A DNA stretch of 64,000 bases, taken from positions 47,871 to 111,870 of the IMG/VR virus record IMGVR_UViG_3300028027_000002; one strand, given 5' to 3'. Below are positions 1 through 64,000 of this stretch, piece after piece; position 1 is the first letter of the stretch, and each line of letters begins with the position of its first letter. Position numbers and translations under genes: made by a program. A model generated the notes under the pieces. The model had not been told where the DNA came from. It did not search any database and was given only the letters and a program-made list of their open reading frames with translations. The DNA comes from a virus.

Positions 1-3000
1 AAACCTAAAACTCCAATTACACCAGAGTTTAGAGCAGTTTCTGCTGCAGGTTTTGAGGGAATTACACAAGAAACAAATAAAGAACTAGACCTAGGCACAG
101 CAAGTGTTACTAAGTTTGTTGATGAATTTACTAATTTAGATCCAATTGAAAAGTGGGGGACAAGTCTTAGAAATGCTGGACTTGATATTGATGCTCATGC
201 AGAAGATATCAGGCAACTCGATGCAATTTATCAAGAGCACCTAAGAACTTTTGCTGAGAGTAACACCTCTGGTGTAATGAGTGACTCAGACCTAGCAACA
301 ATTAGAGAGCAAGCACTAAATGATCCTAGGTCAAATCCAACTGTAGTCGCAGCAGCAAGAAGATCTTCTAATAATGTTTCAGGAATAAGATCAAGCGGTG
401 TTGGACAAGAGCAAGAAGATATGATTATGGAGGCATACGCAAATGGAGAGATCCCTCTTCCAGAAGGTGTAGACTCTGTACCTGAAAAATTATTTCCAAA
501 ATCAGGCTCAGCAATTGGTGGAGAAGCAGGAAGAAAGAAAAGACTTGGAGTATTTGATCAAGAAGTAGAAGATCAGTTAGCCCCACTTGTTGTTGCTACT
601 CCAGAAGCAGAAGCAAATGCTGAAGCAGAAGGTGAAAAGATTGGTAAAGCGGCGACAAGAGGTGTAAAGAAGGGTGCAAAAACAGAATCTCCTTCTACAG
701 ATGGAATTGAAGTTGGTAAGGATATTGCAGAAGGGGTTGTCATTGGTTTGCAAGAAGGAGAGGCTTCAGTTGCTTCTCAGGGTGCACAACTTGGTTCTTC
801 TGCTGTACCTAAAAAACCAAGAACTGCAGCAGAAACACAAGCAAGAGTTGATAAGATGGATCTTGACAACAAGGCTTTCTACGATGACCTTGATACTCCA
901 GAATTTCGTGATGAAAGACAAGTTCTTAAGTCTTTAGATAGACAAAGAAGAAAGCGTGGCGCTACGGGAACCGTAGGCAGTGGTCCAGCAACACCACCAG
1001 TCCCAGGACCATCTTCTTTAACTGTTGCCTCAACAGCAAGAACTGAAGCAGCAGCAGAAGATTTAGCGGTAAGTACAGAGCAGGCTGCAACAGCGCAAGC
1101 ACAAGTTGTGCAGCAAATTAATGATGAAAGTAGATCAAGAGTTACTATCAAGGGTAATACTGTTAACATTCAAAAGGCTCGTGAAGAAGCAGACAAGGCT
1201 GAAAACGAAGCAGCAATTACAAGAGCACGTGCCCATGCACTTGAAAGTGAGCAGTTAAAGCAAAAGAAGTCTAATTCACCAACCACCATCACTGATGAAC
1301 AAGTCCTGGCTGCTAAAGAAAAGGCTAATGCTGCAGAACTAGAGTATGCAAGAATAAGACAAGAACTAGCAGAGCAAGGAATCACTGCAGCACAACCAGG
1401 AGAGATGCAAGAAGTTGCTATACAGGATCCAGTTAAGACTCCAGCAAAGGTTAAAAAAGCAGAAGATATTATTTCTAACGGAACAGTCGAGCAAGGAGAT
1501 GGCCTAAGACGAATTGTTGATGGCACAGAGGACACAGCAGATTCAACTCTGCTAGTTGCAGAACAAACAGATGAGATTGCAACAGTAACTGGAGATATTA
1601 TTCCAGCACAGACAGATAACTTAGATAATGTGATAACAACAGCATCACTAAACGATGCAATTGTAAACACTACTGGAGATATTCACGGATCAACAATAGA
1701 AACAGCAATGTCTCAAGAAGAAATAGTTGCACTACAAGAACAAGAACAGGTTTTAAGAGAGCAATTAAATGCAAATCTTAGACGACAAAGTGATGCTGTT
1801 TTATCAGGTAGTGACCTTAGCCCAACAGGTAAAAGGAGACTAACCGAGCAGGAAGCACTAGACGAAGCATTTGGAAGAGATCCAGGAACAAATGGACCAG
1901 ACGACTTAGGTCAAAAGGGGTACACAAGAAATAAAAAGGGAGAAATATTATTTGATCCAGAAACTGGTCAGCCAACAACTATGGATGAAAAACAAATAAC
2001 TAAAAAGAAACGTGGTATGCGTAAAGAGAAGGTTGGAAAGTTTTCTGGTAAAGCAGCAGGTGCTTTGGGTATGGCAACAATGGTTGCTGGAGCAGTTGGT
2101 GCACCACCACAAGTTACAGCAGCATTAGGAACAGCAGCGACAGTTGCACAATTTGCCCCAATGATTGCTGGAATGGGTCCAGTAGGTCTAGCAGTTACTG
2201 CAATCGCAGCAGTTGGTGTTGGTCTGATGGCATTGAATAAGAGACTTCAAGCGTCCTATGATGCTCAAGCAAAGTTTGTTCGTGAAACATCTGCATCAAC
2301 AAAGAAGATGGCAGAAATCGGAGCAATCACTGGTAAAGTTGGTGCTTCTGAAATTATGGCCAAAAAGAGGGCAACTGGAACCACAAGAGACTATATTGTT
2401 AGAGAAAGAGCGGGATCTTCATTTGGAGACACCTTTATGCAATCTGATACTGGTAAAGCAATGTCAAAAACTCTTCAGGCAAATATTACAAAGTCTGGAG
2501 CAAAAGAAGCAGCAGAAACATTTGCAACTGAGATCGCAGCATATGTTCAAGATGGAGTTTTAACTGCAGAGCAGGCTCAGGACATTGCATATCAAATTGG
2601 TGTTAACTTTAAAGATACATCTCTTGGAATTAAAGTTGATGCAAACCTTTCAGCATTAATCGGACCAAATGGAGAAGATCTTGCAAAAGATCCTATGGTT
2701 GTCGGAATGAGGCTTGTACAGTCTGCAGAAAGAGGCTCTTTAAATTCAGTTAAAAGTATTGATGAAGCAAAAAGCCATGGTCTATCTGGAGCAACAGAAG
2801 CAGCAGATCTTGGTGCAAGAGAGGCCGTTGCTATGCAGATGGCTCAGATGCAAGCAGACGCAGTTGCCAGAAGGTACGATGATGAAATCAGAGCATTAGA
2901 AGCACAAGTTGCACAAACTAAAAATAAACAAGAACAGATAAAACTTGAAGATAAACTAACTGCTCTAAAAGAAAAAGCATATGATGCAGAATCTCAGATG

Positions 3001-6000
3001 AACAACATAGTTGCTAATCAAACAGATATGGCAATGCAAAGATTTACTGAAGAAATTCAGCACCAAAGTGTAGTTTGGGATGCTGTAACACTTGGACTGT
3101 ATAAACTTTGGGGAGCAGGAAACCAAAGAGAAGCAGCATATACTCGAGCACTTAATGGGGCAATAACTGATAAGTATGCAAATACAGAACAAGCAACTGA
3201 AGCAGCAACAGTTTCGGACAGACTTGCAAAGTTTGCTGATGGTAAGACTCTTGGTTTTGGTACAAATAATTATGAAGACGCAGGGTTTGCAGGGGGCAAA
3301 GAGGCTCAGCAGTTTGAAGTAAAGATGAAACTATTGATGGCAAATGGAACGCTTACTCCAAACCAAACAACAGCGATGCTTGACTTATTTGAAGGTAACC
3401 TTCCAAGACTTGAAACAGTGTTAGATATTGGAACAAGAATGCACGGAGCATCTGCAACAGCAGAAATTATAATGCTATTGACAAACTTCCAAGATAAAGA
3501 GTATGCACAAAAAATAGCCTTAGAAGTAACTACACAAGACAATGAGTCATTTAAAAAGTTGTCAGATATTTTTGGACTTGCAGCCCAACTTGATGGTAAA
3601 GAAATTAACATGGAAGTTGTTGTTACAGAAGTGGGTGGGGTTGCTGGATTAGAATACTATATTGAAAGACTTGACGAACTTGAAACAAAAATAAAGGGAC
3701 TTAAAGGTAAGTCTATAACACAAGAAGATGTTGCTCAATTTACAAAAGATACAAATGTAAAGGTAGACGACGGTTTCCTTGACTATATAAATACAGAGTT
3801 TAAAGGTGATGGAAAGAAGCAAGCAGATGCAATAAGAGCCTATACCCTTGTATACAAGCAAATTATGTCAATGGACTATGCAAGTGAAGAAGCAAGAGAC
3901 TACTTTAGATCACAAGCAGGTCAGATGGCAGTTGATAAATTAAATGAACTTAGAAAAGCAGGAAATGCTCCAGCAGATATTGAGACATATATAAAGAACC
4001 AAACAGAAATTGAGATTGATGCTTTAATTACAAAAGTAAAGGTCGATCCAACAGCAGTTACAGGTGACAAAGTTGAGACTTATCTAGGAACCAAACCAGT
4101 AGTTGATAGCAATACTGGACCTGGCGGTAATAAAGATGGAGGAACAAAGAAAGAAGATCCTCTAGCATTCTTAGAATCTCTTGCTATGCGTATCAAGATG
4201 GTTAGAGATCAGGCATTTAACGCAAAGAAGCCAATTGAGTCAATGCTTGCAGCATTCAATAGTCCTGCTGCAAAGAAAAATGTTGCAAACATGTTTACAC
4301 TATTTGACGGGTTACAACAAAAACTTATTGCTCTAAAGGTTCCAGAAGAATTTAGAGACTATATTGCAGGATTAGATGCCCAGCAACTTGAGGATTTGAA
4401 AAAGGCTGACCTTGACAAAAAGAAAAAGGGACAGCAAGGAATATTCCTTTATGGTGAAAAGAAAGACAAAGATGGAAAAACTGTAAAGGATAAAAAGGGT
4501 AATGTTGTTTATGATACTTCAAGAATTGTTGGAATATCAAAAGAAGGTAAGGCTATTATGGCAGCCTATAACGAAGCCCCACTGGACAAATTTAATATTG
4601 CACAGCGCAAGGTAGTAACTGACACTGACATGCAGTTTAAGGCTTTTAATAAATTAAAGGCAGCAGGAATAGATACAGGAGTTGCTCTAGAAACTGTCTC
4701 AGACTCAGTTCTTGCAGCATCCATTGCTTCAAGTGCTCTACAGGGAACTGACCTAAAAATATTCATTGATGATTTAAAGAAATCTGCATCTGCAGCAGAA
4801 AAGGCTGCTGTCATGGCAGACTTACTAAAAAAGAACGCAGACTTTAAATTTAAGAACGAGACATTCCCTAAACTTGCTTCTTCATTAAAGATTGCAGGGC
4901 TTTCTGCTGAAAACATTGCAACAGTACTTCAAGATCCAGCATTAGCAAAGCAGTTAATGGCAGACCTAGAAGATGGAAAGATAGACTCTAAGGCAATTGC
5001 TGATTACTTAAATAGTATAAAAGAAGAAAAAATTGTTGAGATTCGTGGTAAGTTTAATGCTGGAGATTTTGCTGCAGCAGCAGCACCAGGCATGGAACTT
5101 GTTAACAAGATGTTTGCAACGCAGGAAGCATTGATTAGAACTGGTATTGATGGTAGATCTAAAGCCATGGTTGCAAGACTTAAGGATTTAAAGGAAGTTA
5201 ACGAAAACCTACAACTTGATATACAAAAAATAACTTTTAATCTAATACGACCACTAGAAAAGGCTATTGAGAAGGCAACTAGAGATCTTGAAATAAAGGT
5301 TACTCGGAAGATCGAGGCTTATCAAGAAGAAGTAAGTGACCTTCAAAGAATTATTGAAATTGCTTTTGAAAGACCAATAGCAGCGATCAATGCAGAAAAT
5401 ACAATCATGTCTAATGACATGGAAATAATGAACAAGGCTGCAGAAGAAATCAACAAGAGATATGACGAACAGGCAGAAGCGTTGTCTAAGGTTGCAGCAA
5501 TTAATGCTGAAATTGTTGCCCAAGAAAAGGAACAACTCGATCTAGCAGACGCACTGTCTAAGGGTGATATAGCAGCAGCAGCAAGAGCAGTTCAGTCTAT
5601 ACGAGCATCACAGGCTGCAAAAAATGCAGACAATGCGTCAAAGGCTTTAGAGCAATCACGTAAAAATGAAGTTGATAGTCTTAGAGGTCGTGACTCTGGC
5701 CTAAGCAAAGACGAGATTACTGAAAGACAATATCAGAATGCTCAGGCAATTTATGATCTAGAAAACAGAGCGACAACAGATGTCAACGGCAAGTTGATGA
5801 CAAGGCTTCAAATACTAGATGATATTCAAAAGAAGAATGATGAAATTTATAAACTTGAAGAAGATCGTGAGGCAAGACAACTTGCTATCCGTGCACTTGA
5901 AGATAAGATTTACGATATAAATGAACAACAAATTAAGCCAAAGCAAGATATAATTGACGCCAATGCTCTTCAGATTGCTATAGATGAAGATGCACTACAA

Positions 6001-7737
6001 GACCTTGTAGACAACATTACAGTACTTGGAAAAACAAGAGATGTTTGGGATGGCATATCTGCAAAGATTGAAGCGTCATCTCTTGCTGGACAAGACTTTG
6101 ATGGATTAATGGGTGGAATGCTTGCGTCTGTTGATCAAATCGATAAGGGCTGGAAGAGCATAGAAAACACACTAAGTAAGTATTCTTCAGAATCCGCTGC
6201 AGCAGAAGGCTCAGCAATGGATGCAATGAGAGATAGACTCAACGAAGAACTTGCCTTAAATGAAAAAATTGCAAAAGAAAGAGCAGATGCTGCAAAGGCT
6301 GCACAACTTGCAGCAGAACAAAAATACGCAACTGACAAGGCTGCATACGATGCAGAAGTTGCTAACATCAAAAAACTAAGGGGTTATGGGGTTCCAAGTT
6401 TTATTACGGACTCAATGGAGGCAGCACTAAAGGCACCAGTTGCTCCAGGCCCAACTTCAGCAGCCGATAATCCGAATGTAGACTACAACGACCCTACAAA
6501 AAATGCTGCAAATGATATTTATAAAACTGGATTATTTGATGGTAAAACAACAAGTAGTGCTGGAGGAAAATCTAGTACTACTGGTGGTGGAACTACTGGT
6601 GGTGGAACTACTGGTGGTGGAACAACTGGTGGTGGAACAACTGGTGGAACAACTGACCCAGTTCCAAGTCCTGGGCAAAAGACTCCTCCAGGAGGGGTAA
6701 AGAAAAATACTAATGCTGATACTGCTGCAGGTACAGCAATGACCCAAGAAGAAAAAGCAATTTTGCAAATGGCATCCACAAAACGAATGGATCAACTAAA
6801 AAATATAGCAATTAACAGACCAAAGTTTGCTCTTAGCAACATGAAAATAAAGTATGGAACTAATACTAAAGATAGTGATATATACAAAAACTTAACTGGA
6901 GAAAAAAGAGTATCCTTTGACAAAGACTACGCAGCGTATGAGGCTCTTAAAGAAGAGGCCACTAAATGGACAACAACCGATGATGGAGTTACTACTAGTT
7001 ATGCTTATTCTTCTGCAGCAGGTGAGGCTGAAGAAGCAAGACTTCTTAAACTTTTACCCGATTGGGTGCAAAAAGCGGTAGAGTTAGTAGACAAAAGAAC
7101 TGATCTAGCGAATACAGATTTTGCAAAGTTTAAAGAAGTAAGAGATAGATACTACGATGCAAAAGATGAAATGAAGATTGGGCCCAACTGGTCATTTAAA
7201 GACATTGAAGCATACGAACCATTTATGAAGAAGTATGGAAGTCTATATAGAGAGTATAGAGCAATCCATTCAAAACTACAAGATACAAACAACGCCACGG
7301 ACTTGGCCAGAGAGAACCTACTTAAGGCTGGATACAATGACCAAAACTTAGGCTGGGCTTTTAAGAGTGCTACAAGTGCTTACCGATTTACTAATCAAAC
7401 ACCAAAAGGCTTTGTGCCATCTACTAGTTTTAATTATTATTCTAAGGGTGGGTCTGTTGCTTCTAGATTTGCACAAAGTGGATTAAGTATAGGAACAGAC
7501 ACGGTTCCAGCCATGCTTACTCCTGGTGAGTTTGTCATGAGTAAGTTTGCTGTACAATCACATGGCACAGAAAAAATGAAGGCAATAAATAATGGCTCAT
7601 CAGTAGGTGACGCAGTGTATAATTATAGTATTAGCGTAAATGTTAAGTCTGAGTCAAACCCAGATGAGATAGCAAGAACAGTCATTGCCCAGATAAAGAG
7701 CGTTGACGCACAGAAGATTAGAGGAGTTAGAATATAA
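1..7737 (+). CDS. Tail tape-measure protein (5' end outside window)
   Basis: The frame is open from base 1, so the first ATG at 277 is probably internal and the gene begins left of the window; at least 2578 residues are seen. Long Ala/Gln/Glu/Lys-rich coiled-coil stretches flank a hydrophobic segment coded near 2050-2240, which is usual for proteins that set tail length and take part in DNA entry. A Gly-Thr linker is coded at 6581-6655. The C-terminus has the tape-measure signature GTDTVPAMLTPGEFV followed by a short terminal domain. It is the first of a run of overlapping tail genes: its stop overlaps the next start as TAATG. Family identity is secure; the true start cannot be seen. Confidence 0.93.
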   Translation, partial: KPKTPITPEFRAVSAAGFEGITQETNKELDLGTASVTKFVDEFTNLDPIEKWGTSLRNAGLDIDAHAEDIRQLDAIYQEHLRTFAESNTSGVMSDSDLATIREQALNDPRSNPTVVAAARRSSNNVSGIRSSGVGQEQEDMIMEAYANGEIPLPEGVDSVPEKLFPKSGSAIGGEAGRKKRLGVFDQEVEDQLAPLVVATPEAEANAEAEGEKIGKAATRGVKKGAKTESPSTDGIEVGKDIAEGVVIGLQEGEASVASQGAQLGSSAVPKKPRTAAETQARVDKMDLDNKAFYDDLDTPEFRDERQVLKSLDRQRRKRGATGTVGSGPATPPVPGPSSLTVASTARTEAAAEDLAVSTEQAATAQAQVVQQINDESRSRVTIKGNTVNIQKAREEADKAENEAAITRARAHALESEQLKQKKSNSPTTITDEQVLAAKEKANAAELEYARIRQELAEQGITAAQPGEMQEVAIQDPVKTPAKVKKAEDIISNGTVEQGDGLRRIVDGTEDTADSTLLVAEQTDEIATVTGDIIPAQTDNLDNVITTASLNDAIVNTTGDIHGSTIETAMSQEEIVALQEQEQVLREQLNANLRRQSDAVLSGSDLSPTGKRRLTEQEALDEAFGRDPGTNGPDDLGQKGYTRNKKGEILFDPETGQPTTMDEKQITKKKRGMRKEKVGKFSGKAAGALGMATMVAGAVGAPPQVTAALGTAATVAQFAPMIAGMGPVGLAVTAIAAVGVGLMALNKRLQASYDAQAKFVRETSASTKKMAEIGAITGKVGASEIMAKKRATGTTRDYIVRERAGSSFGDTFMQSDTGKAMSKTLQANITKSGAKEAAETFATEIAAYVQDGVLTAEQAQDIAYQIGVNFKDTSLGIKVDANLSALIGPNGEDLAKDPMVVGMRLVQSAERGSLNSVKSIDEAKSHGLSGATEAADLGAREAVAMQMAQMQADAVARRYDDEIRALEAQVAQTKNKQEQIKLEDKLTALKEKAYDAESQMNNIVANQTDMAMQRFTEEIQHQSVVWDAVTLGLYKLWGAGNQREAAYTRALNGAITDKYANTEQATEAATVSDRLAKFADGKTLGFGTNNYEDAGFAGGKEAQQFEVKMKLLMANGTLTPNQTTAMLDLFEGNLPRLETVLDIGTRMHGASATAEIIMLLTNFQDKEYAQKIALEVTTQDNESFKKLSDIFGLAAQLDGKEINMEVVVTEVGGVAGLEYYIERLDELETKIKGLKGKSITQEDVAQFTKDTNVKVDDGFLDYINTEFKGDGKKQADAIRAYTLVYKQIMSMDYASEEARDYFRSQAGQMAVDKLNELRKAGNAPADIETYIKNQTEIEIDALITKVKVDPTAVTGDKVETYLGTKPVVDSNTGPGGNKDGGTKKEDPLAFLESLAMRIKMVRDQAFNAKKPIESMLAAFNSPAAKKNVANMFTLFDGLQQKLIALKVPEEFRDYIAGLDAQQLEDLKKADLDKKKKGQQGIFLYGEKKDKDGKTVKDKKGNVVYDTSRIVGISKEGKAIMAAYNEAPLDKFNIAQRKVVTDTDMQFKAFNKLKAAGIDTGVALETVSDSVLAASIASSALQGTDLKIFIDDLKKSASAAEKAAVMADLLKKNADFKFKNETFPKLASSLKIAGLSAENIATVLQDPALAKQLMADLEDGKIDSKAIADYLNSIKEEKIVEIRGKFNAGDFAAAAAPGMELVNKMFATQEALIRTGIDGRSKAMVARLKDLKEVNENLQLDIQKITFNLIRPLEKAIEKATRDLEIKVTRKIEAYQEEVSDLQRIIEIAFERPIAAINAENTIMSNDMEIMNKAAEEINKRYDEQAEALSKVAAINAEIVAQEKEQLDLADALSKGDIAAAARAVQSIRASQAAKNADNASKALEQSRKNEVDSLRGRDSGLSKDEITERQYQNAQAIYDLENRATTDVNGKLMTRLQILDDIQKKNDEIYKLEEDREARQLAIRALEDKIYDINEQQIKPKQDIIDANALQIAIDEDALQDLVDNITVLGKTRDVWDGISAKIEASSLAGQDFDGLMGGMLASVDQIDKGWKSIENTLSKYSSESAAAEGSAMDAMRDRLNEELALNEKIAKERADAAKAAQLAAEQKYATDKAAYDAEVANIKKLRGYGVPSFITDSMEAALKAPVAPGPTSAADNPNVDYNDPTKNAANDIYKTGLFDGKTTSSAGGKSSTTGGGTTGGGTTGGGTTGGGTTGGTTDPVPSPGQKTPPGGVKKNTNADTAAGTAMTQEEKAILQMASTKRMDQLKNIAINRPKFALSNMKIKYGTNTKDSDIYKNLTGEKRVSFDKDYAAYEALKEEATKWTTTDDGVTTSYAYSSAAGEAEEARLLKLLPDWVQKAVELVDKRTDLANTDFAKFKEVRDRYYDAKDEMKIGPNWSFKDIEAYEPFMKKYGSLYREYRAIHSKLQDTNNATDLARENLLKAGYNDQNLGWAFKSATSAYRFTNQTPKGFVPSTSFNYYSKGGSVASRFAQSGLSIGTDTVPAMLTPGEFVMSKFAVQSHGTEKMKAINNGSSVGDAVYNYSISVNVKSESNPDEIARTVIAQIKSVDAQKIRGVRI
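6581..6655 (+). repeat. In-frame 15-bp repeat coding TTGGG units
   Basis: About five tandem copies of a GGTGGTGGAACWACT unit lie inside the tape-measure gene and code for Thr-Thr-Gly-Gly-Gly. The last copy is shortened. It probably makes a flexible linker before the C-terminal domain and could vary in copy number by slippage without changing frame. Confidence 0.85.
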
Positions 7738-8396
7738 TGGCAACTAATGCATATATGGCAGGTCGTAAAAAATATCAAAGACCTCAAGGACTTCTCTTTG
7801 CAGATAACCAGGGTATCAAGGTAGACGGATTTCATATCCCAGAGGGAGACGAGATAGGGTCATTAGCAGCCTCTACAGACGGATATGGAGAGTTCTTAAT
7901 ACTTTCCGATAATAATAGGTCACCCATAGACTTTAAGACCACTAGAATTGAAAAAAGAGAAAGAATGATTAATGGTCGTATGAGGTCTTACCATACTGCT
8001 GACAAACTAACTATTACAGTATCCTGGGATATGCTCCCATCAAGAGCCTATGATACATACGCAGGGTTTAATTCTAATGGAGATCCAAACCTAGTAAAAA
8101 ATATAAATACCAGACCAAACCCATTAGAGTTTACTACAGATGGTGGAGCAGGTGGAGTAGAACTGCTTGACTGGTATAAAAATCATAGCGGATCATTTTG
8201 GGTTTATCTTGCTTACGACAAATACACTAACTTTAAAGACACGTACGAGACTGCACCAGATGAAAGATTTAATAATATAAACAAATATAATGAAGTTATA
8301 GAAGTATTTTTTTCAGACTTTAACTATTCAGTTCAAAAAAGAAGCGGATTAAACTTTGATTTCTGGAATGTATCTTTAACTTTGGAAGAAGTATAA
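7737..8396 (+). CDS. Distal tail / minor tail protein
   Basis: A 219-residue protein whose ATG overlaps the tape-measure stop (TAATG), with a GAGGAG ribosome site about 10 bases upstream. It is rich in Tyr, Asp and Asn and beta-prone, with no signal peptide or membrane segment. In siphophages the gene directly after the tape measure usually encodes the distal tail (Dit-like) protein joining tube to baseplate. This assignment rests on position, size and composition, not on a recognised motif. Confidence 0.6.
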   Translation: MATNAYMAGRKKYQRPQGLLFADNQGIKVDGFHIPEGDEIGSLAASTDGYGEFLILSDNNRSPIDFKTTRIEKRERMINGRMRSYHTADKLTITVSWDMLPSRAYDTYAGFNSNGDPNLVKNINTRPNPLEFTTDGGAGGVELLDWYKNHSGSFWVYLAYDKYTNFKDTYETAPDERFNNINKYNEVIEVFFSDFNYSVQKRSGLNFDFWNVSLTLEEV

Positions 8397-11300
8397 TGTT
8401 TCAAGACAAAGATTTACTAAATCATATAGAGACAAGTTCGTCTATTAAGACACAGTCTGCAGTTATTGCTGAATGGAATATGAATATACATACAAATATT
8501 CTAGCAGTTGGAAATTATAGGTACCGTCCAAACCAATCATCTTCTATTTATAGAACAATTCCAAATACTTTTGCTTTAGAAAATAAAAATACTACTACAG
8601 CATTCTACTACGGTGCAACTGATGCAGATGTAGTTGTTGACGCAGGGTTTGAAAACAATGACTTACCAATGAGACTTGTTCCTAAAAAAGATAAACTAAA
8701 AATGCTTTACTCTTTAGAAGATTGCTTAAAGTCATTTAGACCAAGGTCTGGAATCAATAAGGCAATGTTTTTGGACGGAAGATTTCTTCACAATCCAGAT
8801 ATAAACATGGCTAGAAAACCAAGATATTATATGCCAGACAAAAATGATCCATTTAAATATTGGACATCATATAGAACTGAAAATGGAACTGAATATGGCA
8901 TATCTAATAAGACAATCAATGGAAGACATGCAATTGAAGATGCTGCTCCATTTGTTGTTTATAAAGAAAAGATTCCAGCAAATAGAATTGTCGTAAAGAT
9001 GCAAACAAACACAGGAGATATTAATTCTGGAGTATACACAAAAAAGTCTGGGTCTTTTTCAGATCCCTATTTTGGAGAACTAAATCAAACCACTCCAAGT
9101 GTTTGGAAAATTCAAGTATTAAAAAATAATAGTTGGGTCGATGCATTATCATTCTCTGATCAAACCAGAAGAAAAGATGGAACACCAATAATACAGTCAG
9201 ATGGATATGTTGAAATATCTTATGGTCTTGTAGTACCAAAAATCTATTCAGAAGTTTTTACTTATCGTGGAGAACTTTCATCAGTATCTCTTAAGCCAAT
9301 TGTTGGAACAAGAGAAGGTGATGCCTTCCTAGTTATTGAAAATTCTGGGGATATTGGAGAGTATCATATTTGGTATAAGGATGAGTGGAAGATATTCGTT
9401 CCAACCTATGGCTGGAAGTTTCAAGAGCCAGAAGTTGATAGTTTTACAAATTTTGTTACTGAGTTGTCAGATCCTACAAAGTATATAGTAAGCGGAGAAA
9501 CAAAATATAAAGAGTTTGAATATATTTCTGGAATAAGAGTTGTTGTTGATAGCATGAAGAAGTTTGACTCATCTTTTGACCTTATCGAACTTTCTCCAAG
9601 ACTGACTGCAGACCTTTCAGACAGGGTAACATCTTTTAATATTAATAAAAGTGCTTCAGATTTAGGTGTAAGCGGTATGCCAGTAGGACAACTTCTTGCT
9701 TCTACTGGTAGCATTTCTTTTTTTGATTTTGATGATTCATTTAACGATAACAACATAAAAAGCATTGTTGCTAATAAAAAAATAAAAAATGTTCAAATTA
9801 AAATATATGAAGTTTTAACAGACGCCATTGGTATAAGTTACTATGTTCCAGTCAAGACAATGTATTCCGATGGATTTCCAAAAACAAACAATCAGTCAAA
9901 AGAGGTTTCTTTAGATTTAAGAGATCTGTATTTTTATTTTGAGTCGCAAACTGCTCCAGAAATATTATCTACAAGCACATCCGTAAGTGCTGCAGTGTCA
10001 TTACTTCTTGACTCTATTGGGTTTTCTAATTACATATTTAAAAGGGTAGAGGGAGAATCTGAAATGGTAATTCCATATTTTTTCATTCCTCCAGACAAAA
10101 GCGTTGCAGAAGTCCTAGAGTCATTAGCCATTTCTACCCAGACAGCAATGTTCTTTGATGAGTATAACAATTTTGTAATGATGAGCAAAGATTATATAAT
10201 GCCAACAGAAGCACAAAGACCTACGGACCTAACATTTTACGGTTCATCAGACTCTGACGATGTCGAAGTTATAAAAAATAAAACAATCAAACCTAAACTT
10301 TCAAACATTATTGAGTTAACTAGTCAAAACAATCAGGTTTATAATGGCGGGCAAATATCCTACACCACAAGGCATATACAAAGATCAGTTGGAACTATTA
10401 AAGAAGCCCTTATGGTTGACAGAGAAAGATCTTATACATATAAACCAGTTCCTCTTTGGGAAGTCTCTGGGACAGAGTTTACAAAATCAATAAACCAAGA
10501 AGTTGGAAACATGTCTAGTTATTCTCTTAGCGCAATACCTTTAAACTCTTCACTCTCTTCTCTGGTTCCAACAGTTTCTAGCGGTAGGATTATTAACAAT
10601 ACTATCGATCTAGGGGAAGCAATATATTATATATCAAGATACAATGGATATTTTTACGCAAATGCAGAAATTATAAAGTATGATGCAGTTCAGTATAATG
10701 TTTCAGGTTCTGGAGATGTATGGATTAACAGTGTTGAGGAATACAGCAAGTACTTTGCGTCACTGCCTTTTAATGGGAAAATATATCCAACAGGTCTTAT
10801 AAGAATATACTCTGAGCCAAACTATGAAGAAGTTAATGGTTTTTCTAGATTAAAAAATGGCGAGGTTGCAAAGCATGGAAGAGGACAGTTTGGAACTCCT
10901 GTTGTAGAGCATACGGCTGGACTAAGTGATCACTGGTCAAACAATGATAACGTAAGAGGATGTAATATGGAATCTAAGTATTTGTTTAGGTTTAATCAGA
11001 CTCTTCCAGCAACGACTCAAGATGTCTCAGCGGGAATCAACAATACTCTTGCTACAAAAACGACTAGAAACGGAATTATTAAAAATTTTTATTCTTCCAA
11101 ATATATTGCAGAGTCTGAGATTAACAAAATGCTTTCAGTTCAGGCAGGCACTGTACAGTCCTCAGCCCTAGTAATGAATGGTGCAGGATTCAAAACAACA
11201 GAATCCCCTACAGACTTTATCTCTTATGTATACAAACCCCTAGACAACAACTATAAGCATTTTGGAACAAGGCTTAGAGTGATAGGAAGAATTAATGATA

Positions 11301-12694
11301 ATGAAAAAAACGGTCAAACCCCAGTAGGACTGGCAGAACTATACACTGTACCAGGTAAGACAGCGGATGAAAAAATAACTATATCTGGTGGTGGTGGAGG
11401 CCTTGGAATCATGGTTGATCCAAAAACAAACGCTGGATACTTTTTTGAGATAATTGCTCTTGATGCAACTAAATTAACAGACAAACAAAGACAAAATGTT
11501 CATAACATTATTTTTTATAAAACTGCTCGTAAAGCAACAGAAACTGATCCAACCAAGCCAGCAATTCCAATTAAACTATATGAGGGTCTTGCAAACATAT
11601 CTGTAGATGGAGGAGATTTTGCAGGACAGTATAGGCTATCTGCTGAGCAAGATCCAACTGTGTATGACCTATCAGTAGAGTATCAGGATATTGGGTCAAG
11701 AAGAAAGTTTTTCTTATATTTAAATAATAATCTTATTGCTACAGTATTTGATGATTCGCCACTAAAGGTATATAACAATGTTGCTCTTTTTGTTAGAGGG
11801 TCATCCAGAGTTATGTTTGAAAATGTATATGCATTAGCAAATAACTACTCTCAAAATACTTCATTCGAACTAAACACTCCAATATCAAGTGTATTCGGTG
11901 ACTCGAATGTAAATGCACACGACTCATTTAGAAAATATTCGATGAGCGGAATGGTTCAGGCATCCTATCTTTCTGGCATAGGTTCTTCACAGCCACCAAA
12001 GTTTAGCATGTACTTTGATGAGTTCGGAACTATAATGAGAGAAGCCTCATCATTTAATTTTAAATATGATTTGGCATATCCAGCACTTTATGCAGAACTA
12101 TCTCCGACTTTTAACAAACTAAAAGGATATGTAGTTTCTGGATTTAGGGCAAGATCTTATGGAGCAGAGTTTTTAGTTTTCAATACAACAGATACTGCTT
12201 TAAATTTAGACGAAACAAGTCAAAACTATTTGAGAGTTCAGGGAGTTGCTTTTACTAATCAATCTCCAAACAACTTTACTGTTGACGAATACTTTTTAAA
12301 AAATAGTGACATGTCAGACCCACAGTTTGACTCAACTGGTTTAATAACATCGGTAGGCAAAATAGCAAAGAACTATCAAGACATAAAGGCAAGCAGAATG
12401 CTATACGGAAGAAAAGATTTTTCTTTAGATGTCCCATATGTTCAATCCAAAGACGATGCTGAATCATTAATGTCTTGGCTTGTACAGAAAATAACAAAGC
12501 CAAGAAAGTCTATAGGTCTTAAAATATTTGCAAACCCTATGATACAACTTGGGGATATTGTAAAGGTAGACTATGTAGAAAAGGGTATAAACAAAATTGA
12601 CGAGGATGACTCTAGGTTTGTAGTGTACAATATAGAGTATTCAAAAACAAAAGATGGCCCAGAAATGTCTATATTCTTAAGTGAGGTATTGTAA
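8396..12694 (+). CDS. Large baseplate/tail protein with lectin-like region
   Basis: A 1432-residue protein that starts inside the previous stop (TAATG). Residues about 1060-1150 contain a pattern GQYRLSAEQDP...DLSVEYQD...FLYLNNNLIATVFD...VALFVRGSSRVMFEN, typical of concanavalin/LamG-like beta-sandwiches that bind glycans. The last 90 residues (KSIGLKIFANP, LGDIVKVDY) look like the C-terminus of tail-associated hub proteins. Position and size fit a baseplate hub or tail fibre that contacts the host surface. The enzymatic role, if any, is unknown. Confidence 0.7.
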   Translation: MFQDKDLLNHIETSSSIKTQSAVIAEWNMNIHTNILAVGNYRYRPNQSSSIYRTIPNTFALENKNTTTAFYYGATDADVVVDAGFENNDLPMRLVPKKDKLKMLYSLEDCLKSFRPRSGINKAMFLDGRFLHNPDINMARKPRYYMPDKNDPFKYWTSYRTENGTEYGISNKTINGRHAIEDAAPFVVYKEKIPANRIVVKMQTNTGDINSGVYTKKSGSFSDPYFGELNQTTPSVWKIQVLKNNSWVDALSFSDQTRRKDGTPIIQSDGYVEISYGLVVPKIYSEVFTYRGELSSVSLKPIVGTREGDAFLVIENSGDIGEYHIWYKDEWKIFVPTYGWKFQEPEVDSFTNFVTELSDPTKYIVSGETKYKEFEYISGIRVVVDSMKKFDSSFDLIELSPRLTADLSDRVTSFNINKSASDLGVSGMPVGQLLASTGSISFFDFDDSFNDNNIKSIVANKKIKNVQIKIYEVLTDAIGISYYVPVKTMYSDGFPKTNNQSKEVSLDLRDLYFYFESQTAPEILSTSTSVSAAVSLLLDSIGFSNYIFKRVEGESEMVIPYFFIPPDKSVAEVLESLAISTQTAMFFDEYNNFVMMSKDYIMPTEAQRPTDLTFYGSSDSDDVEVIKNKTIKPKLSNIIELTSQNNQVYNGGQISYTTRHIQRSVGTIKEALMVDRERSYTYKPVPLWEVSGTEFTKSINQEVGNMSSYSLSAIPLNSSLSSLVPTVSSGRIINNTIDLGEAIYYISRYNGYFYANAEIIKYDAVQYNVSGSGDVWINSVEEYSKYFASLPFNGKIYPTGLIRIYSEPNYEEVNGFSRLKNGEVAKHGRGQFGTPVVEHTAGLSDHWSNNDNVRGCNMESKYLFRFNQTLPATTQDVSAGINNTLATKTTRNGIIKNFYSSKYIAESEINKMLSVQAGTVQSSALVMNGAGFKTTESPTDFISYVYKPLDNNYKHFGTRLRVIGRINDNEKNGQTPVGLAELYTVPGKTADEKITISGGGGGLGIMVDPKTNAGYFFEIIALDATKLTDKQRQNVHNIIFYKTARKATETDPTKPAIPIKLYEGLANISVDGGDFAGQYRLSAEQDPTVYDLSVEYQDIGSRRKFFLYLNNNLIATVFDDSPLKVYNNVALFVRGSSRVMFENVYALANNYSQNTSFELNTPISSVFGDSNVNAHDSFRKYSMSGMVQASYLSGIGSSQPPKFSMYFDEFGTIMREASSFNFKYDLAYPALYAELSPTFNKLKGYVVSGFRARSYGAEFLVFNTTDTALNLDETSQNYLRVQGVAFTNQSPNNFTVDEYFLKNSDMSDPQFDSTGLITSVGKIAKNYQDIKASRMLYGRKDFSLDVPYVQSKDDAESLMSWLVQKITKPRKSIGLKIFANPMIQLGDIVKVDYVEKGINKIDEDDSRFVVYNIEYSKTKDGPEMSIFLSEVL

Positions 12695-13203
12695 TGGCAG
12701 TAGATGCAACAGCAAATCAGGCAACAACAACTTGGGTATCTGACTTTGGTCGCAGTTCTGTAAAGGATCCAATTAAAGTAGCAACCCCAAATTTGGTAGA
12801 AATATTAAATCCACCACTTGACTACAATACCATGACAGAACTTATATTTCAGGATATAGGTGGGCAAGAAATGATTAATATTTCTAGGTCTGATGCAATT
12901 AATGGACAAAATATTATGTATAGCATTATAAAAAATTTAAAAAATATAATGCTTGACTATAATTCTAATAATATAATCAAACTTCAGGGCACCTCCGATG
13001 TATATTTTAAGAACTTTGCAATAAGGCTTGAGGACAAACTGCCTATTCAGGCCTCATCAGAGCAGACACCAAACGTATATATTGAAAACAGCACTAACAA
13101 TATAGTGGTTGAGTTAGTTAATCTTGAAGAAGATGAGCAGGTAGAGATCGAGATAATAAGCCAAGGATCTTACTTTGATGATATAATTGAGGATGGGGAA
13201 TAA
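12694..13203 (+). CDS. Putative minor tail protein
   Basis: A 169-residue acidic protein starting at the previous stop (TAATG). The C-terminus is strongly acidic. No motif is recognised. Its place between large tail proteins and the coupled translation support a structural role in the tail tip. Confidence 0.5.
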   Translation: MAVDATANQATTTWVSDFGRSSVKDPIKVATPNLVEILNPPLDYNTMTELIFQDIGGQEMINISRSDAINGQNIMYSIIKNLKNIMLDYNSNNIIKLQGTSDVYFKNFAIRLEDKLPIQASSEQTPNVYIENSTNNIVVELVNLEEDEQVEIEIISQGSYFDDIIEDGE

Positions 13204-13206
13204 TAG

Positions 13207-14370
13207 ATGATAACTAATGAAGGTAAAGGTATTTTAGCAAAATATCTTGTAGGTCAGGCTCCAGCATTTGCTTCTTTTATTGCTATTGGTTGTGGAGCAA
13301 CGCCAGTCTCTTCCTCCCACATTTTTTCAAATTCTGAATTAAATGAAATAAAAAATAAAAAATCTTTAGACTTTGAGATGTTTCGTGTACCAGTAACCTC
13401 TAGAGGATATGTTACTGAAAACGGTGTAGACAAGATTGTCTTTACTGGAGAACTCCCTACACTAGAAAGATATGAAATAACAGAAGTTGGACTTTGGTCA
13501 GCAGGATCTAATCCTAGCGCAAACTTTAATGACAGTCGACCAATATTTTTGTTTAATGAGAATGAGTCTTGGCAAAATGTTAACACTCCTGGATCAGTAG
13601 TTGAACTAACACCATATACTGACAGACTAGACTTAGATGGTGTACTAATCCCTACTGAAAAATCATTTATAACAAATTCAGACAACCCAACCTTCTTAAG
13701 ACCAAAACGCTCTGGTAAGTATGAAGGATCTAGATTTTTAAATAATGTTATAGTTCTTAGAGGAGACCTATCAAAGATAGATACAGATCCAGATACTGGA
13801 ATTTTGGAAATAAATCCAACCTCACCTAGCCATTTAAGACTAACGGCAGCGACACTAGATTTTGACAAGTCATCTCCAAAAGATGAGTTCAGATTGGCAT
13901 TTTCTGTAATAAACAAAGATGAAGACAGGGATAATATACAGCCTGAGAATGTAAAAATTGTTATAGAGTTTTCAGATAAGGATGTATTAGATGATAGTGA
14001 AAAAGAATATGCAAGGTTTGAAACAGTTCTTAATAAAGATGATGTTGACTTTGCAAATCAAAGATACTTTGTTTCTGTTACAAAATTTGAAGATCTATCT
14101 AGGAGTCCTGGTTTTACATGGAAGATAGCAAATTTGGTAAAAATTTATGTAACGATAGAGGAAAAAAATCCAAACACAAATATTGTTGCTATATCTGATC
14201 AATACTATGTTTGTCTTGACGCACTAAGACTAGAAAATACAACGAACCTTAATCCTATATATGGATTAACAGGGTATTCAATTATAAAGACTGTAGACTC
14301 AAAACCTATTGTAAAAATTTCTAACAGTTCAAACCACATTGAATTTAGATTTGGTCTGGATGTTTTGTAG
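13207..14370 (+). CDS. Putative tail fibre / tail-tip protein
   Basis: A 387-residue beta-rich protein beginning MITNEGKGILAKYLVGQAP, a start seen in tail-fibre and tail-appendage proteins of actinophages. It follows the previous gene by three bases and has no signal peptide or membrane segment. The ligand cannot be read from sequence. Confidence 0.55.
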   Translation: MITNEGKGILAKYLVGQAPAFASFIAIGCGATPVSSSHIFSNSELNEIKNKKSLDFEMFRVPVTSRGYVTENGVDKIVFTGELPTLERYEITEVGLWSAGSNPSANFNDSRPIFLFNENESWQNVNTPGSVVELTPYTDRLDLDGVLIPTEKSFITNSDNPTFLRPKRSGKYEGSRFLNNVIVLRGDLSKIDTDPDTGILEINPTSPSHLRLTAATLDFDKSSPKDEFRLAFSVINKDEDRDNIQPENVKIVIEFSDKDVLDDSEKEYARFETVLNKDDVDFANQRYFVSVTKFEDLSRSPGFTWKIANLVKIYVTIEEKNPNTNIVAISDQYYVCLDALRLENTTNLNPIYGLTGYSIIKTVDSKPIVKISNSSNHIEFRFGLDVL

Positions 14371-14870
14371 TGCTAGATCAAGGAATAAAAAAGGCGACAG
14401 TGTCAGAAGAAGACTTACCTTCTTTTAATGCAAGCAACTTGGGATATTTTGTTAGGTATAGAATTATCTCTAGTGATAAAAATAGATATTCACACTGGTC
14501 TCCATACTATTTTTTGCTTAAAGGGATAGTTCCAAAAGTTCCTTGCTCTGTTAGTGTTACAGGCACCTCTCTAAAGGTTATTAATATGGTTTGGCAACAT
14601 CCAAAAATTTCAGATGATGCCGAAGAAACTGAAATATCGATATTTAAAGAATATGACATATACATAAGGACAAATCTTACATTTGACCCACTAGATCTTG
14701 ACGATCCTTTGAATGGTTTTATTAGTATTGGAAGTTCTTCATCAACTCAGTTTTCAACTCTAGCACCTTCTGGCATATCTTGGTTTCAGGTTGCAATCCA
14801 GGTTCCTGTCTATCCAAAAGCCTATTCTTCAAATGCTGCAATTTTTACTTCAGCACAGACAAGCCTTTAG
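14370..14870 (+). CDS. Putative tail protein with fibronectin-like fold
   Basis: The start is a GTG overlapping the preceding TAG (TAGTG), giving 166 residues. The pattern YFVRYRIISSDKNRYSHWSPYY...SVSVTGTSLKVINMVWQHP resembles fibronectin type III or Ig-like beta-sandwich modules, which decorate phage tails. No catalytic motif is visible. Confidence 0.5.
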   Translation: MLDQGIKKATVSEEDLPSFNASNLGYFVRYRIISSDKNRYSHWSPYYFLLKGIVPKVPCSVSVTGTSLKVINMVWQHPKISDDAEETEISIFKEYDIYIRTNLTFDPLDLDDPLNGFISIGSSSSTQFSTLAPSGISWFQVAIQVPVYPKAYSSNAAIFTSAQTSL

Positions 14871-14879
14871 TGGTATAAT
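14871..14879 (+). promoter_or_regulatory. Extended -10 promoter, leaderless start
   Basis: TGGTATAAT ends six bases before the ATG at 14886. Transcription would therefore begin at or next to the start codon, so the following gene is probably translated from a leaderless mRNA. Confidence 0.7.
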
Positions 14880-14885
14880 TATAGT

Positions 14886-15329
14886 ATGGCAAAAATACCC
14901 TTACCTGAGCGTGGTCAACCACTAGACGTTACATATATCTATGAAATGGCACAAGCAATAAATGATTTGTCTAAAGAAGTATCTCCAGCCACCTATGACT
15001 ATGTGACTGTTCAAACAGCAGACAATGGCCCACAAAACAGAAAGATTACAGAAGTCAGAATGCTTGGGGCATTGGCCAAGGTTGCAAGCAGCAGATCCGT
15101 TCTTGCTGGGGATCAATTGCCATTCAGTGTTTCTTTTGCTGGAGAGTTTAGGTTTCCACCAATTGTTACTGCAACTGCAGTCAATGCTGGTCAAACCCCA
15201 GCAGGTGCAAATGTCACATTAATTTTAAATGATCCTTCAACATCTTCTGTTAATGGATTTGTTAAGTTTAACACTTCTGGTCTAGTGTCAGTCAATGTTA
15301 ACTTAATGATTATGGGAATACCAAATTAA
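14886..15329 (+). CDS. Putative tail fibre tip or head-fibre protein
   Basis: A 147-residue protein. The second half (FPPIVTATAV, VNVNLMIMGIPN) has the beta-rich pattern of small receptor-binding or H-type-lectin-like domains. It has its own leaderless promoter, unlike the tail genes before it, so it may be expressed separately. It is the last gene of the tail block. Confidence 0.45.
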   Translation: MAKIPLPERGQPLDVTYIYEMAQAINDLSKEVSPATYDYVTVQTADNGPQNRKITEVRMLGALAKVASSRSVLAGDQLPFSVSFAGEFRFPPIVTATAVNAGQTPAGANVTLILNDPSTSSVNGFVKFNTSGLVSVNVNLMIMGIPN

Positions 15330-15520
15330 TGCTTAAGTGTACAAAGTGCAAAGGAAGAATGTTTCTTGACAGACAGTACAGCACCATTGGTCACCTTGAA
15401 ACATATTGCATGTCTTGTGGGAACAGAATTTTTTTTAATCCACCAACAAGTTCTGCGGAGGGTTTATGGCTATTAAAAAGGGAAGTATCGAGAGCGAAGG
15501 CTACAATGTCCTCCCTGTAA
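15329..15520 (+). CDS. Small zinc-ribbon protein
   Basis: A 63-residue protein starting in the previous stop. Two CxxC pairs (CTKC and CMSC, about 25 residues apart) form a typical zinc ribbon. The 3' end overlaps the following gene by 55 bases in another frame. A DNA- or protein-binding role is possible but not shown. Confidence 0.65.
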   Translation: MLKCTKCKGRMFLDRQYSTIGHLETYCMSCGNRIFFNPPTSSAEGLWLLKREVSRAKATMSSL

Positions 15521-16008
15521 TTCCAGGGAATCAAAAAGTTTGGTTTCTTAATGGAGACCTTGTAAGAGTTTACCATCTAAACAAGTCTAATGGAATAATG
15601 TCTGTTTACAATATCACAAAAGATCAGATTGAAAGTTGTTTAATTTCTGATTTTAAAAAGAATCGTGAAAGAGCATACACTGTTAGAGAGACTGCTGATT
15701 TAGTTAATCGTCACAAAAAATATATGCCATCATTAATGAAACGAGGAGTCATTCCGTTTCCAATGGGGTCTCAAAAGGGTGGTGCAAGAGGATTTCAGGT
15801 AAGATCATATTACTCAGAATCGCAAGTAAGAGAGATACGTGATATACTTGCTACATACCATATTGGTAGACCAAGAAAAGATAATTTAATAACAAATGAT
15901 ATCACCCCAAGCAAGCAAGAGTTGACACGAAGAATGGGCGATGGTATACTTACATATACAAGAACTGAAGATGGTCGATTCATTCCAATCTGGTCTGAAT
16001 CTATTTAA
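15466..16008 (+). CDS. Helix-turn-helix DNA-binding protein
   Basis: A 180-residue protein with a strong ribosome site (GGAGGG at 15457-15462) before ATG 15466. The segment YTVRETADLVNRHKKYMPSL followed by KRGVIPFP resembles a MerR/excisionase-type winged helix in which a helix-turn-helix is followed by a wing. It begins the replication module, so it may regulate it or act as an accessory loader. Function is inferred. Confidence 0.55.
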   Translation: MAIKKGSIESEGYNVLPVIPGNQKVWFLNGDLVRVYHLNKSNGIMSVYNITKDQIESCLISDFKKNRERAYTVRETADLVNRHKKYMPSLMKRGVIPFPMGSQKGGARGFQVRSYYSESQVREIRDILATYHIGRPRKDNLITNDITPSKQELTRRMGDGILTYTRTEDGRFIPIWSESI

Positions 16009-16021
16009 CGAAGGGTATGAA

Positions 16022-16228
16022 ATGGAAAACGAAGACACAAAGGTATCTGTTACACTTGGATACACACTTAACCTTGGCAACTTTCAATCGCTAAGACTTG
16101 ATCTTGGAATTGTTGACTCAAGACGTAATGGAGAAACCGCAGATCAGGCTTTTGAGCGTGTTTACAAGTTTGTTGAAGATAAGTTAACAGATAAAATTAA
16201 CGAAGCAAAGGCAGAGATTAACGAATAA
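16022..16228 (+). CDS. Small conserved phage protein
   Basis: ATG 16022 follows an AAGGG site; 68 residues. Upstream in-frame ATGs overlap the previous gene and lack a ribosome site. The C-terminal half is a charged helix (FVEDKLTDKINEAKAEINE). Not recognised. Its stop overlaps the next start (TAATG), so it is part of the replication operon. Confidence 0.6.
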   Translation: MENEDTKVSVTLGYTLNLGNFQSLRLDLGIVDSRRNGETADQAFERVYKFVEDKLTDKINEAKAEINE

Positions 16229-16536
16229 TGGCTGAGCGCAAAGACCGAATGGCTTTGCTTTCAAGATACAGCAAGTATCATACCGCAAGGTACGAATCAA
16301 AGCCATCCCTTAATCTAAATGTAGAACAGTGGGCTTCAGATGCCCTTGTTGAATCATATGGCATTTCAGGATGTTACGATATACTTGAGTATTACTTTAA
16401 GGTTGCAGAGAATCCTTCTTGGAACTACTTTGCATACAATGCAGAAAAGATTTTACAGGCACAAAAAGATAAAAGCAGAGACGATAACGAGAGAGCAGAG
16501 CGTAGAAGAATGGCGAAGGAGTGGCTAAGTGAATAA
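16228..16536 (+). CDS. Small protein upstream of helicase
   Basis: A 102-residue, helical, highly charged protein. It is coupled to its neighbours at both ends: TAATG upstream and an 8-base overlap with the helicase downstream. The position suggests a helicase loader or partner, but no motif proves this. Confidence 0.55.
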   Translation: MAERKDRMALLSRYSKYHTARYESKPSLNLNVEQWASDALVESYGISGCYDILEYYFKVAENPSWNYFAYNAEKILQAQKDKSRDDNERAERRRMAKEWLSE

Positions 16537-17749
16537 TACAGAGTCCAAACTAATTACTGCAGTTCTTCAAGACAAGCAGATCCATGTGCTACTACAAGCA
16601 AATGTAGACAATCTTCTTAGAACTCATGGAGATATCTGGAACTTTATAAGGCTATACTTTGAAAACAATAAGTCTCTTCCTCCTGCAGAACTTGTTACAG
16701 AAAAGTTTAGAGACTTCTCTCCAATATCAAATGTTGGAGCAACTAAGCACCACCTTGAAGAGTTGCAGGGTGAGTACTTAAACGATAGTTTAAAAGATAT
16801 TTTGCGTTCAGCAGCAACTAATGTTCAAAACAATCAAGGTAATGTCGCATTAAATGATTTAATTACACAAACCTCAGAGTTAAAGAAAAACACTTCAGCA
16901 ATCCGTGATATTGATGTAACAGACCTAGAGTCTGCAATTGCATACTTTGAAAACTTAAAGATCCAGCAAGCAGCAGGTCATGTTGGAATCAAAACAAATC
17001 TGCCAGGGTTTGACAACTATCTTCCATCTGGAATTATGCCAGGGCAGTTAGGAGTCTTTCTAGCATACCCAGGTATAGGAAAGTCATGGATGGCTTTGTA
17101 CTTCGCTGTACAGGCCTGGAAGCAGGGTAAGACACCCCTTGTAATTTCTCTTGAGATGTCAGAGACAGAAGTTCGTAATCGTGTATTTACAATTATGGGT
17201 GAGGGTCTTTGGTCTCACAGAAAGTTAAGCAATGGAGATGTGGAACTAGATACTTTAAAGGCTTGGCATGCTAAGCATCTGCAGGGCAAGCCAGAGTTTC
17301 ACATTATCTCTAACGATCAGGGTGGAGAAATTAATCCATCAGTTCTTCGTGGAAAGATTGACCAGTACAAGCCAGACTTTGTAATTGTTGACTACCTTCA
17401 GTTAATGGCTCCTAATCAGAAGTCAGATAATGAAACGGTACGAATGAAGAACCTTTCAAGAGAACTTAAACTCATGGCTATTGGCGAAGAGGTTCCTATT
17501 ATTGCTATCTCTTCTGCTACACCAGATGATGTTAATGATCTTAGTGGTGTTCCTACTTTGGGACAAACTGCTTGGTCAAGACAGATTGCATACGATGCTG
17601 ACTGGGTTATTGCCTTGGGACGAGCATCAAACAGCGATATCATTGAGTGCGCCTTTAGAAAGAACCGTAATGGCTTTATGGGAGACTTTTTGGTTCAGGT
17701 TGATTTTGACAAGGGATACTACAGGTATAAAGATTATGAAGATAAGTAG
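16529..17749 (+). CDS. dnaB: DnaB-type replicative helicase
   Basis: A 406-residue protein with GTG start. A RecA-type core is clear: Walker A in LGVFLAYPGIGKSW, Walker B in PDFVIVDYLQLM, and an SREL motif for the DnaB family. A short N-terminal helical domain precedes it. It should unwind DNA at the phage fork as a hexamer. Primase, ssDNA-binding protein and polymerase follow directly. Confidence 0.92.
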   Translation: MNNTESKLITAVLQDKQIHVLLQANVDNLLRTHGDIWNFIRLYFENNKSLPPAELVTEKFRDFSPISNVGATKHHLEELQGEYLNDSLKDILRSAATNVQNNQGNVALNDLITQTSELKKNTSAIRDIDVTDLESAIAYFENLKIQQAAGHVGIKTNLPGFDNYLPSGIMPGQLGVFLAYPGIGKSWMALYFAVQAWKQGKTPLVISLEMSETEVRNRVFTIMGEGLWSHRKLSNGDVELDTLKAWHAKHLQGKPEFHIISNDQGGEINPSVLRGKIDQYKPDFVIVDYLQLMAPNQKSDNETVRMKNLSRELKLMAIGEEVPIIAISSATPDDVNDLSGVPTLGQTAWSRQIAYDADWVIALGRASNSDIIECAFRKNRNGFMGDFLVQVDFDKGYYRYKDYEDK

Positions 17750-17750
17750 G

Positions 17751-17756
17751 TATAAT
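17751..17756 (+). promoter_or_regulatory. -10 box, leaderless start
   Basis: TATAAT lies right after the helicase stop and ends five bases before ATG 17762. No ribosome-binding site is possible in this gap, so a leaderless mRNA is expected. Confidence 0.6.
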
Positions 17757-17761
17757 ATGGT

Positions 17762-18115
17762 ATGTCGAAAAGTACGGAGAATGCTCCACCTACCTTCTAT
17801 CATCATAAGCCTATCAAAAAGTTTTATCTTGATGGGGTTATACACGATGAGTCGGCACTTGGTAGGCTTAAAGCAGAGTATGTCAGACTCCTTGAGTCAG
17901 AGATGCGACTTTCGGGGTATGTTCCAAGAATCGATATATTACCAGACTTTACATTAGACTATAACCACAAGAAAAAATATTTTGAATTTCAATTAACAGT
18001 ACACGGAACATATACGGGGAGAAAACAAAGCGAATGGATAGCAGGAATAGACGGAAGCACAGCAATCTATACACAAAAGAGCAAATCAAAAGAGTTCTCA
18101 CAGGAACAGGTGTAA
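17762..18115 (+). CDS. Unknown protein between helicase and primase
   Basis: A 117-residue protein with its own leaderless promoter. No recognised motif; the C-terminal part is Lys/Ser-rich. It overlaps the primase frame by about 80 bases. The context suggests a replication accessory role. Confidence 0.55.
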   Translation: MSKSTENAPPTFYHHKPIKKFYLDGVIHDESALGRLKAEYVRLLESEMRLSGYVPRIDILPDFTLDYNHKKKYFEFQLTVHGTYTGRKQSEWIAGIDGSTAIYTQKSKSKEFSQEQV

Positions 18116-18978
18116 CGATTGAGTCTGAGGTTGACTCAGACTATATTATTTTCTGTCCATATCACAACAACAACAGAACCCCAGCAGGAGAAATAGATAA
18201 GAACAATGGAACTTTCTTTTGTTTTGCATGTCACCACGTAACTGGATTTATCGAATTTGTTATGCACATGTCAAACAGGACATACTTTGAGGCTGCAAGA
18301 TTTATAAAGAGCAAAGAGACAGAGACAAGTATTGAAACAGACATTGACAAGGCTCTATATAAAAAGCCAGAGTTTATAATGTTTGATGAACTAGTTCTTA
18401 AACGATTGCACAACAATCTTATTTTATCTGATAGAGCAAAAGATTATTTTACTTATAGAAAAATAACAAAAGAGTCTGCCTCTAAATTTTCTTTAGGGTA
18501 TTCAGATAAACAAGACATGGTAACTGTTCCAGTTCATAGTCCAGATGGTTTGCCAATTGGTTTTGTTGGAAGATCAATTGAGGGCAAGGAGTTTAAGAAT
18601 ACCCCAGGACTTCCAAAGTCTAAAACATTATTTAATTTGCATAGAGTAAAAAGTTCTGGAACAGTCTATGTTGTTGAGTCATCGTTTGATGCTATCAGAC
18701 TTGACCAAGTAGGGCTTCCTGCAATTGCTACCCTTGGATCAAATGTTTCTAACATACAAATAGATTTGCTTCAAAAGTACTTCAATGATATAATTGTTAT
18801 TGCGGATAATGATGAAGCAGGTGGAAATATGAAAACTAAGATAGTTGAAAAACTTGGTTCTCGTGTATCCGTAATACAACTAAATAAGCAATATAAAGAT
18901 ATAGGCGACATGGACGATAAGTCAATTAAAGAACTGGATTTCCAGTTTGACAAATCAATACAGTCTATGCTAAACTAA
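18034..18978 (+). CDS. DnaG-type primase (CHC2 zinc finger + TOPRIM)
   Basis: A 314-residue protein with an N-terminal zinc finger CPYH...CFACHH (about residues 42-70) and a TOPRIM domain with VVESSFDA and IVIADNDEAGG (about residues 205-265). It should make RNA primers. It is shorter than bacterial DnaG and lacks a helicase-binding C-terminal domain of normal size. The ATG at 18034 is the first in frame; a later start is possible because of the long overlap with the previous gene. Confidence 0.88.
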   Translation: MDSRNRRKHSNLYTKEQIKRVLTGTGVTIESEVDSDYIIFCPYHNNNRTPAGEIDKNNGTFFCFACHHVTGFIEFVMHMSNRTYFEAARFIKSKETETSIETDIDKALYKKPEFIMFDELVLKRLHNNLILSDRAKDYFTYRKITKESASKFSLGYSDKQDMVTVPVHSPDGLPIGFVGRSIEGKEFKNTPGLPKSKTLFNLHRVKSSGTVYVVESSFDAIRLDQVGLPAIATLGSNVSNIQIDLLQKYFNDIIVIADNDEAGGNMKTKIVEKLGSRVSVIQLNKQYKDIGDMDDKSIKELDFQFDKSIQSMLN

Positions 18979-19002
18979 CATAACACAGAAAAGAGAAAAC
19001 AA

Positions 19003-19656
19003 ATGGCAATACTAAGAGGAATCAAAGAAATGGGCCCAGTACTAGACGGCCCAAAGGGTGGCGACGGCCCAAAGGTTAAGTGGCTAAAACTTGCAGATGG
19101 ACAGTCTGTAAAGATTAGATTCGTAGAAGAACTTGATGAGGACTCAGCAAACTACAGTCCTGATCGTGGTCTAGCAATCGTTGTATCAGAACACACAAAT
19201 CCAAAGGACTACAAGCGTAAGGCTGTAGACACAATGGACACAGAAGGTCGTGACTGGGCAGAAGAGATGCATCGTAAGGATCCAAAGGCTGGCTGGAGAG
19301 CCCGTCTTCGTTTCTATTGCAACGTAGTTGTAGATGACGGCATTGAAGCACCTTATGTTGCAATCTGGTCAATGGGTATTAGCAAGCAATCATCATTCAA
19401 CACAATTCGTGAGTATGCACTTGAAACAGGAAGCATCTCAAATGTACAGTGGAAGTTAAAGCGTAATGGTCAGGGAACTGAAACAAATTACACATTGATT
19501 CCATCTGCACCAGATAAGGAACCATTCAACTGGGGAGACATTAAGCCTTACCCACTAGAGTCTGCACTACGCAAGGTTCCATACGCAGAACAAGAAGCGT
19601 TCTACTTGGGCTTTGACGGCCCATCTGCCACTTCAGCAACAAACGCTGATTGGTAA
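19003..19656 (+). CDS. Single-stranded DNA-binding protein (putative)
   Basis: A 217-residue protein preceded by an AGAAAAG site. It has a Gly-rich N-terminus and a beta-rich core (VKIRFVEELD, RARLRFYCNVVVDD, YVAIWSMG), and ends in Asp-Trp, reminiscent of SSB tails. It sits between primase and polymerase. Similar genes in actinophage replication modules are annotated as SSB. No diagnostic motif is present, so this is mainly context. Confidence 0.6.
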   Translation: MAILRGIKEMGPVLDGPKGGDGPKVKWLKLADGQSVKIRFVEELDEDSANYSPDRGLAIVVSEHTNPKDYKRKAVDTMDTEGRDWAEEMHRKDPKAGWRARLRFYCNVVVDDGIEAPYVAIWSMGISKQSSFNTIREYALETGSISNVQWKLKRNGQGTETNYTLIPSAPDKEPFNWGDIKPYPLESALRKVPYAEQEAFYLGFDGPSATSATNADW

Positions 19657-19657
19657 T

Positions 19658-22600
19658 ATGAACTACGTCGGCTTACATGTCCACACCCATTTTAGTTTAT
19701 TTGATGGGATTGCTACTCCAGAAGAATACGTTGAACGTGCAGTTGAGTTAGGGATGCCAGCAATTGCCATCACTGACCACGGTACTTTATCTGGGCATAG
19801 GGAACTGCACCGTATTGCAAAAGCAAAGGGCATTAAGCCAATTCTAGGTCTAGAAGGATACATGTGTTCAGACATATCTGATAAAAGAGATAAGTCTGAA
19901 AGAGAAGGTCAACAAGATCTTGTCTACAATCACATTATCCTTCTAGCCAAGAATCAAATTGGTTTAGAAAACCTCAACAAGATTAGTGAACTATCTTGGA
20001 CAGATGGTTTCTTTAAAAAGCCACGATTTGACTTTACTATTTTAGAAAAATACAAAGAAGGAATCATTGTTTCCTCTGCTTGCCCAAGTAGCGTTTTAGT
20101 TAAAGCACTTGAAGAAGAAGAGTTTGCTCTTGCTAAGAAGTACATCTCTTGGTTTAAAGAGCGCTTTGCAGATGATTATTATATTGAGGTAATGCCTCAC
20201 AATGAAGCACACATTAACAAATATCTCATAGAACTTGCAGATGAGTTTGGCATTAAGGTTATTGTAACCCCAGACTGCCACCATGTTGATCCATCACAAA
20301 AAGAAATTCAAGAGTTTAAGTTGCTAATGAATACACATGGTAAGTTCGTAAAAGATGCAACATATGAAAAGTCAAAGAAAAAGGGCAGCATGATGGAGCG
20401 CCTTGACTATCTATATGGCGAAGATCGTCAGATGTCATTTAATAAATTTGACATCCATTTGCTATCTTATGAAGAGATTAAAGCAGCCATGGAAGCGCAG
20501 GGTATTGATCGACCAGACATTTACTCAAACACAATACTATTAGCAGAGACAGTAGGAGACTATGGCATTCAAGAAGGACTAAACCTTCTACCAGTACAGT
20601 ACAAGAGTCCTGACAAGGAACTTGCAAAGGTGGCATTAGAAGGTTTGGCAGAGCGAGGTTTGTCAGAGAATCAAGAGTACCTTGACAGACTTGAGGAAGA
20701 GTTGCAGATTATTAAGGACAAGAAGTTTGCTCCATACTTCCTGGTTGTAAGCAATATGATTAACTGGGCTAAGAAAGAAGAGATTATGGTAGGACCAGGT
20801 CGTGGTTCATCTGCTGGCTCTCTTGTTTGCTACGCATTAAAGATTACAGACATTGATCCTATCGAGCATAACCTCTTATTCTTCCGTTTTATTAATCCAG
20901 AGCGTAACGACTTCCCAGATATTGATACAGATATTCAGGACACTCGTCGTGAAGAGGTAAAGGATTATCTTGTTAGACAGTATCGGCATGTTGCATCTAT
21001 TGCTACCTTCCTTGAGTTCACAGGTAAGGGAATTGTTAGAGATGTTTCAAGAGTTCTAAATATTCCTTTGTCAGATGTAAACAAGGTTTTGAAAACTGTA
21101 GACTCATGGGATGATTTCTGTACATCAAAATCAACATACGAGTTTCGTGAGAAGTATCCAGAGGTAGAGGTTTACGGAGAACAACTTCGTGGTCGAATTC
21201 GTGGCACAGGTATTCACGCTGCTGGTGTTGTTACTGCAAAAGAACCAATCTTTAGGTATGCACCACTTGAAACAAGATCATCTACTGGGTCTGACGAAAG
21301 AATTCCAGTAGTTGGTGTTGACATGGAAGAGGCTGAAAGAATTGGTTTAATTAAGATTGATGCACTTGGTCTTAAGACTTTGTCTGTTCTTAAGAACACA
21401 ATTGATATTATTAAAGAGCGAGATGGCAAAAAGATTGATCTTCTTAAGATCAAGATGGACGATGCAAATGTATATCAGATGCTATCAGATGGATATACAA
21501 AGGGTGTATTTCAGTGTGAAGCAGCACCATATACAAACCTTCTTGTTAAGATGGGTGTAAAGAATCTAAATGAACTTGCAGCATCAAACGCACTTGTTCG
21601 TCCAGGTGCAATGAATACTATTGGAAAGGACTATGTTGATCGTAAACATGGTCGTCAGAATATTTCTTATACACACCAAGTACTAAAACAATTTACGGAG
21701 GACACTTATGGCTGTATTCTTTACCAGGAACAAGTTATGCAAGCATGCGTACACCTTGGCGGTATGTCCATGTCGGAAGCAGATAAAGTTAGAAAGATCA
21801 TTGGCAAGAAAAAAGATGCTAAAGAATTTGATCAGTTTAAAGAGAAGTTCGTAGAGGGTGCATCAAAGTTTATTTCGCCCAACCTTGCTCGTGATCTATG
21901 GCATGACTTTGAGGCTCACGCAGGGTACTCATTTAATAAGTCTCACGCAGTAGCATACTCAACGCTATCATATTGGACAGCATGGCTAAAGTATTACTAC
22001 CCACTTGAGTTTATGTACTCAGTGCTAAAGAACGAAAAGGATAAAGATGCGAGAACTGAATATCTTATTGAAGCAAAGAGAATGGGCATTAGCGTTAAGT
22101 TACCTCACATTAACGATTCGGATATCGATTTTAAAATTGAGGGTAAGGGTATTAGGTTTGGGCTCACTGCTATCAAGTTCATATCTGACAAAATTGCAGA
22201 AAGATATATTGCAGCACGACCATTTGGTTCGTACAAAGAACTTGAAGAGTTTACATTTACCAAAGGCAACGGAGTAAACAGTCGTGCACTTCAAGCACTT
22301 AGGGTAATCGGTGCAGCAACATTTAATGATAATCCTAGAAATGATCAGGAGATTAAAGAGAACCTGTATGAATACTTAAACCTTCCAGAGTTTAATATTA
22401 CAATACCTTCTCACTACTATGCCTTCATTCAGGATATTGTTGACTTTGAAGAAAAAGGGTCATACATTTTTATGGGTATGGTAAAATCAATTAAACGAGG
22501 AACAGGATGGTCACGAGTTGAAATTTTGGACAAAACTGGCAGTGTCGGTATATTTGATGATGAAAATACGACTATTGAGACAGGTCGTTCTTATCTGGTC

Positions 22601-22933
22601 TTGTGTAATGATAACAGGATTGTTTCTTTCATACCTTCAGATGAGATAAAAGAATCATCACACGCTCTTGTAAAGTTCTTAAGTTATAAGCAACTTCCAT
22701 ACAAGGATGATGAGATGTTTGTGGTTTCATTTAAGCCAAGAATTACAAAGACTGGAAAGAAGATGGCATCTCTTACTCTTGCAGATACAAGCAGGGACCT
22801 GCATTCAATTACAGTTTTCCCTACATCGTTTGCAAAAGCATACATGCATATCGAAGAAGGAAAATCTTATAAGTTTGATTTTGGCAAGACTAAAGACGGA
22901 ACAGTAACATTGGAGGATGTACATGTCAGTTAG
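19658..22933 (+). CDS. dnaE: DNA polymerase III alpha subunit (DnaE-type)
   Basis: A 1091-residue protein from ATG 19658, two bases after the previous stop; an upstream in-frame ATG at 19613 is inside the previous gene. The N-terminal PHP domain has HVHTHFSLFDG and DHGTLSG. The catalytic palm carries GPGRGSSAGSL and PDIDTDIQD, and the fingers and HhH region SFNKSHAVAYS. A C-terminal OB fold (YIFMGMVKSIKRGTGW) follows. It should be the phage replicase, and is nearly full bacterial length. Confidence 0.95.
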   Translation: MNYVGLHVHTHFSLFDGIATPEEYVERAVELGMPAIAITDHGTLSGHRELHRIAKAKGIKPILGLEGYMCSDISDKRDKSEREGQQDLVYNHIILLAKNQIGLENLNKISELSWTDGFFKKPRFDFTILEKYKEGIIVSSACPSSVLVKALEEEEFALAKKYISWFKERFADDYYIEVMPHNEAHINKYLIELADEFGIKVIVTPDCHHVDPSQKEIQEFKLLMNTHGKFVKDATYEKSKKKGSMMERLDYLYGEDRQMSFNKFDIHLLSYEEIKAAMEAQGIDRPDIYSNTILLAETVGDYGIQEGLNLLPVQYKSPDKELAKVALEGLAERGLSENQEYLDRLEEELQIIKDKKFAPYFLVVSNMINWAKKEEIMVGPGRGSSAGSLVCYALKITDIDPIEHNLLFFRFINPERNDFPDIDTDIQDTRREEVKDYLVRQYRHVASIATFLEFTGKGIVRDVSRVLNIPLSDVNKVLKTVDSWDDFCTSKSTYEFREKYPEVEVYGEQLRGRIRGTGIHAAGVVTAKEPIFRYAPLETRSSTGSDERIPVVGVDMEEAERIGLIKIDALGLKTLSVLKNTIDIIKERDGKKIDLLKIKMDDANVYQMLSDGYTKGVFQCEAAPYTNLLVKMGVKNLNELAASNALVRPGAMNTIGKDYVDRKHGRQNISYTHQVLKQFTEDTYGCILYQEQVMQACVHLGGMSMSEADKVRKIIGKKKDAKEFDQFKEKFVEGASKFISPNLARDLWHDFEAHAGYSFNKSHAVAYSTLSYWTAWLKYYYPLEFMYSVLKNEKDKDARTEYLIEAKRMGISVKLPHINDSDIDFKIEGKGIRFGLTAIKFISDKIAERYIAARPFGSYKELEEFTFTKGNGVNSRALQALRVIGAATFNDNPRNDQEIKENLYEYLNLPEFNITIPSHYYAFIQDIVDFEEKGSYIFMGMVKSIKRGTGWSRVEILDKTGSVGIFDDENTTIETGRSYLVLCNDNRIVSFIPSDEIKESSHALVKFLSYKQLPYKDDEMFVVSFKPRITKTGKKMASLTLADTSRDLHSITVFPTSFAKAYMHIEEGKSYKFDFGKTKDGTVTLEDVHVS

Positions 22934-23933
22934 TATAGAAGAAGCGTTAGCACAACTTGATCCTAAGTTGAGAAAGAGATTAGGTAGCGGAGTAGGGGTT
23001 AACTATGAATATCAGCCTACACCTAGTTTTGGTTTAAACCGTGCTTTAGGAGGAGGACTGCCTTATGGTAGACAAGTTCTTATCTGGGGCTCTAAGTCTT
23101 CTGCAAAGTCCTCTATGTGCCTTCAGATGATTGCTCTAGCACAAGCAGAGGGAAAGTTGTGTGCTTGGATTGACTCAGAGATGTCCTACTCAGAAGACTG
23201 GGCTAGAACACTTGGGGTAGATCCAGAAAAACTAATCTATTCACAAGCAAGAACTATTAGCGATATGGTGGATGTAGGTGTTGGATTAATGAATGCAGGA
23301 GTTGATTTAATTGTGGTAGACTCTATTACATCGATGCTTCCTGCAATTTATTTTGAAAAGGATACAGATGAGATGAAGGCTTTGGAAAACACAAAGCAGA
23401 TTGGAGCAGAATCCCGTGACTTTAGTAACGCATGGAAAATGCTTAACTATGCAAACAATAAAGTTAAGCCAACTTTGCTTGTTCTTATTTCTCAGTCTCG
23501 TAATAATATTAATGCTATGTATACTAGCCAGCAGCCTTCTGGTGGTCAGGCTACTAAGTTTTATTCCTCATGTATTATTAAACTCTTTTCTTCAGAGTCA
23601 GACAATCAAGCGATTAAGGGCAAGATTAAGGTAGGAGATAAATTAATTGAAGAAAAAATTGGTAGGACTATTAAGTGGGAACTCCAGTTCTCCAAAACCT
23701 CTCCAGGGTTCCAGTCTGGTGAGTACGATTTTTATTTTAGAGGTGACGATATTGGTCTTGATACCATTGGTGATCTGGTTACTACCGCAGAACTAAATGG
23801 TATTGTAGAGCGCACAGGAGCATGGTATATACTTCCTGACGGATCAAAAGTGCAGGGCAAAGAAGCATTTGTTAATCGTGTAAGGGAGGATCTTGATTTG
23901 CAAGAATCAATCAAGGCTAAACTAAATGCCTAG
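22923..23933 (+). CDS. UvsX/RecA-like recombinase
   Basis: A 336-residue protein. GGAGG at 22912-22916 has ideal spacing to ATG 22923, so the ATG at 22917 is unlikely. The Walker A region is GSKSSAKS, with Ala where RecA has Gly, like the altered P-loop of T4 UvsX. The Walker B is DLIVVDSIT, and LLVLISQSRNN corresponds to the L1 region. It should promote strand exchange and recombination-dependent repair. It overlaps the polymerase end by 11 bases. Confidence 0.88.
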   Translation: MSVSIEEALAQLDPKLRKRLGSGVGVNYEYQPTPSFGLNRALGGGLPYGRQVLIWGSKSSAKSSMCLQMIALAQAEGKLCAWIDSEMSYSEDWARTLGVDPEKLIYSQARTISDMVDVGVGLMNAGVDLIVVDSITSMLPAIYFEKDTDEMKALENTKQIGAESRDFSNAWKMLNYANNKVKPTLLVLISQSRNNINAMYTSQQPSGGQATKFYSSCIIKLFSSESDNQAIKGKIKVGDKLIEEKIGRTIKWELQFSKTSPGFQSGEYDFYFRGDDIGLDTIGDLVTTAELNGIVERTGAWYILPDGSKVQGKEAFVNRVREDLDLQESIKAKLNA

Positions 23934-24102
23934 TTATACAGTCTATAATGGAAAGTTTGTTTGTCATGAATGCAAAGCAGAAGTTAAATCTCTTAGGCTT
24001 TATGCTGAGACAAAGACAATGACCTGGATGTGTCCAGCAAAACATCTAAGCACTGTCAAGTTTGGTAAGCAGAAATATAAAGGCAATGACAGAGAAAAGT
24101 GA
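23926..24102 (+). CDS. 58-residue zinc-binding protein
   Basis: ATG 23926 overlaps the recombinase stop by eight bases. The product has CHEC near residue 13 and CPAKH near residue 36, a plausible CxxC...CxxxH zinc site, and a basic C-terminus. Its end overlaps the next gene, so it is tightly embedded in the operon. Function unknown. Confidence 0.6.
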   Translation: MPSYTVYNGKFVCHECKAEVKSLRLYAETKTMTWMCPAKHLSTVKFGKQKYKGNDREK

Positions 24103-24367
24103 GTCTAAGAGAATAGGTGCCAAGCAGCACAAAAACTCTGGTCGTAATACTCAAAAAGGAGATGCCTCCTGGAAAAACTTTGTCGTAGATTTTAAAGAAG
24201 TTGGAAAGTCTTTTACTTTAAATAAAGAGGTTTGGGCAAAGGCTACTACTGATGCCATGAAGAATGGCAAAGACCCTGCCATAGTTGTCGTGATGGGCGA
24301 GGGTAACTCCAAAGTAAGACTTGCTATAATTGAGATGAGTATATTAGAAGATCTAGTGGAGGAATAA
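24086..24367 (+). CDS. Small PD-(D/E)XK nuclease, resolvase-like (putative)
   Basis: ATG 24086 gives 93 residues and is preferred to 24062, which lies deeper in the upstream gene. The pattern KRIGAKQHKNSG...KGDASWKNFVVDFKEVGKSFTL fits a small nuclease core with Asp followed by a (D/E)xK variant, DFK. Small Holliday-junction or archaeal Hjc-like nucleases have this plan. Catalysis is inferred. Confidence 0.5.
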   Translation: MTEKSESKRIGAKQHKNSGRNTQKGDASWKNFVVDFKEVGKSFTLNKEVWAKATTDAMKNGKDPAIVVVMGEGNSKVRLAIIEMSILEDLVEE

Positions 24368-24672
24368 TGGAACAACAAGGAACAACGATAGATATGGTGA
24401 ATGGTTTGGCAGAGATTGCAGACTATATGCAAGACGAAGAACTTACAGTTGCACTTACAATGATTGCTAAACTAATTATAAAGCCAGACATCCCAATCAA
24501 TGTTGCTCACGTAGAGATTGTAAGACTACAAGCAATCGCTGCTAAGATGGCTTTCAAGGCAACCTGGATGGCCAATGTTGACAAGTCGGATCGTGGAAAG
24601 AAGAATCTTTATTACACGGCAGCAGAGTCGTTAAACAATTTAGTATCTGCGCTAAAGTATATTACACGGTAA
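24367..24672 (+). CDS. Unknown helical protein
   Basis: A 101-residue, mainly alpha-helical protein that starts in the previous stop (TAATG). No motif recognised. Part of the recombination gene group. Confidence 0.55.
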   Translation: MEQQGTTIDMVNGLAEIADYMQDEELTVALTMIAKLIIKPDIPINVAHVEIVRLQAIAAKMAFKATWMANVDKSDRGKKNLYYTAAESLNNLVSALKYITR

Positions 24673-24674
24673 TA

Positions 24675-24683
24675 TGCTATACT
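24675..24683 (+). promoter_or_regulatory. Extended -10 promoter
   Basis: TGCTATACT lies 24 bases before ATG 24708. The predicted leader is about 17 bases long, so this is not one of the leaderless promoters. Confidence 0.55.
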
Positions 24684-24707
24684 TATACTAATAGAAACGA
24701 GCAAAAT

Positions 24708-25508
24708 ATGACAAAAAGTTTATTACAACAAATTATGGTTAAGCAGGAAAAGCCACCAGTACACTCAATAGATGTTGCTGGTTTGACTGAAAAAATTCAG
24801 TCTGGATATACTGTTAATCGTATTGAAAAACAAACACAGAAGAAAACCTTTGCGCCATCTACTATTGCCTATGGTCATGGAGAATGTCCAAGATATTGGT
24901 ACTTAGCGTTTGACGGGCAGATGTTTGAGGATGATGCAACTCCATATAGTGCAGCAAATATGACAGCAGGAACTAAGTCTCATGAAAGAATTCAGGAAGC
25001 AATGGGAAATGTTCCAGACTTCCTTGTTGATTCAGAATTTAAAATAACAAATAACGATCCGCCAATCTTTGGTTATGGAGATGTTATTGTTAACTGGCAA
25101 GGAGAAGAACTTCTTGGTGAAATTAAAACAATGATGAATGAAGGTTTTGAGTACCGCAAGGCTCACATGAAACCAAAGACTGGTCACCTAGTCCAGTTAC
25201 TTATCTACATGAAGATTCTAAAGAAGCCTAAAGCAGTTCTTATTTATGAAAATAAAAACAATCATGAGTTGCTTATCCTTCCAGTAGAAGTAAATGATTA
25301 TTATCGTCGGTGGGTAGACCAGACGTTTGAATGGATGAGATCAGTTCGTAAGGCTTGGGTCGACAGAACCCTGCCTGAAAAGAATTATCGCTCAAATTCA
25401 AAAATTTGCAAATCATGTCCTATTAAAAAGGCTTGTGCAGATGCTGGCAAGGGAGACTTTAAACTAAAGTCCTTGGAGCCTATAGATGAAGCATTGTCAA
25501 TGGTGTGA
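24708..25508 (+). CDS. Cas4/RecB-like exonuclease with Fe-S cysteines
   Basis: A 266-residue protein of the PD-(D/E)XK superfamily. It has FGYGDVIV and LLGEIKTMM (the Asp and ExK of the active site), one Cys in GECPRYWY near residue 64, and a C-terminal CKSCPIKKAC. This four-Cys arrangement resembles Cas4/AddB-type iron-sulfur nucleases. It probably processes DNA ends for recombination. There is no CRISPR array here, so adaptation is unlikely. Confidence 0.82.
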   Translation: MTKSLLQQIMVKQEKPPVHSIDVAGLTEKIQSGYTVNRIEKQTQKKTFAPSTIAYGHGECPRYWYLAFDGQMFEDDATPYSAANMTAGTKSHERIQEAMGNVPDFLVDSEFKITNNDPPIFGYGDVIVNWQGEELLGEIKTMMNEGFEYRKAHMKPKTGHLVQLLIYMKILKKPKAVLIYENKNNHELLILPVEVNDYYRRWVDQTFEWMRSVRKAWVDRTLPEKNYRSNSKICKSCPIKKACADAGKGDFKLKSLEPIDEALSMV

Positions 25509-25761
25509 TAAACAATTTAAAACAGATATAACATATCAAATATATTGTTCACCAGAGTGTAGAGACATGTCAACAAAAGAAAAAATTGCTGCAAGGTATA
25601 TGATTTCTAGAAGACAAAAAAGAAAAGGCAGGGAAAGAAATTGTAAGTCATGCAAAGAGCCTTTGTCAATATATAATGATGAAAGTCTTTGTGTAAAATG
25701 CAATGTCAATCCTTCCGATGTAGCAAAAGCATTAAAAGAAATTAAGGATAACTTAAAATGA
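25486..25761 (+). CDS. Zinc-finger protein with paired Cys motifs
   Basis: A 91-residue basic protein overlapping the nuclease by 23 bases. It has three or more Cys pairs (CQWC, CSPEC, CKSC, CVKC), enough for two zinc sites. The position within the recombination cluster suggests nucleic-acid binding. Confidence 0.65.
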   Translation: MKHCQWCDKQFKTDITYQIYCSPECRDMSTKEKIAARYMISRRQKRKGRERNCKSCKEPLSIYNDESLCVKCNVNPSDVAKALKEIKDNLK

Positions 25762-26354
25762 AATTAGCAGAGGCAATAGGAACTAAACTTCCAAAAACTA
25801 TTTGTGCTATAGACGCAAGCACGAATAGCCTTGCCTTTGCTATTTTCGATACTCAACAAAAAACTTTAGAGTCAGTAGGAAAGATTACTTTTAAAGGCAA
25901 GAACACTTACGAAAAGGTTATGGATGCAGGACAAAAGGTTAAACTATTCCTTGATATGTATGGTGGATTTGAGGCAATTGTAATTGAGCATACTGTATTT
26001 ATGAATAGCCCTAAGACTGCTGCAGACCTTGCACTAGTTCAGGGTGCAATTCTTGGATCAGCAGGTCAGTCTGGAACCAAGACTATTGGCAAGGTCGCAC
26101 CTATTACTTGGCAAAACTTTATTGGCAATAAGAAAATATCTAAAGATGAAAAACTATTTATTAAATCACAAAATCCAGGGAAATCAGAGTCATGGCTTAA
26201 ATCTTATGAGAGAGACCTAAGAAAACAAAGGACTATCAACTTTATTAACATTAACTACGACAGATCAATCACTGACAATGATGTAGCAGATGCCTGTGGA
26301 ATAGGCCATTGGGCATTAAAAAACTGGAACAAGGCAATAGGAGAGGACATATAA
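25758..26354 (+). CDS. RuvC-like Holliday junction resolvase
   Basis: A 198-residue protein with an RNase H-like fold. The acidic residues expected of RuvC are in CAIDASTNS, AIVIEHT and DNDVADA. It should cut branched DNA before packaging. It overlaps its neighbours by four bases upstream and one base downstream. Confidence 0.85.
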   Translation: MKLAEAIGTKLPKTICAIDASTNSLAFAIFDTQQKTLESVGKITFKGKNTYEKVMDAGQKVKLFLDMYGGFEAIVIEHTVFMNSPKTAADLALVQGAILGSAGQSGTKTIGKVAPITWQNFIGNKKISKDEKLFIKSQNPGKSESWLKSYERDLRKQRTINFININYDRSITDNDVADACGIGHWALKNWNKAIGEDI

Positions 26355-26998
26355 TGCCAGAGTTAAATGCAAACATTCCACCAATACACTGTTATGTAAG
26401 AGGAAACTACTTAAGAAACCATCAAGATAGCCACGATAAATATTTTGAATGTGTGGTATTTGGTGTTTCAAGTTTAAAGTCTAGAAGCCCTTTGTTTCAT
26501 ATCCTGATGCCAGATGGTGGACTTTGGTGGAGACTTCCAATTTCTGCATTCTGTACTGAGCCAGGCATACCTGAAGTAGATCTTCACAATTTAGTTTTGT
26601 GGAACTCGTTTAGCCACCATGTGTCCGTAACTCAGTTTGAAAACTTAACAAACCTTAGAATGTCTTACATAGATAGAACAAAGACAATGCATAAGGGCAC
26701 CTACCTGTTTACACTAGACTGGCACAACCCAGATACAAATGTTTTGGATGATGGGTATTCAGAGAGTCCAGCAGACCATAAGTGTGGTCATGTTATACAA
26801 AGAGATGACGGAAACTTTGCTATTCAGCCTAACAATAGGGTTAGGGTATACGAGCCATCCTTTACTCTTGAAAAAGAGTATTTGATTGATAGAATTATTA
26901 ATGAAAGAAAATATGATGTTGAAAATCAAGACAAGTGGATCATGGAAAACTCTGATAGGTTTAACTATGATATTAGCGAGAAAGAAGTTGACAATTAA
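26354..26998 (+). CDS. Conserved protein of unknown function
   Basis: ATG 26354 overlaps the RuvC stop (TAATG) and gives 214 residues; the longer frame from 26309 lies inside RuvC. The protein has many His and Trp residues in its first half (HCYVRGNYLRNHQDSHDKY, GGLWWRLP). No family is recognised. Confidence 0.6.
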   Translation: MPELNANIPPIHCYVRGNYLRNHQDSHDKYFECVVFGVSSLKSRSPLFHILMPDGGLWWRLPISAFCTEPGIPEVDLHNLVLWNSFSHHVSVTQFENLTNLRMSYIDRTKTMHKGTYLFTLDWHNPDTNVLDDGYSESPADHKCGHVIQRDDGNFAIQPNNRVRVYEPSFTLEKEYLIDRIINERKYDVENQDKWIMENSDRFNYDISEKEVDN

Positions 26999-27002
26999 TA
27001 CC

Positions 27003-27158
27003 ATGGGTAGTAGAATGTATACATCAGAAGTTTTTATGCGTAAGAGATATCTTGTGGATAAAAAAACACCAGAAGACATTGCAAAGGAATGCGGTTGCTC
27101 ATTGGAGACCGTCTATGTCTACCTTGCTAAATTTGGATTAAGGAAGTCAAAGCGATGA
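27003..27158 (+). CDS. Small helix-turn-helix protein
   Basis: A 51-residue basic protein. TPEDIAKECGCSLETVYVYLAKFGL is a clear helix-turn-helix of the resolvase/sigma-like type. A second ATG at 27015 is also possible. It may regulate the packaging operon or recognise DNA ends. Confidence 0.6.
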   Translation: MGSRMYTSEVFMRKRYLVDKKTPEDIAKECGCSLETVYVYLAKFGLRKSKR

Positions 27159-27277
27159 AAAAGATTAAATATGTTTTGTTTATACTGTCACTTGTTGCAG
27201 CGGTTGGTATCTCATATGCAACTTTGACACTAAAGGGAATGCCAGATACTTTTGAAATGGAGGACGATGATGAGTGA
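27155..27277 (+). CDS. 40-residue single-pass membrane peptide
   Basis: ATG 27155 overlaps the previous stop (ATGA). A basic N-terminus KKIKY is followed by a hydrophobic helix (LFILSLVAAVGISYA) and an acidic tail. Membrane anchoring is clear; the function is not. Confidence 0.5.
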   Translation: MKKIKYVLFILSLVAAVGISYATLTLKGMPDTFEMEDDDE

Positions 27278-27512
27278 AAGTCTAAATATCACAGTTGATC
27301 AAGTAAACAATCCACTACACTACACTTCAGATCCATCTGGCATTGAGTGCATAGAGATTACTAGACACCGTAATTTTAATATTGGGAATGCTTTTAAGTA
27401 CCTTTGGAGAGCAGGCCTCAAAGATGAAGAGAAAACTATTCAAGATTTAGAAAAAGCAATCTTTTATATCAAGGATGAAATCAATAGGTTAGAAGGTAAG
27501 TATGTCAACTGA
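27270..27512 (+). CDS. DUF3310 protein
   Basis: GGAGG at 27259-27263 sets ATG 27270 as start, giving 80 residues. NNPLHYTSDPSGIECIE and NAFKYLWRAGLKD are the DUF3310 signature, a family common in phages and sometimes called nucleotide kinase without proof. Confidence 0.85.
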   Translation: MSESLNITVDQVNNPLHYTSDPSGIECIEITRHRNFNIGNAFKYLWRAGLKDEEKTIQDLEKAIFYIKDEINRLEGKYVN

Positions 27513-28044
27513 AGATGATTTAGTCAAGCACCTTGATCAAGTGAATCAGGTAGTAGAAGAATACCTAAAGGGCAATGACCCAACAGTTATTTCTAAGCAA
27601 CTTGCAATACCACGACAAAAGGTTGTCACACTTATTAATGAGTGGAAAGTTATGGCATCTGCTAACGATGCTATTCGTGCTCGTGCTAAAGAAGCCCTTG
27701 CTGCTGCAGACACACACTACAGCAAGTTAGTATCTCGCACATACGAAGTTATTGATGAGGCATCAATGACAAACAATCTTAGTGCTAAGACTGCAGCAAT
27801 TAAACTTGTGATGGATATAGAATCTAAAAGAATTGACATGCTTCAAAAGGCTGGGCTTCTTGAGAACAAAGAACTTGCAGAAGAGATGATTGAGATTGAG
27901 AGAAGACAGGAAGTTCTTGTCGGAATATTAAAAGACATAGCATCTGAACACCCACAAATAAGAGATCTAGTAATGCACAGACTTTCTTCTATTGCAAAAG
28001 AAGGTCAGGTAGTAACTATAGTTTCTGAGGTCCACAATGAGTAG
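27502..28044 (+). CDS. Putative terminase small subunit
   Basis: A 180-residue helical protein. Residues about 24-50 form a helix-turn-helix (DPTVISKQLAIPRQKVVTLINEW), followed by long helices suited to oligomerisation. Two genes upstream of the large terminase is the usual place for TerS. The oxygenase gene lies between them. Confidence 0.6.
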   Translation: MSTEDDLVKHLDQVNQVVEEYLKGNDPTVISKQLAIPRQKVVTLINEWKVMASANDAIRARAKEALAAADTHYSKLVSRTYEVIDEASMTNNLSAKTAAIKLVMDIESKRIDMLQKAGLLENKELAEEMIEIERRQEVLVGILKDIASEHPQIRDLVMHRLSSIAKEGQVVTIVSEVHNE

Positions 28045-28570
28045 TTTAAACCAAATATCTATAATAGAGTTTAAAGATATAGGTTTAGAGTATGTTTTAG
28101 AACACTGCAATGATGAATCTTGGAAAGATGGTGGCGTTGCAAAATCTAGATATTCTGCAGAAAAAGGTGCTGCTATAAATAAAAGTATTAGAGATGTAAG
28201 AGTTGCTGACATGCCAAACTCATTTTACAAGCATTTAGATTCAGTAATCGAACCACATATAAAAAAATATGCTCAAGATAATAGGATAGACATATCAAAA
28301 AATACTGCGTACATAGTTACAAGATACAACGAAGGTCAGTTTTTTGTTGAGCACACAGATTCAACAGAAGAGTTCCCAAGAAAAGTTTCTGCAATCCTCT
28401 ACTTAAACGATAATTATGATGGTGGAACACTAACATTTACAAAATTTAATAAATCATTTAAGCCTAAAGCAGGCAGTCTTTTTATTTTTCCATCTCACGA
28501 AGAGTTTTCCCACTCCGCTGATCCAGTTACGAATGGAACTAAATATGTTATAGTTGGGTTTTGGGAATAA
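28037..28570 (+). CDS. 2OG-Fe(II) oxygenase 1 (P4H-like)
   Basis: A 177-residue protein with the prolyl-4-hydroxylase-like core. The iron ligands are His106 and Asp108 in EHTD and His159 in FSHSADP; the 2-oxoglutarate-binding Lys169 lies in TKYVIVGFW. LYLNDNYDGGTL is also typical. Substrate unknown. It is inserted between the terminase genes and coupled to both (ATGA upstream, TAATG downstream), so it is expressed with packaging genes. Confidence 0.85.
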   Translation: MSSLNQISIIEFKDIGLEYVLEHCNDESWKDGGVAKSRYSAEKGAAINKSIRDVRVADMPNSFYKHLDSVIEPHIKKYAQDNRIDISKNTAYIVTRYNEGQFFVEHTDSTEEFPRKVSAILYLNDNYDGGTLTFTKFNKSFKPKAGSLFIFPSHEEFSHSADPVTNGTKYVIVGFWE

Positions 28571-30351
28571 TGGCAGACATGTTTGACGAATTCCTTGAAG
28601 CACTACAGGATGATCACTTTCAAGAGATGCCAGTAGACGCAAGAACATTTGTTGAGGGTGAGGCATACCTTGGCCAACCACCATTGTCTGATATCCAGTA
28701 CGATATTGTTGAGGCCATGAGCCAAATCTATCGTAAAGAAGATTTAATAAATCTTTTAGGTGAAGAAAAAGGATCAAGGTACTACGACAAGTACACAAAG
28801 AATGAAATCATTCTGCAACTTGGCAAGGGATCTGGAAAAGACTTCACATCAACAGTAGCATGCTCATACATCGTATACAAACTTCTATGTTTAAAAGACC
28901 CAGCAAAATATTTTGGCAAGCCATCTGGAGATGCTATTGACCTAATCAATGTAGCAATCAACGCACAACAAGCAAAGAATGTTTTCTTTAAGGGCTTCAA
29001 AACCAAGATTGAAAAGTCTCCTTGGTTTGTTGGAAAGTACAATGCAAAAGCAGACTCAGTTGAGTTTGATAAATCAATAACTGTTTATTCTGGTCACTCA
29101 GAAAGAGAGTCACATGAAGGCTTGAACTTGTTACTTGCAGTTCTTGATGAGATCTCTGGCTTTGCTTCTGAGATTGGAACAGGAAATGACCAAGGCAAGA
29201 CTGCTGACAATATCTACAGAGCATTTCGTGCTTCCGTAGACTCTCGTTTCCCAGACTTAGGTAAAGTTGTTTTACTTTCATTTCCAAGATATCCAGGAGA
29301 CTTTATTTCAGAAAGATATGATGCAGTAATTGCTGAAAAGGAGTCAATTGAAAAGACTCACAGATTTATTATTAATCCAATCTTGCCAGAAGATGATCCA
29401 GATAACTACTTTGATATTTCCTGGGACGAAGATCAAATCCTTTCATACAAATATCCAGGAGTATTTGCATTAAAGAAACCAACATGGGAAGTAAATCCAA
29501 CAAGAAAGATTGAAGATTTTAAGATTGCCTTTTTAACAGACATAGGTGATGCTATGCAAAGATTTGCATGCGTACCAACCTTTGCATCAGATGCATTTTT
29601 TAAACAGTCTGAAAAGGTAAGATCCTGCATGACATTAAGAAATCCAGTGGACAACTTCAGAAGGTTTGATGAATCTTTTAAGCCAGATCCAGACAAGGTT
29701 TATTATGTTCATGCTGACCTTGCACAAAAACATGACAAGTGTGCAGTAGCAATTGCTCATGTAGAAAAATGGGTAAATATTCAGGTAATTAATAATTATG
29801 AACAAGTTGCACCAATGGTAGTGGTGGATGCAGTTGCATGGTGGGAGCCAAAGGTCGAAGGCCCAGTTAATCTATCTGAAGTGAAGATGTGGATTCAGAA
29901 CCTTCGTAGACTTGGATTTAATATTGGAATGGTTTCATTTGACCGTTGGCAATCATTTGATATTCAAAATGAACTAAAGCAGGTAGGCATGAGAACTGAT
30001 ACTGTTTCTGTTGCCAAGAAACACTATGAGGATATGGCTATGCTTGTGTACGAGGAAAGACTTGCTATGCCAGCAATCGAACTTTTGTTTGATGAACTAA
30101 CACAGTTAAAGATTATGAAAAATAATAGAGTTGACCATCCACGAAAGAAGTCAAAGGACTTGGCAGATGCCGTGTGTGGAGCAATATTTGGGGCAATATC
30201 ACACACCCCAAAGGACCAAAATCAGGTCGTAGAAGTTCATACTATTAGTGATCGACCTAAGCAGGTTGACACAGGTAGAGACAATGTGATAGAATATAAA
30301 CCTATGCCAGATGATGTAAAAGATTATCTGGATAGATTCAATCTACTATAA
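28570..30351 (+). CDS. terL: Terminase large subunit
   Basis: A 593-residue protein from ATG 28570, which overlaps the oxygenase stop. ATPase motifs are LGKGSGKDFTST (Walker A) and LLLAVLDEISG (Walker B). The C-terminal nuclease domain has YYVHADLAQKHDKCA, VSFDRWQS and SKDLADAVCG, matching the acidic residues of the RNase H-like nuclease. It should drive DNA packaging. Confidence 0.93.
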   Translation: MADMFDEFLEALQDDHFQEMPVDARTFVEGEAYLGQPPLSDIQYDIVEAMSQIYRKEDLINLLGEEKGSRYYDKYTKNEIILQLGKGSGKDFTSTVACSYIVYKLLCLKDPAKYFGKPSGDAIDLINVAINAQQAKNVFFKGFKTKIEKSPWFVGKYNAKADSVEFDKSITVYSGHSERESHEGLNLLLAVLDEISGFASEIGTGNDQGKTADNIYRAFRASVDSRFPDLGKVVLLSFPRYPGDFISERYDAVIAEKESIEKTHRFIINPILPEDDPDNYFDISWDEDQILSYKYPGVFALKKPTWEVNPTRKIEDFKIAFLTDIGDAMQRFACVPTFASDAFFKQSEKVRSCMTLRNPVDNFRRFDESFKPDPDKVYYVHADLAQKHDKCAVAIAHVEKWVNIQVINNYEQVAPMVVVDAVAWWEPKVEGPVNLSEVKMWIQNLRRLGFNIGMVSFDRWQSFDIQNELKQVGMRTDTVSVAKKHYEDMAMLVYEERLAMPAIELLFDELTQLKIMKNNRVDHPRKKSKDLADAVCGAIFGAISHTPKDQNQVVEVHTISDRPKQVDTGRDNVIEYKPMPDDVKDYLDRFNLL

Positions 30352-30368
30352 ATAAGGAGAAATACCGA

Positions 30369-31508
30369 ATGAATTCATTCAAGAAAATCGCACTAGCCGT
30401 GGTTGCAGCCATGACTTTGGGCATGGTCGCAGTAGCACCTGCAAATGCTACAGTAATGACAGTAGCGGTAACACTAGATTCAGTAGCAAACACTACTAAC
30501 GGTGTAATCGCAACACCTGCTACATTGCCAGTCCCAGCAGATAACACAATCGATGCAGCAGATGCACTACGCTTTGTGGCAACAGTAGCAGCAGGAACAT
30601 CAGTTTCTGCAGTAGCAACTAACGCAACAATCGTATCAGCACTACACACATCAGCAGCACCAGTCGGAGCATCGTCAGGATCATCATCTTTGACAATTGC
30701 AACAGGCACTGGAACAACTGCAACATTCTATGTCTATACAAAGACAACAGCAATTGGCACAGTTGTAATCAACAACGGTGGAACAACTCTTACATACTAT
30801 GTACAGGGTACTGCTGGCAAGATCAACAACCTAACAGTTTCAGCACCTTCAGCAGGCGCAGCAGGAACTAAGCAGGATATCGTTGTAACTGCAACAGATG
30901 CATTTGGAAACAAGGTATCTGGCAAGTCAATTACAGCAACCGTATTTGCTTCAACAGCAGTTATGGATACAGCAACAGTAACAACTGGTGCTACTCTAAC
31001 AGACTTTGGAACAGCAACCTTTAAGGCTACTCTTCCAACAACAGGAACACGCTCACTAATTACTTTTGCACCAACAACATCATCAGATGCAGTTGCAGCA
31101 GCAGTAGTTGGTTTGACTGCTCCAACACTTGCACCATTCGCAGAGATTGCAGTTCGTGATCTAGTATCAGAACTTGCTGCTGAGAAGGCTGCAAAGGATG
31201 CAGCACTTGCTGCTAAGGCTATTTCAGATGCTGCAGTTGTAAAGGCTAACGCTGATGCTGCTGCTGCACTAGCAACAGAGAAGGCAGCATCTGCTGCTGC
31301 TCTTGCTGCTGAGAAGGCTGCTTCTACAAAGGCTCTTGCTGATGCAAAGGTCGCTTCTGATGCAGCACTTGCTGCTAAGGATGCACAGATTGCCAAGTTG
31401 ACTGCAGATAATGCAGCAGCACTTGCTTCTTTGAAGAAGGCATTCAACACACTAGCAAACAATTGGAACAAGAAGAATCCAAAGGCAAAGGTTACTCTAG
31501 TTAAGTAA
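30369..31508 (+). CDS. Secreted surface-type protein
   Basis: A 379-residue protein behind an AAGGAG site. The signal peptide is clear: FKKIALAVVAAMTLGMVAVAPANA with cleavage after ANA. The middle is Thr/Ala/Val-rich with an Ig-like piece (VTATDAFGNKVSGKSIT). The last 150 residues are a repetitive Ala/Lys/Glu coiled coil (AEKAAKDAALAAKA). The style is that of exported surface proteins of low-GC actinobacteria. Codon use is more uniform and Ala-rich than that of its neighbours. It may have been taken from a host and could modify the infected cell surface. Confidence 0.75.
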   Translation: MNSFKKIALAVVAAMTLGMVAVAPANATVMTVAVTLDSVANTTNGVIATPATLPVPADNTIDAADALRFVATVAAGTSVSAVATNATIVSALHTSAAPVGASSGSSSLTIATGTGTTATFYVYTKTTAIGTVVINNGGTTLTYYVQGTAGKINNLTVSAPSAGAAGTKQDIVVTATDAFGNKVSGKSITATVFASTAVMDTATVTTGATLTDFGTATFKATLPTTGTRSLITFAPTTSSDAVAAAVVGLTAPTLAPFAEIAVRDLVSELAAEKAAKDAALAAKAISDAAVVKANADAAAALATEKAASAAALAAEKAASTKALADAKVASDAALAAKDAQIAKLTADNAAALASLKKAFNTLANNWNKKNPKAKVTLVK

Positions 31509-31522
31509 TTTAGTCCAACACT

Positions 31523-31556
31523 AAAGGGGTTGCCAATTATGGTAGCCCCTTTTTTG
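31523..31556 (+). terminator. Intrinsic terminator
   Basis: AAAGGGGTTGCC, a six-base loop, then GGTAGCCCCTTTTTT forms a strong stem (two G-U pairs) with a T tract. It ends the secreted-protein transcript. Confidence 0.88.
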
Positions 31557-31566
31557 TGCAATAAAA

Positions 31567-31575
31567 TGGTATAAT
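31567..31575 (+). promoter_or_regulatory. Extended -10 promoter
   Basis: TGGTATAAT just after the terminator. Transcription should start near 31582, giving a leader of about 33 bases with a small hairpin (AGAC/GTCT) and a GGGGG-rich ribosome site before the next gene. Confidence 0.65.
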
Positions 31576-31614
31576 CATCCTATCAGACATCAGGTCTGCA
31601 AGGGGGAAAGGTAA

Positions 31615-33747
31615 ATTAAAAGACTAATACGCATACTAGCAGCCACACTTTTAGCATTCGGCTGGCTCATTATCTCCCCAGAAGGTGCCCACTCTGACGA
31701 TCCACTCACAGTTGCAGCCCAAGAAATACAGGAACTTAACGATAGCGTAGACGATCTTGGCTACCAAGATGATTTTATAGATCTTATAGATATAGCAGAA
31801 AACAAGTTCACCTATGCCAAAAATGCGATGGAACTTAGAGATGATTCCTACGATGCTCATGAGTATGCAGTAGAGGCAGAGACCACAGCCTTAGAAGCAA
31901 AGAACCTTGCCCAGTCAAATGTGGATGGTCAGACAGTCACAGTAGCCTTGGCCCTTGAACATAAAGACAACGCTCTTGAAGAAAAGAATGATGCTCAAGA
32001 TGCACTAAGCATAGCCAATATTAATGTTCAAACCACTCAATCAAATATGCAGGCTGCTGCAGGGCAAGGTTTGGCATATACTGTCTATTATTTGACGAGA
32101 ACATTCCCTGGAATAGCAACTCCAAGTGGAGTTATCTGTTCTGGTACCTGGAACTCAAGCAGCATGCAACTTCCAGTTTGCGGTAATAGATACGAAAACT
32201 TTATAGTTAAATTTACTGGACAGATAACAGTTCCAGAATGGTTCACATCAACAAAATTTGCAGGTTACACAGATGATGGATTCAAGATGTATATTGACGG
32301 ACAACTTGCTATTGATAATTGGCAAGAGCAGGGAACAGAGTGGAGCCCATATTCACCAACCTATGATGTTACAACAGATAAGACTTTTAATGTAGAAATC
32401 TGGTGGTATAACGGTGGAGGGCCAGGTTCCTATCATCTTGGCTGGGCTATACCTGGTGGATGGACTGGAGCAGGATGTGATTATGCTGGAAATCCAAGAG
32501 TCTGGGGACAAAATTTTAGTTGTAATCTTAATACATTTTCTTCTGGATCAGGACCAACTCAATCACAAATAAATGCTTACAATGATGCTGTTGCAGCACA
32601 GGCTATAGCACAAACAAACTATAACAATAAATTGGCAGTATACAATGACAAACTAAGCGTATACAACTCTGAGAATGCAACACTGTCATCAATGAATCAG
32701 GTTTTGCAAACTAAGACACAGGAACATCTTGATGCCGTTGAAGATACAGAAGATGCTTTAGAGTTGAAGAATAGCAGAATAGAAATATACAATCAGTCAA
32801 TCCTTGACTTAAATAATGCTATTAGTGATGCTTGGGAATATTATTATGATCAGGCAGAAAGAGAACTTAATGCTGCTATTGCTCAAGCAGCAGCAAATGC
32901 TGCAGCCAATCAGCCTACCCCAGAACCCACACCAGAACCTTCTCCAGAACCGACTGAAGAACCTACACCAGAGCCATCCCCAGACCCAACAGATGAACCG
33001 ACTGAAGAACCTACACCAGAGCCATCCCCAGAGCCTACAGTAGACCCTACAGACGAGCCTACACCTGAACCTACCCCAGAGGTTACACCAGATCCAGAAC
33101 CAACTGAGGAGCCAGTTGTAGAGCCTACTGAAGAACCTACACCAGAGCCTTCTCCAGAACCTGGACCAGATCCAGAGCCAGAAGATAATCCTTGGACTGA
33201 ACCAGATGCAGAAATCAAAGATGAAGTATTGGCAGCCCTCATTCCTGAAAAGGGAACTGGTACATCAGAAGATTTATCTGGAGTTATTGCTAACCTTACA
33301 AGCAAGGATAATAAGTTAGTTACTCTTTCCCCTGAACAAGTTACAGCAGTTAGCCAAACACTCAAAGCATTGACGCAAGAAGCAAAAGTAGAAGTTGCAG
33401 AAGACCTTGGTATTAAGCCGTCAGAAGTTGCACAGATTGCTGAGCAGATGAAGTCTAACCCAGCACTGGCAGAAGCATTCGTTGAGTTTACAGATAGAGC
33501 AGAATCAGCAGGGGATACACCAATGCCATTTACATTAGCAGATGCAGTAACAGAAGTACAAACAGAGGCATTTCTTGAGGATCCACTTGGTGCAGTATTT
33601 GAAGTGGATGTAGCAGAACTCCTATCTAATTTCTCTGAATTAGGTATGGACATGACAGATGATCAGAGAGAAAAAGCCCAGGAAGTCATTATCCCAGTAA
33701 TCATTGTTTCACAGATTGCAAATGTAATGATTGGGATGAGGAGGTAA
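31615..33747 (+). CDS. Exported PA14-domain protein, AUU start likely
   Basis: The first ATG in frame (31828) would cut off a perfect signal peptide. Upstream the frame stays open to TAA 31612, and ATT 31615 begins (I/M)KRLIRILAATLLAFGW...SPEGAHS, a canonical leader, eight bases after AGGGGG. No ATG, GTG or TTG is available there, so an AUU start is proposed (710 residues). Residues about 150-300 are a PA14 carbohydrate-binding domain (FAGYTDDGFKMYIDGQLAIDNW). A coiled-coil region, a Pro/Glu/Thr repeat (about 434-526) and a helical C-terminal domain follow. It probably acts at or beyond the envelope. Confidence 0.75.
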   Translation: MKRLIRILAATLLAFGWLIISPEGAHSDDPLTVAAQEIQELNDSVDDLGYQDDFIDLIDIAENKFTYAKNAMELRDDSYDAHEYAVEAETTALEAKNLAQSNVDGQTVTVALALEHKDNALEEKNDAQDALSIANINVQTTQSNMQAAAGQGLAYTVYYLTRTFPGIATPSGVICSGTWNSSSMQLPVCGNRYENFIVKFTGQITVPEWFTSTKFAGYTDDGFKMYIDGQLAIDNWQEQGTEWSPYSPTYDVTTDKTFNVEIWWYNGGGPGSYHLGWAIPGGWTGAGCDYAGNPRVWGQNFSCNLNTFSSGSGPTQSQINAYNDAVAAQAIAQTNYNNKLAVYNDKLSVYNSENATLSSMNQVLQTKTQEHLDAVEDTEDALELKNSRIEIYNQSILDLNNAISDAWEYYYDQAERELNAAIAQAAANAAANQPTPEPTPEPSPEPTEEPTPEPSPDPTDEPTEEPTPEPSPEPTVDPTDEPTPEPTPEVTPDPEPTEEPVVEPTEEPTPEPSPEPGPDPEPEDNPWTEPDAEIKDEVLAALIPEKGTGTSEDLSGVIANLTSKDNKLVTLSPEQVTAVSQTLKALTQEAKVEVAEDLGIKPSEVAQIAEQMKSNPALAEAFVEFTDRAESAGDTPMPFTLADAVTEVQTEAFLEDPLGAVFEVDVAELLSNFSELGMDMTDDQREKAQEVIIPVIIVSQIANVMIGMRR
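32914..33184 (+). repeat. Pro-Glu-rich repeat inside PA14 gene
   Basis: Imperfect repeats of CCTACACCAGAGCC-like units code for PTPEPSPEPTEEPT. Two near-identical copies about 46 bases apart suggest recent expansion. Such segments span cell walls or act as stalks. Confidence 0.8.
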
Positions 33748-33748
33748 T

Positions 33749-33955
33749 ATGAAAATAATAACAAAGGTTGTGAAGGGATTCTTCACATGGCTAAAAGATG
33801 CAGGGGTGGAGATAATCGCACAAGCCTTTACCCTCCTTGGCTTCTTCATAGCGTGGCTAACTTTGACGGGATCAGCAAGAGACATTGTTGGTATTGCAGT
33901 ACTTGCAACCACAATCATCTGGCTAATCACAATCCCGCTAAGAAAGGAGGACTAA
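33749..33955 (+). CDS. Small membrane protein, holin-like
   Basis: A 68-residue protein behind GAGGAGG. It has two hydrophobic segments (FTLLGFFIAWLTLTG and IVGIAVLATTIIWLITI) and a basic tail. Size and position before a second holin-like gene and near the endolysin suggest a lysis role. Confidence 0.55.
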   Translation: MKIITKVVKGFFTWLKDAGVEIIAQAFTLLGFFIAWLTLTGSARDIVGIAVLATTIIWLITIPLRKED

Positions 33956-33957
33956 AT

Positions 33958-34242
33958 ATGGCAACTAAAAAGGTAGTAGAGCCTCCTAAGAAGGAGCACC
34001 CACAAAAGGCAATCACTAATATTTTAATGAGAATCCTAGCAGTCTTTGCAGCATCTGGTCTATCAGTACTTGGTGCTGGAGCAGTGGTTGGAATTGACAC
34101 AATGCAGGCAGTATTCTTAGCAGGACTATTAGGCGTAGCAACAGTCATTGAAAGACTGGCAAGGGCTTTTTTGGACGATGGAAAACTCACATTGGCAGAG
34201 ATCAATGATGCGTTTAAGACGGTAGACAAAAAGGCTAATTAG
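33958..34242 (+). CDS. Putative holin
   Basis: GGAGG at 33946-33950 sets ATG 33958; 94 residues. Two membrane helices (ILAVFAASGLSVLGAGAVVG and AVFLAGLLGVATVIERLA) with a charged C-terminus fit class II actinophage holins. The CHAP endolysin lies 1.8 kb downstream. A longer frame from 33787 overlaps the upstream gene and is rejected. Confidence 0.65.
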   Translation: MATKKVVEPPKKEHPQKAITNILMRILAVFAASGLSVLGAGAVVGIDTMQAVFLAGLLGVATVIERLARAFLDDGKLTLAEINDAFKTVDKKAN

Positions 34243-34258
34243 TCATTATTGACGGTAG

Positions 34259-34288
34259 TTGACAGCCCTCTCTGGGCAATGGTATACT
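34259..34288 (+). promoter_or_regulatory. Sigma70-type promoter with inverted repeat
   Basis: TTGACA 34259-34264, an 18-base spacer, TATACT 34283-34288. An eight-base inverted repeat, GCCCTCTC at 34265 and GAGAGGGC at 34306, brackets the -10 box and overlaps the ribosome site, so it could be an operator. Confidence 0.7.
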
Positions 34289-34319
34289 TAAGTATCACCT
34301 ATCTGGAGAGGGCTTTGTC

Positions 34320-34844
34320 ATGACCTGTATTGTTGCTTTACGCCATGAAGATAAAATTTATATGGCTGGAGATCGTGGAGCATCAGATGATGGTGTTATT
34401 CTTTCACTTGAATCACCAAAGGTTTGGAAGGTTGGACCTTACTTAATTGGATACGCTGGATCAATGGATGGTGACAGAATTAGACACAACTTTAGACCAT
34501 CAGCACCCAACATTAAAGACACAGATAAATATATGCACACCAAGTTCATTAAGGAACTTCGTGAATTTTATAACGAGTTCTGGATTGACACATCTAAAGA
34601 TGGCGAACTTAGTTTGATCATTGGTATTCGTGGAGAAATCTATGAGCATAGTTCTGGAGATATGTCTTTATCCAAGTATTCATTACCATATGTTTCTATT
34701 GGCTCTGGATCAGAGTATGCCTATGGTGTTTTATATGCAACAGACAAGCAAAAAAATGCAAGGAATAGAGTTAATCAGGCAGTATCTGCAGCAATTAAAT
34801 TTAACCCATCGTGCATGGGACCAGTTGACATCATAAGCGCTTAG
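34320..34844 (+). CDS. Proteasome/HslV-like N-terminal hydrolase
   Basis: A 174-residue protein beginning MTCIVALRHEDKIYMAGDRG. After loss of Met the nucleophile would be Thr1, with Asp17 and Lys33 exactly at the positions of the proteasome beta-subunit active site. GYAGS and SIGSGSEYAYG match conserved T1-family turns. Length equals HslV (about 175). No HslU or Mpa-like ATPase is seen in the window, so it may act alone, pair with a host ATPase or replace host subunits. It has its own promoter. Confidence 0.82.
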   Translation: MTCIVALRHEDKIYMAGDRGASDDGVILSLESPKVWKVGPYLIGYAGSMDGDRIRHNFRPSAPNIKDTDKYMHTKFIKELREFYNEFWIDTSKDGELSLIIGIRGEIYEHSSGDMSLSKYSLPYVSIGSGSEYAYGVLYATDKQKNARNRVNQAVSAAIKFNPSCMGPVDIISA

Positions 34845-34853
34845 GGGTATACT
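34825..34853 (+). promoter_or_regulatory. Consensus promoter, leaderless start
   Basis: TTGACA 34825-34830, a 17-base spacer, TATACT 34848-34853, then six bases to ATG 34860. It lies inside the end of the hydrolase gene and is among the strongest-looking promoters on the + strand. Confidence 0.8.
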
Positions 34854-34859
34854 TAATAT

Positions 34860-35063
34860 ATGAATCACACACATGATGATTTGTCACCTGAAGAACAAGA
34901 GTTCGGTATATGGCTTGAAAATGGTATTGAAAGAGGATGGGTAACTCCACCATACTGCAATACTCATGATGGCGGATACGAGTATATGGGTGAAGAAGAA
35001 ATTGAGGAGTGGGACCAAGGTGGTGACCCGTGTTGTCATGTCGTAAGACTGATGATCTCATAA
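34860..35063 (+). CDS. Small acidic protein
   Basis: A 67-residue, strongly acidic protein (EEEIEEWDQGGDP) with one adjacent Cys pair. It is leaderless from a consensus promoter, so it is probably highly transcribed. Not recognised; small acidic phage proteins often inhibit host enzymes or mimic DNA, but that is only a possibility here. Confidence 0.6.
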   Translation: MNHTHDDLSPEEQEFGIWLENGIERGWVTPPYCNTHDGGYEYMGEEEIEEWDQGGDPCCHVVRLMIS

Positions 35064-35079
35064 ATAGAAAAGGAATAAA

Positions 35080-35940
35080 ATGAAAAAAGTACTACTAGCA
35101 CTACTATCAGTTGCAATTGCATTTACAGCAATCGCACCAGCACAAGCACAAGATCAAAAGGTTTTAGCAATCATTGATTCAGCAGTCGATTACAAGAAGA
35201 TTCCTTCAGTAATCTATGAAGCATGTTTCACAACTAATCTTTCATGTCCAAATAAAACAAACTTTATGGAAGGCAAGGGGTCTGCAAATTCAAATGTATG
35301 GCCTTCGTCAATTATTAATTCTATTTATCATGGTCACAACATGACTCAGGCTGCACTTACAGTAGACCCAAGCATCAAGATCGTCTTTGTTAGAGTTGCC
35401 AATGTTACAAGTTCTGGTAATATTCTTCAAGATACTAAGTCTTTGCGATCAGCAATTGACTGGGTATCAAAGAACGCTGAAAAATATAGCATCGATGCAG
35501 TTTCAGTTAGTTTATCCTCTATATCTAAAAACAATCTAACCGAATGCACAACAGACTCTGTTGTTTTGACAGCAGTGTCTTATCTTAATTCAAAAAATAT
35601 TCCAACATTTGCAGCAACTGGAAATGATGGCTCATTGAATGTAGTTGGATATCCGTCATGTGTCTCTGGTGTAATTGGAGTTGGAGCATCATGGTTTGAC
35701 ACTACAACAAAGTCTCACATTTTTGCAAAGTCTACAAATCGTGGTCCTGGTCTTGACATTCTTGGTGTAGCAGAAGCACTAGTTGTAAGATACCACGGAA
35801 CAACAGTAGAGACATCTGGAACTTCTGGAGCAACTGTTCTTACGGCAGCAAAGTATGTTTCTAAAAATACATACAAAACCTTTGGAGAATATGTATCATC
35901 TCTTCCAAAGATGCTATCATATCCATATAACGGCAAGTAG
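35080..35940 (+). CDS. Secreted subtilisin-like serine protease
   Basis: A 286-residue protein behind AAAAGGA. Residues 1-23 are a signal peptide ending in PAQAQ. The S8 triad can be read: Asp33 in IIDSAVD, His85 in YHGHNMTQA, Ser249 in TSGTSGATV, with the oxyanion Asn in AATGNDG. There is no prodomain or cell-wall anchor. It could cut surface proteins during entry, lysis or exclusion. Exported subtilases are rare in phages. Confidence 0.85.
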   Translation: MKKVLLALLSVAIAFTAIAPAQAQDQKVLAIIDSAVDYKKIPSVIYEACFTTNLSCPNKTNFMEGKGSANSNVWPSSIINSIYHGHNMTQAALTVDPSIKIVFVRVANVTSSGNILQDTKSLRSAIDWVSKNAEKYSIDAVSVSLSSISKNNLTECTTDSVVLTAVSYLNSKNIPTFAATGNDGSLNVVGYPSCVSGVIGVGASWFDTTTKSHIFAKSTNRGPGLDILGVAEALVVRYHGTTVETSGTSGATVLTAAKYVSKNTYKTFGEYVSSLPKMLSYPYNGK

Positions 35941-35972
35941 TTTTAAGTCCTAGGCATGACTAAAACTGCCTA
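35938..35972. other. Hairpin region before tRNA-Asn
   Basis: Overlapping inverted repeats AGTTTTA/TAAAACT and TAGGCA/TGCCTA lie between the protease stop and the tRNA. There is no T tract, so termination is uncertain; processing of the tRNA leader is another option. Confidence 0.35.
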
Positions 35973-35976
35973 ACCT

Positions 35977-36049
35977 TGCCCTATAACTCAGTTGGTAGAG
36001 TGCCGAACTGTTAATTCGGATGTCCCTGGATCGAGGCCAGGTGGGGCAG
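35977..36049 (+). tRNA. tRNA-Asn (GTT)
   Basis: A full cloverleaf: acceptor TGCCCTA/TGGGGCA, D stem ACTC/GAGT, anticodon stem CCGAA/TTCGG with loop CTGTTAA (GTT), T stem CCTGG/CCAGG. CCA is not encoded. It stands alone on the + strand, apart from the other tRNAs. Confidence 0.95.
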
Positions 36050-36054
36050 CGTGA

Positions 36055-36060
36055 TATAAT
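36055..36060 (+). promoter_or_regulatory. -10 box of endolysin gene
   Basis: TATAAT six bases after the tRNA, followed by a leader of about 24 bases with AAGGAGG before ATG 36091. Confidence 0.55.
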
Positions 36061-36090
36061 TGTATTGTCATACCTACAAGGAGGAATATC

Positions 36091-36729
36091 ATGGCAGCAA
36101 AAGGTAGTTTAGAAGCAATCATTGAGGTTGCAAAGAAGGAAGTGGGAACAATTGAAGGCCCTAAAGATAACGAAACAAAGTACGGTGCATGGATCAAGGT
36201 TAATTTTCAGCCATGGTGCCAGTCCTTCGTTTCTTGGTGTGCATTTACTTCGGGAGTAAAGTCATTCCCTAAGTCTGCATCAACAGTTGCAGCAGCAGAC
36301 TGGTTCAAGAAGGCTGAGCGTTGGTCAGATGCTCGCAACGATGATCCACAAGCAGGAGATTGGATCTATTTTGATTTCCCAGAAGATGGTGTAAATCGTA
36401 TTTCACATGTTGGTCTTTGCATTAAGAACAACGGAGATGGAACAATCCAAGTTATTGAGGGAAATACTTCAGGAACTGCAAAGGGAGATCAGCGCAATGG
36501 CGGAATGTGCGTAGAAAAAACTCGTGCATATGTAAAGAATAACAAGAAGAAGTTAGTTAACGCTGTAGTTGGTTGGGGCCGTCCAGTCTATACTGGTGAA
36601 GAGAATGCTCCACTACTAAACAAGGTAGTTGCATCTGCAACAACTGCAGCACCAGTTAAGAAAGCAGCACCAAAGCCAGCAGCAAAGAAGTCTTCTGGTG
36701 GCGGAGGAAAGGGCAGTGTGGCACTATAA
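36091..36729 (+). CDS. Endolysin with CHAP domain
   Basis: A 212-residue protein. The catalytic Cys is in QPWCQSFVSWCA and the His in RISHVGLCI, as in CHAP peptidase/amidases of about 130 residues. The C-terminal 50 residues are Lys/Ala/Pro-rich and end Gly-rich, likely a cell-wall-binding or charge-based tail. No signal peptide, so release should depend on a holin. Strong AAGGAGG site. Confidence 0.88.
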   Translation: MAAKGSLEAIIEVAKKEVGTIEGPKDNETKYGAWIKVNFQPWCQSFVSWCAFTSGVKSFPKSASTVAAADWFKKAERWSDARNDDPQAGDWIYFDFPEDGVNRISHVGLCIKNNGDGTIQVIEGNTSGTAKGDQRNGGMCVEKTRAYVKNNKKKLVNAVVGWGRPVYTGEENAPLLNKVVASATTAAPVKKAAPKPAAKKSSGGGGKGSVAL

Positions 36730-36929
36730 TGGAATCAACTAAGAGGTCATCACTTAAAACAATTAGTTGGGAAACATTTCACCTTGTAGTTCTTGCTGGA
36801 ATCATTTACATATTTACTGGTGAATGGGAGTACGCAAGTCTTGGTGCAATTCTTTACATCGCTATTGAAGCATTAGGATACTTTGTACACGAAAGACTGT
36901 GGGCAAGGTTTGGAAAGAAGGTAAAGTAA
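36729..36929 (+). CDS. DUF2061-like membrane protein 1
   Basis: A 66-residue protein starting in the endolysin stop (TAATG). SSLKTISWETFHLVVLAGIIY...AIEALGYFVHERLWARFG fits DUF2061, with two membrane helices and a conserved HER(L/I)W end. Two more copies lie at 39123-39526. Confidence 0.78.
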   Translation: MESTKRSSLKTISWETFHLVVLAGIIYIFTGEWEYASLGAILYIAIEALGYFVHERLWARFGKKVK

Positions 36930-37033
36930 TGAGAATTAAAATTATTAAGTTTGTAGTAAAGGCTTTGGGTTATGAGTGGGGTGGAGACAAACTAAACCTA
37001 CCTTATTGGACAGTAAAAGCAAAGAAGAAATAA
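36929..37033 (+). CDS. 34-residue basic peptide
   Basis: ATG 36929 overlaps the previous stop (TAATG). The product is Lys-rich with two Trp residues. It is coupled on both sides, which supports it as real, but it has no known family. Confidence 0.4.
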   Translation: MRIKIIKFVVKALGYEWGGDKLNLPYWTVKAKKK

Positions 37034-37035
37034 AC

Positions 37036-37221
37036 ATGGCCTTGTACGAATATGATTGTATGCCATGTGCACAAAGATATATAAAGGAACGGTCTATTAA
37101 GGACAATGATCCTGGATATACATGTGAAACTTGCAATACTTCTTTGGTTCGTGTATACTCTAATGTAGGAGCAGTTTTCAACGGTAGTGGATTTTATTCC
37201 ACTGATAACAGAAAGAAATAG
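37036..37221 (+). CDS. FmdB-type zinc-ribbon protein
   Basis: A 61-residue protein from ATG 37036, two bases after the previous stop. MALYEYDCMPC, CETC and the ending GSGFYSTDNR match the FmdB zinc-ribbon regulatory family. Function in phages is unknown. Confidence 0.82.
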   Translation: MALYEYDCMPCAQRYIKERSIKDNDPGYTCETCNTSLVRVYSNVGAVFNGSGFYSTDNRKK

Positions 37222-37225
37222 GCAG

Positions 37226-37231
37226 TATACT
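37226..37231 (+). promoter_or_regulatory. -10 box deciding downstream start
   Basis: TATACT directly abuts ATG 37232, so that codon would lie upstream of the transcript. The next ATG at 37241 is placed for a leaderless or near-leaderless start. Confidence 0.55.
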
Positions 37232-37240
37232 ATGAATACC

Positions 37241-37459
37241 ATGATAGAAACACCTGAAGAAATCAAAGAATGGGTGCTTAAGGCAACCGATAGATGTGAT
37301 TCATGTGCAGCAGAAGCCTTAGTTCAAGTTGTTGGGCTAAATGGAGAACTGTTATTTTGTGGTCATCACTACAATAAGATTATGGATGATTCAGTCGGAT
37401 ATGAAAAGATGATGAAGTTTGCAATTACTGTTACTGACGAACGAGAAAAGTTAAGATAA
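37241..37459 (+). CDS. DUF7455-like zinc protein
   Basis: A 72-residue protein. DRCDSCAAEALVQVV...LLFCGHHYNKI is the compact Cys/His site of the DUF7455 group common in actinobacteria and their phages. The start at 37241 is chosen from the promoter position; 37232 would add three residues. Confidence 0.7.
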   Translation: MIETPEEIKEWVLKATDRCDSCAAEALVQVVGLNGELLFCGHHYNKIMDDSVGYEKMMKFAITVTDEREKLR

Positions 37460-38302
37460 GTGCTAAAGTTTCACTACATGTTTAGAGGAAATCCCTTAGA
37501 CGCTAAAGGTTTGAGGGATCTTTCTTTTCAATTAGAGTCTTTTGGGTATGAATCGGTTCTATTGACATTTCATTCAGACTCTCCAGACTATCTTGTAAAA
37601 AGTGCTGCTGCACTTGTTCCAGGACAAAAGTTAAAATATATGATTGCTCTAAGGCCATACCATATAAGCCCACAATATTGTGCCATGGTAACAGAGGCCT
37701 TTAATCAAATAGAGCCCGATAGGTTAATTTTTAACTGGATCGCTGGAGATGAAAAAAGTACCTCTGGAGAAAAACCACAGATGGATGTCTATGGAGACAC
37801 AGAAGCATTAGATAGTATAGTAAAAAGAACAACATTTTTAAGGAATTTTATTAAACAATATAATGAAATGCCAGTGATAAGTAAAAAACCAGAAATGGTA
37901 TTTAGTGGTTTTTCAGAGTATACAGTAGAGACTGCTAGAATGTTTTCTGAAACTTCTTTATCAGTTATTGATGATTACAAAAATAATATGGACAGGTTTA
38001 AAGGAATAAAAAAAATAATGGTTATGGCTACACCTGTTATACTAGAAACAGAAAAAGAAGTTGAAGATTACAAAGAGTACCTATTTAAACAAAGTTCTAG
38101 ATTTCTAGATATGTCAACAATTGGTACAAGAGATAGCGTAAAAAAACAACTTCTTGAACTTGAAGAGTATGGAGTATCAGATGTTCTGATCAACACTCAC
38201 AGGTGGGACTTGTTTGGAAAAGATAGCCCGTTAAAAGAAAAAGATAATATTTTAATTAATGATTTAATTAAAGAAATAAATGAAGAGATGGGAAAAAAAT
38301 GA
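37460..38302 (+). CDS. Luciferase-like (SsuD-type) monooxygenase 1
   Basis: GTG start directly after the previous stop; 280 residues. The segment LKYMIALRPYHISPQY...PDRLIFNWIAGDE matches the core of alkanesulfonate monooxygenase SsuD (VALRPsxxSPT...LFNLVTG), a flavin-dependent TIM-barrel family. The family's usual Cys54 region and the Arg/His pair at 226/228 seem not to be kept (ATPVILETEKE instead). Substrate unknown. It is followed by an APS-kinase fusion with a four-base overlap, which hints at a sulfur-related role. Two divergent homologues occur at 42955 and 48933. Confidence 0.75.
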   Translation: MLKFHYMFRGNPLDAKGLRDLSFQLESFGYESVLLTFHSDSPDYLVKSAAALVPGQKLKYMIALRPYHISPQYCAMVTEAFNQIEPDRLIFNWIAGDEKSTSGEKPQMDVYGDTEALDSIVKRTTFLRNFIKQYNEMPVISKKPEMVFSGFSEYTVETARMFSETSLSVIDDYKNNMDRFKGIKKIMVMATPVILETEKEVEDYKEYLFKQSSRFLDMSTIGTRDSVKKQLLELEEYGVSDVLINTHRWDLFGKDSPLKEKDNILINDLIKEINEEMGKK

Positions 38303-39057
38303 TTATTCAGATTATAGGTCTGCCAGGTGCAGGCAAGACAGAGTTAGCCAAGGCACTCAAAGAAAGAATTAACGCTATTCATCTTAATGCAGATGAGGTT
38401 CGTGCAACAGTAAACTCAGACCTAGGCTTTAGCCCTGAAGACAGAATTGAGCAGGCACGGCGCATGGGAGATATGGCTCGCCTTATCTCTAAGCAAGGTG
38501 TTGCTCCAGTAATTGTTGACTTTGTATGCCCAACAGACTTGACTCGTGCAGCATTTGGCAAGCCAGATATTTTAGTTTGGGTAGACAGAATTGAGTCTGG
38601 AAGATTTGAAGATACAAACAAGATGTGGGAAGATCCAGAGTCCTGCGATGTCCGAATCCCTTGTGGTATGACAGTAGAAGAAGAGGCTGATTTAATCATT
38701 GCTGCTTGCCAGTTACACGATTGGACAGCCCCTACAACCCTTATGCTGGGCAGATATCAGCCATGGCATGAAGGACACCACGCCCTTTACAAAGAGGCAG
38801 GTAAGAGAACAGAGCAGGTTTTGCTGGGAGTTCGTAATACCTATAATACCAGTGAGAAAGATCCACTTAAGTTTGATCAGGTAAAAGAATATATTGCCAA
38901 GGACGACTTTATGGATGGTGCATTAGTACTAAGACTACCTAACATTACTAACATCGTATACGGTAGAGATGTAGGATACAAGATTGAACAAGTAGATTTG
39001 GGGGCAGACATTCATGCTATTTCGGCTACTGAAAAACGCAAGCAGTTGGGTCTTTAA
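38299..39057 (+). CDS. APS-kinase / nucleotidyltransferase fusion
   Basis: A 252-residue two-domain protein. Residues 1-140 match adenylylsulfate kinase: Walker A GLPGAGKT and DLGFSPEDRIEQARRMG. Residues 142-252 are a nucleotidyltransferase with GRYQPWHEGHH (HxGH) and terminal ISATEKRK, closest in style to NMN adenylyltransferase/NadM or cytidylyltransferases. Together they could activate sulfate or another phosphorylated ligand. It overlaps the monooxygenase gene (ATGA). The kinase domain is short. Confidence 0.75.
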   Translation: MIIQIIGLPGAGKTELAKALKERINAIHLNADEVRATVNSDLGFSPEDRIEQARRMGDMARLISKQGVAPVIVDFVCPTDLTRAAFGKPDILVWVDRIESGRFEDTNKMWEDPESCDVRIPCGMTVEEEADLIIAACQLHDWTAPTTLMLGRYQPWHEGHHALYKEAGKRTEQVLLGVRNTYNTSEKDPLKFDQVKEYIAKDDFMDGALVLRLPNITNIVYGRDVGYKIEQVDLGADIHAISATEKRKQLGL

Positions 39058-39122
39058 TTATTTAGAAGAGTCTGGTCGCTTAATGAACGAAGCAGAAGAG
39101 CGAATAATGTTTGGAGACAAAG

Positions 39123-39326
39123 ATGAGCGTAAAGAAAAGTAGATCACTTGTTAAGTCTTTAACATGGAGAGTTGTCGCAATGGTTTCAGGGTTTGTAACT
39201 CTTTATGCTTTGAGCGAAGATATTAGTCTGGCTACTATTGCTACACTAATAACCAATGGGGTTAACTTTGTGGCATACTATTATCATGAAAGAATTTGGA
39301 ATGCTGTTGGGTGGGGCAAAGAATGA
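39123..39326 (+). CDS. DUF2061 membrane protein 2
   Basis: A 67-residue protein from ATG 39123 after GGAGAC. KSRSLVKSLTWRVVAMVSGFV...FVAYYYHERIWNAVGWG is a clear DUF2061 sequence with two membrane helices. It is coupled to the next paralogue (ATGA). Confidence 0.85.
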   Translation: MSVKKSRSLVKSLTWRVVAMVSGFVTLYALSEDISLATIATLITNGVNFVAYYYHERIWNAVGWGKE

Positions 39327-39526
39327 AAGTAACCAAAACAAGATCATTTGTTAAGGCATTAAGTTATCGCATATGGGGAACACTTTCCTCTGTTGCTGTT
39401 GCCTATGTCATAACAAGAAATACTGCTCTTTCTGTAACGATTGCGTTTTGGGAAACGGTAGTTAAAATATTCATCTACTACGCACATGAGCGTGGATGGA
39501 ACTATATACAATGGGGGAGAAAGTAA
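39323..39526 (+). CDS. DUF2061 membrane protein 3
   Basis: A 67-residue paralogue of the previous gene: TRSFVKALSYRIWGTLSSV...IFIYYAHERGWNYIQWG. The tandem pair looks like a duplication that has diverged. Function unknown; the family is found in bacteria as small inner-membrane proteins. Confidence 0.85.
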   Translation: MKVTKTRSFVKALSYRIWGTLSSVAVAYVITRNTALSVTIAFWETVVKIFIYYAHERGWNYIQWGRK

Positions 39527-39933
39527 TGTTTGAATATTATGTAAAGAAAGTAACAAAGGTCGTTGATGGAGATACCATCGATGTCGATATTGATTTAGGG
39601 TTTGACATTTCTTTTAGTTCTAGAGTGAGACTGGCTGGTATCGACACGCCTGAGTCTCGCACAGCAGACAAGGCTGAAAAGGCTTTAGGACTGGAAGCAA
39701 AGGCTTATTTGAAGGCTGCTATTGACAGTGCTAAGTCTGTAGTCATCAAGACAGAGAAGATGGACTCTTCGGAGAAGTATGGTCGTATTCTTGGCTGGGT
39801 ATACCTTGATGGAGATACAGAGTCTATCAATGACAAGATGATTAATGATGGTCATGCTTGGGGCTATATGGGGGAAACAAAGATCAAAGATTTTCAAGCA
39901 CTTGCAAAGGCTAGAAAGATTTCTGGAAAGTGA
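39526..39933 (+). CDS. Thermonuclease (SNase-like)
   Basis: A 135-residue protein starting in the previous stop (TAATG). KVVDGDTIDVDIDLGF, VRLAGIDTPESRT and SEKYGRILGWVYLDG contain the Asp, Arg and Glu residues of staphylococcal nuclease. There is no signal peptide, so it may degrade host DNA or RNA inside the cell. Confidence 0.9.
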   Translation: MFEYYVKKVTKVVDGDTIDVDIDLGFDISFSSRVRLAGIDTPESRTADKAEKALGLEAKAYLKAAIDSAKSVVIKTEKMDSSEKYGRILGWVYLDGDTESINDKMINDGHAWGYMGETKIKDFQALAKARKISGK

Positions 39934-40556
39934 TCACAAAAAATATTTTAGAAAAAAATGTATACTATTATGAAAATGTTATACAAGATCCTTTAAAGTT
40001 GGTTGAGGATATAGAAAAAATAGATCACCTATTAACAGATAAAACTGGAATTTCTAAATGGTTCAAGTGGGCAGCATATCAGTCTACATATGTATTTGGA
40101 AAACAAAAGATGATAAGAGAACATCTTTTTGATAAAAATCATGAAGCATATAGCCAATGTAGGGACATAGAAAAGCAAATAACTGATGCAATACTCTATG
40201 CATCAAAAGACTATGAGTCTTTTCATACTGGACTTAGTATTGGTTTGCTATGTCCAATATCAATAAGCAAATATTCTGTTGGAGGTGAGATGGGCAAACA
40301 TACAGACACCTATGATGACGATAAGTCAAGAACTATCTCTGTTGTTCTTTATTTAAATGACGACTACACTGGTGGTGAGATTGAATTTGAAGATCAAGGT
40401 ATTTTTATAAAGCCAACTGCTGGAAGCATTATGGTGTTCCCATCAAGGAAGCCTTACTTCCATGCTTCAAAGCCAGTTCTCTCAGGAGAAAAGTATATTG
40501 TTCCAGGGTTCTGGGAAAATAGAGTTGAGTTTCAGACTGGATGGCAAAATGGATGA
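39930..40556 (+). CDS. 2OG-Fe(II) oxygenase 2 (P4H-like)
   Basis: GTG start overlapping the nuclease stop; 208 residues. Iron ligands HTD in MGKHTDTYDDD and His in PYFHASKPV; 2OG ligand in EKYIVPGFW. LYLNDDYTGGEIEFED is family-typical. It is distinct from oxygenase 1 in its longer N-terminal part. Substrate unknown. Confidence 0.85.
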   Translation: MITKNILEKNVYYYENVIQDPLKLVEDIEKIDHLLTDKTGISKWFKWAAYQSTYVFGKQKMIREHLFDKNHEAYSQCRDIEKQITDAILYASKDYESFHTGLSIGLLCPISISKYSVGGEMGKHTDTYDDDKSRTISVVLYLNDDYTGGEIEFEDQGIFIKPTAGSIMVFPSRKPYFHASKPVLSGEKYIVPGFWENRVEFQTGWQNG

Positions 40557-40878
40557 GTTTGATGAAATAGACAGGCTTATCCTTAACGGATGTTTGGAGG
40601 TTGCAGGGATAGATATTGAAACTGGGGAACCATTGTACAACTTTACAGAAAAATTAATTGAAGTAAATCCACAACTTCACGAAGAAATATCAAGATATTT
40701 TTCTAACGAAGCAATGTCGTTGTGGAGTGAAGGATTTTTAGACATGGATGTGACAGAAAAAAATCCAATGGTAAGCCTTACACCAAAGGCATTGAATGAA
40801 GAAGAGGTTGCAAAACTAACTAAAGATAAACAGTACACGCTAAAAGAGATCATGCGTGTTATTGGTTTAGATAGGTAG
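40549..40878 (+). CDS. Unknown acidic protein
   Basis: ATG 40549 overlaps the oxygenase end by eight bases; 109 residues, acidic and helical. No motif recognised. The longer frame from 40462 is inside the oxygenase gene. Confidence 0.5.
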   Translation: MDEFDEIDRLILNGCLEVAGIDIETGEPLYNFTEKLIEVNPQLHEEISRYFSNEAMSLWSEGFLDMDVTEKNPMVSLTPKALNEEEVAKLTKDKQYTLKEIMRVIGLDR

Positions 40879-40884
40879 TATAAT
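40879..40884 (+). promoter_or_regulatory. -10 box
   Basis: TATAAT overlapping the end of the previous gene, followed by GGAGG at 40891-40895 and ATG 40900. The leader is short but carries a ribosome site. Confidence 0.55.
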
Positions 40885-40899
40885 TGTTGTGGAGGAACT

Positions 40900-41319
40900 A
40901 TGGAATATTTTCTTGGATCTGCAATAACTATGATAGCCATGTTCGTAACAACACGGCTAATTTCTTCCCAAAAAACAAACATTAAAAAGAATGATTTTGT
41001 ATATAGACAAAGCCATATACATGAAATCATTTCTCCATTAATACCATACATGATGCCACATAAAAAAGAAATAGTTAGACAGTCCAGCAACCATGAAGAA
41101 AAAACAAACATAAAGGTTGTTATTTTTGACAACAAGGCCTATTTTGTTAAGGATGGTACATTTTATTGTGCAGAAATGCACGGTACAGATATAGATGGGG
41201 CCAACGCAACCCTAGTTGACACGATGGCTATGGATAAGGTACAATTAGATAAGATGCTGTTTATAATGGATCAACTTAGAGATGGGAAGAAAAATGATAG
41301 TGGGGATTCAAGGAACTAG
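40900..41319 (+). CDS. Membrane-anchored protein of unknown function
   Basis: A 139-residue protein with one N-terminal membrane helix (FLGSAITMIAMFVTTRLI) and a soluble domain (NIKVVIFDNKAYFVKDGTFY). No family recognised. The end overlaps the next gene. Confidence 0.55.
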   Translation: MEYFLGSAITMIAMFVTTRLISSQKTNIKKNDFVYRQSHIHEIISPLIPYMMPHKKEIVRQSSNHEEKTNIKVVIFDNKAYFVKDGTFYCAEMHGTDIDGANATLVDTMAMDKVQLDKMLFIMDQLRDGKKNDSGDSRN

Positions 41320-41644
41320 TAGTTTTGATGACTACCAGGTTTTTCTTAGAGCCATGGCCGTTACGATGTCTTCTTTAAAAGAAGGTGATCCGTACTTCTA
41401 TCTCTATTCTGCAGGACCAGCCAATATTAACTTAATGGCTATGGAGTTTGCTAATCTGTCAGAGAGAGGTCTTAAGGCTCGTGGTAAAAGTATTAAGTAT
41501 AAGGCTGTGCCACCTTCGTGGATTACAGAAAATATTTTAGATATAAACTACTTTGCTTTTTTAAGTAAGGAAAGAGAACAGGTGTCAAAACTTGTTGACG
41601 ATGCAAAAACAAATAATGTCGAATACGGCATTTTTAGGTACTAG
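41294..41644 (+). CDS. SLOG-like protein (tentative)
   Basis: A 116-residue protein. MIVGIQGTSSFDDYQVFLRAM followed by YFYLYSAGPANINLMAMEFA is reminiscent of DprA/YspA-type SLOG Rossmann folds (GxRxFxDY...GGAxGaD), which bind nucleotide-derived ligands. The match is loose. A start at 41282 is also possible. Confidence 0.45.
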   Translation: MIVGIQGTSSFDDYQVFLRAMAVTMSSLKEGDPYFYLYSAGPANINLMAMEFANLSERGLKARGKSIKYKAVPPSWITENILDINYFAFLSKEREQVSKLVDDAKTNNVEYGIFRY

Positions 41645-41653
41645 GAGATCATA

Positions 41654-41863
41654 ATGGAAATCAAGTCATTAGAACAAATGGAAACAATTGTTAAGAATAA
41701 CAAGGGTTTGGTATGGGATGGGTGGACAGTAGTTAATTCTTATCCTTCTGAGAAGGGTAGAACAGCCCCACAAGGGGCATTCGTGGATGGTAAATGGCAT
41801 CTGCAGCGTCGCTTTGTACCTTCTAAGAATGGATGGGATATACCAGACAAGTTTGTGAGTTAA
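41654..41863 (+). CDS. Small unknown protein
   Basis: A 69-residue protein behind AGGAGAT. Trp-rich C-terminal half (GKWHLQRRFVPSKNGWDIP). Not recognised. Confidence 0.55.
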   Translation: MEIKSLEQMETIVKNNKGLVWDGWTVVNSYPSEKGRTAPQGAFVDGKWHLQRRFVPSKNGWDIPDKFVS

Positions 41864-41864
41864 T

Positions 41865-42149
41865 ATGCCAAAGCACGAATGGAAAGATGATGCTTTGTGT
41901 TTAGATTACGACACAAATATATTCTTTGAAAAGTATGAAGATGATGAACTTCTAAGACCTGCAGTAGACAAACTTTGTTCTATGTGTCCAGTGTCTAAGA
42001 TGTGTTTTGCTGTTGGTGTTTCACAAAAAGAGTGGGGTATCTGGGGTGGAGTTTATCTCGAAGGTGGACAAATATCTAAAGAGTTTTCAAAACATAAGTC
42101 TAAAACAGACTGGGCAAATACTTGGCAAAGACTAACAACGGAGCAATAA
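41865..42149 (+). CDS. WhiB-family Fe-S regulator
   Basis: A 94-residue protein. Cysteines at 12, 38, 41 and 47 give the WhiB pattern C-x25-CxxC-x5-C, followed by the beta-turn GIWGGVYL. WhiB proteins occur only in actinobacteria and their phages and bind sigma-A region 4. It may redirect the host polymerase, a candidate partner for the unusual right-arm promoters. Confidence 0.93.
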   Translation: MPKHEWKDDALCLDYDTNIFFEKYEDDELLRPAVDKLCSMCPVSKMCFAVGVSQKEWGIWGGVYLEGGQISKEFSKHKSKTDWANTWQRLTTEQ

Positions 42150-42150
42150 T

Positions 42151-42387
42151 ATGTATACAGATTCAATGAGACGAGCCTTTCGATCACTTAGGGGACCAAA
42201 AGGATTTGAACTTCAAATAGTTGATAATGACAACTTCTTGACTGTAAAAGCAAGTGAGAAGCAGTTTATGAGTCTTTCTGGAGAAGAAAGAAAACAGGCT
42301 GTAGAGTATATGGTTCGTGCAAAAAAAGCACTTGAGGATAATGGTGCGATTGTTTTGTTGGTTAGAGAGGGTGGGGAAGAATTGTGA
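42151..42387 (+). CDS. Small unknown protein
   Basis: A 78-residue protein one base after the WhiB stop. Charged, alpha/beta, with no motif recognised. Probably co-transcribed with whiB. Confidence 0.5.
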   Translation: MYTDSMRRAFRSLRGPKGFELQIVDNDNFLTVKASEKQFMSLSGEERKQAVEYMVRAKKALEDNGAIVLLVREGGEEL

Positions 42388-42809
42388 TAGAGTTAATTTC
42401 ATTTTCTATTTTTATTATTTTGTTCTTTATGTTAATTTTTAACAATGTTAGATTAAACATAAAGTTGTCTGAACTTAGGCTTGAAGTTATAAAGGCTTAC
42501 CTAGAAAAAACAATCGTATCTGAAAAGTTAATAGAAATATCTGAAGAAAAAAATAAAAAAGACGACTATTCATCTGAAGCATTCTTAAAATTTATTTCAG
42601 ATTCTAGAGACTGGGCATATCAGTATATAGATGAAGTTCAAGAAGGAATAAATAAGTTTGTTACTGATATTGAGCCTGAAATATCATACTTTGATGAGTA
42701 TGGCGCAGTTGGTTCTGCGTATCCTCACTACCACTCTATGAAGAAAATTTCTGGGGCATATAAAGAACTAAAGAAACTGATACCAGAAGACTATGATAGA
42801 ATAGAGTAA
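42384..42809 (+). CDS. Membrane-anchored coiled-coil protein
   Basis: GTG start overlapping the previous stop; 141 residues. The N-terminus is a membrane helix (ISFSIFIILFFMLIF) followed by a predicted coiled coil and an acidic domain. Function unknown. Confidence 0.5.
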   Translation: MIELISFSIFIILFFMLIFNNVRLNIKLSELRLEVIKAYLEKTIVSEKLIEISEEKNKKDDYSSEAFLKFISDSRDWAYQYIDEVQEGINKFVTDIEPEISYFDEYGAVGSAYPHYHSMKKISGAYKELKKLIPEDYDRIE

Positions 42810-42958
42810 TGATCGTACTTAAATCAACTAAAAATCTTAACATGTTTATATGTGAAGAAGAGTTGTGCCAAGATGAAAGCACAAAAGTTTGGGCAAATTC
42901 TGAGAGCAGAATCGCAGACCTTTGCGATTTCCATTATTCTGAGGCAAGTAAGCCATGA
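42809..42958 (+). CDS. 49-residue zinc-site protein
   Basis: ATG 42809 overlaps the previous stop (TAATG) and the last codons overlap the next ATG. CEEELC and LCDFHY give a Cys/Cys/Cys/His site like DUF7455 proteins. Likely real because of coupling at both ends. Confidence 0.55.
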   Translation: MIVLKSTKNLNMFICEEELCQDESTKVWANSESRIADLCDFHYSEASKP

Positions 42959-43749
42959 ATTTTTTTTGGTTTGAAAGATCAAATTCTTATGATATAAAAG
43001 AAATATCTTTAGAGTTAGAAAAATCTGGTTTTTATGGGGTTCTTTTGGTGTACTCGTTTTATAGTGATGATCAATTTGTAAAAATAGCAAATGCAATAGA
43101 TGTAAATCAAAAAATAAAATATATGGTTGCCATAAGACCTCATGTTATATCTCCACAATATTTGTCTATGATAAACAATTCATTTCAAAAAATATCAAAA
43201 GACAGAATCATAATTAATTTTATAACTGGTTGGATATCGGAATATGACAAACAGGTGGGTGGAATTCAAGGTGAAGTAAATGACCTTTCTTCAAACCTAG
43301 AAAGATCTGAGAACTTGGTAGAATATTTAAAGGTTTTAAAAAATACCGCTGGAGAAACACCAAACTTTTATGTGTCTGTTACTAATCCTATTTTACTGGA
43401 AAAGGTTTCTGGCGATAAAGTTATTATTCCATACCAGTCATACAAGCAAAACAATTTTAGCACTAATGATTCAAGCAAAATAATGATCTATATTTCTCCA
43501 GTAATAAGAAAAACAAGAGAAGAACTTTTACCACTGATAGAAAAAAATACAAGAAGTGATGTTCAGCACTTTACCTTTGATGAGTTTGAAGCATTATTAA
43601 ACGAATTAAAAAATAAAAATATAAACAATATTTTAATGGACGAAGCAGAACCCAACGAATATATAGAAAAAAAGCACACGCTAAGTTTTGTTAGTTATTT
43701 TACTAACAAAGAAACAAATATCCTAGGAGGAAAAAATGACACACCATAA
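42955..43749 (+). CDS. Luciferase-like (SsuD-type) monooxygenase 2
   Basis: A 264-residue protein beginning MNFFWFERS, like the MNMFWFLPT start of SsuD. IKYMVAIRPHVISPQYLSMI...RIIINFITGW and GIQGEVNDLSSNLERSENL follow the SsuD core closely. The catalytic Cys, Arg and His of SsuD are not visible at the expected places. The tail end of the frame overlaps the next gene by 14 bases. Confidence 0.75.
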   Translation: MNFFWFERSNSYDIKEISLELEKSGFYGVLLVYSFYSDDQFVKIANAIDVNQKIKYMVAIRPHVISPQYLSMINNSFQKISKDRIIINFITGWISEYDKQVGGIQGEVNDLSSNLERSENLVEYLKVLKNTAGETPNFYVSVTNPILLEKVSGDKVIIPYQSYKQNNFSTNDSSKIMIYISPVIRKTREELLPLIEKNTRSDVQHFTFDEFEALLNELKNKNINNILMDEAEPNEYIEKKHTLSFVSYFTNKETNILGGKNDTP

Positions 43750-44053
43750 CGAAACAAACTCACAGATCAAGGCAGCACTTGCATCATACGGACGCTCAGT
43801 CCTTGGTGCAGCAACAGCGATGTATGCATCTGGAGTTACAGATCCGCAGACACTAGCATACTCACTACTTGGAGCACTTGTGCCCGTAGTATTAAGAGCA
43901 GCCAACCCTAATGACAAGGCATTTGGAAAGATGCCTTCAGTAGATGAGGTAGACGCAGCAGTTAAGTCTGCAAAGGTAGTAAAGAAGACCGCTAAGAAGG
44001 CTCCTGCAAAGAAGTCATCAGGCGGAGGCAAGACAACCAATCAAGTAAAATAA
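43736..44053 (+). CDS. Small membrane-active protein, holin-like
   Basis: A 105-residue protein behind GGAGG (43726-43730). Two hydrophobic helices (AALASYGRSVLGAATAMYASG and LAYSLLGALVPVVLRAA) are followed by a Lys/Ala tail ending in KKSSGGGK, like the endolysin tail. It could be a holin or a small structural protein. Confidence 0.5.
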   Translation: MTHHNETNSQIKAALASYGRSVLGAATAMYASGVTDPQTLAYSLLGALVPVVLRAANPNDKAFGKMPSVDEVDAAVKSAKVVKKTAKKAPAKKSSGGGKTTNQVK

Positions 44054-44058
44054 TATAG

Positions 44059-44071
44059 TATAATTTATACT
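44059..44071 (+). promoter_or_regulatory. Double -10 region before candidate ncRNA
   Basis: TATAAT 44059-44064 and TATACT 44066-44071 follow the previous stop. No start codon with a ribosome site lies near, so the product may be an untranslated RNA ending at 44191. Confidence 0.5.
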
Positions 44072-44077
44072 ATTCCG

Positions 44078-44191
44078 ATCTAAGACTTTAAAAGGTTTTA
44101 CAACGGATGCTCTTATGAGAAGAGAGTTAGCAGGAGTCGAACCTTCGTGGCTAATAGACCTGAGCAGTCGTCTATAAACTGCTCATTTCTT
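44078..44191 (+). ncRNA. Candidate structured small RNA
   Basis: No open frame fills this gap. Sequence after the double -10 can fold: CTCTT/AAGAG near 44110, a larger GTTAGC/GCTAAT stem near 44126-44155 containing AGG/CCT with loop AGTCGAA, then a terminator hairpin at 44159-44184. The AGTCGAA loop resembles a tRNA T-loop in reverse, but no tRNA can be completed on either strand. Candidate only. Confidence 0.4.
44159..44191 (+). terminator. Terminator hairpin, dispersed family
   Basis: GAGCAG...CTGCTC with a 10-base loop followed by ATTTCTT. The same core CCTGAGCA...AAACTGCTC recurs on the - strand at 57482, 58712 and, weaker, 59252. Confidence 0.65.
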
Positions 44192-44192
44192 A

Positions 44193-44201
44193 TGCTATAA
44201 T
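44193..44201 (+). promoter_or_regulatory. Extended -10 promoter of heat-shock gene
   Basis: TGCTATAAT with a predicted start near 44208. The leader of about 50 bases can form an ACC(TG)CCC/GGGGGGT hairpin and holds AAAGGGG near the ATG. Confidence 0.6.
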
Positions 44202-44258
44202 ATTAATACCTGCCCAAATGGGGGGTAAATTAACTTATTCGCTTGAAAGGGGAATAAC

Positions 44259-44663
44259 ATGGTAAAAACAGCACTGGATCTTTTTAATGATCCATTTTTC
44301 AATACCTTCTCAAATTTTCAGAAGGTAACAACAACAACAAACTATCCACCTTATAACCAAATCAAACTAAATGATACAGAGTATATTCTTTCATTTGCCT
44401 TGGCTGGGTTCTCTAAGGATGATGTCTCAGTGTCGCTAGACAATCGCAAACTTACAATCAAGGGCGAGAAGCAGGATGCTGAGTTACCAGAGGGTGCGGA
44501 GTATCTACATAAGGGCATTGCTGCTCGTAAGTTTACTGATATCTTTACCCTTCCTGAGTTTGTTGAGGTAGTTGGGGCTGAGTTTAAGGATGGTATCTTA
44601 GATATCAGACTTGAAAAGCAGATCCCAGAAGACAAACTGCCAAAAACAATCGCAATTAAGTAG
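44259..44663 (+). CDS. Small heat-shock protein (Hsp20)
   Basis: A 134-residue alpha-crystallin-domain protein: YILSFALAGFSKDDVSVSLDNRKLTIKGEK and GILDIRLEKQIPE with a terminal IAIK. It should act as an ATP-independent holdase, perhaps protecting phage proteins. An N-terminal arm of about 35 residues precedes the domain. Phage Hsp20 is known mainly from cyanophages, so its presence here is notable. Confidence 0.92.
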   Translation: MVKTALDLFNDPFFNTFSNFQKVTTTTNYPPYNQIKLNDTEYILSFALAGFSKDDVSVSLDNRKLTIKGEKQDAELPEGAEYLHKGIAARKFTDIFTLPEFVEVVGAEFKDGILDIRLEKQIPEDKLPKTIAIK

Positions 44664-44669
44664 TACAAT
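44664..44669 (+). promoter_or_regulatory. -10 box of candidate ncRNA
   Basis: TACAAT directly after the heat-shock stop. The expected transcription start (44676-44677) falls one base before an 11-base stem that closes the candidate RNA. Confidence 0.5.
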
Positions 44670-44676
44670 ATAAATG

Positions 44677-44760
44677 TCCCCACACAGGACCTTAGTGATG
44701 GATTAGTTACCCATTGGATAGAGACCGTGGCGCAAGTCAGGTGAATTGCCTGTGTGGGGC
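44677..44760 (+). ncRNA. Candidate ncRNA closed by 11-bp stem
   Basis: CCCCACACAGG at 44678-44688 pairs perfectly with CCTGTGTGGGG at 44749-44759. Inside, TGATGG/CCATTG (two G-U pairs) and GAC/GTC can form further stems. No ORF with a ribosome site occupies it. The stem begins exactly where a transcript from TACAAT should start. It sits directly upstream of an HNH nuclease gene. No known RNA family is recognised. Confidence 0.5.
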
Positions 44761-44774
44761 TTAATATTTGGCGG

Positions 44775-44780
44775 TATACT
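44775..44780 (+). promoter_or_regulatory. -10 box, leaderless start
   Basis: GGTATACT ends seven bases before ATG 44788 with no ribosome site, so a leaderless transcript of the HNH gene is likely. Confidence 0.6.
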
Positions 44781-44787
44781 TAGATTA

Positions 44788-45057
44788 ATGACTGACAAAG
44801 AGTTAGACCATTATAATAAGCAGCAGTATAAAAAGATGCTTGCTAAAATAAAAGAAGATTCTGGCTGTGTAGATTGTGGTGTTGGTAACCATATAATTTT
44901 AGACTTTGATCACATAAGAGACAAAAAATATAACATATCTAGAATGATCCACGATGGGTTTTCATGGAAGGCTATTAAGAAAGAGATAGAAAAGTGTGAG
45001 GTGGTTTGTGCCAACTGCCACAGAATAAGAACACACAACAGACTTAATGAGCAGTAG
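44788..45057 (+). CDS. HNH endonuclease (small)
   Basis: An 89-residue protein. CVDCG, HIILDFDHIRDKK and VVCANCHRIRTHNR form a complete HNH/zinc core. A longer GTG frame (44746) would start inside the ncRNA stem and is rejected because of the promoter. It could be a free-standing homing nuclease or a host-DNA nuclease. Confidence 0.85.
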   Translation: MTDKELDHYNKQQYKKMLAKIKEDSGCVDCGVGNHIILDFDHIRDKKYNISRMIHDGFSWKAIKKEIEKCEVVCANCHRIRTHNRLNEQ

Positions 45058-45071
45058 TATTTATTACTTAA

Positions 45072-45647
45072 CTATCTAGTCCACCAAGAAAGACTATATC
45101 GTGTTGTCTTCATAACCTCATTAACACCATGCTCATATTCTTTATTGCCTGGATGCATTACGAGAGACAAAGGCTTTGGCTTAATAGATAAACCCTTTTG
45201 AGGATAGAATATTTCTCCGCCTTCATAATCATCATTTAAATAAACAACAAACCCATGAGTTATTATTTTTTCTAATGGATTATATTGAGGATGATCTGGG
45301 TGAATTTCATCTGTGTGAACGCCAAGACCTGGACCTATTCTTCTAGAAACAGAGTTTATTGGTAGATAGTAGAACTCAGAAATCCCATACTCGCTAGAAA
45401 ATATAGGCTTTGATCTATCCTGAAGCATATACATAAAATCATTATATTCTTTATATTTTTCTTTTAGATTAATTGAGTCAATTCTTAGTTGATTGCCATA
45501 CCATTCTTTTAGACCAGATCCATCGTTGGACCCATCCCAAAGTTTTGGATCCTCTGTGGCCAGAGCAAGAACATAGTCTGCTTCAGCCTGTGTTAAAAAG
45601 TCTTCAACTACTACAATTTCGTTGTCAAAAGGTCTTATTATATTCAT
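45072..45647 (-). CDS. 2OG-Fe(II) oxygenase 3
   Basis: A 191-residue protein from the leaderless ATG at 45647; the upstream ATG at 45662 lies in the -10 region. Iron ligands HTDEIHPDH and EHGVNEV, 2OG ligand in TTRYSLSWW, and VVYLNDDYEGGEIFYPQKG. First gene of the leftward side. The long insert DEIHPDHPQYNP is unlike the other copies. Confidence 0.83.
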   Translation of the reverse strand: MNIIRPFDNEIVVVEDFLTQAEADYVLALATEDPKLWDGSNDGSGLKEWYGNQLRIDSINLKEKYKEYNDFMYMLQDRSKPIFSSEYGISEFYYLPINSVSRRIGPGLGVHTDEIHPDHPQYNPLEKIITHGFVVYLNDDYEGGEIFYPQKGLSIKPKPLSLVMHPGNKEYEHGVNEVMKTTRYSLSWWTR

Positions 45648-45653
45648 ACAACC

Positions 45654-45659
45654 ATTATA
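45654..45659 (-). promoter_or_regulatory. -10 box, leaderless start
   Basis: TATAAT (reverse strand) ends six bases before the ATG at 45647. Confidence 0.7.
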
Positions 45660-45674
45660 CACTATATAAGATTA

Positions 45675-45683
45675 TGGTATACT
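45675..45683 (+). promoter_or_regulatory. Extended -10 promoter, leaderless start
   Basis: TGGTATACT ends six bases before ATG 45690. It is divergent from and only 15 bases away from the oxygenase -10 box, so the two genes may be regulated together. Confidence 0.7.
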
Positions 45684-45689
45684 GGATAT

Positions 45690-46568
45690 ATGTTAAAAGA
45701 AGGCGACTTTGTTATGGGATCAACCTCTGAGGGGGTTGTGCATGGTGTTATAGAGCACATTATGATAGAAGGCGGAGTATACGGAGTTCCTGGAACAGAG
45801 TATGCAATCCAGTCGATGCCACCAGATAACCCAGCAATGGCTGTTAGAATTTACGAACAAGAAGATGGTGAGTGGGAGCCAACAGCGTACAGTATTGGTA
45901 TGATGTATCAAGACGCTACAAAAGTAGAAATGGAAACAAACACAATGGATTCAGAAACAGAAATGGCTATGTTTGATGCACAAATAGGCAAGACAGATGA
46001 TTCAATGATGCCAACAAATACCTATCAAAGCAACAAGCAGGCACCGTGCTGGGATGGATATGTACAGCGTGGAATGAAGCCAGGAGCAGACGGAGGTCCA
46101 GTTCCTAACTGTGTTCCTGCTGCAAAAGCAGATGATCTATTTGAAGATGACGACACAGTTGAATACGATACAGACACAGTATCAAAGGCTGAAGGTTACT
46201 CTCCACCAGCAGGAGCAAGATCTGCTGCTCGTAGAGCAATTAAGTTTAAAGAAGATGGAAAGGCTAATGGTGCAGGAACTGCAGTTGGCTGGACTCGTGC
46301 AGGGCAGTTAGCAAGAGGAGAATCAATCTCTCTAAGTACTGTTAAGAGAATGTACTCATACTTCTCACGACATGAAGTAGACAAGAAGGGCAAGGACTGG
46401 GGTAACTCAGAAAACCCATCTAACGGATACATAATGTGGCTTGCATGGGGTGGAGACGCAGGCTATTCATGGTCAAGAGGAATTGCTAATCGTGAAAGAG
46501 ACAAGTCTCTGTTTGCTGATTTTGGTAAAGATTACACAAAAGTACAAACAGAAAGACACTCACTATAA
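45690..46568 (+). CDS. Putative phage structural or DNA-associated protein
   Basis: A 292-residue protein. The C-terminal half has GARSAARRAIKFKEDGKANGAGTAVGWTRAGQLARGE...TVKRMYSYFSRHEVDKKG, a module seen in assorted phage head-associated proteins. The N-terminal part is a small beta domain and the middle is acidic. Role unproven. Confidence 0.55.
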   Translation: MLKEGDFVMGSTSEGVVHGVIEHIMIEGGVYGVPGTEYAIQSMPPDNPAMAVRIYEQEDGEWEPTAYSIGMMYQDATKVEMETNTMDSETEMAMFDAQIGKTDDSMMPTNTYQSNKQAPCWDGYVQRGMKPGADGGPVPNCVPAAKADDLFEDDDTVEYDTDTVSKAEGYSPPAGARSAARRAIKFKEDGKANGAGTAVGWTRAGQLARGESISLSTVKRMYSYFSRHEVDKKGKDWGNSENPSNGYIMWLAWGGDAGYSWSRGIANRERDKSLFADFGKDYTKVQTERHSL

Positions 46569-46696
46569 TGCCAAAGAAAAAAGCATCAGCATTTAATCCT
46601 GTTCAGATCAAAGATGGCTGGATTGTTAGACTATATAAAGATGGACGAGTAAAGTCTAAGATAGCACCATACGAACCAAAACATCCTACAAAGTAA
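46568..46696 (+). CDS. 42-residue basic protein
   Basis: ATG 46568 overlaps the previous stop (TAATG). Lys-rich, with a WIVRLYKDGRVKSKI strand pattern. Coupling supports it; function unknown. Confidence 0.5.
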   Translation: MPKKKASAFNPVQIKDGWIVRLYKDGRVKSKIAPYEPKHPTK

Positions 46697-46698
46697 AG

Positions 46699-46770
46699 CA
46701 CCCCTGGCAGGAATCGAACCTGCGACAAACGGATTAGAAGTCCGCTACTCTTCCGCTGAGTTACAGAGGT
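46699..46770 (-). tRNA. tRNA-Arg (TCT)
   Basis: Reverse strand: acceptor ACCTCTG/CAGGGGT, anticodon stem GCGGA/TCCGT with loop CTTCTAA (TCT), T stem GCAGG/CCTGC. It reads AGA, the dominant Arg codon in the phage genes. Confidence 0.95.
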
Positions 46771-46774
46771 ATTG

Positions 46775-46847
46775 TATCTCCAACGGAATTCGAATCCGTG
46801 TTGCTGCCGTGAAAGGGCAGAGTCCTAGGCCACTAGACGATGAAGAC
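46775..46847 (-). tRNA. tRNA-Glu (TTC)
   Basis: Reverse strand: acceptor GTCTTCA/TGGAGAT with G-U pairs, anticodon stem CTGCC/GGCAG with loop CTTTCAC (TTC), T stem ACGGA/TCCGT. Confidence 0.93.
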
Positions 46848-46851
46848 TTAG

Positions 46852-46925
46852 TACATCTGGAAGGACTTGAACCTTCGGCTCTCTGCATATAAGGCAGGTA
46901 CTCTAACCAACTGAGTTACAGATGT
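46852..46925 (-). tRNA. tRNA-Ile (TAT)
   Basis: Reverse strand: acceptor ACATCTG/CAGATGT, anticodon loop CTTATAT (TAT), T stem GAAGG/CCTTC. The anticodon stem has one C-A mismatch. A UAU anticodon reads AUA directly, a codon rare in high-GC hosts but frequent here. Confidence 0.93.
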
Positions 46926-46929
46926 GTAG

Positions 46930-47004
46930 TACACCAGGTAGGACTTGAACCTACGAATAACCGAATTATGAGTTCGGGGCCTTAACCAACTTGGCTACTG
47001 GTGC
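46930..47004 (-). tRNA. tRNA-Met or Ile2 (CAT)
   Basis: Reverse strand: acceptor GCACCAG/CTGGTGT, anticodon stem CCGAA/TTCGG with loop CTCATAA (CAT), T stem GTAGG/CCTAC. Whether it is elongator Met or lysidine-modified Ile cannot be told from sequence. Confidence 0.92.
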
Positions 47005-47010
47005 TAGACC

Positions 47011-47154
47011 TTATGATACTAGTATGCCAAGAAGCATTCCAATTATGAAACATAGTGTTCCAACTGTCCAGTGATAATATGTTTTCATATGCTCTTTGAT
47101 AATATAACGCTTTAAATCTTTTGATATTTTTTCAAACTCTTTATTGTATGTCAT
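47011..47154 (-). CDS. 47-residue membrane protein
   Basis: Leaderless: TATACT (47161-47166, reverse) ends six bases before the ATG. A basic amphipathic first half is followed by one membrane helix (WTVGTLCFIIGMLLGILV). Function unknown. Confidence 0.6.
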   Translation of the reverse strand: MTYNKEFEKISKDLKRYIIKEHMKTYYHWTVGTLCFIIGMLLGILVS

Positions 47155-47185
47155 ATACTAAGTATATCAAAAAGAATTACCATTG

Positions 47186-47317
47186 TCAATTCTTGTCTGT
47201 GTTTTTTAAATCAACACTGTCTTTTGTTTCGTCTGCAGGGTTTTTGACTATCTTATCATTGTGAGTGCCATCACAATATGGATATATTTTTGATCTACCA
47301 CAGGTACATTGTCTCAT
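47186..47317 (-). CDS. CDGSH iron-sulfur miniprotein
   Basis: A 43-residue protein. CTCGRSKIYPYCDGTH is the complete CDGSH motif (CxC-x2-S-x3-P-x-CDG-[ST]-H) that binds a redox-active 2Fe-2S cluster. It is leaderless from TGATACAAT, six bases before the ATG. The rest is a short Lys/Asp tail. It could serve as an electron carrier for the phage oxygenases, but that is speculation. Confidence 0.82.
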   Translation of the reverse strand: MRQCTCGRSKIYPYCDGTHNDKIVKNPADETKDSVDLKNTDKN

Positions 47318-47366
47318 TATTTAATTGTATCACATGCGAAACAACTAGTCAAGGTGTATTTTTTAT

Positions 47367-48026
47367 TTAGTACTTATTGTTTTCGTAAAAATCTTTTGTC
47401 TTAATAAATCCAACAACAACATATCTCATTGGTCCATCTTTAACAAAATTTACACCATGATGAAACTCTTCTGAGCCTGGGAATATTACCAGGGTTCCTG
47501 GTTTTGGTTTTAGTGTTACATTAATTTTATCAAAGAACAATTCTCCACCAACATAGTCATCATTTAGGTATAGGATAGCAGCGTACTGAATGGATGGGTC
47601 CGTATCCTGGTCCGTATGAGCATACAGTTGAACACCAGCATACATTCTTTGTAATATGTTAGTGCCGTTTACTATTAAATTTGGATCTGCCATTTGAATA
47701 ATGCTAACTATTTTATCGTCTATCTTTTTTGTAACATAATGATCTGAAATAGCAAGATTTTTATCTGTCCAGTTTTGAGTAATTTGCAATTTACCCTCTG
47801 CAACAAGATTGTCTATGTCATCTCTTCCATGCTTAAGTTTTGCAAATGCTTTTAAATTGTTTAGATAAATTTGTCCCCACTGCTCTTCAGTAGTGTTATT
47901 GATAACATCAAACAAACTATCTATATCTTCTTTAGATATGAAGTTTTCTATTGAAAGTATCCCGTTTGACACTTCCTCAAACTTTATTCCAAGTTCAGTT
48001 AACTCTTTAGAAAAAAATGTACTCAT
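47367..48026 (-). CDS. 2OG-Fe(II) oxygenase 4
   Basis: A 219-residue protein. Iron ligands in YAHTDQDTD and EFHHGVNFV, 2OG ligand in MRYVVVGF, and LYLNDDYVGGELFFD. Leaderless from TGGTATCAT (48033-48038), six bases before the ATG. Its neighbour on the transcript side is the CDGSH gene. Confidence 0.85.
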   Translation of the reverse strand: MSTFFSKELTELGIKFEEVSNGILSIENFISKEDIDSLFDVINNTTEEQWGQIYLNNLKAFAKLKHGRDDIDNLVAEGKLQITQNWTDKNLAISDHYVTKKIDDKIVSIIQMADPNLIVNGTNILQRMYAGVQLYAHTDQDTDPSIQYAAILYLNDDYVGGELFFDKINVTLKPKPGTLVIFPGSEEFHHGVNFVKDGPMRYVVVGFIKTKDFYENNKY

Positions 48027-48053
48027 ATACTAATGATACCACATATTGAAATA

Positions 48054-48512
48054 TTAGGATTTATCCCCATCCCATGTCCCAATTTTGGTTGTAGAAATCC
48101 CGTACTCTTCCCAAAGTCTTATAACATTTGGGTTATCATCTACAGCATGCAGGACATTCCAGTGTTTTTTAATCTTAAGTAATATATCTTTTTTAACTTC
48201 ATAGTCTGGCCTATTGTCTTCATCGCTACGCATATAAAGTGCATGGTGACCAATATCATTTTTAGCAAGCCAAAGCGAAGTTAGTCCACGCCAAACCTCC
48301 TTCCTTGATGTAACAATAAGAATATGCATCTGATCAAAGAAGGCTTCGTTCACCATTTGAATTACTTCAAAGTTTGGCAGGGCATCGATAGAGGCCTCAT
48401 GAAAAGCATTGTAGTCCCTATTGGAGCCACGAACAAGGTGAAGATAAGGATCTACATTGGCCAATGTTCCGTCTACATCAAATATGTATGCTCTAGGCTT
48501 AATCTTGATCAA
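48054..48512 (-). CDS. HAD-family phosphatase (Pnkp-like)
   Basis: TTG start embedded in the end of the upstream gene; 152 residues. FDVDGTLA, LIVTSRKE and VDDNPNV are HAD motifs I, II and IV. HLVRGSNRDYNAFHEA...LPNFEVI resembles the phosphatase half of T4 polynucleotide kinase. It may dephosphorylate nucleic-acid 3' ends or nucleotides. Confidence 0.82.
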   Translation of the reverse strand: MIKIKPRAYIFDVDGTLANVDPYLHLVRGSNRDYNAFHEASIDALPNFEVIQMVNEAFFDQMHILIVTSRKEVWRGLTSLWLAKNDIGHHALYMRSDEDNRPDYEVKKDILLKIKKHWNVLHAVDDNPNVIRLWEEYGISTTKIGTWDGDKS

Positions 48513-48591
48513 CCTTATATGTCATTATAAAGTAGCATAGTGAATACCCAACAATAATAGATGCTGGAATTAAAAACAAAATTTCAATCAT
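48499..48591 (-). CDS. 30-residue membrane peptide
   Basis: GGAGG with good spacing precedes ATG 48591. One hydrophobic helix (ILFLIPASIIVGYSLCYFI) and a short charged end. It overlaps both neighbours, as usual in this cluster. Confidence 0.45.
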   Translation of the reverse strand: MIEILFLIPASIIVGYSLCYFIMTYKVDQD

Positions 48592-48761
48592 TCGAAGTCC
48601 TCCTGTCTTTCAAACATAGTTGTCATATAATTATCTTCTCCTCTTGCAATCTTTGCTGCAAGCATTCTCATACCAACTGCGTTGGTTACTGACTCTTCTA
48701 TTGGAAGAGCCTCAATAGCCCTTGCAATTTCTTCTCTCAATGCCATTTCGTCTATACTCAT
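48588..48761 (-). CDS. 57-residue acidic protein
   Basis: Starts with ATGA overlap to the gene upstream and ends overlapping the next ATG. Helical and acidic. Not recognised. Confidence 0.5.
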   Translation of the reverse strand: MSIDEMALREEIARAIEALPIEESVTNAVGMRMLAAKIARGEDNYMTTMFERQEDFE

Positions 48762-48901
48762 AGTTTAGCCACCAACTTGGATGCCATTTTAAGCCCCTTG
48801 ACTAGTCCATCATGATAGTCCTGATTTTTAATAACCTTGGTAGTATCCCAAATACGATAGGATTCTTGATCTAGTAGTTGTGCTATTTCTTGATTAGTCA
48901 T
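48758..48901 (-). CDS. 47-residue helical protein
   Basis: Leaderless: TATAAT (48908-48913, reverse) ends six bases before the ATG. First gene of a small operon with the next three. Not recognised. Confidence 0.55.
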   Translation of the reverse strand: MTNQEIAQLLDQESYRIWDTTKVIKNQDYHDGLVKGLKMASKLVAKL

Positions 48902-48932
48902 ATTTCTATTATACAGTTAGTTGCTGTCTTTG

Positions 48933-49709
48933 TCAAGTAAAAAGATTTTTGTTATCTTTAACAAAATTAACTATCTTAATTCTATACTCTTCAGGCCAGT
49001 AACAATAAAACATCACACCTTCTATTCCATCTAACTTTAATTCGTTAATGATTTCTTTTAACTCCAAAGTTGTTGTTAATCTTATATCAGATCCAAGTTC
49101 TTTGCTGTTTTTTAATTTATTAAATTTTTCTTCATCATCTTCTATAAGTGGAAACATAGATAAAACTCTTGGTTTTGATATTTTTTTGTACTTAGCCACT
49201 TCAGCATGTGACTGGTATGCTGCAAAACTGTAGTCTCCATAGTTCTCAACAAGGGAGTTCATATCATCACCTTTACCAGATATGCATATCTTTGTTTCTA
49301 TTTTTAACTTTTTACAAAAATCAAAGAAGATTGGTATATAGTTTTTTAAATATTCTCTTCTTTCATAAAGGCTGGATGTATCATTTATCTCACCGATTAT
49401 CCCGCCCATACTTTTTTCTTCATCTAAAATTTGCCCAGACACAAAATTAATCCAAACCCTGCCAACATCTATAGAGTTTAATGATTTAATTATCATTCCA
49501 AGATTTTGTGGAGAAATTGTGTAAGGTCTGACTGCAACAATGTAAGTAAAATTCTGATCACTTTTAAGTGATCTGGCTATCTGTACAAAATAATCTCCAA
49601 CATCTGACCCATATGGCAAAAGGATTCCGCTGAAGCCATTGCTTTCTAAATCTAAAGACATTTCAGAAAGATTATTGTTGTGAGTTCTTCCAAACCAATA
49701 AACATTCAT
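48933..49709 (-). CDS. Luciferase-like (SsuD-type) monooxygenase 3
   Basis: A 258-residue protein beginning MNVYWFGRTHNN. FTYIVAVRPYTISPQN...VGRVWINFVSGQ and GGIIGEINDTSSLYERREYL align with the other two copies and with SsuD. Closest to copy 2. The SsuD Cys and Arg/His active residues are not evident (LSMFPLIEDDEEK). Confidence 0.75.
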   Translation of the reverse strand: MNVYWFGRTHNNNLSEMSLDLESNGFSGILLPYGSDVGDYFVQIARSLKSDQNFTYIVAVRPYTISPQNLGMIIKSLNSIDVGRVWINFVSGQILDEEKSMGGIIGEINDTSSLYERREYLKNYIPIFFDFCKKLKIETKICISGKGDDMNSLVENYGDYSFAAYQSHAEVAKYKKISKPRVLSMFPLIEDDEEKFNKLKNSKELGSDIRLTTTLELKEIINELKLDGIEGVMFYCYWPEEYRIKIVNFVKDNKNLFT

Positions 49710-49922
49710 TTATTTATTTACCTTAACAATGTAATAAGTTCCCCACCACTCATATGGCTTATTAAGATATTTCCACATCTTTGCGTGGTATTTAAATCGT
49801 AAACCCAAGTTATCATCTTCATCTAAATATATAGCCTTGACTAAATGATTACCAGCATAGCCACCAAGAAAATTACCTATCCATCGTAATGGAAGTATAT
49901 TAGTCTTTTGAATCTTTTCCAT
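49710..49922 (-). CDS. Small aromatic-rich protein
   Basis: A 70-residue protein abutting the monooxygenase start. Many Trp/Tyr residues (FKYHAKMWKYLNKPYEWWGTYY). Not recognised. Probably co-transcribed with the monooxygenase. Confidence 0.5.
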   Translation of the reverse strand: MEKIQKTNILPLRWIGNFLGGYAGNHLVKAIYLDEDDNLGLRFKYHAKMWKYLNKPYEWWGTYYIVKVNK

Positions 49923-50016
49923 CTTGTGGCACCCACACTTTCTTCCCGTTTTTATATACTGGCCAATATCCCAAGGCTCTCCAGTCCATCTTCGTAATCT
50001 TAGGTTCTCTTGGCAT
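49900..50016 (-). CDS. 38-residue protein
   Basis: Overlaps both neighbours by 17-23 bases. WRALGYWPVYKNGKKVWVPQDG has the look of a small beta hairpin. Low certainty. Confidence 0.4.
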   Translation of the reverse strand: MPREPKITKMDWRALGYWPVYKNGKKVWVPQDGKDSKD

Positions 50017-50113
50017 TAGTACACCATACATGCCCATCACTCATAGTCTGATGAGTGTCCCAAAACAAGGGATCTTTCTTAGACATCTCGCACTTTAAGC
50101 ATTCGTTATTCAT
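50000..50113 (-). CDS. 37-residue Cys protein
   Basis: MNNECLKCEMSKKDP and VWC provide three Cys plus His, a possible zinc site. It starts in an overlap with the upstream stop (ATGA). Confidence 0.45.
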   Translation of the reverse strand: MNNECLKCEMSKKDPLFWDTHQTMSDGHVWCTNAKRT

Positions 50114-50232
50114 TGTCTATGCCGTTTCTTATTACCAAACTTAGACTTAACCTCAGACTTAGCCCTATCGACTATGGCTTTCGTAATCTCTTCAACACTA
50201 AACTCTTGGTCAAAGGTTTGCTCAGTATCCAT
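50110..50232 (-). CDS. 40-residue basic protein
   Basis: Acidic N-terminus and basic C-terminus (KSKFGNKKRHRQ). The start directly follows the next upstream gene. Not recognised. Confidence 0.45.
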   Translation of the reverse strand: MDTEQTFDQEFSVEEITKAIVDRAKSEVKSKFGNKKRHRQ

Positions 50233-50400
50233 TTATTTATCCATTTCAACGACACCCTTAGTGTCAAGACATAGTTTGCATATTTCAAAGAACATAGCAC
50301 CAGATGAGTCTATCCTGTAATCGTAATCACATTCGTGGGGGGTATTTCTCATCTCATTAAACTTTTTCCAAGGGTCTGTCATAAATTCATTAATATCCAT
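50233..50400 (-). CDS. 55-residue Cys/His protein
   Basis: HECDYDY and CKLC give a candidate zinc site. It overlaps the end of the upstream gene by 11 bases. Not recognised. Confidence 0.5.
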   Translation of the reverse strand: MDINEFMTDPWKKFNEMRNTPHECDYDYRIDSSGAMFFEICKLCLDTKGVVEMDK

Positions 50401-50599
50401 TTAGGCACTCATTTCTTGTATGATATAGGCGAATCTTTGTCATAATTTTGCGGGATGGAGCATAAAGATCATCCTTACAAGTAGTACACCTATAAGACCA
50501 TTCACCAGTAAAGAAGTCATGAACATAACCCTTAGCGTTAGCATACTTCTTGGCTACGAAGGTTTGAAAAGGATCAGGTATATCGTAATGTTTAAGCAT
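50390..50599 (-). CDS. Zinc-site protein
   Basis: ATG 50599 (after GGAGA) is preferred to 50641, which lies inside the upstream gene; 69 residues. CTTCKDDLYAPSRK and HTRNEC provide Cys/His ligands. Confidence 0.55.
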   Translation of the reverse strand: MLKHYDIPDPFQTFVAKKYANAKGYVHDFFTGEWSYRCTTCKDDLYAPSRKIMTKIRLYHTRNECLNGY

Positions 50600-50822
50600 C
50601 TCGTCTCCAGTGAAGGTATGATCTAATATAAACAGCACCATAGGCTACTGCTGCAAAAATAAATCCGTATTGGTCTGTCACTAAAGCGTAGGCTATCCAT
50701 AGGCACTCATTGAACAATAGGACAAACCATCCCCATAGGGTTTTTCTTCCAACAAAGTAAATACCAGATACACCAATACAGGCAAGTACCCAGTGTGCAT
50801 AGTCAGCAATCCATTGAATCAT
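50592..50822 (-). CDS. Small multi-pass membrane protein
   Basis: A 76-residue protein with three hydrophobic segments, leaderless from GGTATACT (50829-50834), six bases before ATG. The promoter and spacer (GTATACTGGATATATG) are almost identical to those of the gene at 45690. The sequence resembles fragments of PnuC-like transporters, without proof. Confidence 0.6.
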   Translation of the reverse strand: MIQWIADYAHWVLACIGVSGIYFVGRKTLWGWFVLLFNECLWIAYALVTDQYGFIFAAVAYGAVYIRSYLHWRRDA

Positions 50823-50849
50823 ATATCCAGTATACCTTAAAGTCAGGGT

Positions 50850-51089
50850 TTAGTCAACTGATGGTTTTTGTTTCCACTTGGTTTTTACCCAAGTGCCTAT
50901 TTTATTAATGTTAACTTTTTCTCTAAGAACTTCTGCAAAATCTGTGCTTATCTCAGATCCAAGGTACTCCTCCCCAGTCTCTAAGTCAATAAGTTTCCAT
51001 TTTCCAGGAGCCTTAGTGTGAATAATTAAATCAACTGGCTTATCAAAAGAGTCAACCTCTGAACCATCTTTGAGTATTCTGCTATTCAC
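50850..51089 (-). CDS. Unknown protein
   Basis: GTG at 51089 overlaps the upstream TAG (TAGTG), giving 79 residues; a GTG at 51125 would need a long overlap. An alpha/beta protein (KWKLIDLETGEEYLGSE) with no family recognised. Confidence 0.5.
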   Translation of the reverse strand: MNSRILKDGSEVDSFDKPVDLIIHTKAPGKWKLIDLETGEEYLGSEISTDFAEVLREKVNINKIGTWVKTKWKQKPSVD

Positions 51090-51214
51090 TAGGATACAAG
51101 ACCCATAGATAGATGAACTAAGCACACATCCGCAACAACATAGTCTTCGTGATCTACAACGATATCGTAATGTGTTGCATCTTTTTCACAAAAGAAGCAC
51201 TTAGATTTATTCAT
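51089..51214 (-). CDS. 41-residue zinc-site protein
   Basis: Leaderless: TATAAT (51221-51226, reverse) ends six bases before ATG. CFFCEKDATHY and CLVHLS form a compact Cys/Cys/Cys/His site like the DUF7455-type proteins at 37241 and 42809. Confidence 0.6.
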   Translation of the reverse strand: MNKSKCFFCEKDATHYDIVVDHEDYVVADVCLVHLSMGLVS

Positions 51215-51253
51215 ATATCCATTATATCATCTTTAAAGTTCGGCGCAAAATAG

Positions 51254-51273
51254 GAGTTATAAACCTCCCTATG
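51254..51273 (-). terminator. Hairpin terminator after HNH gene
   Basis: Reverse strand: GGGAG, an eight-base loop, CTCCT, then ATTTTG. A second hairpin GCCC/GGGC lies just upstream. Confidence 0.5.
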
Positions 51274-51296
51274 CCCTAAACGGGCACCATTGGTTA

Positions 51297-51746
51297 CTAT
51301 CCCTGATTTGCCCATTTCCTTAAATTACATAACCCATGTGCTGGTCTAACATTTTCTAATGTATCTGAGCCACCCTTTGCAATAGGAACAACATGATCGA
51401 TATGCAAACCATGCTCCCAGCCATCTACCCCACATTTTCGGGGAGCCATAAAGTCAATTTCTAATCCACATAGGTAGCAATCAATACCATAGACAGATAT
51501 AACCTGGAGTTCATTATAGTCGTTCGTAATCTTTGCTCTGCGTCGCCTATTTTTAGATCGCTCTCGCTCCCTTACTTTCTCAAGGTTTCTTAGGCGATAT
51601 TTAGCAGTTACATGAGCACGATTATTTTTTTGATATCTGGCCTTATTATATAAATTGTTTGCAGTCAAACACTCAAGGCAAGGTTTAGTCTTATGGTTGT
51701 GGTGCTTTTTATATCCAGCATAGGTGCCACAGTTAGGATACATCAT
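51297..51746 (-). CDS. HNH endonuclease with zinc knuckle
   Basis: A 149-residue protein; GGGAAAG precedes the paired ATGs at 51746/51743. The N-terminus has CGTYAGYKKHHNHKTKPCLEC, then a basic helix, then CYLCGLEI...HGLHIDHVVPIAKGG...NVRPAHGLCNLRKW, a classic HNH core. A likely homing or host-DNA nuclease. Confidence 0.85.
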   Translation of the reverse strand: MMYPNCGTYAGYKKHHNHKTKPCLECLTANNLYNKARYQKNNRAHVTAKYRLRNLEKVRERERSKNRRRRAKITNDYNELQVISVYGIDCYLCGLEIDFMAPRKCGVDGWEHGLHIDHVVPIAKGGSDTLENVRPAHGLCNLRKWANQG

Positions 51747-51978
51747 CACTTTCCCACACCACAAGACACTTAGTACACTGGATGCCTGGCTCTCTCATAT
51801 ACCAAGTATGATCACAGCCCTTGGCTTTGTTTTGAGGTAGCCTGTGCTCACCTTTTTTGACCTGTTGTCTAAACTTTCCATTGGGGTCATGGACATGGCA
51901 CTTACCACTTGTTCTCCACTCCTCTACATAAATAGAGCAGGGAGTACCCTTCTTAGTAGTTGATGTACAAGATCTCAT
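51733..51978 (-). CDS. Zinc-binding protein
   Basis: An 81-residue basic protein with Cys/His groups CTSTTKKGTPC, CHVHD, CDH and CTKC, enough for two zinc sites. It overlaps the HNH gene start. Possibly a DNA-binding partner. Confidence 0.6.
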   Translation of the reverse strand: MRSCTSTTKKGTPCSIYVEEWRTSGKCHVHDPNGKFRQQVKKGEHRLPQNKAKGCDHTWYMREPGIQCTKCLVVWESDDVS

Positions 51979-51987
51979 TAGCCCAAC

Positions 51988-52146
51988 TTACATTGGAAGA
52001 TAAGAGGCTATAAGGCCTTCTCTAATTGACTTCTGTTCTCTCTCAAACCTTGATGTCTTGTGATACGGATTGGCAGAGATTCTCTTCTTATTCTTTTGTG
52101 CTCGCTTTGCCTTGTGCTGGGATACTTTATTGTTAGTTTTTCTCAT
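51988..52146 (-). CDS. 52-residue highly basic protein
   Basis: ATG 52146 lies seven bases after TGATACTAT, so the longer frame from 52173 is rejected. Nearly one third Lys/Arg (KVSQHKAKRAQKNKKR). A nucleic-acid binding role is plausible. Confidence 0.5.
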   Translation of the reverse strand: MRKTNNKVSQHKAKRAQKNKKRISANPYHKTSRFEREQKSIREGLIASYLPM

Positions 52147-52196
52147 AGTACCAATAGTATCATGATTTGCCACGGTATGTCAAGTATAATGAGTCT

Positions 52197-52514
52197 ATGG
52201 ATGAAGCAGTCTTATACATACTATACAACCCACTACATAAGGCTGTCAAGGTGGGTATATCAGATATATCAGGCAGAAGGTTTGCAAGCCATAGGACCAA
52301 GGGTTGGATACTTATTAAGTATTGGCATTTTTTCGAACGGGATAAGGCAAGAGCCGTAGAAACCCTAGTACTAAGAACACTAAGGGAAAGATATGGACAC
52401 TTTTTGGATAAGGCGGATATGCCTCAAAGCGGATACACAGAGACCTTTGATGCCTCAAAGATAACCCGTAGGGCGTTGATCCGTATGGTCAATAAGGCTA
52501 TAAAGCAGACTTGA
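52197..52514 (+). CDS. GIY-YIG-like nuclease (T5orf172 type)
   Basis: A 105-residue protein, leaderless from TATAAT (52185-52190), six bases before ATG. AVLYILYNPLHKAVKVGISDISGRR and ARAVETLVLRTL fit the GIY-YIG/T5orf172 fold. It is a lone + strand gene in the leftward cluster, as expected of a mobile nuclease gene. Confidence 0.72.
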   Translation: MDEAVLYILYNPLHKAVKVGISDISGRRFASHRTKGWILIKYWHFFERDKARAVETLVLRTLRERYGHFLDKADMPQSGYTETFDASKITRRALIRMVNKAIKQT

Positions 52515-52608
52515 TCCCCTGGCATTTTGGACATTGCTTAGTAGGGTTTGACACCCCATAAGGTACTTGAAACATACCCCCACAGTCAAAGCATAGGATA
52601 TCTAACAT
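52498..52608 (-). CDS. 36-residue zinc ribbon
   Basis: CFDCGGMFQVPYG and CPKCQG are two knuckles of a minimal zinc ribbon. It overlaps the end of the GIY-YIG gene on the other strand by 17 bases. Confidence 0.6.
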   Translation of the reverse strand: MLDILCFDCGGMFQVPYGVSNPTKQCPKCQGIKSAL

Positions 52609-52793
52609 TACTTACATGCCAGACAGTAGTACGGAGCACGAAGATTGTCTATATGGGTGTAGATGGTTTGAGCACACTTAGCACAGTTAATATGTACCAT
52701 GTTTGGGTCTACAGTAGGCATTGAGAGTTTAAAGTTTTTTGTATAGTATATCTTAGTGGCATACCAGGTGATTAGTATTATAATTATTTCCAT
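52608..52793 (-). CDS. Membrane-anchored zinc protein
   Basis: A 61-residue protein, leaderless from TGATAGAAT (52800-52805), six bases before ATG. One membrane helix (IIIILITWYATKIYY), then CAKC and CLAC. Its stop overlaps the next ATG. Confidence 0.58.
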   Translation of the reverse strand: MEIIIILITWYATKIYYTKNFKLSMPTVDPNMVHINCAKCAQTIYTHIDNLRAPYYCLACK

Positions 52794-52823
52794 TAGTCTA
52801 TTCTATCACATCAAGGTTAACAG

Positions 52824-52832
52824 TTATCCACA
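52824..52832 (+). promoter_or_regulatory. DnaA-box-like TTATCCACA
   Basis: A perfect TTATCCACA nonamer between two small genes. One of several in the right half of the window. Confidence 0.55.
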
Positions 52833-52834
52833 GG

Positions 52835-53065
52835 TTAGTGTTTATTTAGCCACTCCTGAAAATCTTTTTTGGCTTTCTCTTTTGGCCATCTGGAGAGATC
52901 ATCCCCATTCTTGATAGCCTCTTTTCTTTCATAATCATCCAAACCAATAAAGTATCCAACTATACTCAAACATACTGACCACCAAAAAGATAGTCCAAGA
53001 AGTGCTGAAAATACAATAAAGAATGCAGTTGTTAGTATTGGCTCTGTCTTGATTTTTTGATTCAT
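52835..53065 (-). CDS. Two-helix membrane protein
   Basis: A 76-residue protein behind AGGAAA. Two membrane helices (TTAFFIVFSALLGLSFWW, VCLSIVGYFIGL) and a charged C-terminus. Not recognised. Confidence 0.55.
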   Translation of the reverse strand: MNQKIKTEPILTTAFFIVFSALLGLSFWWSVCLSIVGYFIGLDDYERKEAIKNGDDLSRWPKEKAKKDFQEWLNKH

Positions 53066-53078
53066 AGTTTCCTATAAG

Positions 53079-53402
53079 TTAAAATGATAGGATTGTAGCA
53101 ACAAATAGAGCAAGGATTAGAAGCCCAAACGAACCACACAAGAAGAGAGCAACACCATTTAGATATACCTGATTCATTGCTGATTTTCTAAGTTGGTTTG
53201 GCTTTGTATAAAACTCTGGATCAATACTTTCTATTAAAGCCCTTGCCTCATTCACAGGAATCTTTTCTTCCCTTGCAGCACCAAAGATATCTCTGACTGC
53301 TTCATCAACATATAGTTTTGCATCTTCTGGAGATAACTCAGACATTTCTTTTTTGATTCTTATCTTAAGGTGTACAAGGCTTTCTCCGTCTTTTAGTATC
53401 AT
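53079..53402 (-). CDS. Membrane-anchored helical protein
   Basis: A 107-residue protein, helical and charged, with a C-terminal membrane segment (GVALFLCGSFGLLILALFVATIL). A TATACT lies about 30 bases upstream; the strong promoters at 53660-53740 would give it a long leader. Confidence 0.55.
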   Translation of the reverse strand: MILKDGESLVHLKIRIKKEMSELSPEDAKLYVDEAVRDIFGAAREEKIPVNEARALIESIDPEFYTKPNQLRKSAMNQVYLNGVALFLCGSFGLLILALFVATILSF

Positions 53403-53466
53403 TGTAATCTTTCTGTTGTAGTTATATTCTAAGTATATACCCGCAGATGTGGTTTGTCAATAGGAC

Positions 53467-53520
53467 TTATCCACAGATAAATACCCATAAAAATGTTAGT
53501 TATCCACACCTTTATCCACA
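53467..53520 (+). repeat. Three DnaA-box-like repeats
   Basis: Perfect TTATCCACA at 53467-53475, 53500-53508 and 53512-53520, all in the same direction. The nonamer equals the bacterial DnaA box. Three in 54 bases is much denser than chance. Confidence 0.7.
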
Positions 53521-53557
53521 GATAAATGTTACTGATTATATTATTAGACAGTCTAGA

Positions 53558-53587
53558 AGTGGAGTGAAGTGGAGGATAGTGGAGTAG
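53558..53587 (+). repeat. Three 10-bp direct repeats (AGTGGAG)
   Basis: AGTGGAGTGA, AGTGGAGGAT and AGTGGAGTAG start at 53558, 53568 and 53578, one helical turn apart. This phasing suggests co-operative protein binding on one face of the DNA, as in iterons. Confidence 0.6.
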
Positions 53588-53659
53588 GGAGCATCTTTAA
53601 AGAGGGCGTCGTAATCTTTTATAGCGGCCAAACCTCACATCTCCAAACCTTATAGCCCC

Positions 53660-53688
53660 CTTATACCACATATGAATCATATTGTCAA
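53660..53688 (-). promoter_or_regulatory. Consensus leftward promoter
   Basis: TTGACA, a 17-base spacer and TATAAG on the reverse strand. An AAGGTTTG box (53686-53693) overlaps the -35 element. Confidence 0.7.
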
Positions 53689-53711
53689 ACCTTTGTATGC
53701 ATGGTTTGGGC

Positions 53712-53740
53712 ATTATATACCAAACCTTTGTATTTGTCAA
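53712..53740 (-). promoter_or_regulatory. Perfect consensus leftward promoter
   Basis: TTGACA, a 17-base spacer and TATAAT on the reverse strand, the strongest promoter seen. An AAGGTTTG box lies in the spacer (53721-53728), so a repressor there would block it. The first downstream gene starts 310 bases away. Confidence 0.82.
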
Positions 53741-53927
53741 GCCCATTTTATGCCAAAACCTCATATAAAATTTGCTCAAATTTGCTCAGAAAATAAAGAA
53801 AACCTTCATAAAAATATATAAAGGTTTGGAAAAGTTTTAAAAATCAGGAAATAATTTATAGTGGTTTGTTATGGTGTATATACTATAGGGGATTGTGGGT
53901 TTCATCTTGATCCCCTGGCAAAATCGC

Positions 53928-54018
53928 CTGGTACGGGGAAGAAAAATGCTCCATCGTAATCTTATTTTGAAAAGCCCTGGTACGGGGAAAAATTTTGCTC
54001 CTTCGTAATCTTTTTTTA
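53928..54018 (+). repeat. 49-bp tandem repeat (TACGGGG...CGTAATC)
   Basis: Two copies with CTGGTACGGGGAA and TCGTAATCTT(A/T)TTTT separated by about 20 variable bases; both landmarks repeat at 49 bases. Related units occur at 54309 and 57259. Confidence 0.75.
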
Positions 54019-54246
54019 GAAGAGCGTCAGTTGTGTATAGACGTTGTCCCCACCTGCGGTGTCCTTAGCAGGATTATGATTCATTTTTAGCGGGGGAGAC
54101 TTAGGAAAGAAAGCCTTAAGAGTAACAATAGAATACAACATACCAGTTAAAGCACCCACTGCTTGATCAAACCCATATGAATCATATGGTGTATCATGTC
54201 TATGTGATTTGCTATTAATCATCTGAGCAAAATGGTCTCTAGGCAT
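54016..54246 (-). CDS. 76-residue unknown protein
   Basis: Leaderless: TATAAT (54253-54258, reverse) ends six bases before ATG 54246; the longer frame from 54282 crosses the promoter. One hydrophobic segment (ALTGMLYSIVTLKAFF) in an otherwise polar protein. Not recognised. Confidence 0.55.
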   Translation of the reverse strand: MPRDHFAQMINSKSHRHDTPYDSYGFDQAVGALTGMLYSIVTLKAFFPKSPPLKMNHNPAKDTAGGDNVYTQLTLF

Positions 54247-54275
54247 ATCTTTATTATAACACCAGATATGAAGGT

Positions 54276-54304
54276 TTGACAAACAAGGTTTGATATGGTA
54301 TAAG
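54276..54304 (+). promoter_or_regulatory. Consensus rightward promoter with no gene
   Basis: TTGACA, a 17-base spacer, TATAAG. AAGGTTTG boxes overlap the -35, the spacer and the -10 (54271, 54285, 54302). The transcript would start near 54311, at a TACGGGG repeat, and run into genes on the other strand, so it may make an untranslated or antisense RNA. Confidence 0.65.
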
Positions 54305-54308
54305 GTTT

Positions 54309-54384
54309 GGTACGGGGAAAAGAATTCGTCCTTCGTAATCTTATTCTGGGAAAAATAAATGAGTGATCGTAATCTTATTTTGGA
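54309..54384 (+). repeat. Two further TACGGGG/CGTAATC units
   Basis: GGTACGGGGAAAA...CTTCGTAATCTTATTCTGGG and GGGAAAAATAAA...ATCGTAATCTTATTTTGG, with a period of 34 bases. Two GACGTC palindromes overlap in tandem at 54423-54434 shortly after. The gap 54247-54481 has no gene. Confidence 0.65.
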
Positions 54385-54481
54385 AATGTGGTTTGTCTAA
54401 TATGTCCGATTTGATATGATTTGACGTCGACGTCCCATAACCCCAGGCTTTTGTCAAGCCCAGGGATCAAGGATAAGATAG

Positions 54482-54793
54482 TTACTCTTGTGTGTCGGGT
54501 GGTGTGTTTTCTTTTTTGTTGTAGGCAAACGCCAAAATTGAGCCAAGGTCTCTATCTTCAATAGAGCCATCAACTTCTTCCTCAGTGACATTAATTAAAT
54601 CTAGAAACATCTTGAATGTTTCATTAATCATTTCTTCACCAAGTGGTGTTAGGTCTTTAATCAAACCTTGTGCCACCATGTATGCCATTGGACAACCTAG
54701 GTCGTTGTATTCCATAAAATTCTTGAAGTCTTCATCTTCACGGAATTCAATCCATAGTTGACCAATCGTTCCTGCTTTATCTGCGAAGTCCAT
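54482..54793 (-). CDS. Acidic helical protein
   Basis: A 103-residue acidic protein behind AAAGGA. Helical; overlaps the gene upstream by 17 bases. Not recognised. Confidence 0.55.
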   Translation of the reverse strand: MDFADKAGTIGQLWIEFREDEDFKNFMEYNDLGCPMAYMVAQGLIKDLTPLGEEMINETFKMFLDLINVTEEEVDGSIEDRDLGSILAFAYNKKENTPPDTQE

Positions 54794-55016
54794 TTACGGG
54801 TCCTTTCATCTCTAACATAAGTTTATCATACTCTTCCATAGATGTCAAACTCAAAACCTCTAGTCTGTGGTAGTTAATCAAGGGTAGGTTTCTTACCATG
54901 TAGTATCCTACTCTTTCTAAGTCTACCGCAAAATCTTGGGTAAGAAGTCTGCCTAACTGTTCTGCCATTCGTGTTTCTTTATTATGAGTCGCCGTTCGTC
55001 TAATTGAATAAGCCAT
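54777..55016 (-). CDS. Unknown 79-residue protein
   Basis: A GGAGA site and an extended -10 TGATACAAT (55035-55040) upstream. Basic N-terminus, helical. First gene of a two-gene unit. Confidence 0.55.
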   Translation of the reverse strand: MAYSIRRTATHNKETRMAEQLGRLLTQDFAVDLERVGYYMVRNLPLINYHRLEVLSLTSMEEYDKLMLEMKGPVNGLRR

Positions 55017-55111
55017 AGGTATCTCCTCTGTTCCATTGTATCAAAAAGTAAGGGGGAGCGCAAGCCTACGAAAACCTACGCTCCACCCTGTTAGTCTAAG
55101 GGACCCACTCC

Positions 55112-55480
55112 TTAGATCTGCTCAACCAAAACCTTTGGCACATAAGCATTAATAAATAACTGCCAGTCAACCTGTAGGTCTCTGCCAGCCTCATAGATAG
55201 TCTCTTTAGCAATATCGATGACTACCGTCGTCTCACCTAGTTCAAAGTTAGTACCAGTAATAGCATAGATACCAAACCCTGTTTCCTCCAGAATTGAATC
55301 TTGCATAAGATAACTAATCATCATACGGGTAAAGTAAGCATAGTCGCTCCACCTAGGTTTTGAATGCTGCAGCGCCATTGCTAGGTCCCGCTGCCACTCA
55401 GTCTCACCCCAGTGGCTATATAGGACTACATGCGCCTCATCTTCAACATCCTTGAATACAAAGTTGATCCGTGCTCCCAT
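55112..55480 (-). CDS. Unknown 122-residue protein
   Basis: An alpha/beta protein whose ATG overlaps the previous stop (TAATG). Contains FGIYAITGTNFELGETTVVID. Not recognised. Last of a run of coupled genes starting near 57218. Confidence 0.52.
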   Translation of the reverse strand: MGARINFVFKDVEDEAHVVLYSHWGETEWQRDLAMALQHSKPRWSDYAYFTRMMISYLMQDSILEETGFGIYAITGTNFELGETTVVIDIAKETIYEAGRDLQVDWQLFINAYVPKVLVEQI

Positions 55481-55626
55481 TAGTCTTGCTCCTTAAAAGA
55501 TACAATTGATAGTTGATTTAAAATTTCATTGCAGAGGTCCTCTTCATTATCTGATTCGGCCTCGTATCTAAATGTCATGTAGTCGCCTGTAGGCTCAAAG
55601 ATTGTTTCAACTTTCCAACTAGGCAT
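55480..55626 (-). CDS. 48-residue protein, paralogue pair A
   Basis: Begins MPSWKVETIFEPTGDYMTF and contains SDNEEDLCNEIL. It shares the plan FEPT-x-LTxxxYE-x-S-x-EDL with the next gene upstream, so the two are probably a tandem duplication. Confidence 0.5.
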   Translation of the reverse strand: MPSWKVETIFEPTGDYMTFRYEAESDNEEDLCNEILNQLSIVSFKEQD

Positions 55627-55771
55627 TCTCTACCTCAAATGTTTGAATAGTTGTGTAGTGAATAATCTCCTTAACTAAATCCTCTTTTGACCTAGCAGAT
55701 GACTCGTAGTCAAGGATTGTGAGAGATTGCTTTGTTGGTTCAAAAACAAAATACAGGTTGTATTTAGCCAT
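55619..55771 (-). CDS. 50-residue protein, paralogue pair B
   Basis: Begins MAKYNLYFVFEPTKQSLTI and contains RSKEDLVKEIIHYT. Paralogue of its neighbour with an eight-base overlap. A small beta-beta-alpha-like protein of unknown role. Confidence 0.5.
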   Translation of the reverse strand: MAKYNLYFVFEPTKQSLTILDYESSARSKEDLVKEIIHYTTIQTFEVENA

Positions 55772-56205
55772 TATTTATTTTCCATTTCTATTAGGGTCAT
55801 TTCTTCAATTGTAGCGCATTGTGGGCACTTTTGCAAGTCTGCCTCGTCAAAGGCATCTCTAACTATATTATCAGGGTCCTCAAACTCAGCATTACAGTTC
55901 TCGCAGTAGAACCAGTTATGGCTTACCAAGACCTGCACGGTATCGTCAGGGGTGAAAGGAATCTCAGTGACAAAGTATCCTATTCTATTAACAAATCCCC
56001 AACCATTCCAGATATATGTGCCACCGTCGTCTCCGTCTCCATACATCCAGATATGGCCATTGCCTGCCTGCTTTACAAACTCTACTTCCTCACCATATGT
56101 TTCAAACATCAATCCGTCGAATGAAGCATTAGTGTCTATATGATTAGTGATAGGCTTGTACTTATCTACCCACTCTTCAAATTCAAGTTCTGTAAAGTTA
56201 CCCAT
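55771..56205 (-). CDS. Zinc-ribbon protein of unknown function
   Basis: A 144-residue acidic protein. CENC and CPQC near the C-terminus form a zinc ribbon; the N-terminal part is Trp/Tyr-rich (GHIWMYGDGDDGGTYIWNGWG). Its stop overlaps the next ATG. Confidence 0.6.
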   Translation of the reverse strand: MGNFTELEFEEWVDKYKPITNHIDTNASFDGLMFETYGEEVEFVKQAGNGHIWMYGDGDDGGTYIWNGWGFVNRIGYFVTEIPFTPDDTVQVLVSHNWFYCENCNAEFEDPDNIVRDAFDEADLQKCPQCATIEEMTLIEMENK

Positions 56206-56458
56206 TACTCTTTATCCTATCTGCGATAGCAAATGCTAGGTCATATGTTAATTGGTATACTTCTACATAAGCGTCAAGCATACCCTCTAGATGTAGGCGG
56301 TCTACGGTTTGGTCATACTGCTCATTCTCATGGTCAGTATACTCAGCCAATGCTTGCTCGGTTTGATACATGAGGTTCTTTAATTCCCCATGTAGGATGT
56401 TGGTACCTGATTCACCTAAGTCAATCAGTTTTTGTAGTCTTGGGTCTAATGTTGTCAT
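56198..56458 (-). CDS. Helical acidic protein
   Basis: An 86-residue helical protein coupled to the upstream gene (TAATG). Not recognised. Confidence 0.52.
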   Translation of the reverse strand: MTTLDPRLQKLIDLGESGTNILHGELKNLMYQTEQALAEYTDHENEQYDQTVDRLHLEGMLDAYVEVYQLTYDLAFAIADRIKSNG

Positions 56459-56664
56459 TAGTCTATTGTAGCCTCTAGCACTGACAAGAAATGGTAGCAG
56501 GCAAGAATCTGTCCAGTAGTAGAAACATCTTCTAACTCTAAGTCCTTATACTCATCACAGTCAAGGTCATCATAGAAGCCCATTTGCTTCTGTAGTTCCT
56601 CAGAGTCTTGCTCCAAGGACAGCAGGTGTAGTCTTACATATTCTTCGAATGTTTTTAGGTCCAT
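56458..56664 (-). CDS. Acidic helical protein
   Basis: TATAAT (56672-56677, reverse) ends seven bases before ATG 56664, so this start is preferred to 56700, which lies within the upstream gene. 68 residues, very acidic in the middle. Confidence 0.52.
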   Translation of the reverse strand: MDLKTFEEYVRLHLLSLEQDSEELQKQMGFYDDLDCDEYKDLELEDVSTTGQILACYHFLSVLEATID

Positions 56665-56668
56665 AGTA

Positions 56669-56899
56669 TTAATTATACGGGTTGGAGTCGATTTTGACAA
56701 CTGTACGGGGTGTGACCTTGCTCACATCTGTAATGATCGGAGCATAGGCCTCTTCATAACTAATATAGTTTAACATCCTACCACAAGGGCATTTCATTTC
56801 TACAACGCCCAGGGGAAAGCCAAAGCCATCCCTAGCAGTAAACTCAACCATAGCGTCACACTCTTCGGGATCACAGACAAAGGTATACTTACTCCACAT
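56669..56899 (-). CDS. Zinc-binding protein
   Basis: A 76-residue protein with CDPEECD and CPCGRML, a four-Cys site. Its ATG overlaps the previous stop (TAATG). Confidence 0.58.
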   Translation of the reverse strand: MWSKYTFVCDPEECDAMVEFTARDGFGFPLGVVEMKCPCGRMLNYISYEEAYAPIITDVSKVTPRTVVKIDSNPYN

Positions 56900-57057
56900 T
56901 AGTCAAAGTACCCTTCTGCCCATAGTCCATCTAAGAACTCTGTTGCTTTAAATAGATTATCATGTAGCCAAGGGTCGTTGTTAAAATCAACGGTAGTTAA
57001 AGCAGAATGAATAGCCATAGACATATTGTCTAGATCTTCTTTAGTATAACCTAACAT
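56899..57057 (-). CDS. 52-residue acidic protein
   Basis: Begins MLGYTKEDLDNM and ends AEGYFD. Overlaps the gene upstream by seven bases. Not recognised. Confidence 0.5.
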   Translation of the reverse strand: MLGYTKEDLDNMSMAIHSALTTVDFNNDPWLHDNLFKATEFLDGLWAEGYFD

Positions 57058-57218
57058 ACTTCCTCATCCCACCAGTATTTGACTATAGTATTTAAGGTAG
57101 TGTGAATTGCACAATCACAATCCCCACCGTTCATATTTTCCATGTATTCGAGATGGGACTCGTTGTCCATATACATCTCATTGACTAGTTCGTCAATCGT
57201 TCTCATTGTTTGGGTCAT
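57051..57218 (-). CDS. 55-residue acidic Cys protein
   Basis: Leaderless: TACAAT (57225-57230) ends six bases before the ATG, under a TGTCAG promoter. Contains CDCAIHTT and terminal VC. First gene of the 57218-55112 operon. Confidence 0.55.
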   Translation of the reverse strand: MTQTMRTIDELVNEMYMDNESHLEYMENMNGGDCDCAIHTTLNTIVKYWWDEEVC

Positions 57219-57224
57219 GTATTA

Positions 57225-57246
57225 ATTGTAGCGTATGGGACTGACA
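57225..57246 (-). promoter_or_regulatory. TGTCAG-N10-TACAAT promoter
   Basis: Reverse strand: TGTCAG, exactly 10 bases, TACAAT. One of six right-arm promoters with this spacing. Confidence 0.75.
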
Positions 57247-57258
57247 AATGCAAGGTTT

Positions 57259-57318
57259 GGGGAAAAAATATTTCCTATCGTAAAGAATTTCTGGGAAAAA
57301 TATCAGCCTATCGTAAAG
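57259..57318 (+). repeat. GGGGAAAAA...TCGTAAAG pair
   Basis: Two units, GGGGAAAAAATATTTCCTATCGTAAAG and GGGAAAAATATCAGCCTATCGTAAAG-like, with a period of 33 bases. Related to the units at 53928 and 54309. A GACGTC lies at 57358-57363. Confidence 0.65.
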
Positions 57319-57403
57319 TTATTTAATTAAAAATATTATGTGATGTAGGTCACAGCCGACGTCGCAAAATTTTTATGCATTGCGTTGCATATTTATTTAC
57401 TTG

Positions 57404-57477
57404 CGATCCGTATGGGACTTGAACCCATGACCTCCACCGTGACAGGGTGGCGAACTAACCAACTATTCTAACGGACC
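57404..57477 (-). tRNA. tRNA-Asp (GTC)
   Basis: Reverse strand: acceptor GGTCCGT/ACGGATC, anticodon stem CCACC/GGTGG with loop CTGTCAC (GTC), T stem ATGGG/CCCAT. No CCA encoded. It lies between the DUF932 gene and the next promoter. Confidence 0.95.
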
Positions 57478-57481
57478 ATGT

Positions 57482-57506
57482 TGAGCAGTTTTAATTCATG
57501 CTCAGG
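57482..57506 (-). terminator. CCTGAGCA...TGCTCA hairpin
   Basis: Reverse strand: CCTGAGCA, then ATGAATTAAAACTGCTCA-type arm, without a clear T tract. Directly after the DUF932 stop and before the tRNA. Same family as the + strand terminator at 44159. Confidence 0.5.
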
Positions 57507-57514
57507 AAATTTTG

Positions 57515-58528
57515 TTATGCGTTTGTTAGTTCACGCACAACTTTTAGCAAACGATTTTTTTCTGCGTTGATAGCAGGGTCAAAACCACTTGCAGATGCAA
57601 GAATGGATTCGTTAGAACCACCACGAGCAGAACGGTACCAGTCAAGGCGTTCTGTTAGTGCATTGAAAGCACCCCACGCATTACCAGCAATCATTCCATT
57701 AAACTCGCCTGTATAGATGTCGTTAATAACATCTACCTTGTTTTCCCATTTCTTGAAAGCACCCTTAGAATCCTTTTCAGGCTTTGGGTATGCAGCAAGA
57801 ATGATGTCGTTAAACATCTGAGCAGACACTTCTTTTTCAATCATAGCCTTAGCCATAAGGTCAAAAGAGTCCATGTACTTATGTGCAAGTCCAAGAGTTT
57901 CACGAGCAACGGCAACCTTACCGCTTGCAGTTTGTGTGTGACGAATCTTGAATGATTGCTTTACGCCACCCTTTTTGCGGGTAGTGTTAAGTGCAAGATT
58001 GAGAGTGTTAGCGCACACAACACGAACAGGTGTAATGCTTGCTTGAATAGCGATTGAGCCATCATGTGATGTGTTGATGAGCAAATAAGTTTTTACCTTG
58101 TCTGCAACACCATTAGGGTCAAGAATTGTTTCACGCTCTAGTGCTAAAGCACCGAACACTACACGACCACCCTTGATTGAGCCAGCCGTTTCCCAACGAC
58201 CACCACCATCAAGAATGTTATCACCGAATGAAAATAAATCTTCATTCTGCATTACATGGTAACGCTCACCAACGACACCAAGAATGTCGGTCTGAGTGTT
58301 GTCAGTAGGATTGGTACGCAATACATACTGATAGTTTTTGTCGCTTGTTAGGTGTGTGGGGGTTTCCAAATCCTCAAGACGAACATTCCAGTTGGAAAGG
58401 TTAGCCAAATCTAACATTTCTTTTGTGGTTTTTTCCTCTGTGAATACGGTACCCAATCCATGCCAAGCGGGTTCACGGAAAGATGCAAAAGATGCTTTTC
58501 CGTTTTGTGTTTCTAGGTCATGTGCCAT
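57515..58528 (-). CDS. DUF932 (phage/plasmid-like) protein
   Basis: AAGGAG precedes ATG 58528; 337 residues. PAWHGLGTVFTEEKT, GVVGERYHVMQNEDLFSF and FGALALERE match the DUF932 family common in phages and plasmids, whose role is unknown. The frame extends upstream to 58636 but crosses the promoter. Confidence 0.88.
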   Translation of the reverse strand: MAHDLETQNGKASFASFREPAWHGLGTVFTEEKTTKEMLDLANLSNWNVRLEDLETPTHLTSDKNYQYVLRTNPTDNTQTDILGVVGERYHVMQNEDLFSFGDNILDGGGRWETAGSIKGGRVVFGALALERETILDPNGVADKVKTYLLINTSHDGSIAIQASITPVRVVCANTLNLALNTTRKKGGVKQSFKIRHTQTASGKVAVARETLGLAHKYMDSFDLMAKAMIEKEVSAQMFNDIILAAYPKPEKDSKGAFKKWENKVDVINDIYTGEFNGMIAGNAWGAFNALTERLDWYRSARGGSNESILASASGFDPAINAEKNRLLKVVRELTNA

Positions 58529-58559
58529 GAGTTTTCTCCTTTTTGTTGTTGTTAATTTA

Positions 58560-58581
58560 AGTATACACCCACCCACTGACA
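58560..58581 (-). promoter_or_regulatory. TGTCAG-N10-TATACT promoter
   Basis: Reverse strand: TGTCAG, exactly 10 bases, TATACT, with TTGCAT 17 bases upstream of the -10 as a weak -35. Confidence 0.75.
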
Positions 58582-58603
58582 AATGCAAATCGGGATAGTT
58601 AGA

Positions 58604-58687
58604 TGTGGATAAATCGGACATTGTGGTGAAGATCACCTATCGTAAACGGCGTGTCGATTTGACAAAGTTATCCACAGGCGGGACGTC
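58604..58687. repeat. Intergenic module: DnaA boxes and GACGTC
   Basis: TTATCCACA occurs inverted at 58604-58612 and direct at 58668-58676, followed by GACGTC 58682-58687. A TATCGTAAAC element at 58639 lies between. Confidence 0.6.
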
Positions 58688-58711
58688 AAAAATTTGCAGG
58701 GATTTTAAAAA

Positions 58712-58736
58712 TGAGCAGTTTTTAAACATGCTCAGG
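58712..58736 (-). terminator. CCTGAGCA...TGCTCA terminator
   Basis: Reverse strand: CCTGAGCATGTTTAAAAACTGCTCA-type hairpin followed by TTTTTA. It ends the 58755-59174 gene. Confidence 0.65.
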
Positions 58737-58754
58737 TTTATTAGTAGCCCCCTA

Positions 58755-59174
58755 CTAAATATCCACTCGGTCAATCGATGACGATAACCATGAAATATTA
58801 TCTGAGTTGTATTGCACTGTATCAAAATCAATATCATGAATTAAATTCTGTGCATCCTCTTCATTACGAGCATTGACAGTTACGGAGTACATTACTGTAA
58901 CTTCAACTTCAAATTCTTTTGATAGTTCAAATCCACAGATATCTGCAATTTCTTGTGCTTCTGATTCATTCAATGTACCAGAGTCAAGCGCTTCCAGTGT
59001 CCACTCTTGCATTGCTTCAACGATACGATTCTTATCTGCAGACTCGCCGTATGAGCGTTGTGTTACTACTTGAATATGCTTTTCTAGTTCATCTATGCGT
59101 GTTTTGTTTTGTGCAAGAGTGGTTTCTAAAAACTCTCTTGTCATGTAGTGATTATCGATTACTGGTTGGTCCAT
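58755..59174 (-). CDS. Unknown acidic protein
   Basis: A 139-residue protein behind an AAGAGG site. N-terminal coiled coil, then VEVTVMYSVTVNARNEEDAQNLIHDI, a pattern seen in small ferredoxin-like domains of phages. Function unknown. Confidence 0.58.
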   Translation of the reverse strand: MDQPVIDNHYMTREFLETTLAQNKTRIDELEKHIQVVTQRSYGESADKNRIVEAMQEWTLEALDSGTLNESEAQEIADICGFELSKEFEVEVTVMYSVTVNARNEEDAQNLIHDIDFDTVQYNSDNISWLSSSIDRVDI

Positions 59175-59208
59175 AAGGGCTACCTCTTTCTGTTAGTTGT
59201 TTAGTTTA

Positions 59209-59230
59209 ATTGTACTGGGTACCACTGACA
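59209..59230 (-). promoter_or_regulatory. TGTCAG-N10-TACAAT promoter
   Basis: Reverse strand: TGTCAG, exactly 10 bases, TACAAT. TTGACA lies 18 bases upstream of the -10, so here a good -35 also exists. Confidence 0.75.
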
Positions 59231-59251
59231 TTTGTCAAGGGCCCTTGCGGG

Positions 59252-59275
59252 GAGCAGTTTTGATACTTACTCAGG
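59252..59275 (-). other. Degenerate CCTGAG...CTGCTC element
   Basis: Reverse strand: CCTGAGTAAGTATCAAAACTGCTC, a weakened copy of the hairpin at 57482 and 58712. The rest of 59276-59430 holds two inverted repeats (GTGGGG/CCCCAC at about 59401 and GCTATAAATAGC) and no gene. Confidence 0.45.
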
Positions 59276-59430
59276 TATTTACACTTCTTGCAGTTGGTGT
59301 GAACTGGCTCTATAGTATTTCTATTATCGCCCTAATCAGCCTGGCGAATGATCCCTAGGGAACGCTTGCTATAAATAGCGTGGAGCGCAAGGGATAATGA
59401 GTGGGGCTTTTACACCCCACCCAATCTCAC

Positions 59431-59853
59431 TTAGAGGTAACGAGCAACCGCATTGTAAGTGCTGGTGCTAACTACTTCCTCATCTGTCATCTTGAGAATA
59501 CGAATTGCGTTTGAGATTTCCTCTTTCTGCTCACGATAGTTATAGATAGAGATTGACTCAAAATCCTTTACAGGCTCTTTTGGCAAATCCTTTTCTGCTA
59601 CTGTGAGGTCGAAGTCAATGTTTAACTGATTGTTCCATGAGCGATAGTTAGTGCGGAAGTTTTCTGCCTTCTTGATGTTTGCTATTGCATAATCAACAAG
59701 TTCCTTTTTCCACTTCTCGTATTGCTTTTGGTACTTTGCTTCGTTTGCTTCTTGTGAGGTGTAATCAAGTTCTAGTTTTGCTAGTGCGCCTTCTAGTGCC
59801 TTGATTACCTTTGGTGTTGCGATTTTTACTGAGATTGCTTTTTGTCGTGCCAT
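59431..59853 (-). CDS. Unknown coiled-coil protein
   Basis: A 140-residue, Lys/Glu-rich helical protein. The hairpin GTGGGG/CCCCAC just after the stop probably ends its transcript. Not recognised. Confidence 0.58.
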   Translation of the reverse strand: MARQKAISVKIATPKVIKALEGALAKLELDYTSQEANEAKYQKQYEKWKKELVDYAIANIKKAENFRTNYRSWNNQLNIDFDLTVAEKDLPKEPVKDFESISIYNYREQKEEISNAIRILKMTDEEVVSTSTYNAVARYL

Positions 59854-59888
59854 GTTGGTTTCTCTTTTCTTTTTGTGGGTTAGTTTCT

Positions 59889-59910
59889 ATTATAGGGGGT
59901 GGGTCTGACA
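59889..59910 (-). promoter_or_regulatory. TGTCAG-N10-TATAAT promoter
   Basis: Reverse strand: TGTCAG, exactly 10 bases (C-rich), TATAAT. Confidence 0.75.
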
Positions 59911-59993
59911 TTTCCCCCGTAGGGGGGAGAGTTCTTACTTACGACATTGGACTAGATACTCTCCTAAACTGTCCCTGTTTCGATTATCTTATT

Positions 59994-60161
59994 TTACTTT
60001 GCTGTCCAAGTTGTCCAGCGTGTGTTACCATTTACATCTAACTTAACACGAACTGTGTCGCCTGTCTTGCTAGGTGCGATTTCCAAGATTGTGCCTGTTA
60101 CCTTTGACTTCTGTGAAGTGTATAGGTCGCCTACCTTGTATGTTGCGGTTGCTACTGTCAT
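59994..60161 (-). CDS. 55-residue SH3-like protein
   Basis: AAGGA precedes the ATG. Beta-rich (YKVGDLYTSQKSKVTGTILEI, DTVRVKLDVNGNTRWT), like a small SH3/KOW barrel. A standard TTGTTA-N17-TATACT promoter lies at about 60195-60225. Confidence 0.58.
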   Translation of the reverse strand: MTVATATYKVGDLYTSQKSKVTGTILEIAPSKTGDTVRVKLDVNGNTRWTTWTAK

Positions 60162-60438
60162 TTTGTTTTTCCTTTTCTGTTAGGGTTTGTTGCCTTATGT
60201 ATTAAGTATAGCAAAAAATCTAAGAAATAACAAATCCATTTCCAAATAATCTCAAAATGTGAGACATTATCTATGTGATTTGCGTCACTAGGTTTCCTGC
60301 TTATAATACAATTTTAGCAGAAAAATCTCAAAAATACAAATCCTGCCTCAAAACCTGGGGGTGAGAAACATCACATCGTAAACCTGCGTGTTGGGCTTGA
60401 CAAATGACTGGTCAGCCGACGTCCCATTTTTCAGGGGA
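60162..60438. other. Intergenic control segment
   Basis: Holds the promoter of the SH3-like gene, an ATCGTAAAC element at 60375, TTGACA at 60397 and GACGTC at 60418-60423. No gene is seen. Confidence 0.5.
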
Positions 60439-60507
60439 TTAGCCACTACCTCCTAAGATAGAAACCATTACTATTAGTATCATTAGTAAATAGAACCAAG
60501 GGCTCAT
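60439..60507 (-). CDS. 22-residue membrane peptide (tentative)
   Basis: ATG directly follows the Gp88 stop (TAAATG). Almost the whole product is one hydrophobic helix (FYLLMILIVMVSILGG). Real expression is uncertain because of the size. Confidence 0.3.
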   Translation of the reverse strand: MSPWFYLLMILIVMVSILGGSG

Positions 60508-61242
60508 TTATTTTTTACTTGCACTAAATATGATATCACTCTTAGAGTATACACAAAGTGAGCAAGAAACGCAAGCGCTACCAGCAGTTGAGATAAGTGG
60601 AATTTGTTTATTATTCTCAGGACACTTAGCAGCAGGACGGCCAGTCATTTCTTTTACATCGGCTTGACCAATAGCGAAATTCTTAGCAAGGTATGCCATG
60701 CGAACACCGCTATTAATTTTTAGATCAACCGCTGTTTTTACATTCTCGCTATCTGCAGAGAAGTATAGACTAAGATTAGGAATGTCCTTAAGAATAAGTG
60801 CAGCACTCTTTACACGAGTGTATACCCAGAATTGAACATCCTCATGCTTATCAATAACTACTTTCCATGCATATGTATATGTATCATTAAAGAAATCTCC
60901 GTCCCAGTGGATACGGAATAGCATAGGAGCGTCTTTCTTTATACAGTCATTCTTGAAATCAATGATCATCTCATTAAGCAAGCGGACCATATCTTCACCG
61001 TCTGCGTCTTTAAGCAGATCCCAATTGTGTAATAGGTTAGCCTTTACACCCTTGAAGAGTTTTTCAAGTTTTCCTGCATAGCATACGCTTTCACATACGC
61101 TAGTGGCACCAGGGCACGAGAAAGCCTTTCCAGCAGGTAGACCAAAGGTATTTGCGATTGCGGCTTGCTTTCCATTTTTTGTGACAAGATTAGCCACCTT
61201 TCTATCATTAGAGCGTTTTAGTTTAAGTGTATTAGTAGTCAA
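60508..61242 (-). CDS. Gp88-family protein
   Basis: A 244-residue protein. NTFGLPAGKAFSCPGATSVCESVCYAGKL is the hallmark of the mycobacteriophage Gp88 family; further Cys are in CPENN and CVSCSLC, so a metal or Fe-S cluster is likely. Function not established. It overlaps the upstream gene by 11 bases. Confidence 0.88.
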   Translation of the reverse strand: MTTNTLKLKRSNDRKVANLVTKNGKQAAIANTFGLPAGKAFSCPGATSVCESVCYAGKLEKLFKGVKANLLHNWDLLKDADGEDMVRLLNEMIIDFKNDCIKKDAPMLFRIHWDGDFFNDTYTYAWKVVIDKHEDVQFWVYTRVKSAALILKDIPNLSLYFSADSENVKTAVDLKINSGVRMAYLAKNFAIGQADVKEMTGRPAAKCPENNKQIPLISTAGSACVSCSLCVYSKSDIIFSASKK

Positions 61243-61408
61243 GGCCTAGACTCATTTCTAGAGCAATGTCTTCGTTATAAGTATATGACATTTCTTCAAG
61301 AAGGCAATGAGTGCACTTATCTTCATACTCATCTACAGAGTTTTCTTTGCATGAAGGGCACACTGTTGCATAGTACTCATCAAGAATTTCATCGTTTTCG
61401 TAGGTCAT
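61232..61408 (-). CDS. 58-residue zinc-ribbon protein
   Basis: GGAG precedes ATG 61408. CPSC and CTHC form a zinc ribbon in an acidic background. Co-transcribed with Gp88 from the promoter at 61438. Confidence 0.62.
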   Translation of the reverse strand: MTYENDEILDEYYATVCPSCKENSVDEYEDKCTHCLLEEMSYTYNEDIALEMSLGLDY

Positions 61409-61411
61409 GGG

Positions 61412-61558
61412 CTATTCTCCTTTTTGTTGATATTTTAATTGTATCAGTTCGGACTGACATTTCTTTCGATTGTAAGTCCTTTTAGAAGGCACGGCAGAGG
61501 CAGCGTTGCTACGGCGTAGGTCCATAAGCCTGCGGAGTTCCTCATCTGTTTTCTTCAT
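61412..61558 (-). CDS. 48-residue basic protein
   Basis: Leaderless: TAATAT (61565-61570, reverse) ends six bases before ATG, with TTGACA 18 bases further up. Arg/Lys-rich. Its 3' part contains the TGTCAG promoter of the next unit, so promoter and coding sequence overlap. Confidence 0.45.
   Translation of the reverse strand: MKKTDEELRRLMDLRRSNAASAVPSKRTYNRKKCQSELIQLKYQQKGE
61438..61459 (-). promoter_or_regulatory. TGTCAG-N10-TACAAT promoter
   Basis: Reverse strand: TGTCAG, exactly 10 bases, TACAAT, upstream of the zinc-ribbon and Gp88 genes. Confidence 0.72.
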
Positions 61559-61706
61559 ATAACAATATTAACACACATCCAACAAAAATGTCAAATCTGA
61601 ATCGTGTGATTAAAATCACAAAAATTTTTCCGAGCCCAGGTTCGGGGAAAAGAAAATTAACCTTCTTAAAGATATTTTATATAGGTTACTGGTGAGTAGG
61701 GCAAGG

Positions 61707-61747
61707 TTATCCACAGGTTATCCCCAGACACACCCGAACGCGACGTC
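61707..61747. repeat. Intergenic module: DnaA box and GACGTC
   Basis: TTATCCACA 61707-61715, then TTATCCCCA 61718-61726 (one mismatch), then GACGTC 61742-61747. A GGGGAAAAG...CTTCTTAAAG relative lies at about 61635. Confidence 0.6.
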
Positions 61748-61752
61748 CAAAA

Positions 61753-61776
61753 ATCGCAGAGTTTTATTTCTGCGAT
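61753..61776 (-). terminator. Intrinsic terminator
   Basis: ATCGCAGA/TCTGCGAT, an eight-base perfect stem with an eight-base loop, followed on the reverse strand by TTTTTGG. It ends the 62055-61789 gene. Confidence 0.78.
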
Positions 61777-61788
61777 CTTGGTTTTTAT

Positions 61789-62055
61789 TTATTCGTTTTC
61801 TAAATACGATTCAAAATCATTTAGAAAAACACGATACGCAATCGGGTCGCACTCTTTTAGAATGTCAGCAGGATAAAATAAAATTCCTGCAATCACTACT
61901 GGTTCATGCGAATCGTTTATGTATTCGTTGAATTGCTCTTGCAATTCTTGTTCTAACTCATAGTCAGTTTTTTCATCAATCTCATTTAGCAATTCTGCTA
62001 ATACGGGCTCAACTGCTTTTGCAGCAAGGTCTAACTTTTCTTGTAGTGTTTTCAT
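61789..62055 (-). CDS. Acidic helical protein
   Basis: An 88-residue protein rich in Glu and Leu. The start directly follows the upstream stop. Not recognised. Confidence 0.55.
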   Translation of the reverse strand: MKTLQEKLDLAAKAVEPVLAELLNEIDEKTDYELEQELQEQFNEYINDSHEPVVIAGILFYPADILKECDPIAYRVFLNDFESYLENE

Positions 62056-62250
62056 TTATTTAACCAACCCTTCGAACCATTGAGAATAACCACCCATGAA
62101 GAATACCTCTTCACCTTTGTGATTAGTAAGTGTTGCAGTCAATGATTCAGTTTCATCATTAACCTCTAGAATCTCTTTGACAAGATAGTTTTGATCGTTG
62201 GAGATAAACAGTTTTCCAACATTGGTTTTATTTATTAGTGATAGTGACAT
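62056..62250 (-). CDS. 64-residue beta protein
   Basis: Starts in the upstream stop (TAATG). Small beta barrel-like pattern (NVGKLFISNDQNYLVKEILEV...EEVFFMGGYSQWFEG), similar in plan to the genes at 63780 and 62704. Not recognised. Confidence 0.55.
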   Translation of the reverse strand: MSLSLINKTNVGKLFISNDQNYLVKEILEVNDETESLTATLTNHKGEEVFFMGGYSQWFEGLVK

Positions 62251-62396
62251 TAGTTTTCTACTTTCTTTAATTCATGTTGATTGTTAAGGGGGCGATTGTT
62301 ATTGGAGAACATGGCTTCAATAACCGCTTTATCTTTTATTGATTGAGCAATTCTTTTTTCTTGTTGCTCTTTAAGAATTCTATCAAAGGTACTCAT
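62250..62396 (-). CDS. 48-residue basic helical protein
   Basis: Coupled at both ends (TAATG). Lys/Gln-rich amphipathic helix. Not recognised. Confidence 0.48.
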   Translation of the reverse strand: MSTFDRILKEQQEKRIAQSIKDKAVIEAMFSNNNRPLNNQHELKKVEN

Positions 62397-62503
62397 TAGT
62401 CAAAGTATCCAAATTCTCCTATGCAAGAACCACAGATACCTGAAAATTCTTGCTCATGCTTTTCGCAATAAGCGACTTTCTTTGTTACATTAGTGTTAGT
62501 CAT
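62396..62503 (-). CDS. 35-residue zinc-site protein
   Basis: ATG 62503 follows an AAAGG-containing leader of the promoter at 62554; the longer frame from 62653 crosses the promoter. CEKHEQEFSGICGSC gives a Cys-His-Cys-Cys site. Confidence 0.55.
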   Translation of the reverse strand: MTNTNVTKKVAYCEKHEQEFSGICGSCIGEFGYFD

Positions 62504-62553
62504 TTTTGACCTAACCTTTCTTAGTGAGAGTTTCTCACTTTCTTTATACTGTA

Positions 62554-62575
62554 AGTGTAGCATGGGGGACTGACA
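62554..62575 (-). promoter_or_regulatory. TGTCAG-N10-TACACT promoter
   Basis: Reverse strand: TGTCAG, exactly 10 bases, TACACT. A GTGAGA/TCTCAC hairpin lies in the leader near 62524-62540. Confidence 0.7.
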
Positions 62576-62634
62576 AATTAGCCTGTTTTTCGGGCGTGTC
62601 GGAAAACTATTTTTTGTGATAAGCATCACATGAC

Positions 62635-62663
62635 TTATCCACAGGTTATCCACAGGCGACGTC
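62635..62663. repeat. Intergenic module: two DnaA boxes and GACGTC
   Basis: TTATCCACA at 62635-62643 and 62646-62654, 11 bases apart, then GACGTC 62658-62663 immediately before the terminator stem. Confidence 0.65.
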
Positions 62664-62665
62664 GC

Positions 62666-62695
62666 ATTTTTTATGCGGGGAAGTGCATAAAAAAT
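62666..62695. terminator. Bidirectional hairpin terminator
   Basis: ATTTTTTATGC, an eight-base loop and GCATAAAAAAT form a perfect 11-base stem with A/T tracts on both sides. It follows the 62946-62704 gene. Confidence 0.7.
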
Positions 62696-62703
62696 ACTTT
62701 TAG

Positions 62704-62946
62704 TTATTCTTCATCTTCAATAAAAACATACAAGGGAATTAAATCGGTGTAAGCAAATTGCACTATTTCTTTTTCACCAAATTCGTTTTCTGTTTGTATG
62801 TCATAGTTATCGCCAGTAGAATCACTCTCAATAAAAAGAATCTCAACAATGTCATCTCCCGTTTTTATCAAATCGCCTAGCATTAGTTGATCTGGTGTTA
62901 AGTTATCTGCGTGTATTAAATCCATAGCAATCATTGTATCAGACAT
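62704..62946 (-). CDS. Acidic beta-rich protein
   Basis: An 80-residue acidic protein; the ATG overlaps the upstream stop (TAATG). Contains LGDLIKTGDDIVEILFIESD, an SH3-like start. Last gene of its unit. Confidence 0.55.
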   Translation of the reverse strand: MSDTMIAMDLIHADNLTPDQLMLGDLIKTGDDIVEILFIESDSTGDNYDIQTENEFGEKEIVQFAYTDLIPLYVFIEDEE

Positions 62947-63086
62947 TAAATAAATTCCGCCAAATCTCTATCCATGATCTCATTCATTTCAAGCCCTTCG
63001 CTTTCTGCAATGGCTTCCCATAGATCGTTTTCTGTAAAGTCACCATCAGGGTGCCATTCTGCAAGAATTGAGTATAGGTTTCTCAT
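62946..63086 (-). CDS. 46-residue acidic protein
   Basis: Coupled to both neighbours (TAATG). Helical, acidic (ILAEWHPDGDFTENDLWEAI). Not recognised. Confidence 0.52.
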   Translation of the reverse strand: MRNLYSILAEWHPDGDFTENDLWEAIAESEGLEMNEIMDRDLAEFI

Positions 63087-63364
63087 TAGTATTCCTCATC
63101 TACTGGGTCAATAAACCAAGATAAGTGGTGCTGCTCTACAATTGCTCTTGCTGGTGCGTGGCTCATTCCTTTATAGAATACGCCTTCAGGCATAGCAATA
63201 AATCGCTCATAGTCCTCATCATAGTATGCGTCAATAGCCTCGATACAAGGTTGCACCATACTTAGCGGTACTGGAGGATAGTGATTACCCTGCAAATGAT
63301 ACGCTAATTGTGTTTCCAAATCCAATACGCTATCTGCTAATCCAATTGCTGTAACACTTCCCAT
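63086..63364 (-). CDS. Unknown 92-residue protein
   Basis: Acidic, with several His and Tyr. The ATG directly abuts the upstream stop. Not recognised. Confidence 0.55.
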   Translation of the reverse strand: MGSVTAIGLADSVLDLETQLAYHLQGNHYPPVPLSMVQPCIEAIDAYYDEDYERFIAMPEGVFYKGMSHAPARAIVEQHHLSWFIDPVDEEY

Positions 63365-63583
63365 TTACTTACCTCCTACAATTCCTGAGCGATACAAAAT
63401 CTTTGTATGCATTTTGCCACTAGGCTCTGATAAATTAACTGTACGGAATTCATTAGCAAATCCGTGGTCTGTAAATCTTTCAAAAACTTGCACGGCACTT
63501 AGTGCATCTGAGTAGCGACCAACCCAATTAGGCTTAGCCTCTCCGTCATTAGTAGTAGTAACTGAGTATAGGTATTCGTTCAT
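63365..63583 (-). CDS. Unknown 72-residue protein
   Basis: An alpha/beta protein (YLYSVTTTNDGEAKPNWVGRY). Coupled to the upstream gene (TAATG). Not recognised. Confidence 0.55.
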   Translation of the reverse strand: MNEYLYSVTTTNDGEAKPNWVGRYSDALSAVQVFERFTDHGFANEFRTVNLSEPSGKMHTKILYRSGIVGGK

Positions 63584-63780
63584 TATGCATTTTCCTTTTC
63601 TTTATTGTGTTCATTTATTTCATTACTAGCGTACCATACGACATAGTCGTTTTCAAGTGACACGCCTTTAGCGCACTCACAAAATTCTGAGTCATACTCG
63701 CCTGATGAGTTACCAAAAAATAGTACGCCCTCATCATAGCAATCAACGCAATCAACCAAAAATTCAATTAAGTTTCCCAT
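63583..63780 (-). CDS. Acidic Cys-rich protein
   Basis: A 65-residue protein with CVDC and CEC pairs, a possible zinc site. Coupled to both neighbours. Confidence 0.57.
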   Translation of the reverse strand: MGNLIEFLVDCVDCYDEGVLFFGNSSGEYDSEFCECAKGVSLENDYVVWYASNEINEHNKEKENA

Positions 63781-63986
63781 TAGTTATCCTGTACCTTTAC
63801 TGCTAGTGTGCGACAAGTAGTTTTCCCACCATTACTAGGGCGAACCTCGACTAGATAACTTTCGCAATCTTTGTACCAAACTGCGTTAGGGTGTTTTTCT
63901 GCTGAAATAATTTCTCCCTGCAAGGTGCGTGAGAAATACATTTTTCCTACAAGTAGGTTTTCTATTGTATAGACATTTGCTGACAT
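63780..63986 (-). CDS. Unknown 68-residue protein
   Basis: AAAGAGG precedes ATG 63986. A beta-rich small protein (NLLVGKMYFSRTLQGEIIS). First visible gene of a six-gene coupled unit that ends at 62704; its promoter lies beyond the window edge. Confidence 0.55.
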   Translation of the reverse strand: MSANVYTIENLLVGKMYFSRTLQGEIISAEKHPNAVWYKDCESYLVEVRPSNGGKTTCRTLAVKVQDN

Positions 63987-64000
63987 TTGCCAACCTCTTT

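Follow-up and report, generated by a model that had tools for sequence, protein, structure and literature searches.

Introduction

Bacterial chromosomal origins (oriC) usually lie by dnaA-dnaN, often at a turn of the GC skew. In iteron origins, found in plasmids and in plasmid-prophages like P1 (oriR), DnaA boxes adjoin AT-rich DNA and short repeats in phase. To our knowledge, how replication starts in large lytic phages that encode their own helicase, primase and polymerase has seldom been established.

In the basal unwinding system (BUS), a pair of DnaA boxes in the same orientation precedes a series of triplets that are conserved at their middle base (PMC8287927, PMC6669920, PMC8235120, PMC7561715). 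On the top strand the triplet reads 5'-CTA-3' with a strictly conserved T, and the triplets begin 0-16 bp past the box (PMC8287927, PMC8235120, PMC7561715, PMC6669920). In H. pylori, triplets sharing the middle T alone did not open (PMC8235120). The criteria used here for a BUS (PMC8287927) are a box with at most two mismatches to TTATCCACA, a second box with at most four, and at least three trios (NAN, read 3' to 5') beginning 0-16 bp after the box, on the strand opposite to that which reads TTATCCACA. In the left half of E. coli oriC, R1 and the DUE are accompanied by arrays of low-affinity sites in opposite orientations (Rozgaja 2011, cited in PMC10797057). Among actinophages, cluster A mycobacteriophages possess RNA-based and RepA prophage origins (PMC7157519), and in single phages origins have been predicted by counting boxes (PMC11512268). 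The literature searched, whose coverage was incomplete, yielded no report of a DnaA-trio or BUS element, or of host-DnaA use, in a lytic phage, and novelty is therefore stated with caution.

An actinophage-like virus with its own replisome

The stretch of DNA analyzed here, hereafter the window, comprises 64,000 nucleotides (bases 47,871-111,870) of a 111.9-kb virus record, and positions are those of the window unless stated otherwise. The first 99 bases of the record are identical to its last 99, and the map thus closes into a circle. The record encodes tail proteins, DnaB, DnaG, SSB, a DnaE-type polymerase, RecA and RuvC, and is, judging by its predicted genes, an actinophage-like virus. The genes that bear on replication and host assignment are the following:

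16529-17749, plus strand: phage DnaB-like helicase
18034-18978, plus strand: phage DnaG-like primase
19003-19656, plus strand: phage single-strand binding protein (SSB)
19613-22933, plus strand: phage DnaE-like DNA polymerase III alpha
22917-23933, plus strand: phage RecA/UvsX-like recombinase
41,880-42,053 (record 89,750-89,923): WhiB gene

The DnaE protein shares 54.6% identity with the polymerase of Streptomyces phage BillNye (Stanwilliamsviridae), and WhiB is described as restricted to Actinobacteriota and as marking actinophages (PMC10202952). Together, the WhiB gene and the BillNye-like polymerase point to a low-GC freshwater actinobacterium as the probable host, whose DnaA specificity would be the one to consider. 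Megablast and blastn returned no near relative among annotated phages. As the initial annotation had noted, the phage has its own DnaB and primase and no recognized initiator: both genes are present, and no DnaA domain was detected in the 111.9-kb record by searches that detect DnaA in most or all control genomes. Likewise, none of the ten early genes scanned gave a Pfam initiator match. The early-region gene at 48933-49709 on the minus strand weakly matches luciferase-like monooxygenases, with a Pfam E of 1.7e-4 that does not reach the cut-off.

Architecture of the element

A compact predicted element, in which a 5-nt spacer separates co-oriented DnaA boxes from about seven trio-like triplets and a phased array comes next, is the sole strong match of this kind in the genome. 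Its parts are:

53467-53475, plus strand: third, outer DnaA box, exact TTATCCACA, co-oriented and 33 bp (about three helical turns) further out
53500-53508, plus strand: tandem partner DnaA box, exact TTATCCACA, 12 bp from the proximal box
53512-53520, plus strand: DnaA box proximal to the candidate unwinding region, exact TTATCCACA
53521-53525, plus strand: 5-nt spacer GATAA between proximal box and ladder, with no GC cluster
53526-53546, plus strand: AT-rich DnaA-trio-like ladder ATG TTA CTG ATT ATA TTA TTA, 3'-NAN-5' on the opposite strand
53558-53584, plus strand: three AGTGGAG units (CTCCACT on the minus strand) in 10-bp steps

The three boxes within 54 bases that had first drawn attention to the site are indeed exact, at 53467, 53500 and 53512 and all on the plus strand, and the three AGTGGAG units described as 10-bp-phased start at 53558, 53568 and 53578, in steps of exactly 10 bp. 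The AT-rich stretch is likewise present (53521-53550), with a further one near 53790-53860; AT content reaches 87% in 30 bp. A box count above that expected from base composition was borne out for exact boxes, with 13 in the genome vs 1.5 per simulated genome, but not at one mismatch, where the window holds 24 vs 21 expected and enrichment is lacking. Three boxes within 60 bp were found in 0 of 200 simulated genomes.

The ladder run of seven is the longest genome-wide, and the focal site alone combines exact tandem boxes with a run of at least six, a combination found in none of 20 simulated genomes. The ladder (53526-53546) is the likely unwinding site. E. coli-type single-strand motifs (TTATT/TTGTT) occur in the ladder of 36 of 66 copies vs 20 in shuffles, which is suggestive at most. 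The AGTGGAG array may possibly consist of low-affinity DnaA sites or serve as a dock for a phage factor, both roles being putative.

Of the 13 exact boxes, ten are extragenic; they are spread over some 13 kb of the circle (genome 100,694 to 2,201), mostly in one orientation, and several of them form 11-bp tandem pairs. Other exact or near-exact boxes were observed in early gene gaps (window 58604-58676, 61707-61726 and 62635-62654; genome 2190-2209), where several read TTATCCACAGGTTATCCACAGG, with GACGTC palindromes behind them and AATCGGACATTGTG nearby. These further early-gap boxes are not accompanied by a trio ladder and may mark DnaA-controlled early promoters.

The kilobase around the element and its immediate flanks contain the following additional features:

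53079-53402, minus strand: gene downstream of the element, encoding 107 aa and preceded by its own promoter (53460-53432); relatives have unrelated genes in its place
53432-53460, minus strand: separate promoter TTGACA-17-TATACT directly before gene 53079-53402
53660-53688, minus strand: second promoter TTGACA-17-TATAAG, in the same direction as the strong one
53712-53740, minus strand: strong sigma-70-type promoter TTGACA-17-TATAAT, 12/12 consensus, pointing through the element
53927-54381, minus strand: four degenerate copies of AAGATTACGA..GGAG..TTCCCCGTACC, conserved in near relatives
54016-54246, minus strand: small ORF of 76 codons, conserved in near relatives, with tblastn relatives in 35 loci
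54253-54282, minus strand: promoter TTGTCA-18-TATAAT, conserved in relatives and placed a few bases ahead of the start codon (ATG, 54246)
54276-54304, plus strand: opposed promoter-like site TTGACA-17-TATAAG
54482-54793, minus strand: gene A, 103 aa, conserved neighbor on the promoter side of the element

Promoter-like sites number 16 vs 4.6 +/- 1.9 in shuffles. Since they are predicted on both strands, several on the minus strand (including the 12/12 site at 53740 to 53712) and one on the plus strand (54276-54304), the earlier description of divergent consensus promoters holds. The kilobase had also been called gene-poor; it is not empty, as it contains the small ORF at 54016-54246, four AAGATTACGA...TTCCCCGTACC repeats and many copies of CAAACCTT and AAGGTTTG. 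This small gene is likely leaderless, given that its ATG stands just after the TATAAT box. The motif CAAACCTT occurs 23 times in the window vs 3.6 expected, seven of these copies falling in 53644-54309; it is concentrated in the gene-free kilobase around the conserved promoters and is possibly a regulator site. No known RNA was found at the site with Rfam.

Conservation among relatives

A first set of relatives was retrieved with a pattern that contains the element itself, the proximal box and two array units being required, and that is present in at least 119 viral contigs. In this set, the middle T at positions 7, 10, 13, 16, 19, 22 and 25 past the proximal box is kept in 83, 84, 82, 76, 74, 66 and 61 of 86 distinct copies, respectively, while positions 17, 18, 20 and 23 vary freely in the same copies. 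The retention of every third T among varying neighbors is clearest at positions 16-25, in the 86 copies as in a thinned set. The longest T-run averages 5.9 vs 3.1 in shuffled sequences, and one register is common to 80 of the 86 copies. Among dissimilar copies, the boxes are spaced by 11-12 bp in 55 of the 63 that have a second box; at least three co-oriented boxes fall within 300 bp in 50 of 66, and opposed boxes in none of the 66. Two to three phased AGTGGAG units are present in 66/66, two being demanded by the pattern. Of 61 dissimilar relatives, 53 have a consensus promoter no more than 400 bp upstream, where 1.95 would be expected, and in most of those listed it stands 113-159 bp before the array with a 17-bp spacing.

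Because the search pattern itself holds the element, this first set cannot prove an association, and a second set was therefore assembled through gene A alone. Relatives of gene A were found in 104 of the loci searched and number 546 in the viral-contig collection; residues F26, N30, D31, G33 and P35 are invariant. Its AlphaFold model is all-helical and confident (pLDDT 91), and neither PDB nor BFVD yielded a matching fold. Gene A was considered as a recognizable initiator and rejected as such, having no PHROG, Pfam or NCBIfam match and no fold match. In this gene-A-anchored set, 42 of 44 dissimilar loci carry, 670-965 bp past gene A, two co-oriented boxes spaced by 10-13 bp, and such a pair appeared in 0 of 2200 shuffles. 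All 42 copies retain the ladder register, with a mean run of 6.5 vs 2.7 in shuffled sequences, and CTCCACT stands beside the box pair in 41 of them. The two exceptions (L275 and L303) retain the CTCCACT array and CAGTAAGAT, their boxes being degenerate or absent.

In near-complete relatives, the element is single-copy in 10 of 10, the boxes are clustered at it, and each genome has 6-13 boxes. The first ORF downstream of the element belongs to 33 families among 60 relatives, and the element is thus not the private switch of one gene. The relatives descend from a common ancestor, and TTACTGAT, which forms part of the core, might have been kept for a different reason. Four matches to the element were obtained in bacterial genome contigs, of which three are probably due to chance. 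The fourth, CANGYR010000020.1 (L221), has the complete phage element; it was assigned to a Chitinophagaceae MAG and is probably a mis-binned phage contig.

Comparison with described systems

Both boxes of the tandem pair are exact, co-oriented and 12 bp apart, and seven trios follow from 5 bp past the box, with a conserved register and a polarity that agrees with PMC8235120; on its predicted features, the element conforms to the published sequence definition of a BUS. The preferred trios are 3'-GAT-5' and 3'-AAT-5'; in the ladder, TTA (3'-AAT) takes three of the seven positions and CTG (3'-GAC) one, ATG, ATT and ATA being misfits and CTA being absent. A GC-rich tract between box and trios is absent from the GATAA spacer, and the published search does not require one, though it is frequent. 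The element thus resembles the B. subtilis BUS, formed by DnaA-boxes 6/7 and the DnaA-trios (PMC6669920, PMC8287927, PMC10721633), in its co-oriented boxes followed by triplets on the correct side and strand, in its AT-rich DNA and in a spacing inside the limits. It differs in belonging to a phage genome without dnaA, in its GATAA rather than GC-rich spacer and in its degenerate triplets (TTA/CTG/ATT/ATA). Moreover, the phage element runs on into a 10-bp-phased AGTGGAG array, with a promoter pointing through it.

As far as the left half of E. coli oriC is presented in PMC10797057, the phage element shares with it an AT-rich unwinding stretch located to the same side of TTATCCACA and an oppositely oriented array containing TCCAC; however, AGTGGAG matches 5-6 of the 9 DnaA-box positions and is too divergent for its units to be called boxes on sequence alone. 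The element may work like an oriC though it is not one: it resides in a phage record without DnaA, and the skew extremes lie elsewhere. With iteron origins of the P1 oriR type it has in common boxes, AT-rich DNA and phased short repeats. Unlike these origins, it has no recognized RepA gene, and no rep gene belonging to a known family of initiators was found beside it; its units are 7 bp in length rather than long iterons, and its core seems to be boxes and ladder, not repeats. The cluster A prophage origins are likewise extrachromosomal actinophage origins, and their non-RepA type lacks a recognized host-initiator homologue (PMC7157519); they differ in serving prophage maintenance next to parABS and in using a noncoding RNA, and the word DnaA is absent from the text of that paper (PMC7157519).

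Eleven related Streptomyces phages (Loccivirinae) carry exact TTATCCACA boxes at both ends of a conserved gene-free block in the right-hand region. In BillNye, the box cluster spans 119,428-119,715, with a conserved block of about 230 nt between boxes, and in several of these phages one end of the block is a 12-bp tandem TGTGGATAAACCTGTGGATAACT, almost as in the freshwater family. The likeness to the freshwater element lies in the exact boxes and the gene-free, right-hand location; the difference lies in the block of about 230 nt that separates the boxes, and the Loccivirinae clusters are not annotated as origins. No trio-like ladder (judged by eye) or CTCCACT array was seen beside the Streptomyces-phage boxes.

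The block itself (BillNye 119,484-119,704; L100 42400-42620) is conserved in Stanwilliamsviridae, and part of it is also found, without boxes, in the Streptomyces tectivirus Forthebois (L224 920-1130), which implies that it has some other role, possibly as a noncoding RNA or control element. It has no Rfam match. A structured RNA was considered and is not convincing, as the column-shuffle z of -2.9 is accompanied by equal stability of the reverse strand. No plasmids holding the BillNye segment were found. In addition, 27 bases of BillNye gene-free DNA (L100 42970-42996) are identical in many Mycobacterium phages (such as Goku and SirDuracell), where they lie about 75 bases or less from the genome end.

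A probable replication origin and its alternatives

The element at 53467-53584 is probably a phage replication origin opened by host DnaA. The initial annotation had suggested that host DnaA may start replication here, and this suggestion gains support from conservation in 42 of 44 relatives, the single-copy nature of the element, the changing downstream gene and the replisome without DnaA. Host DnaA would bind the co-oriented boxes at 53500 and 53512, aided by the box at 53467, and a DnaA-ATP filament would then cross the 5-nt spacer onto the ladder (53526-53546) and melt the AT-rich DNA, as in BUS. Phage DnaB and DnaG would be loaded next, with phage SSB and DnaE. Conjecturally, the phased AGTGGAG array and the strong promoter across the element might aid opening, helicase loading or priming. 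We infer DnaA binding, melting, helicase loading and initiation at this site from sequence comparison. Several features weigh against this reading: the triplets are degenerate, and H. pylori triplets sharing the middle T alone did not open (PMC8235120); the spacer lacks a GC cluster; two relatives have degenerate boxes or none; and the Streptomyces phages show no visible ladder. Since the array outlives the boxes in two relatives, a phage protein binding CTCCACT is likely to matter too.

Analysis of GC skew, which had been proposed as a check, lends the origin no support and is uninformative to mildly negative. Across the record the skew does not turn at the element; its extremes, near 14 and 94 kb, track gene direction. 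The skew of BillNye, in which the genes on either flank run the same way, does not flip at the box cluster either. The absence of a signal is expected if skew follows transcription, and one usual line of evidence is thereby removed.

The main alternative, which we consider unlikely, is a transcription control region at which host DnaA represses, activates or roadblocks early promoters, allowing the phage to sense or manipulate the cell cycle. DnaA is a known transcription factor, the strong promoter conserved in 53 of 61 relatives points through the boxes, and other tandem boxes occur with GACGTC palindromes and without a ladder in early intergenic DNA. Nevertheless, the genes downstream differ (33 families in 60 relatives), that of the window has its own promoter beyond the boxes, and the boxes stand about 190-240 bp past the conserved promoter instead of on it. 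Moreover, a repressor site needs neither a conserved three-base ladder nor AT-rich DNA.

It is quite improbable that TTATCCACA and CTCCACT are instead bound by a phage regulator, partition-like protein or initiator and that the likeness to DnaA sites is incidental, an explanation under which replication could still start here. Repeated sites in a single orientation resemble stoperators in layout. Systems of the L5 type combine a repressor gene with asymmetric sites scattered over many gene gaps, all in the same orientation relative to transcription; here the 10 extragenic boxes are mostly in one orientation over about 13 kb, and no repressor was recognized. The persistence of the CTCCACT array and CAGTAAGAT in the two relatives with degenerate boxes, together with the adjoining gene A, conserved and without a fold match, would suit such a protein. 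However, the boxes are identical at every position to the strongest DnaA box known, in low-GC and 53%-GC phages alike; the tandem pair, its spacing and the polarity of the ladder fit published DnaA-unwinding modules, and no candidate protein was recognized. Finally, a decoy that titrates host DnaA and halts initiation on the host chromosome is hardly credible. The ten exact boxes in gene-free early-region DNA would suit it, but a decoy would need no ladder, phasing, single-copy element or fixed position, and boxes are few in each genome (6-13).

Concluding remarks

Beyond an origin opened by host DnaA in the window itself, we tentatively put forward a broader proposition, which we hold a little short of an even balance: that a large and abundant, apparently lytic lineage of freshwater actinophages with its own replisome starts lytic replication from a single retained DnaA unwinding module of bacterial type, which is linked to a promoter and to a new phased CTCCACT element, with host DnaA as the initiator. 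Being conserved, about 120 bp long and open to a specific, testable mechanism, the element offers a direct target. If host DnaA indeed opens it, the element would be a new phage version of a known origin type, and its many public variants would provide a natural comparison set for DnaA boxes and trios in low-GC actinobacteria, for which tools are scarce. Ultimately, the first round of phage replication would be tied to the cell-cycle initiator of the host.
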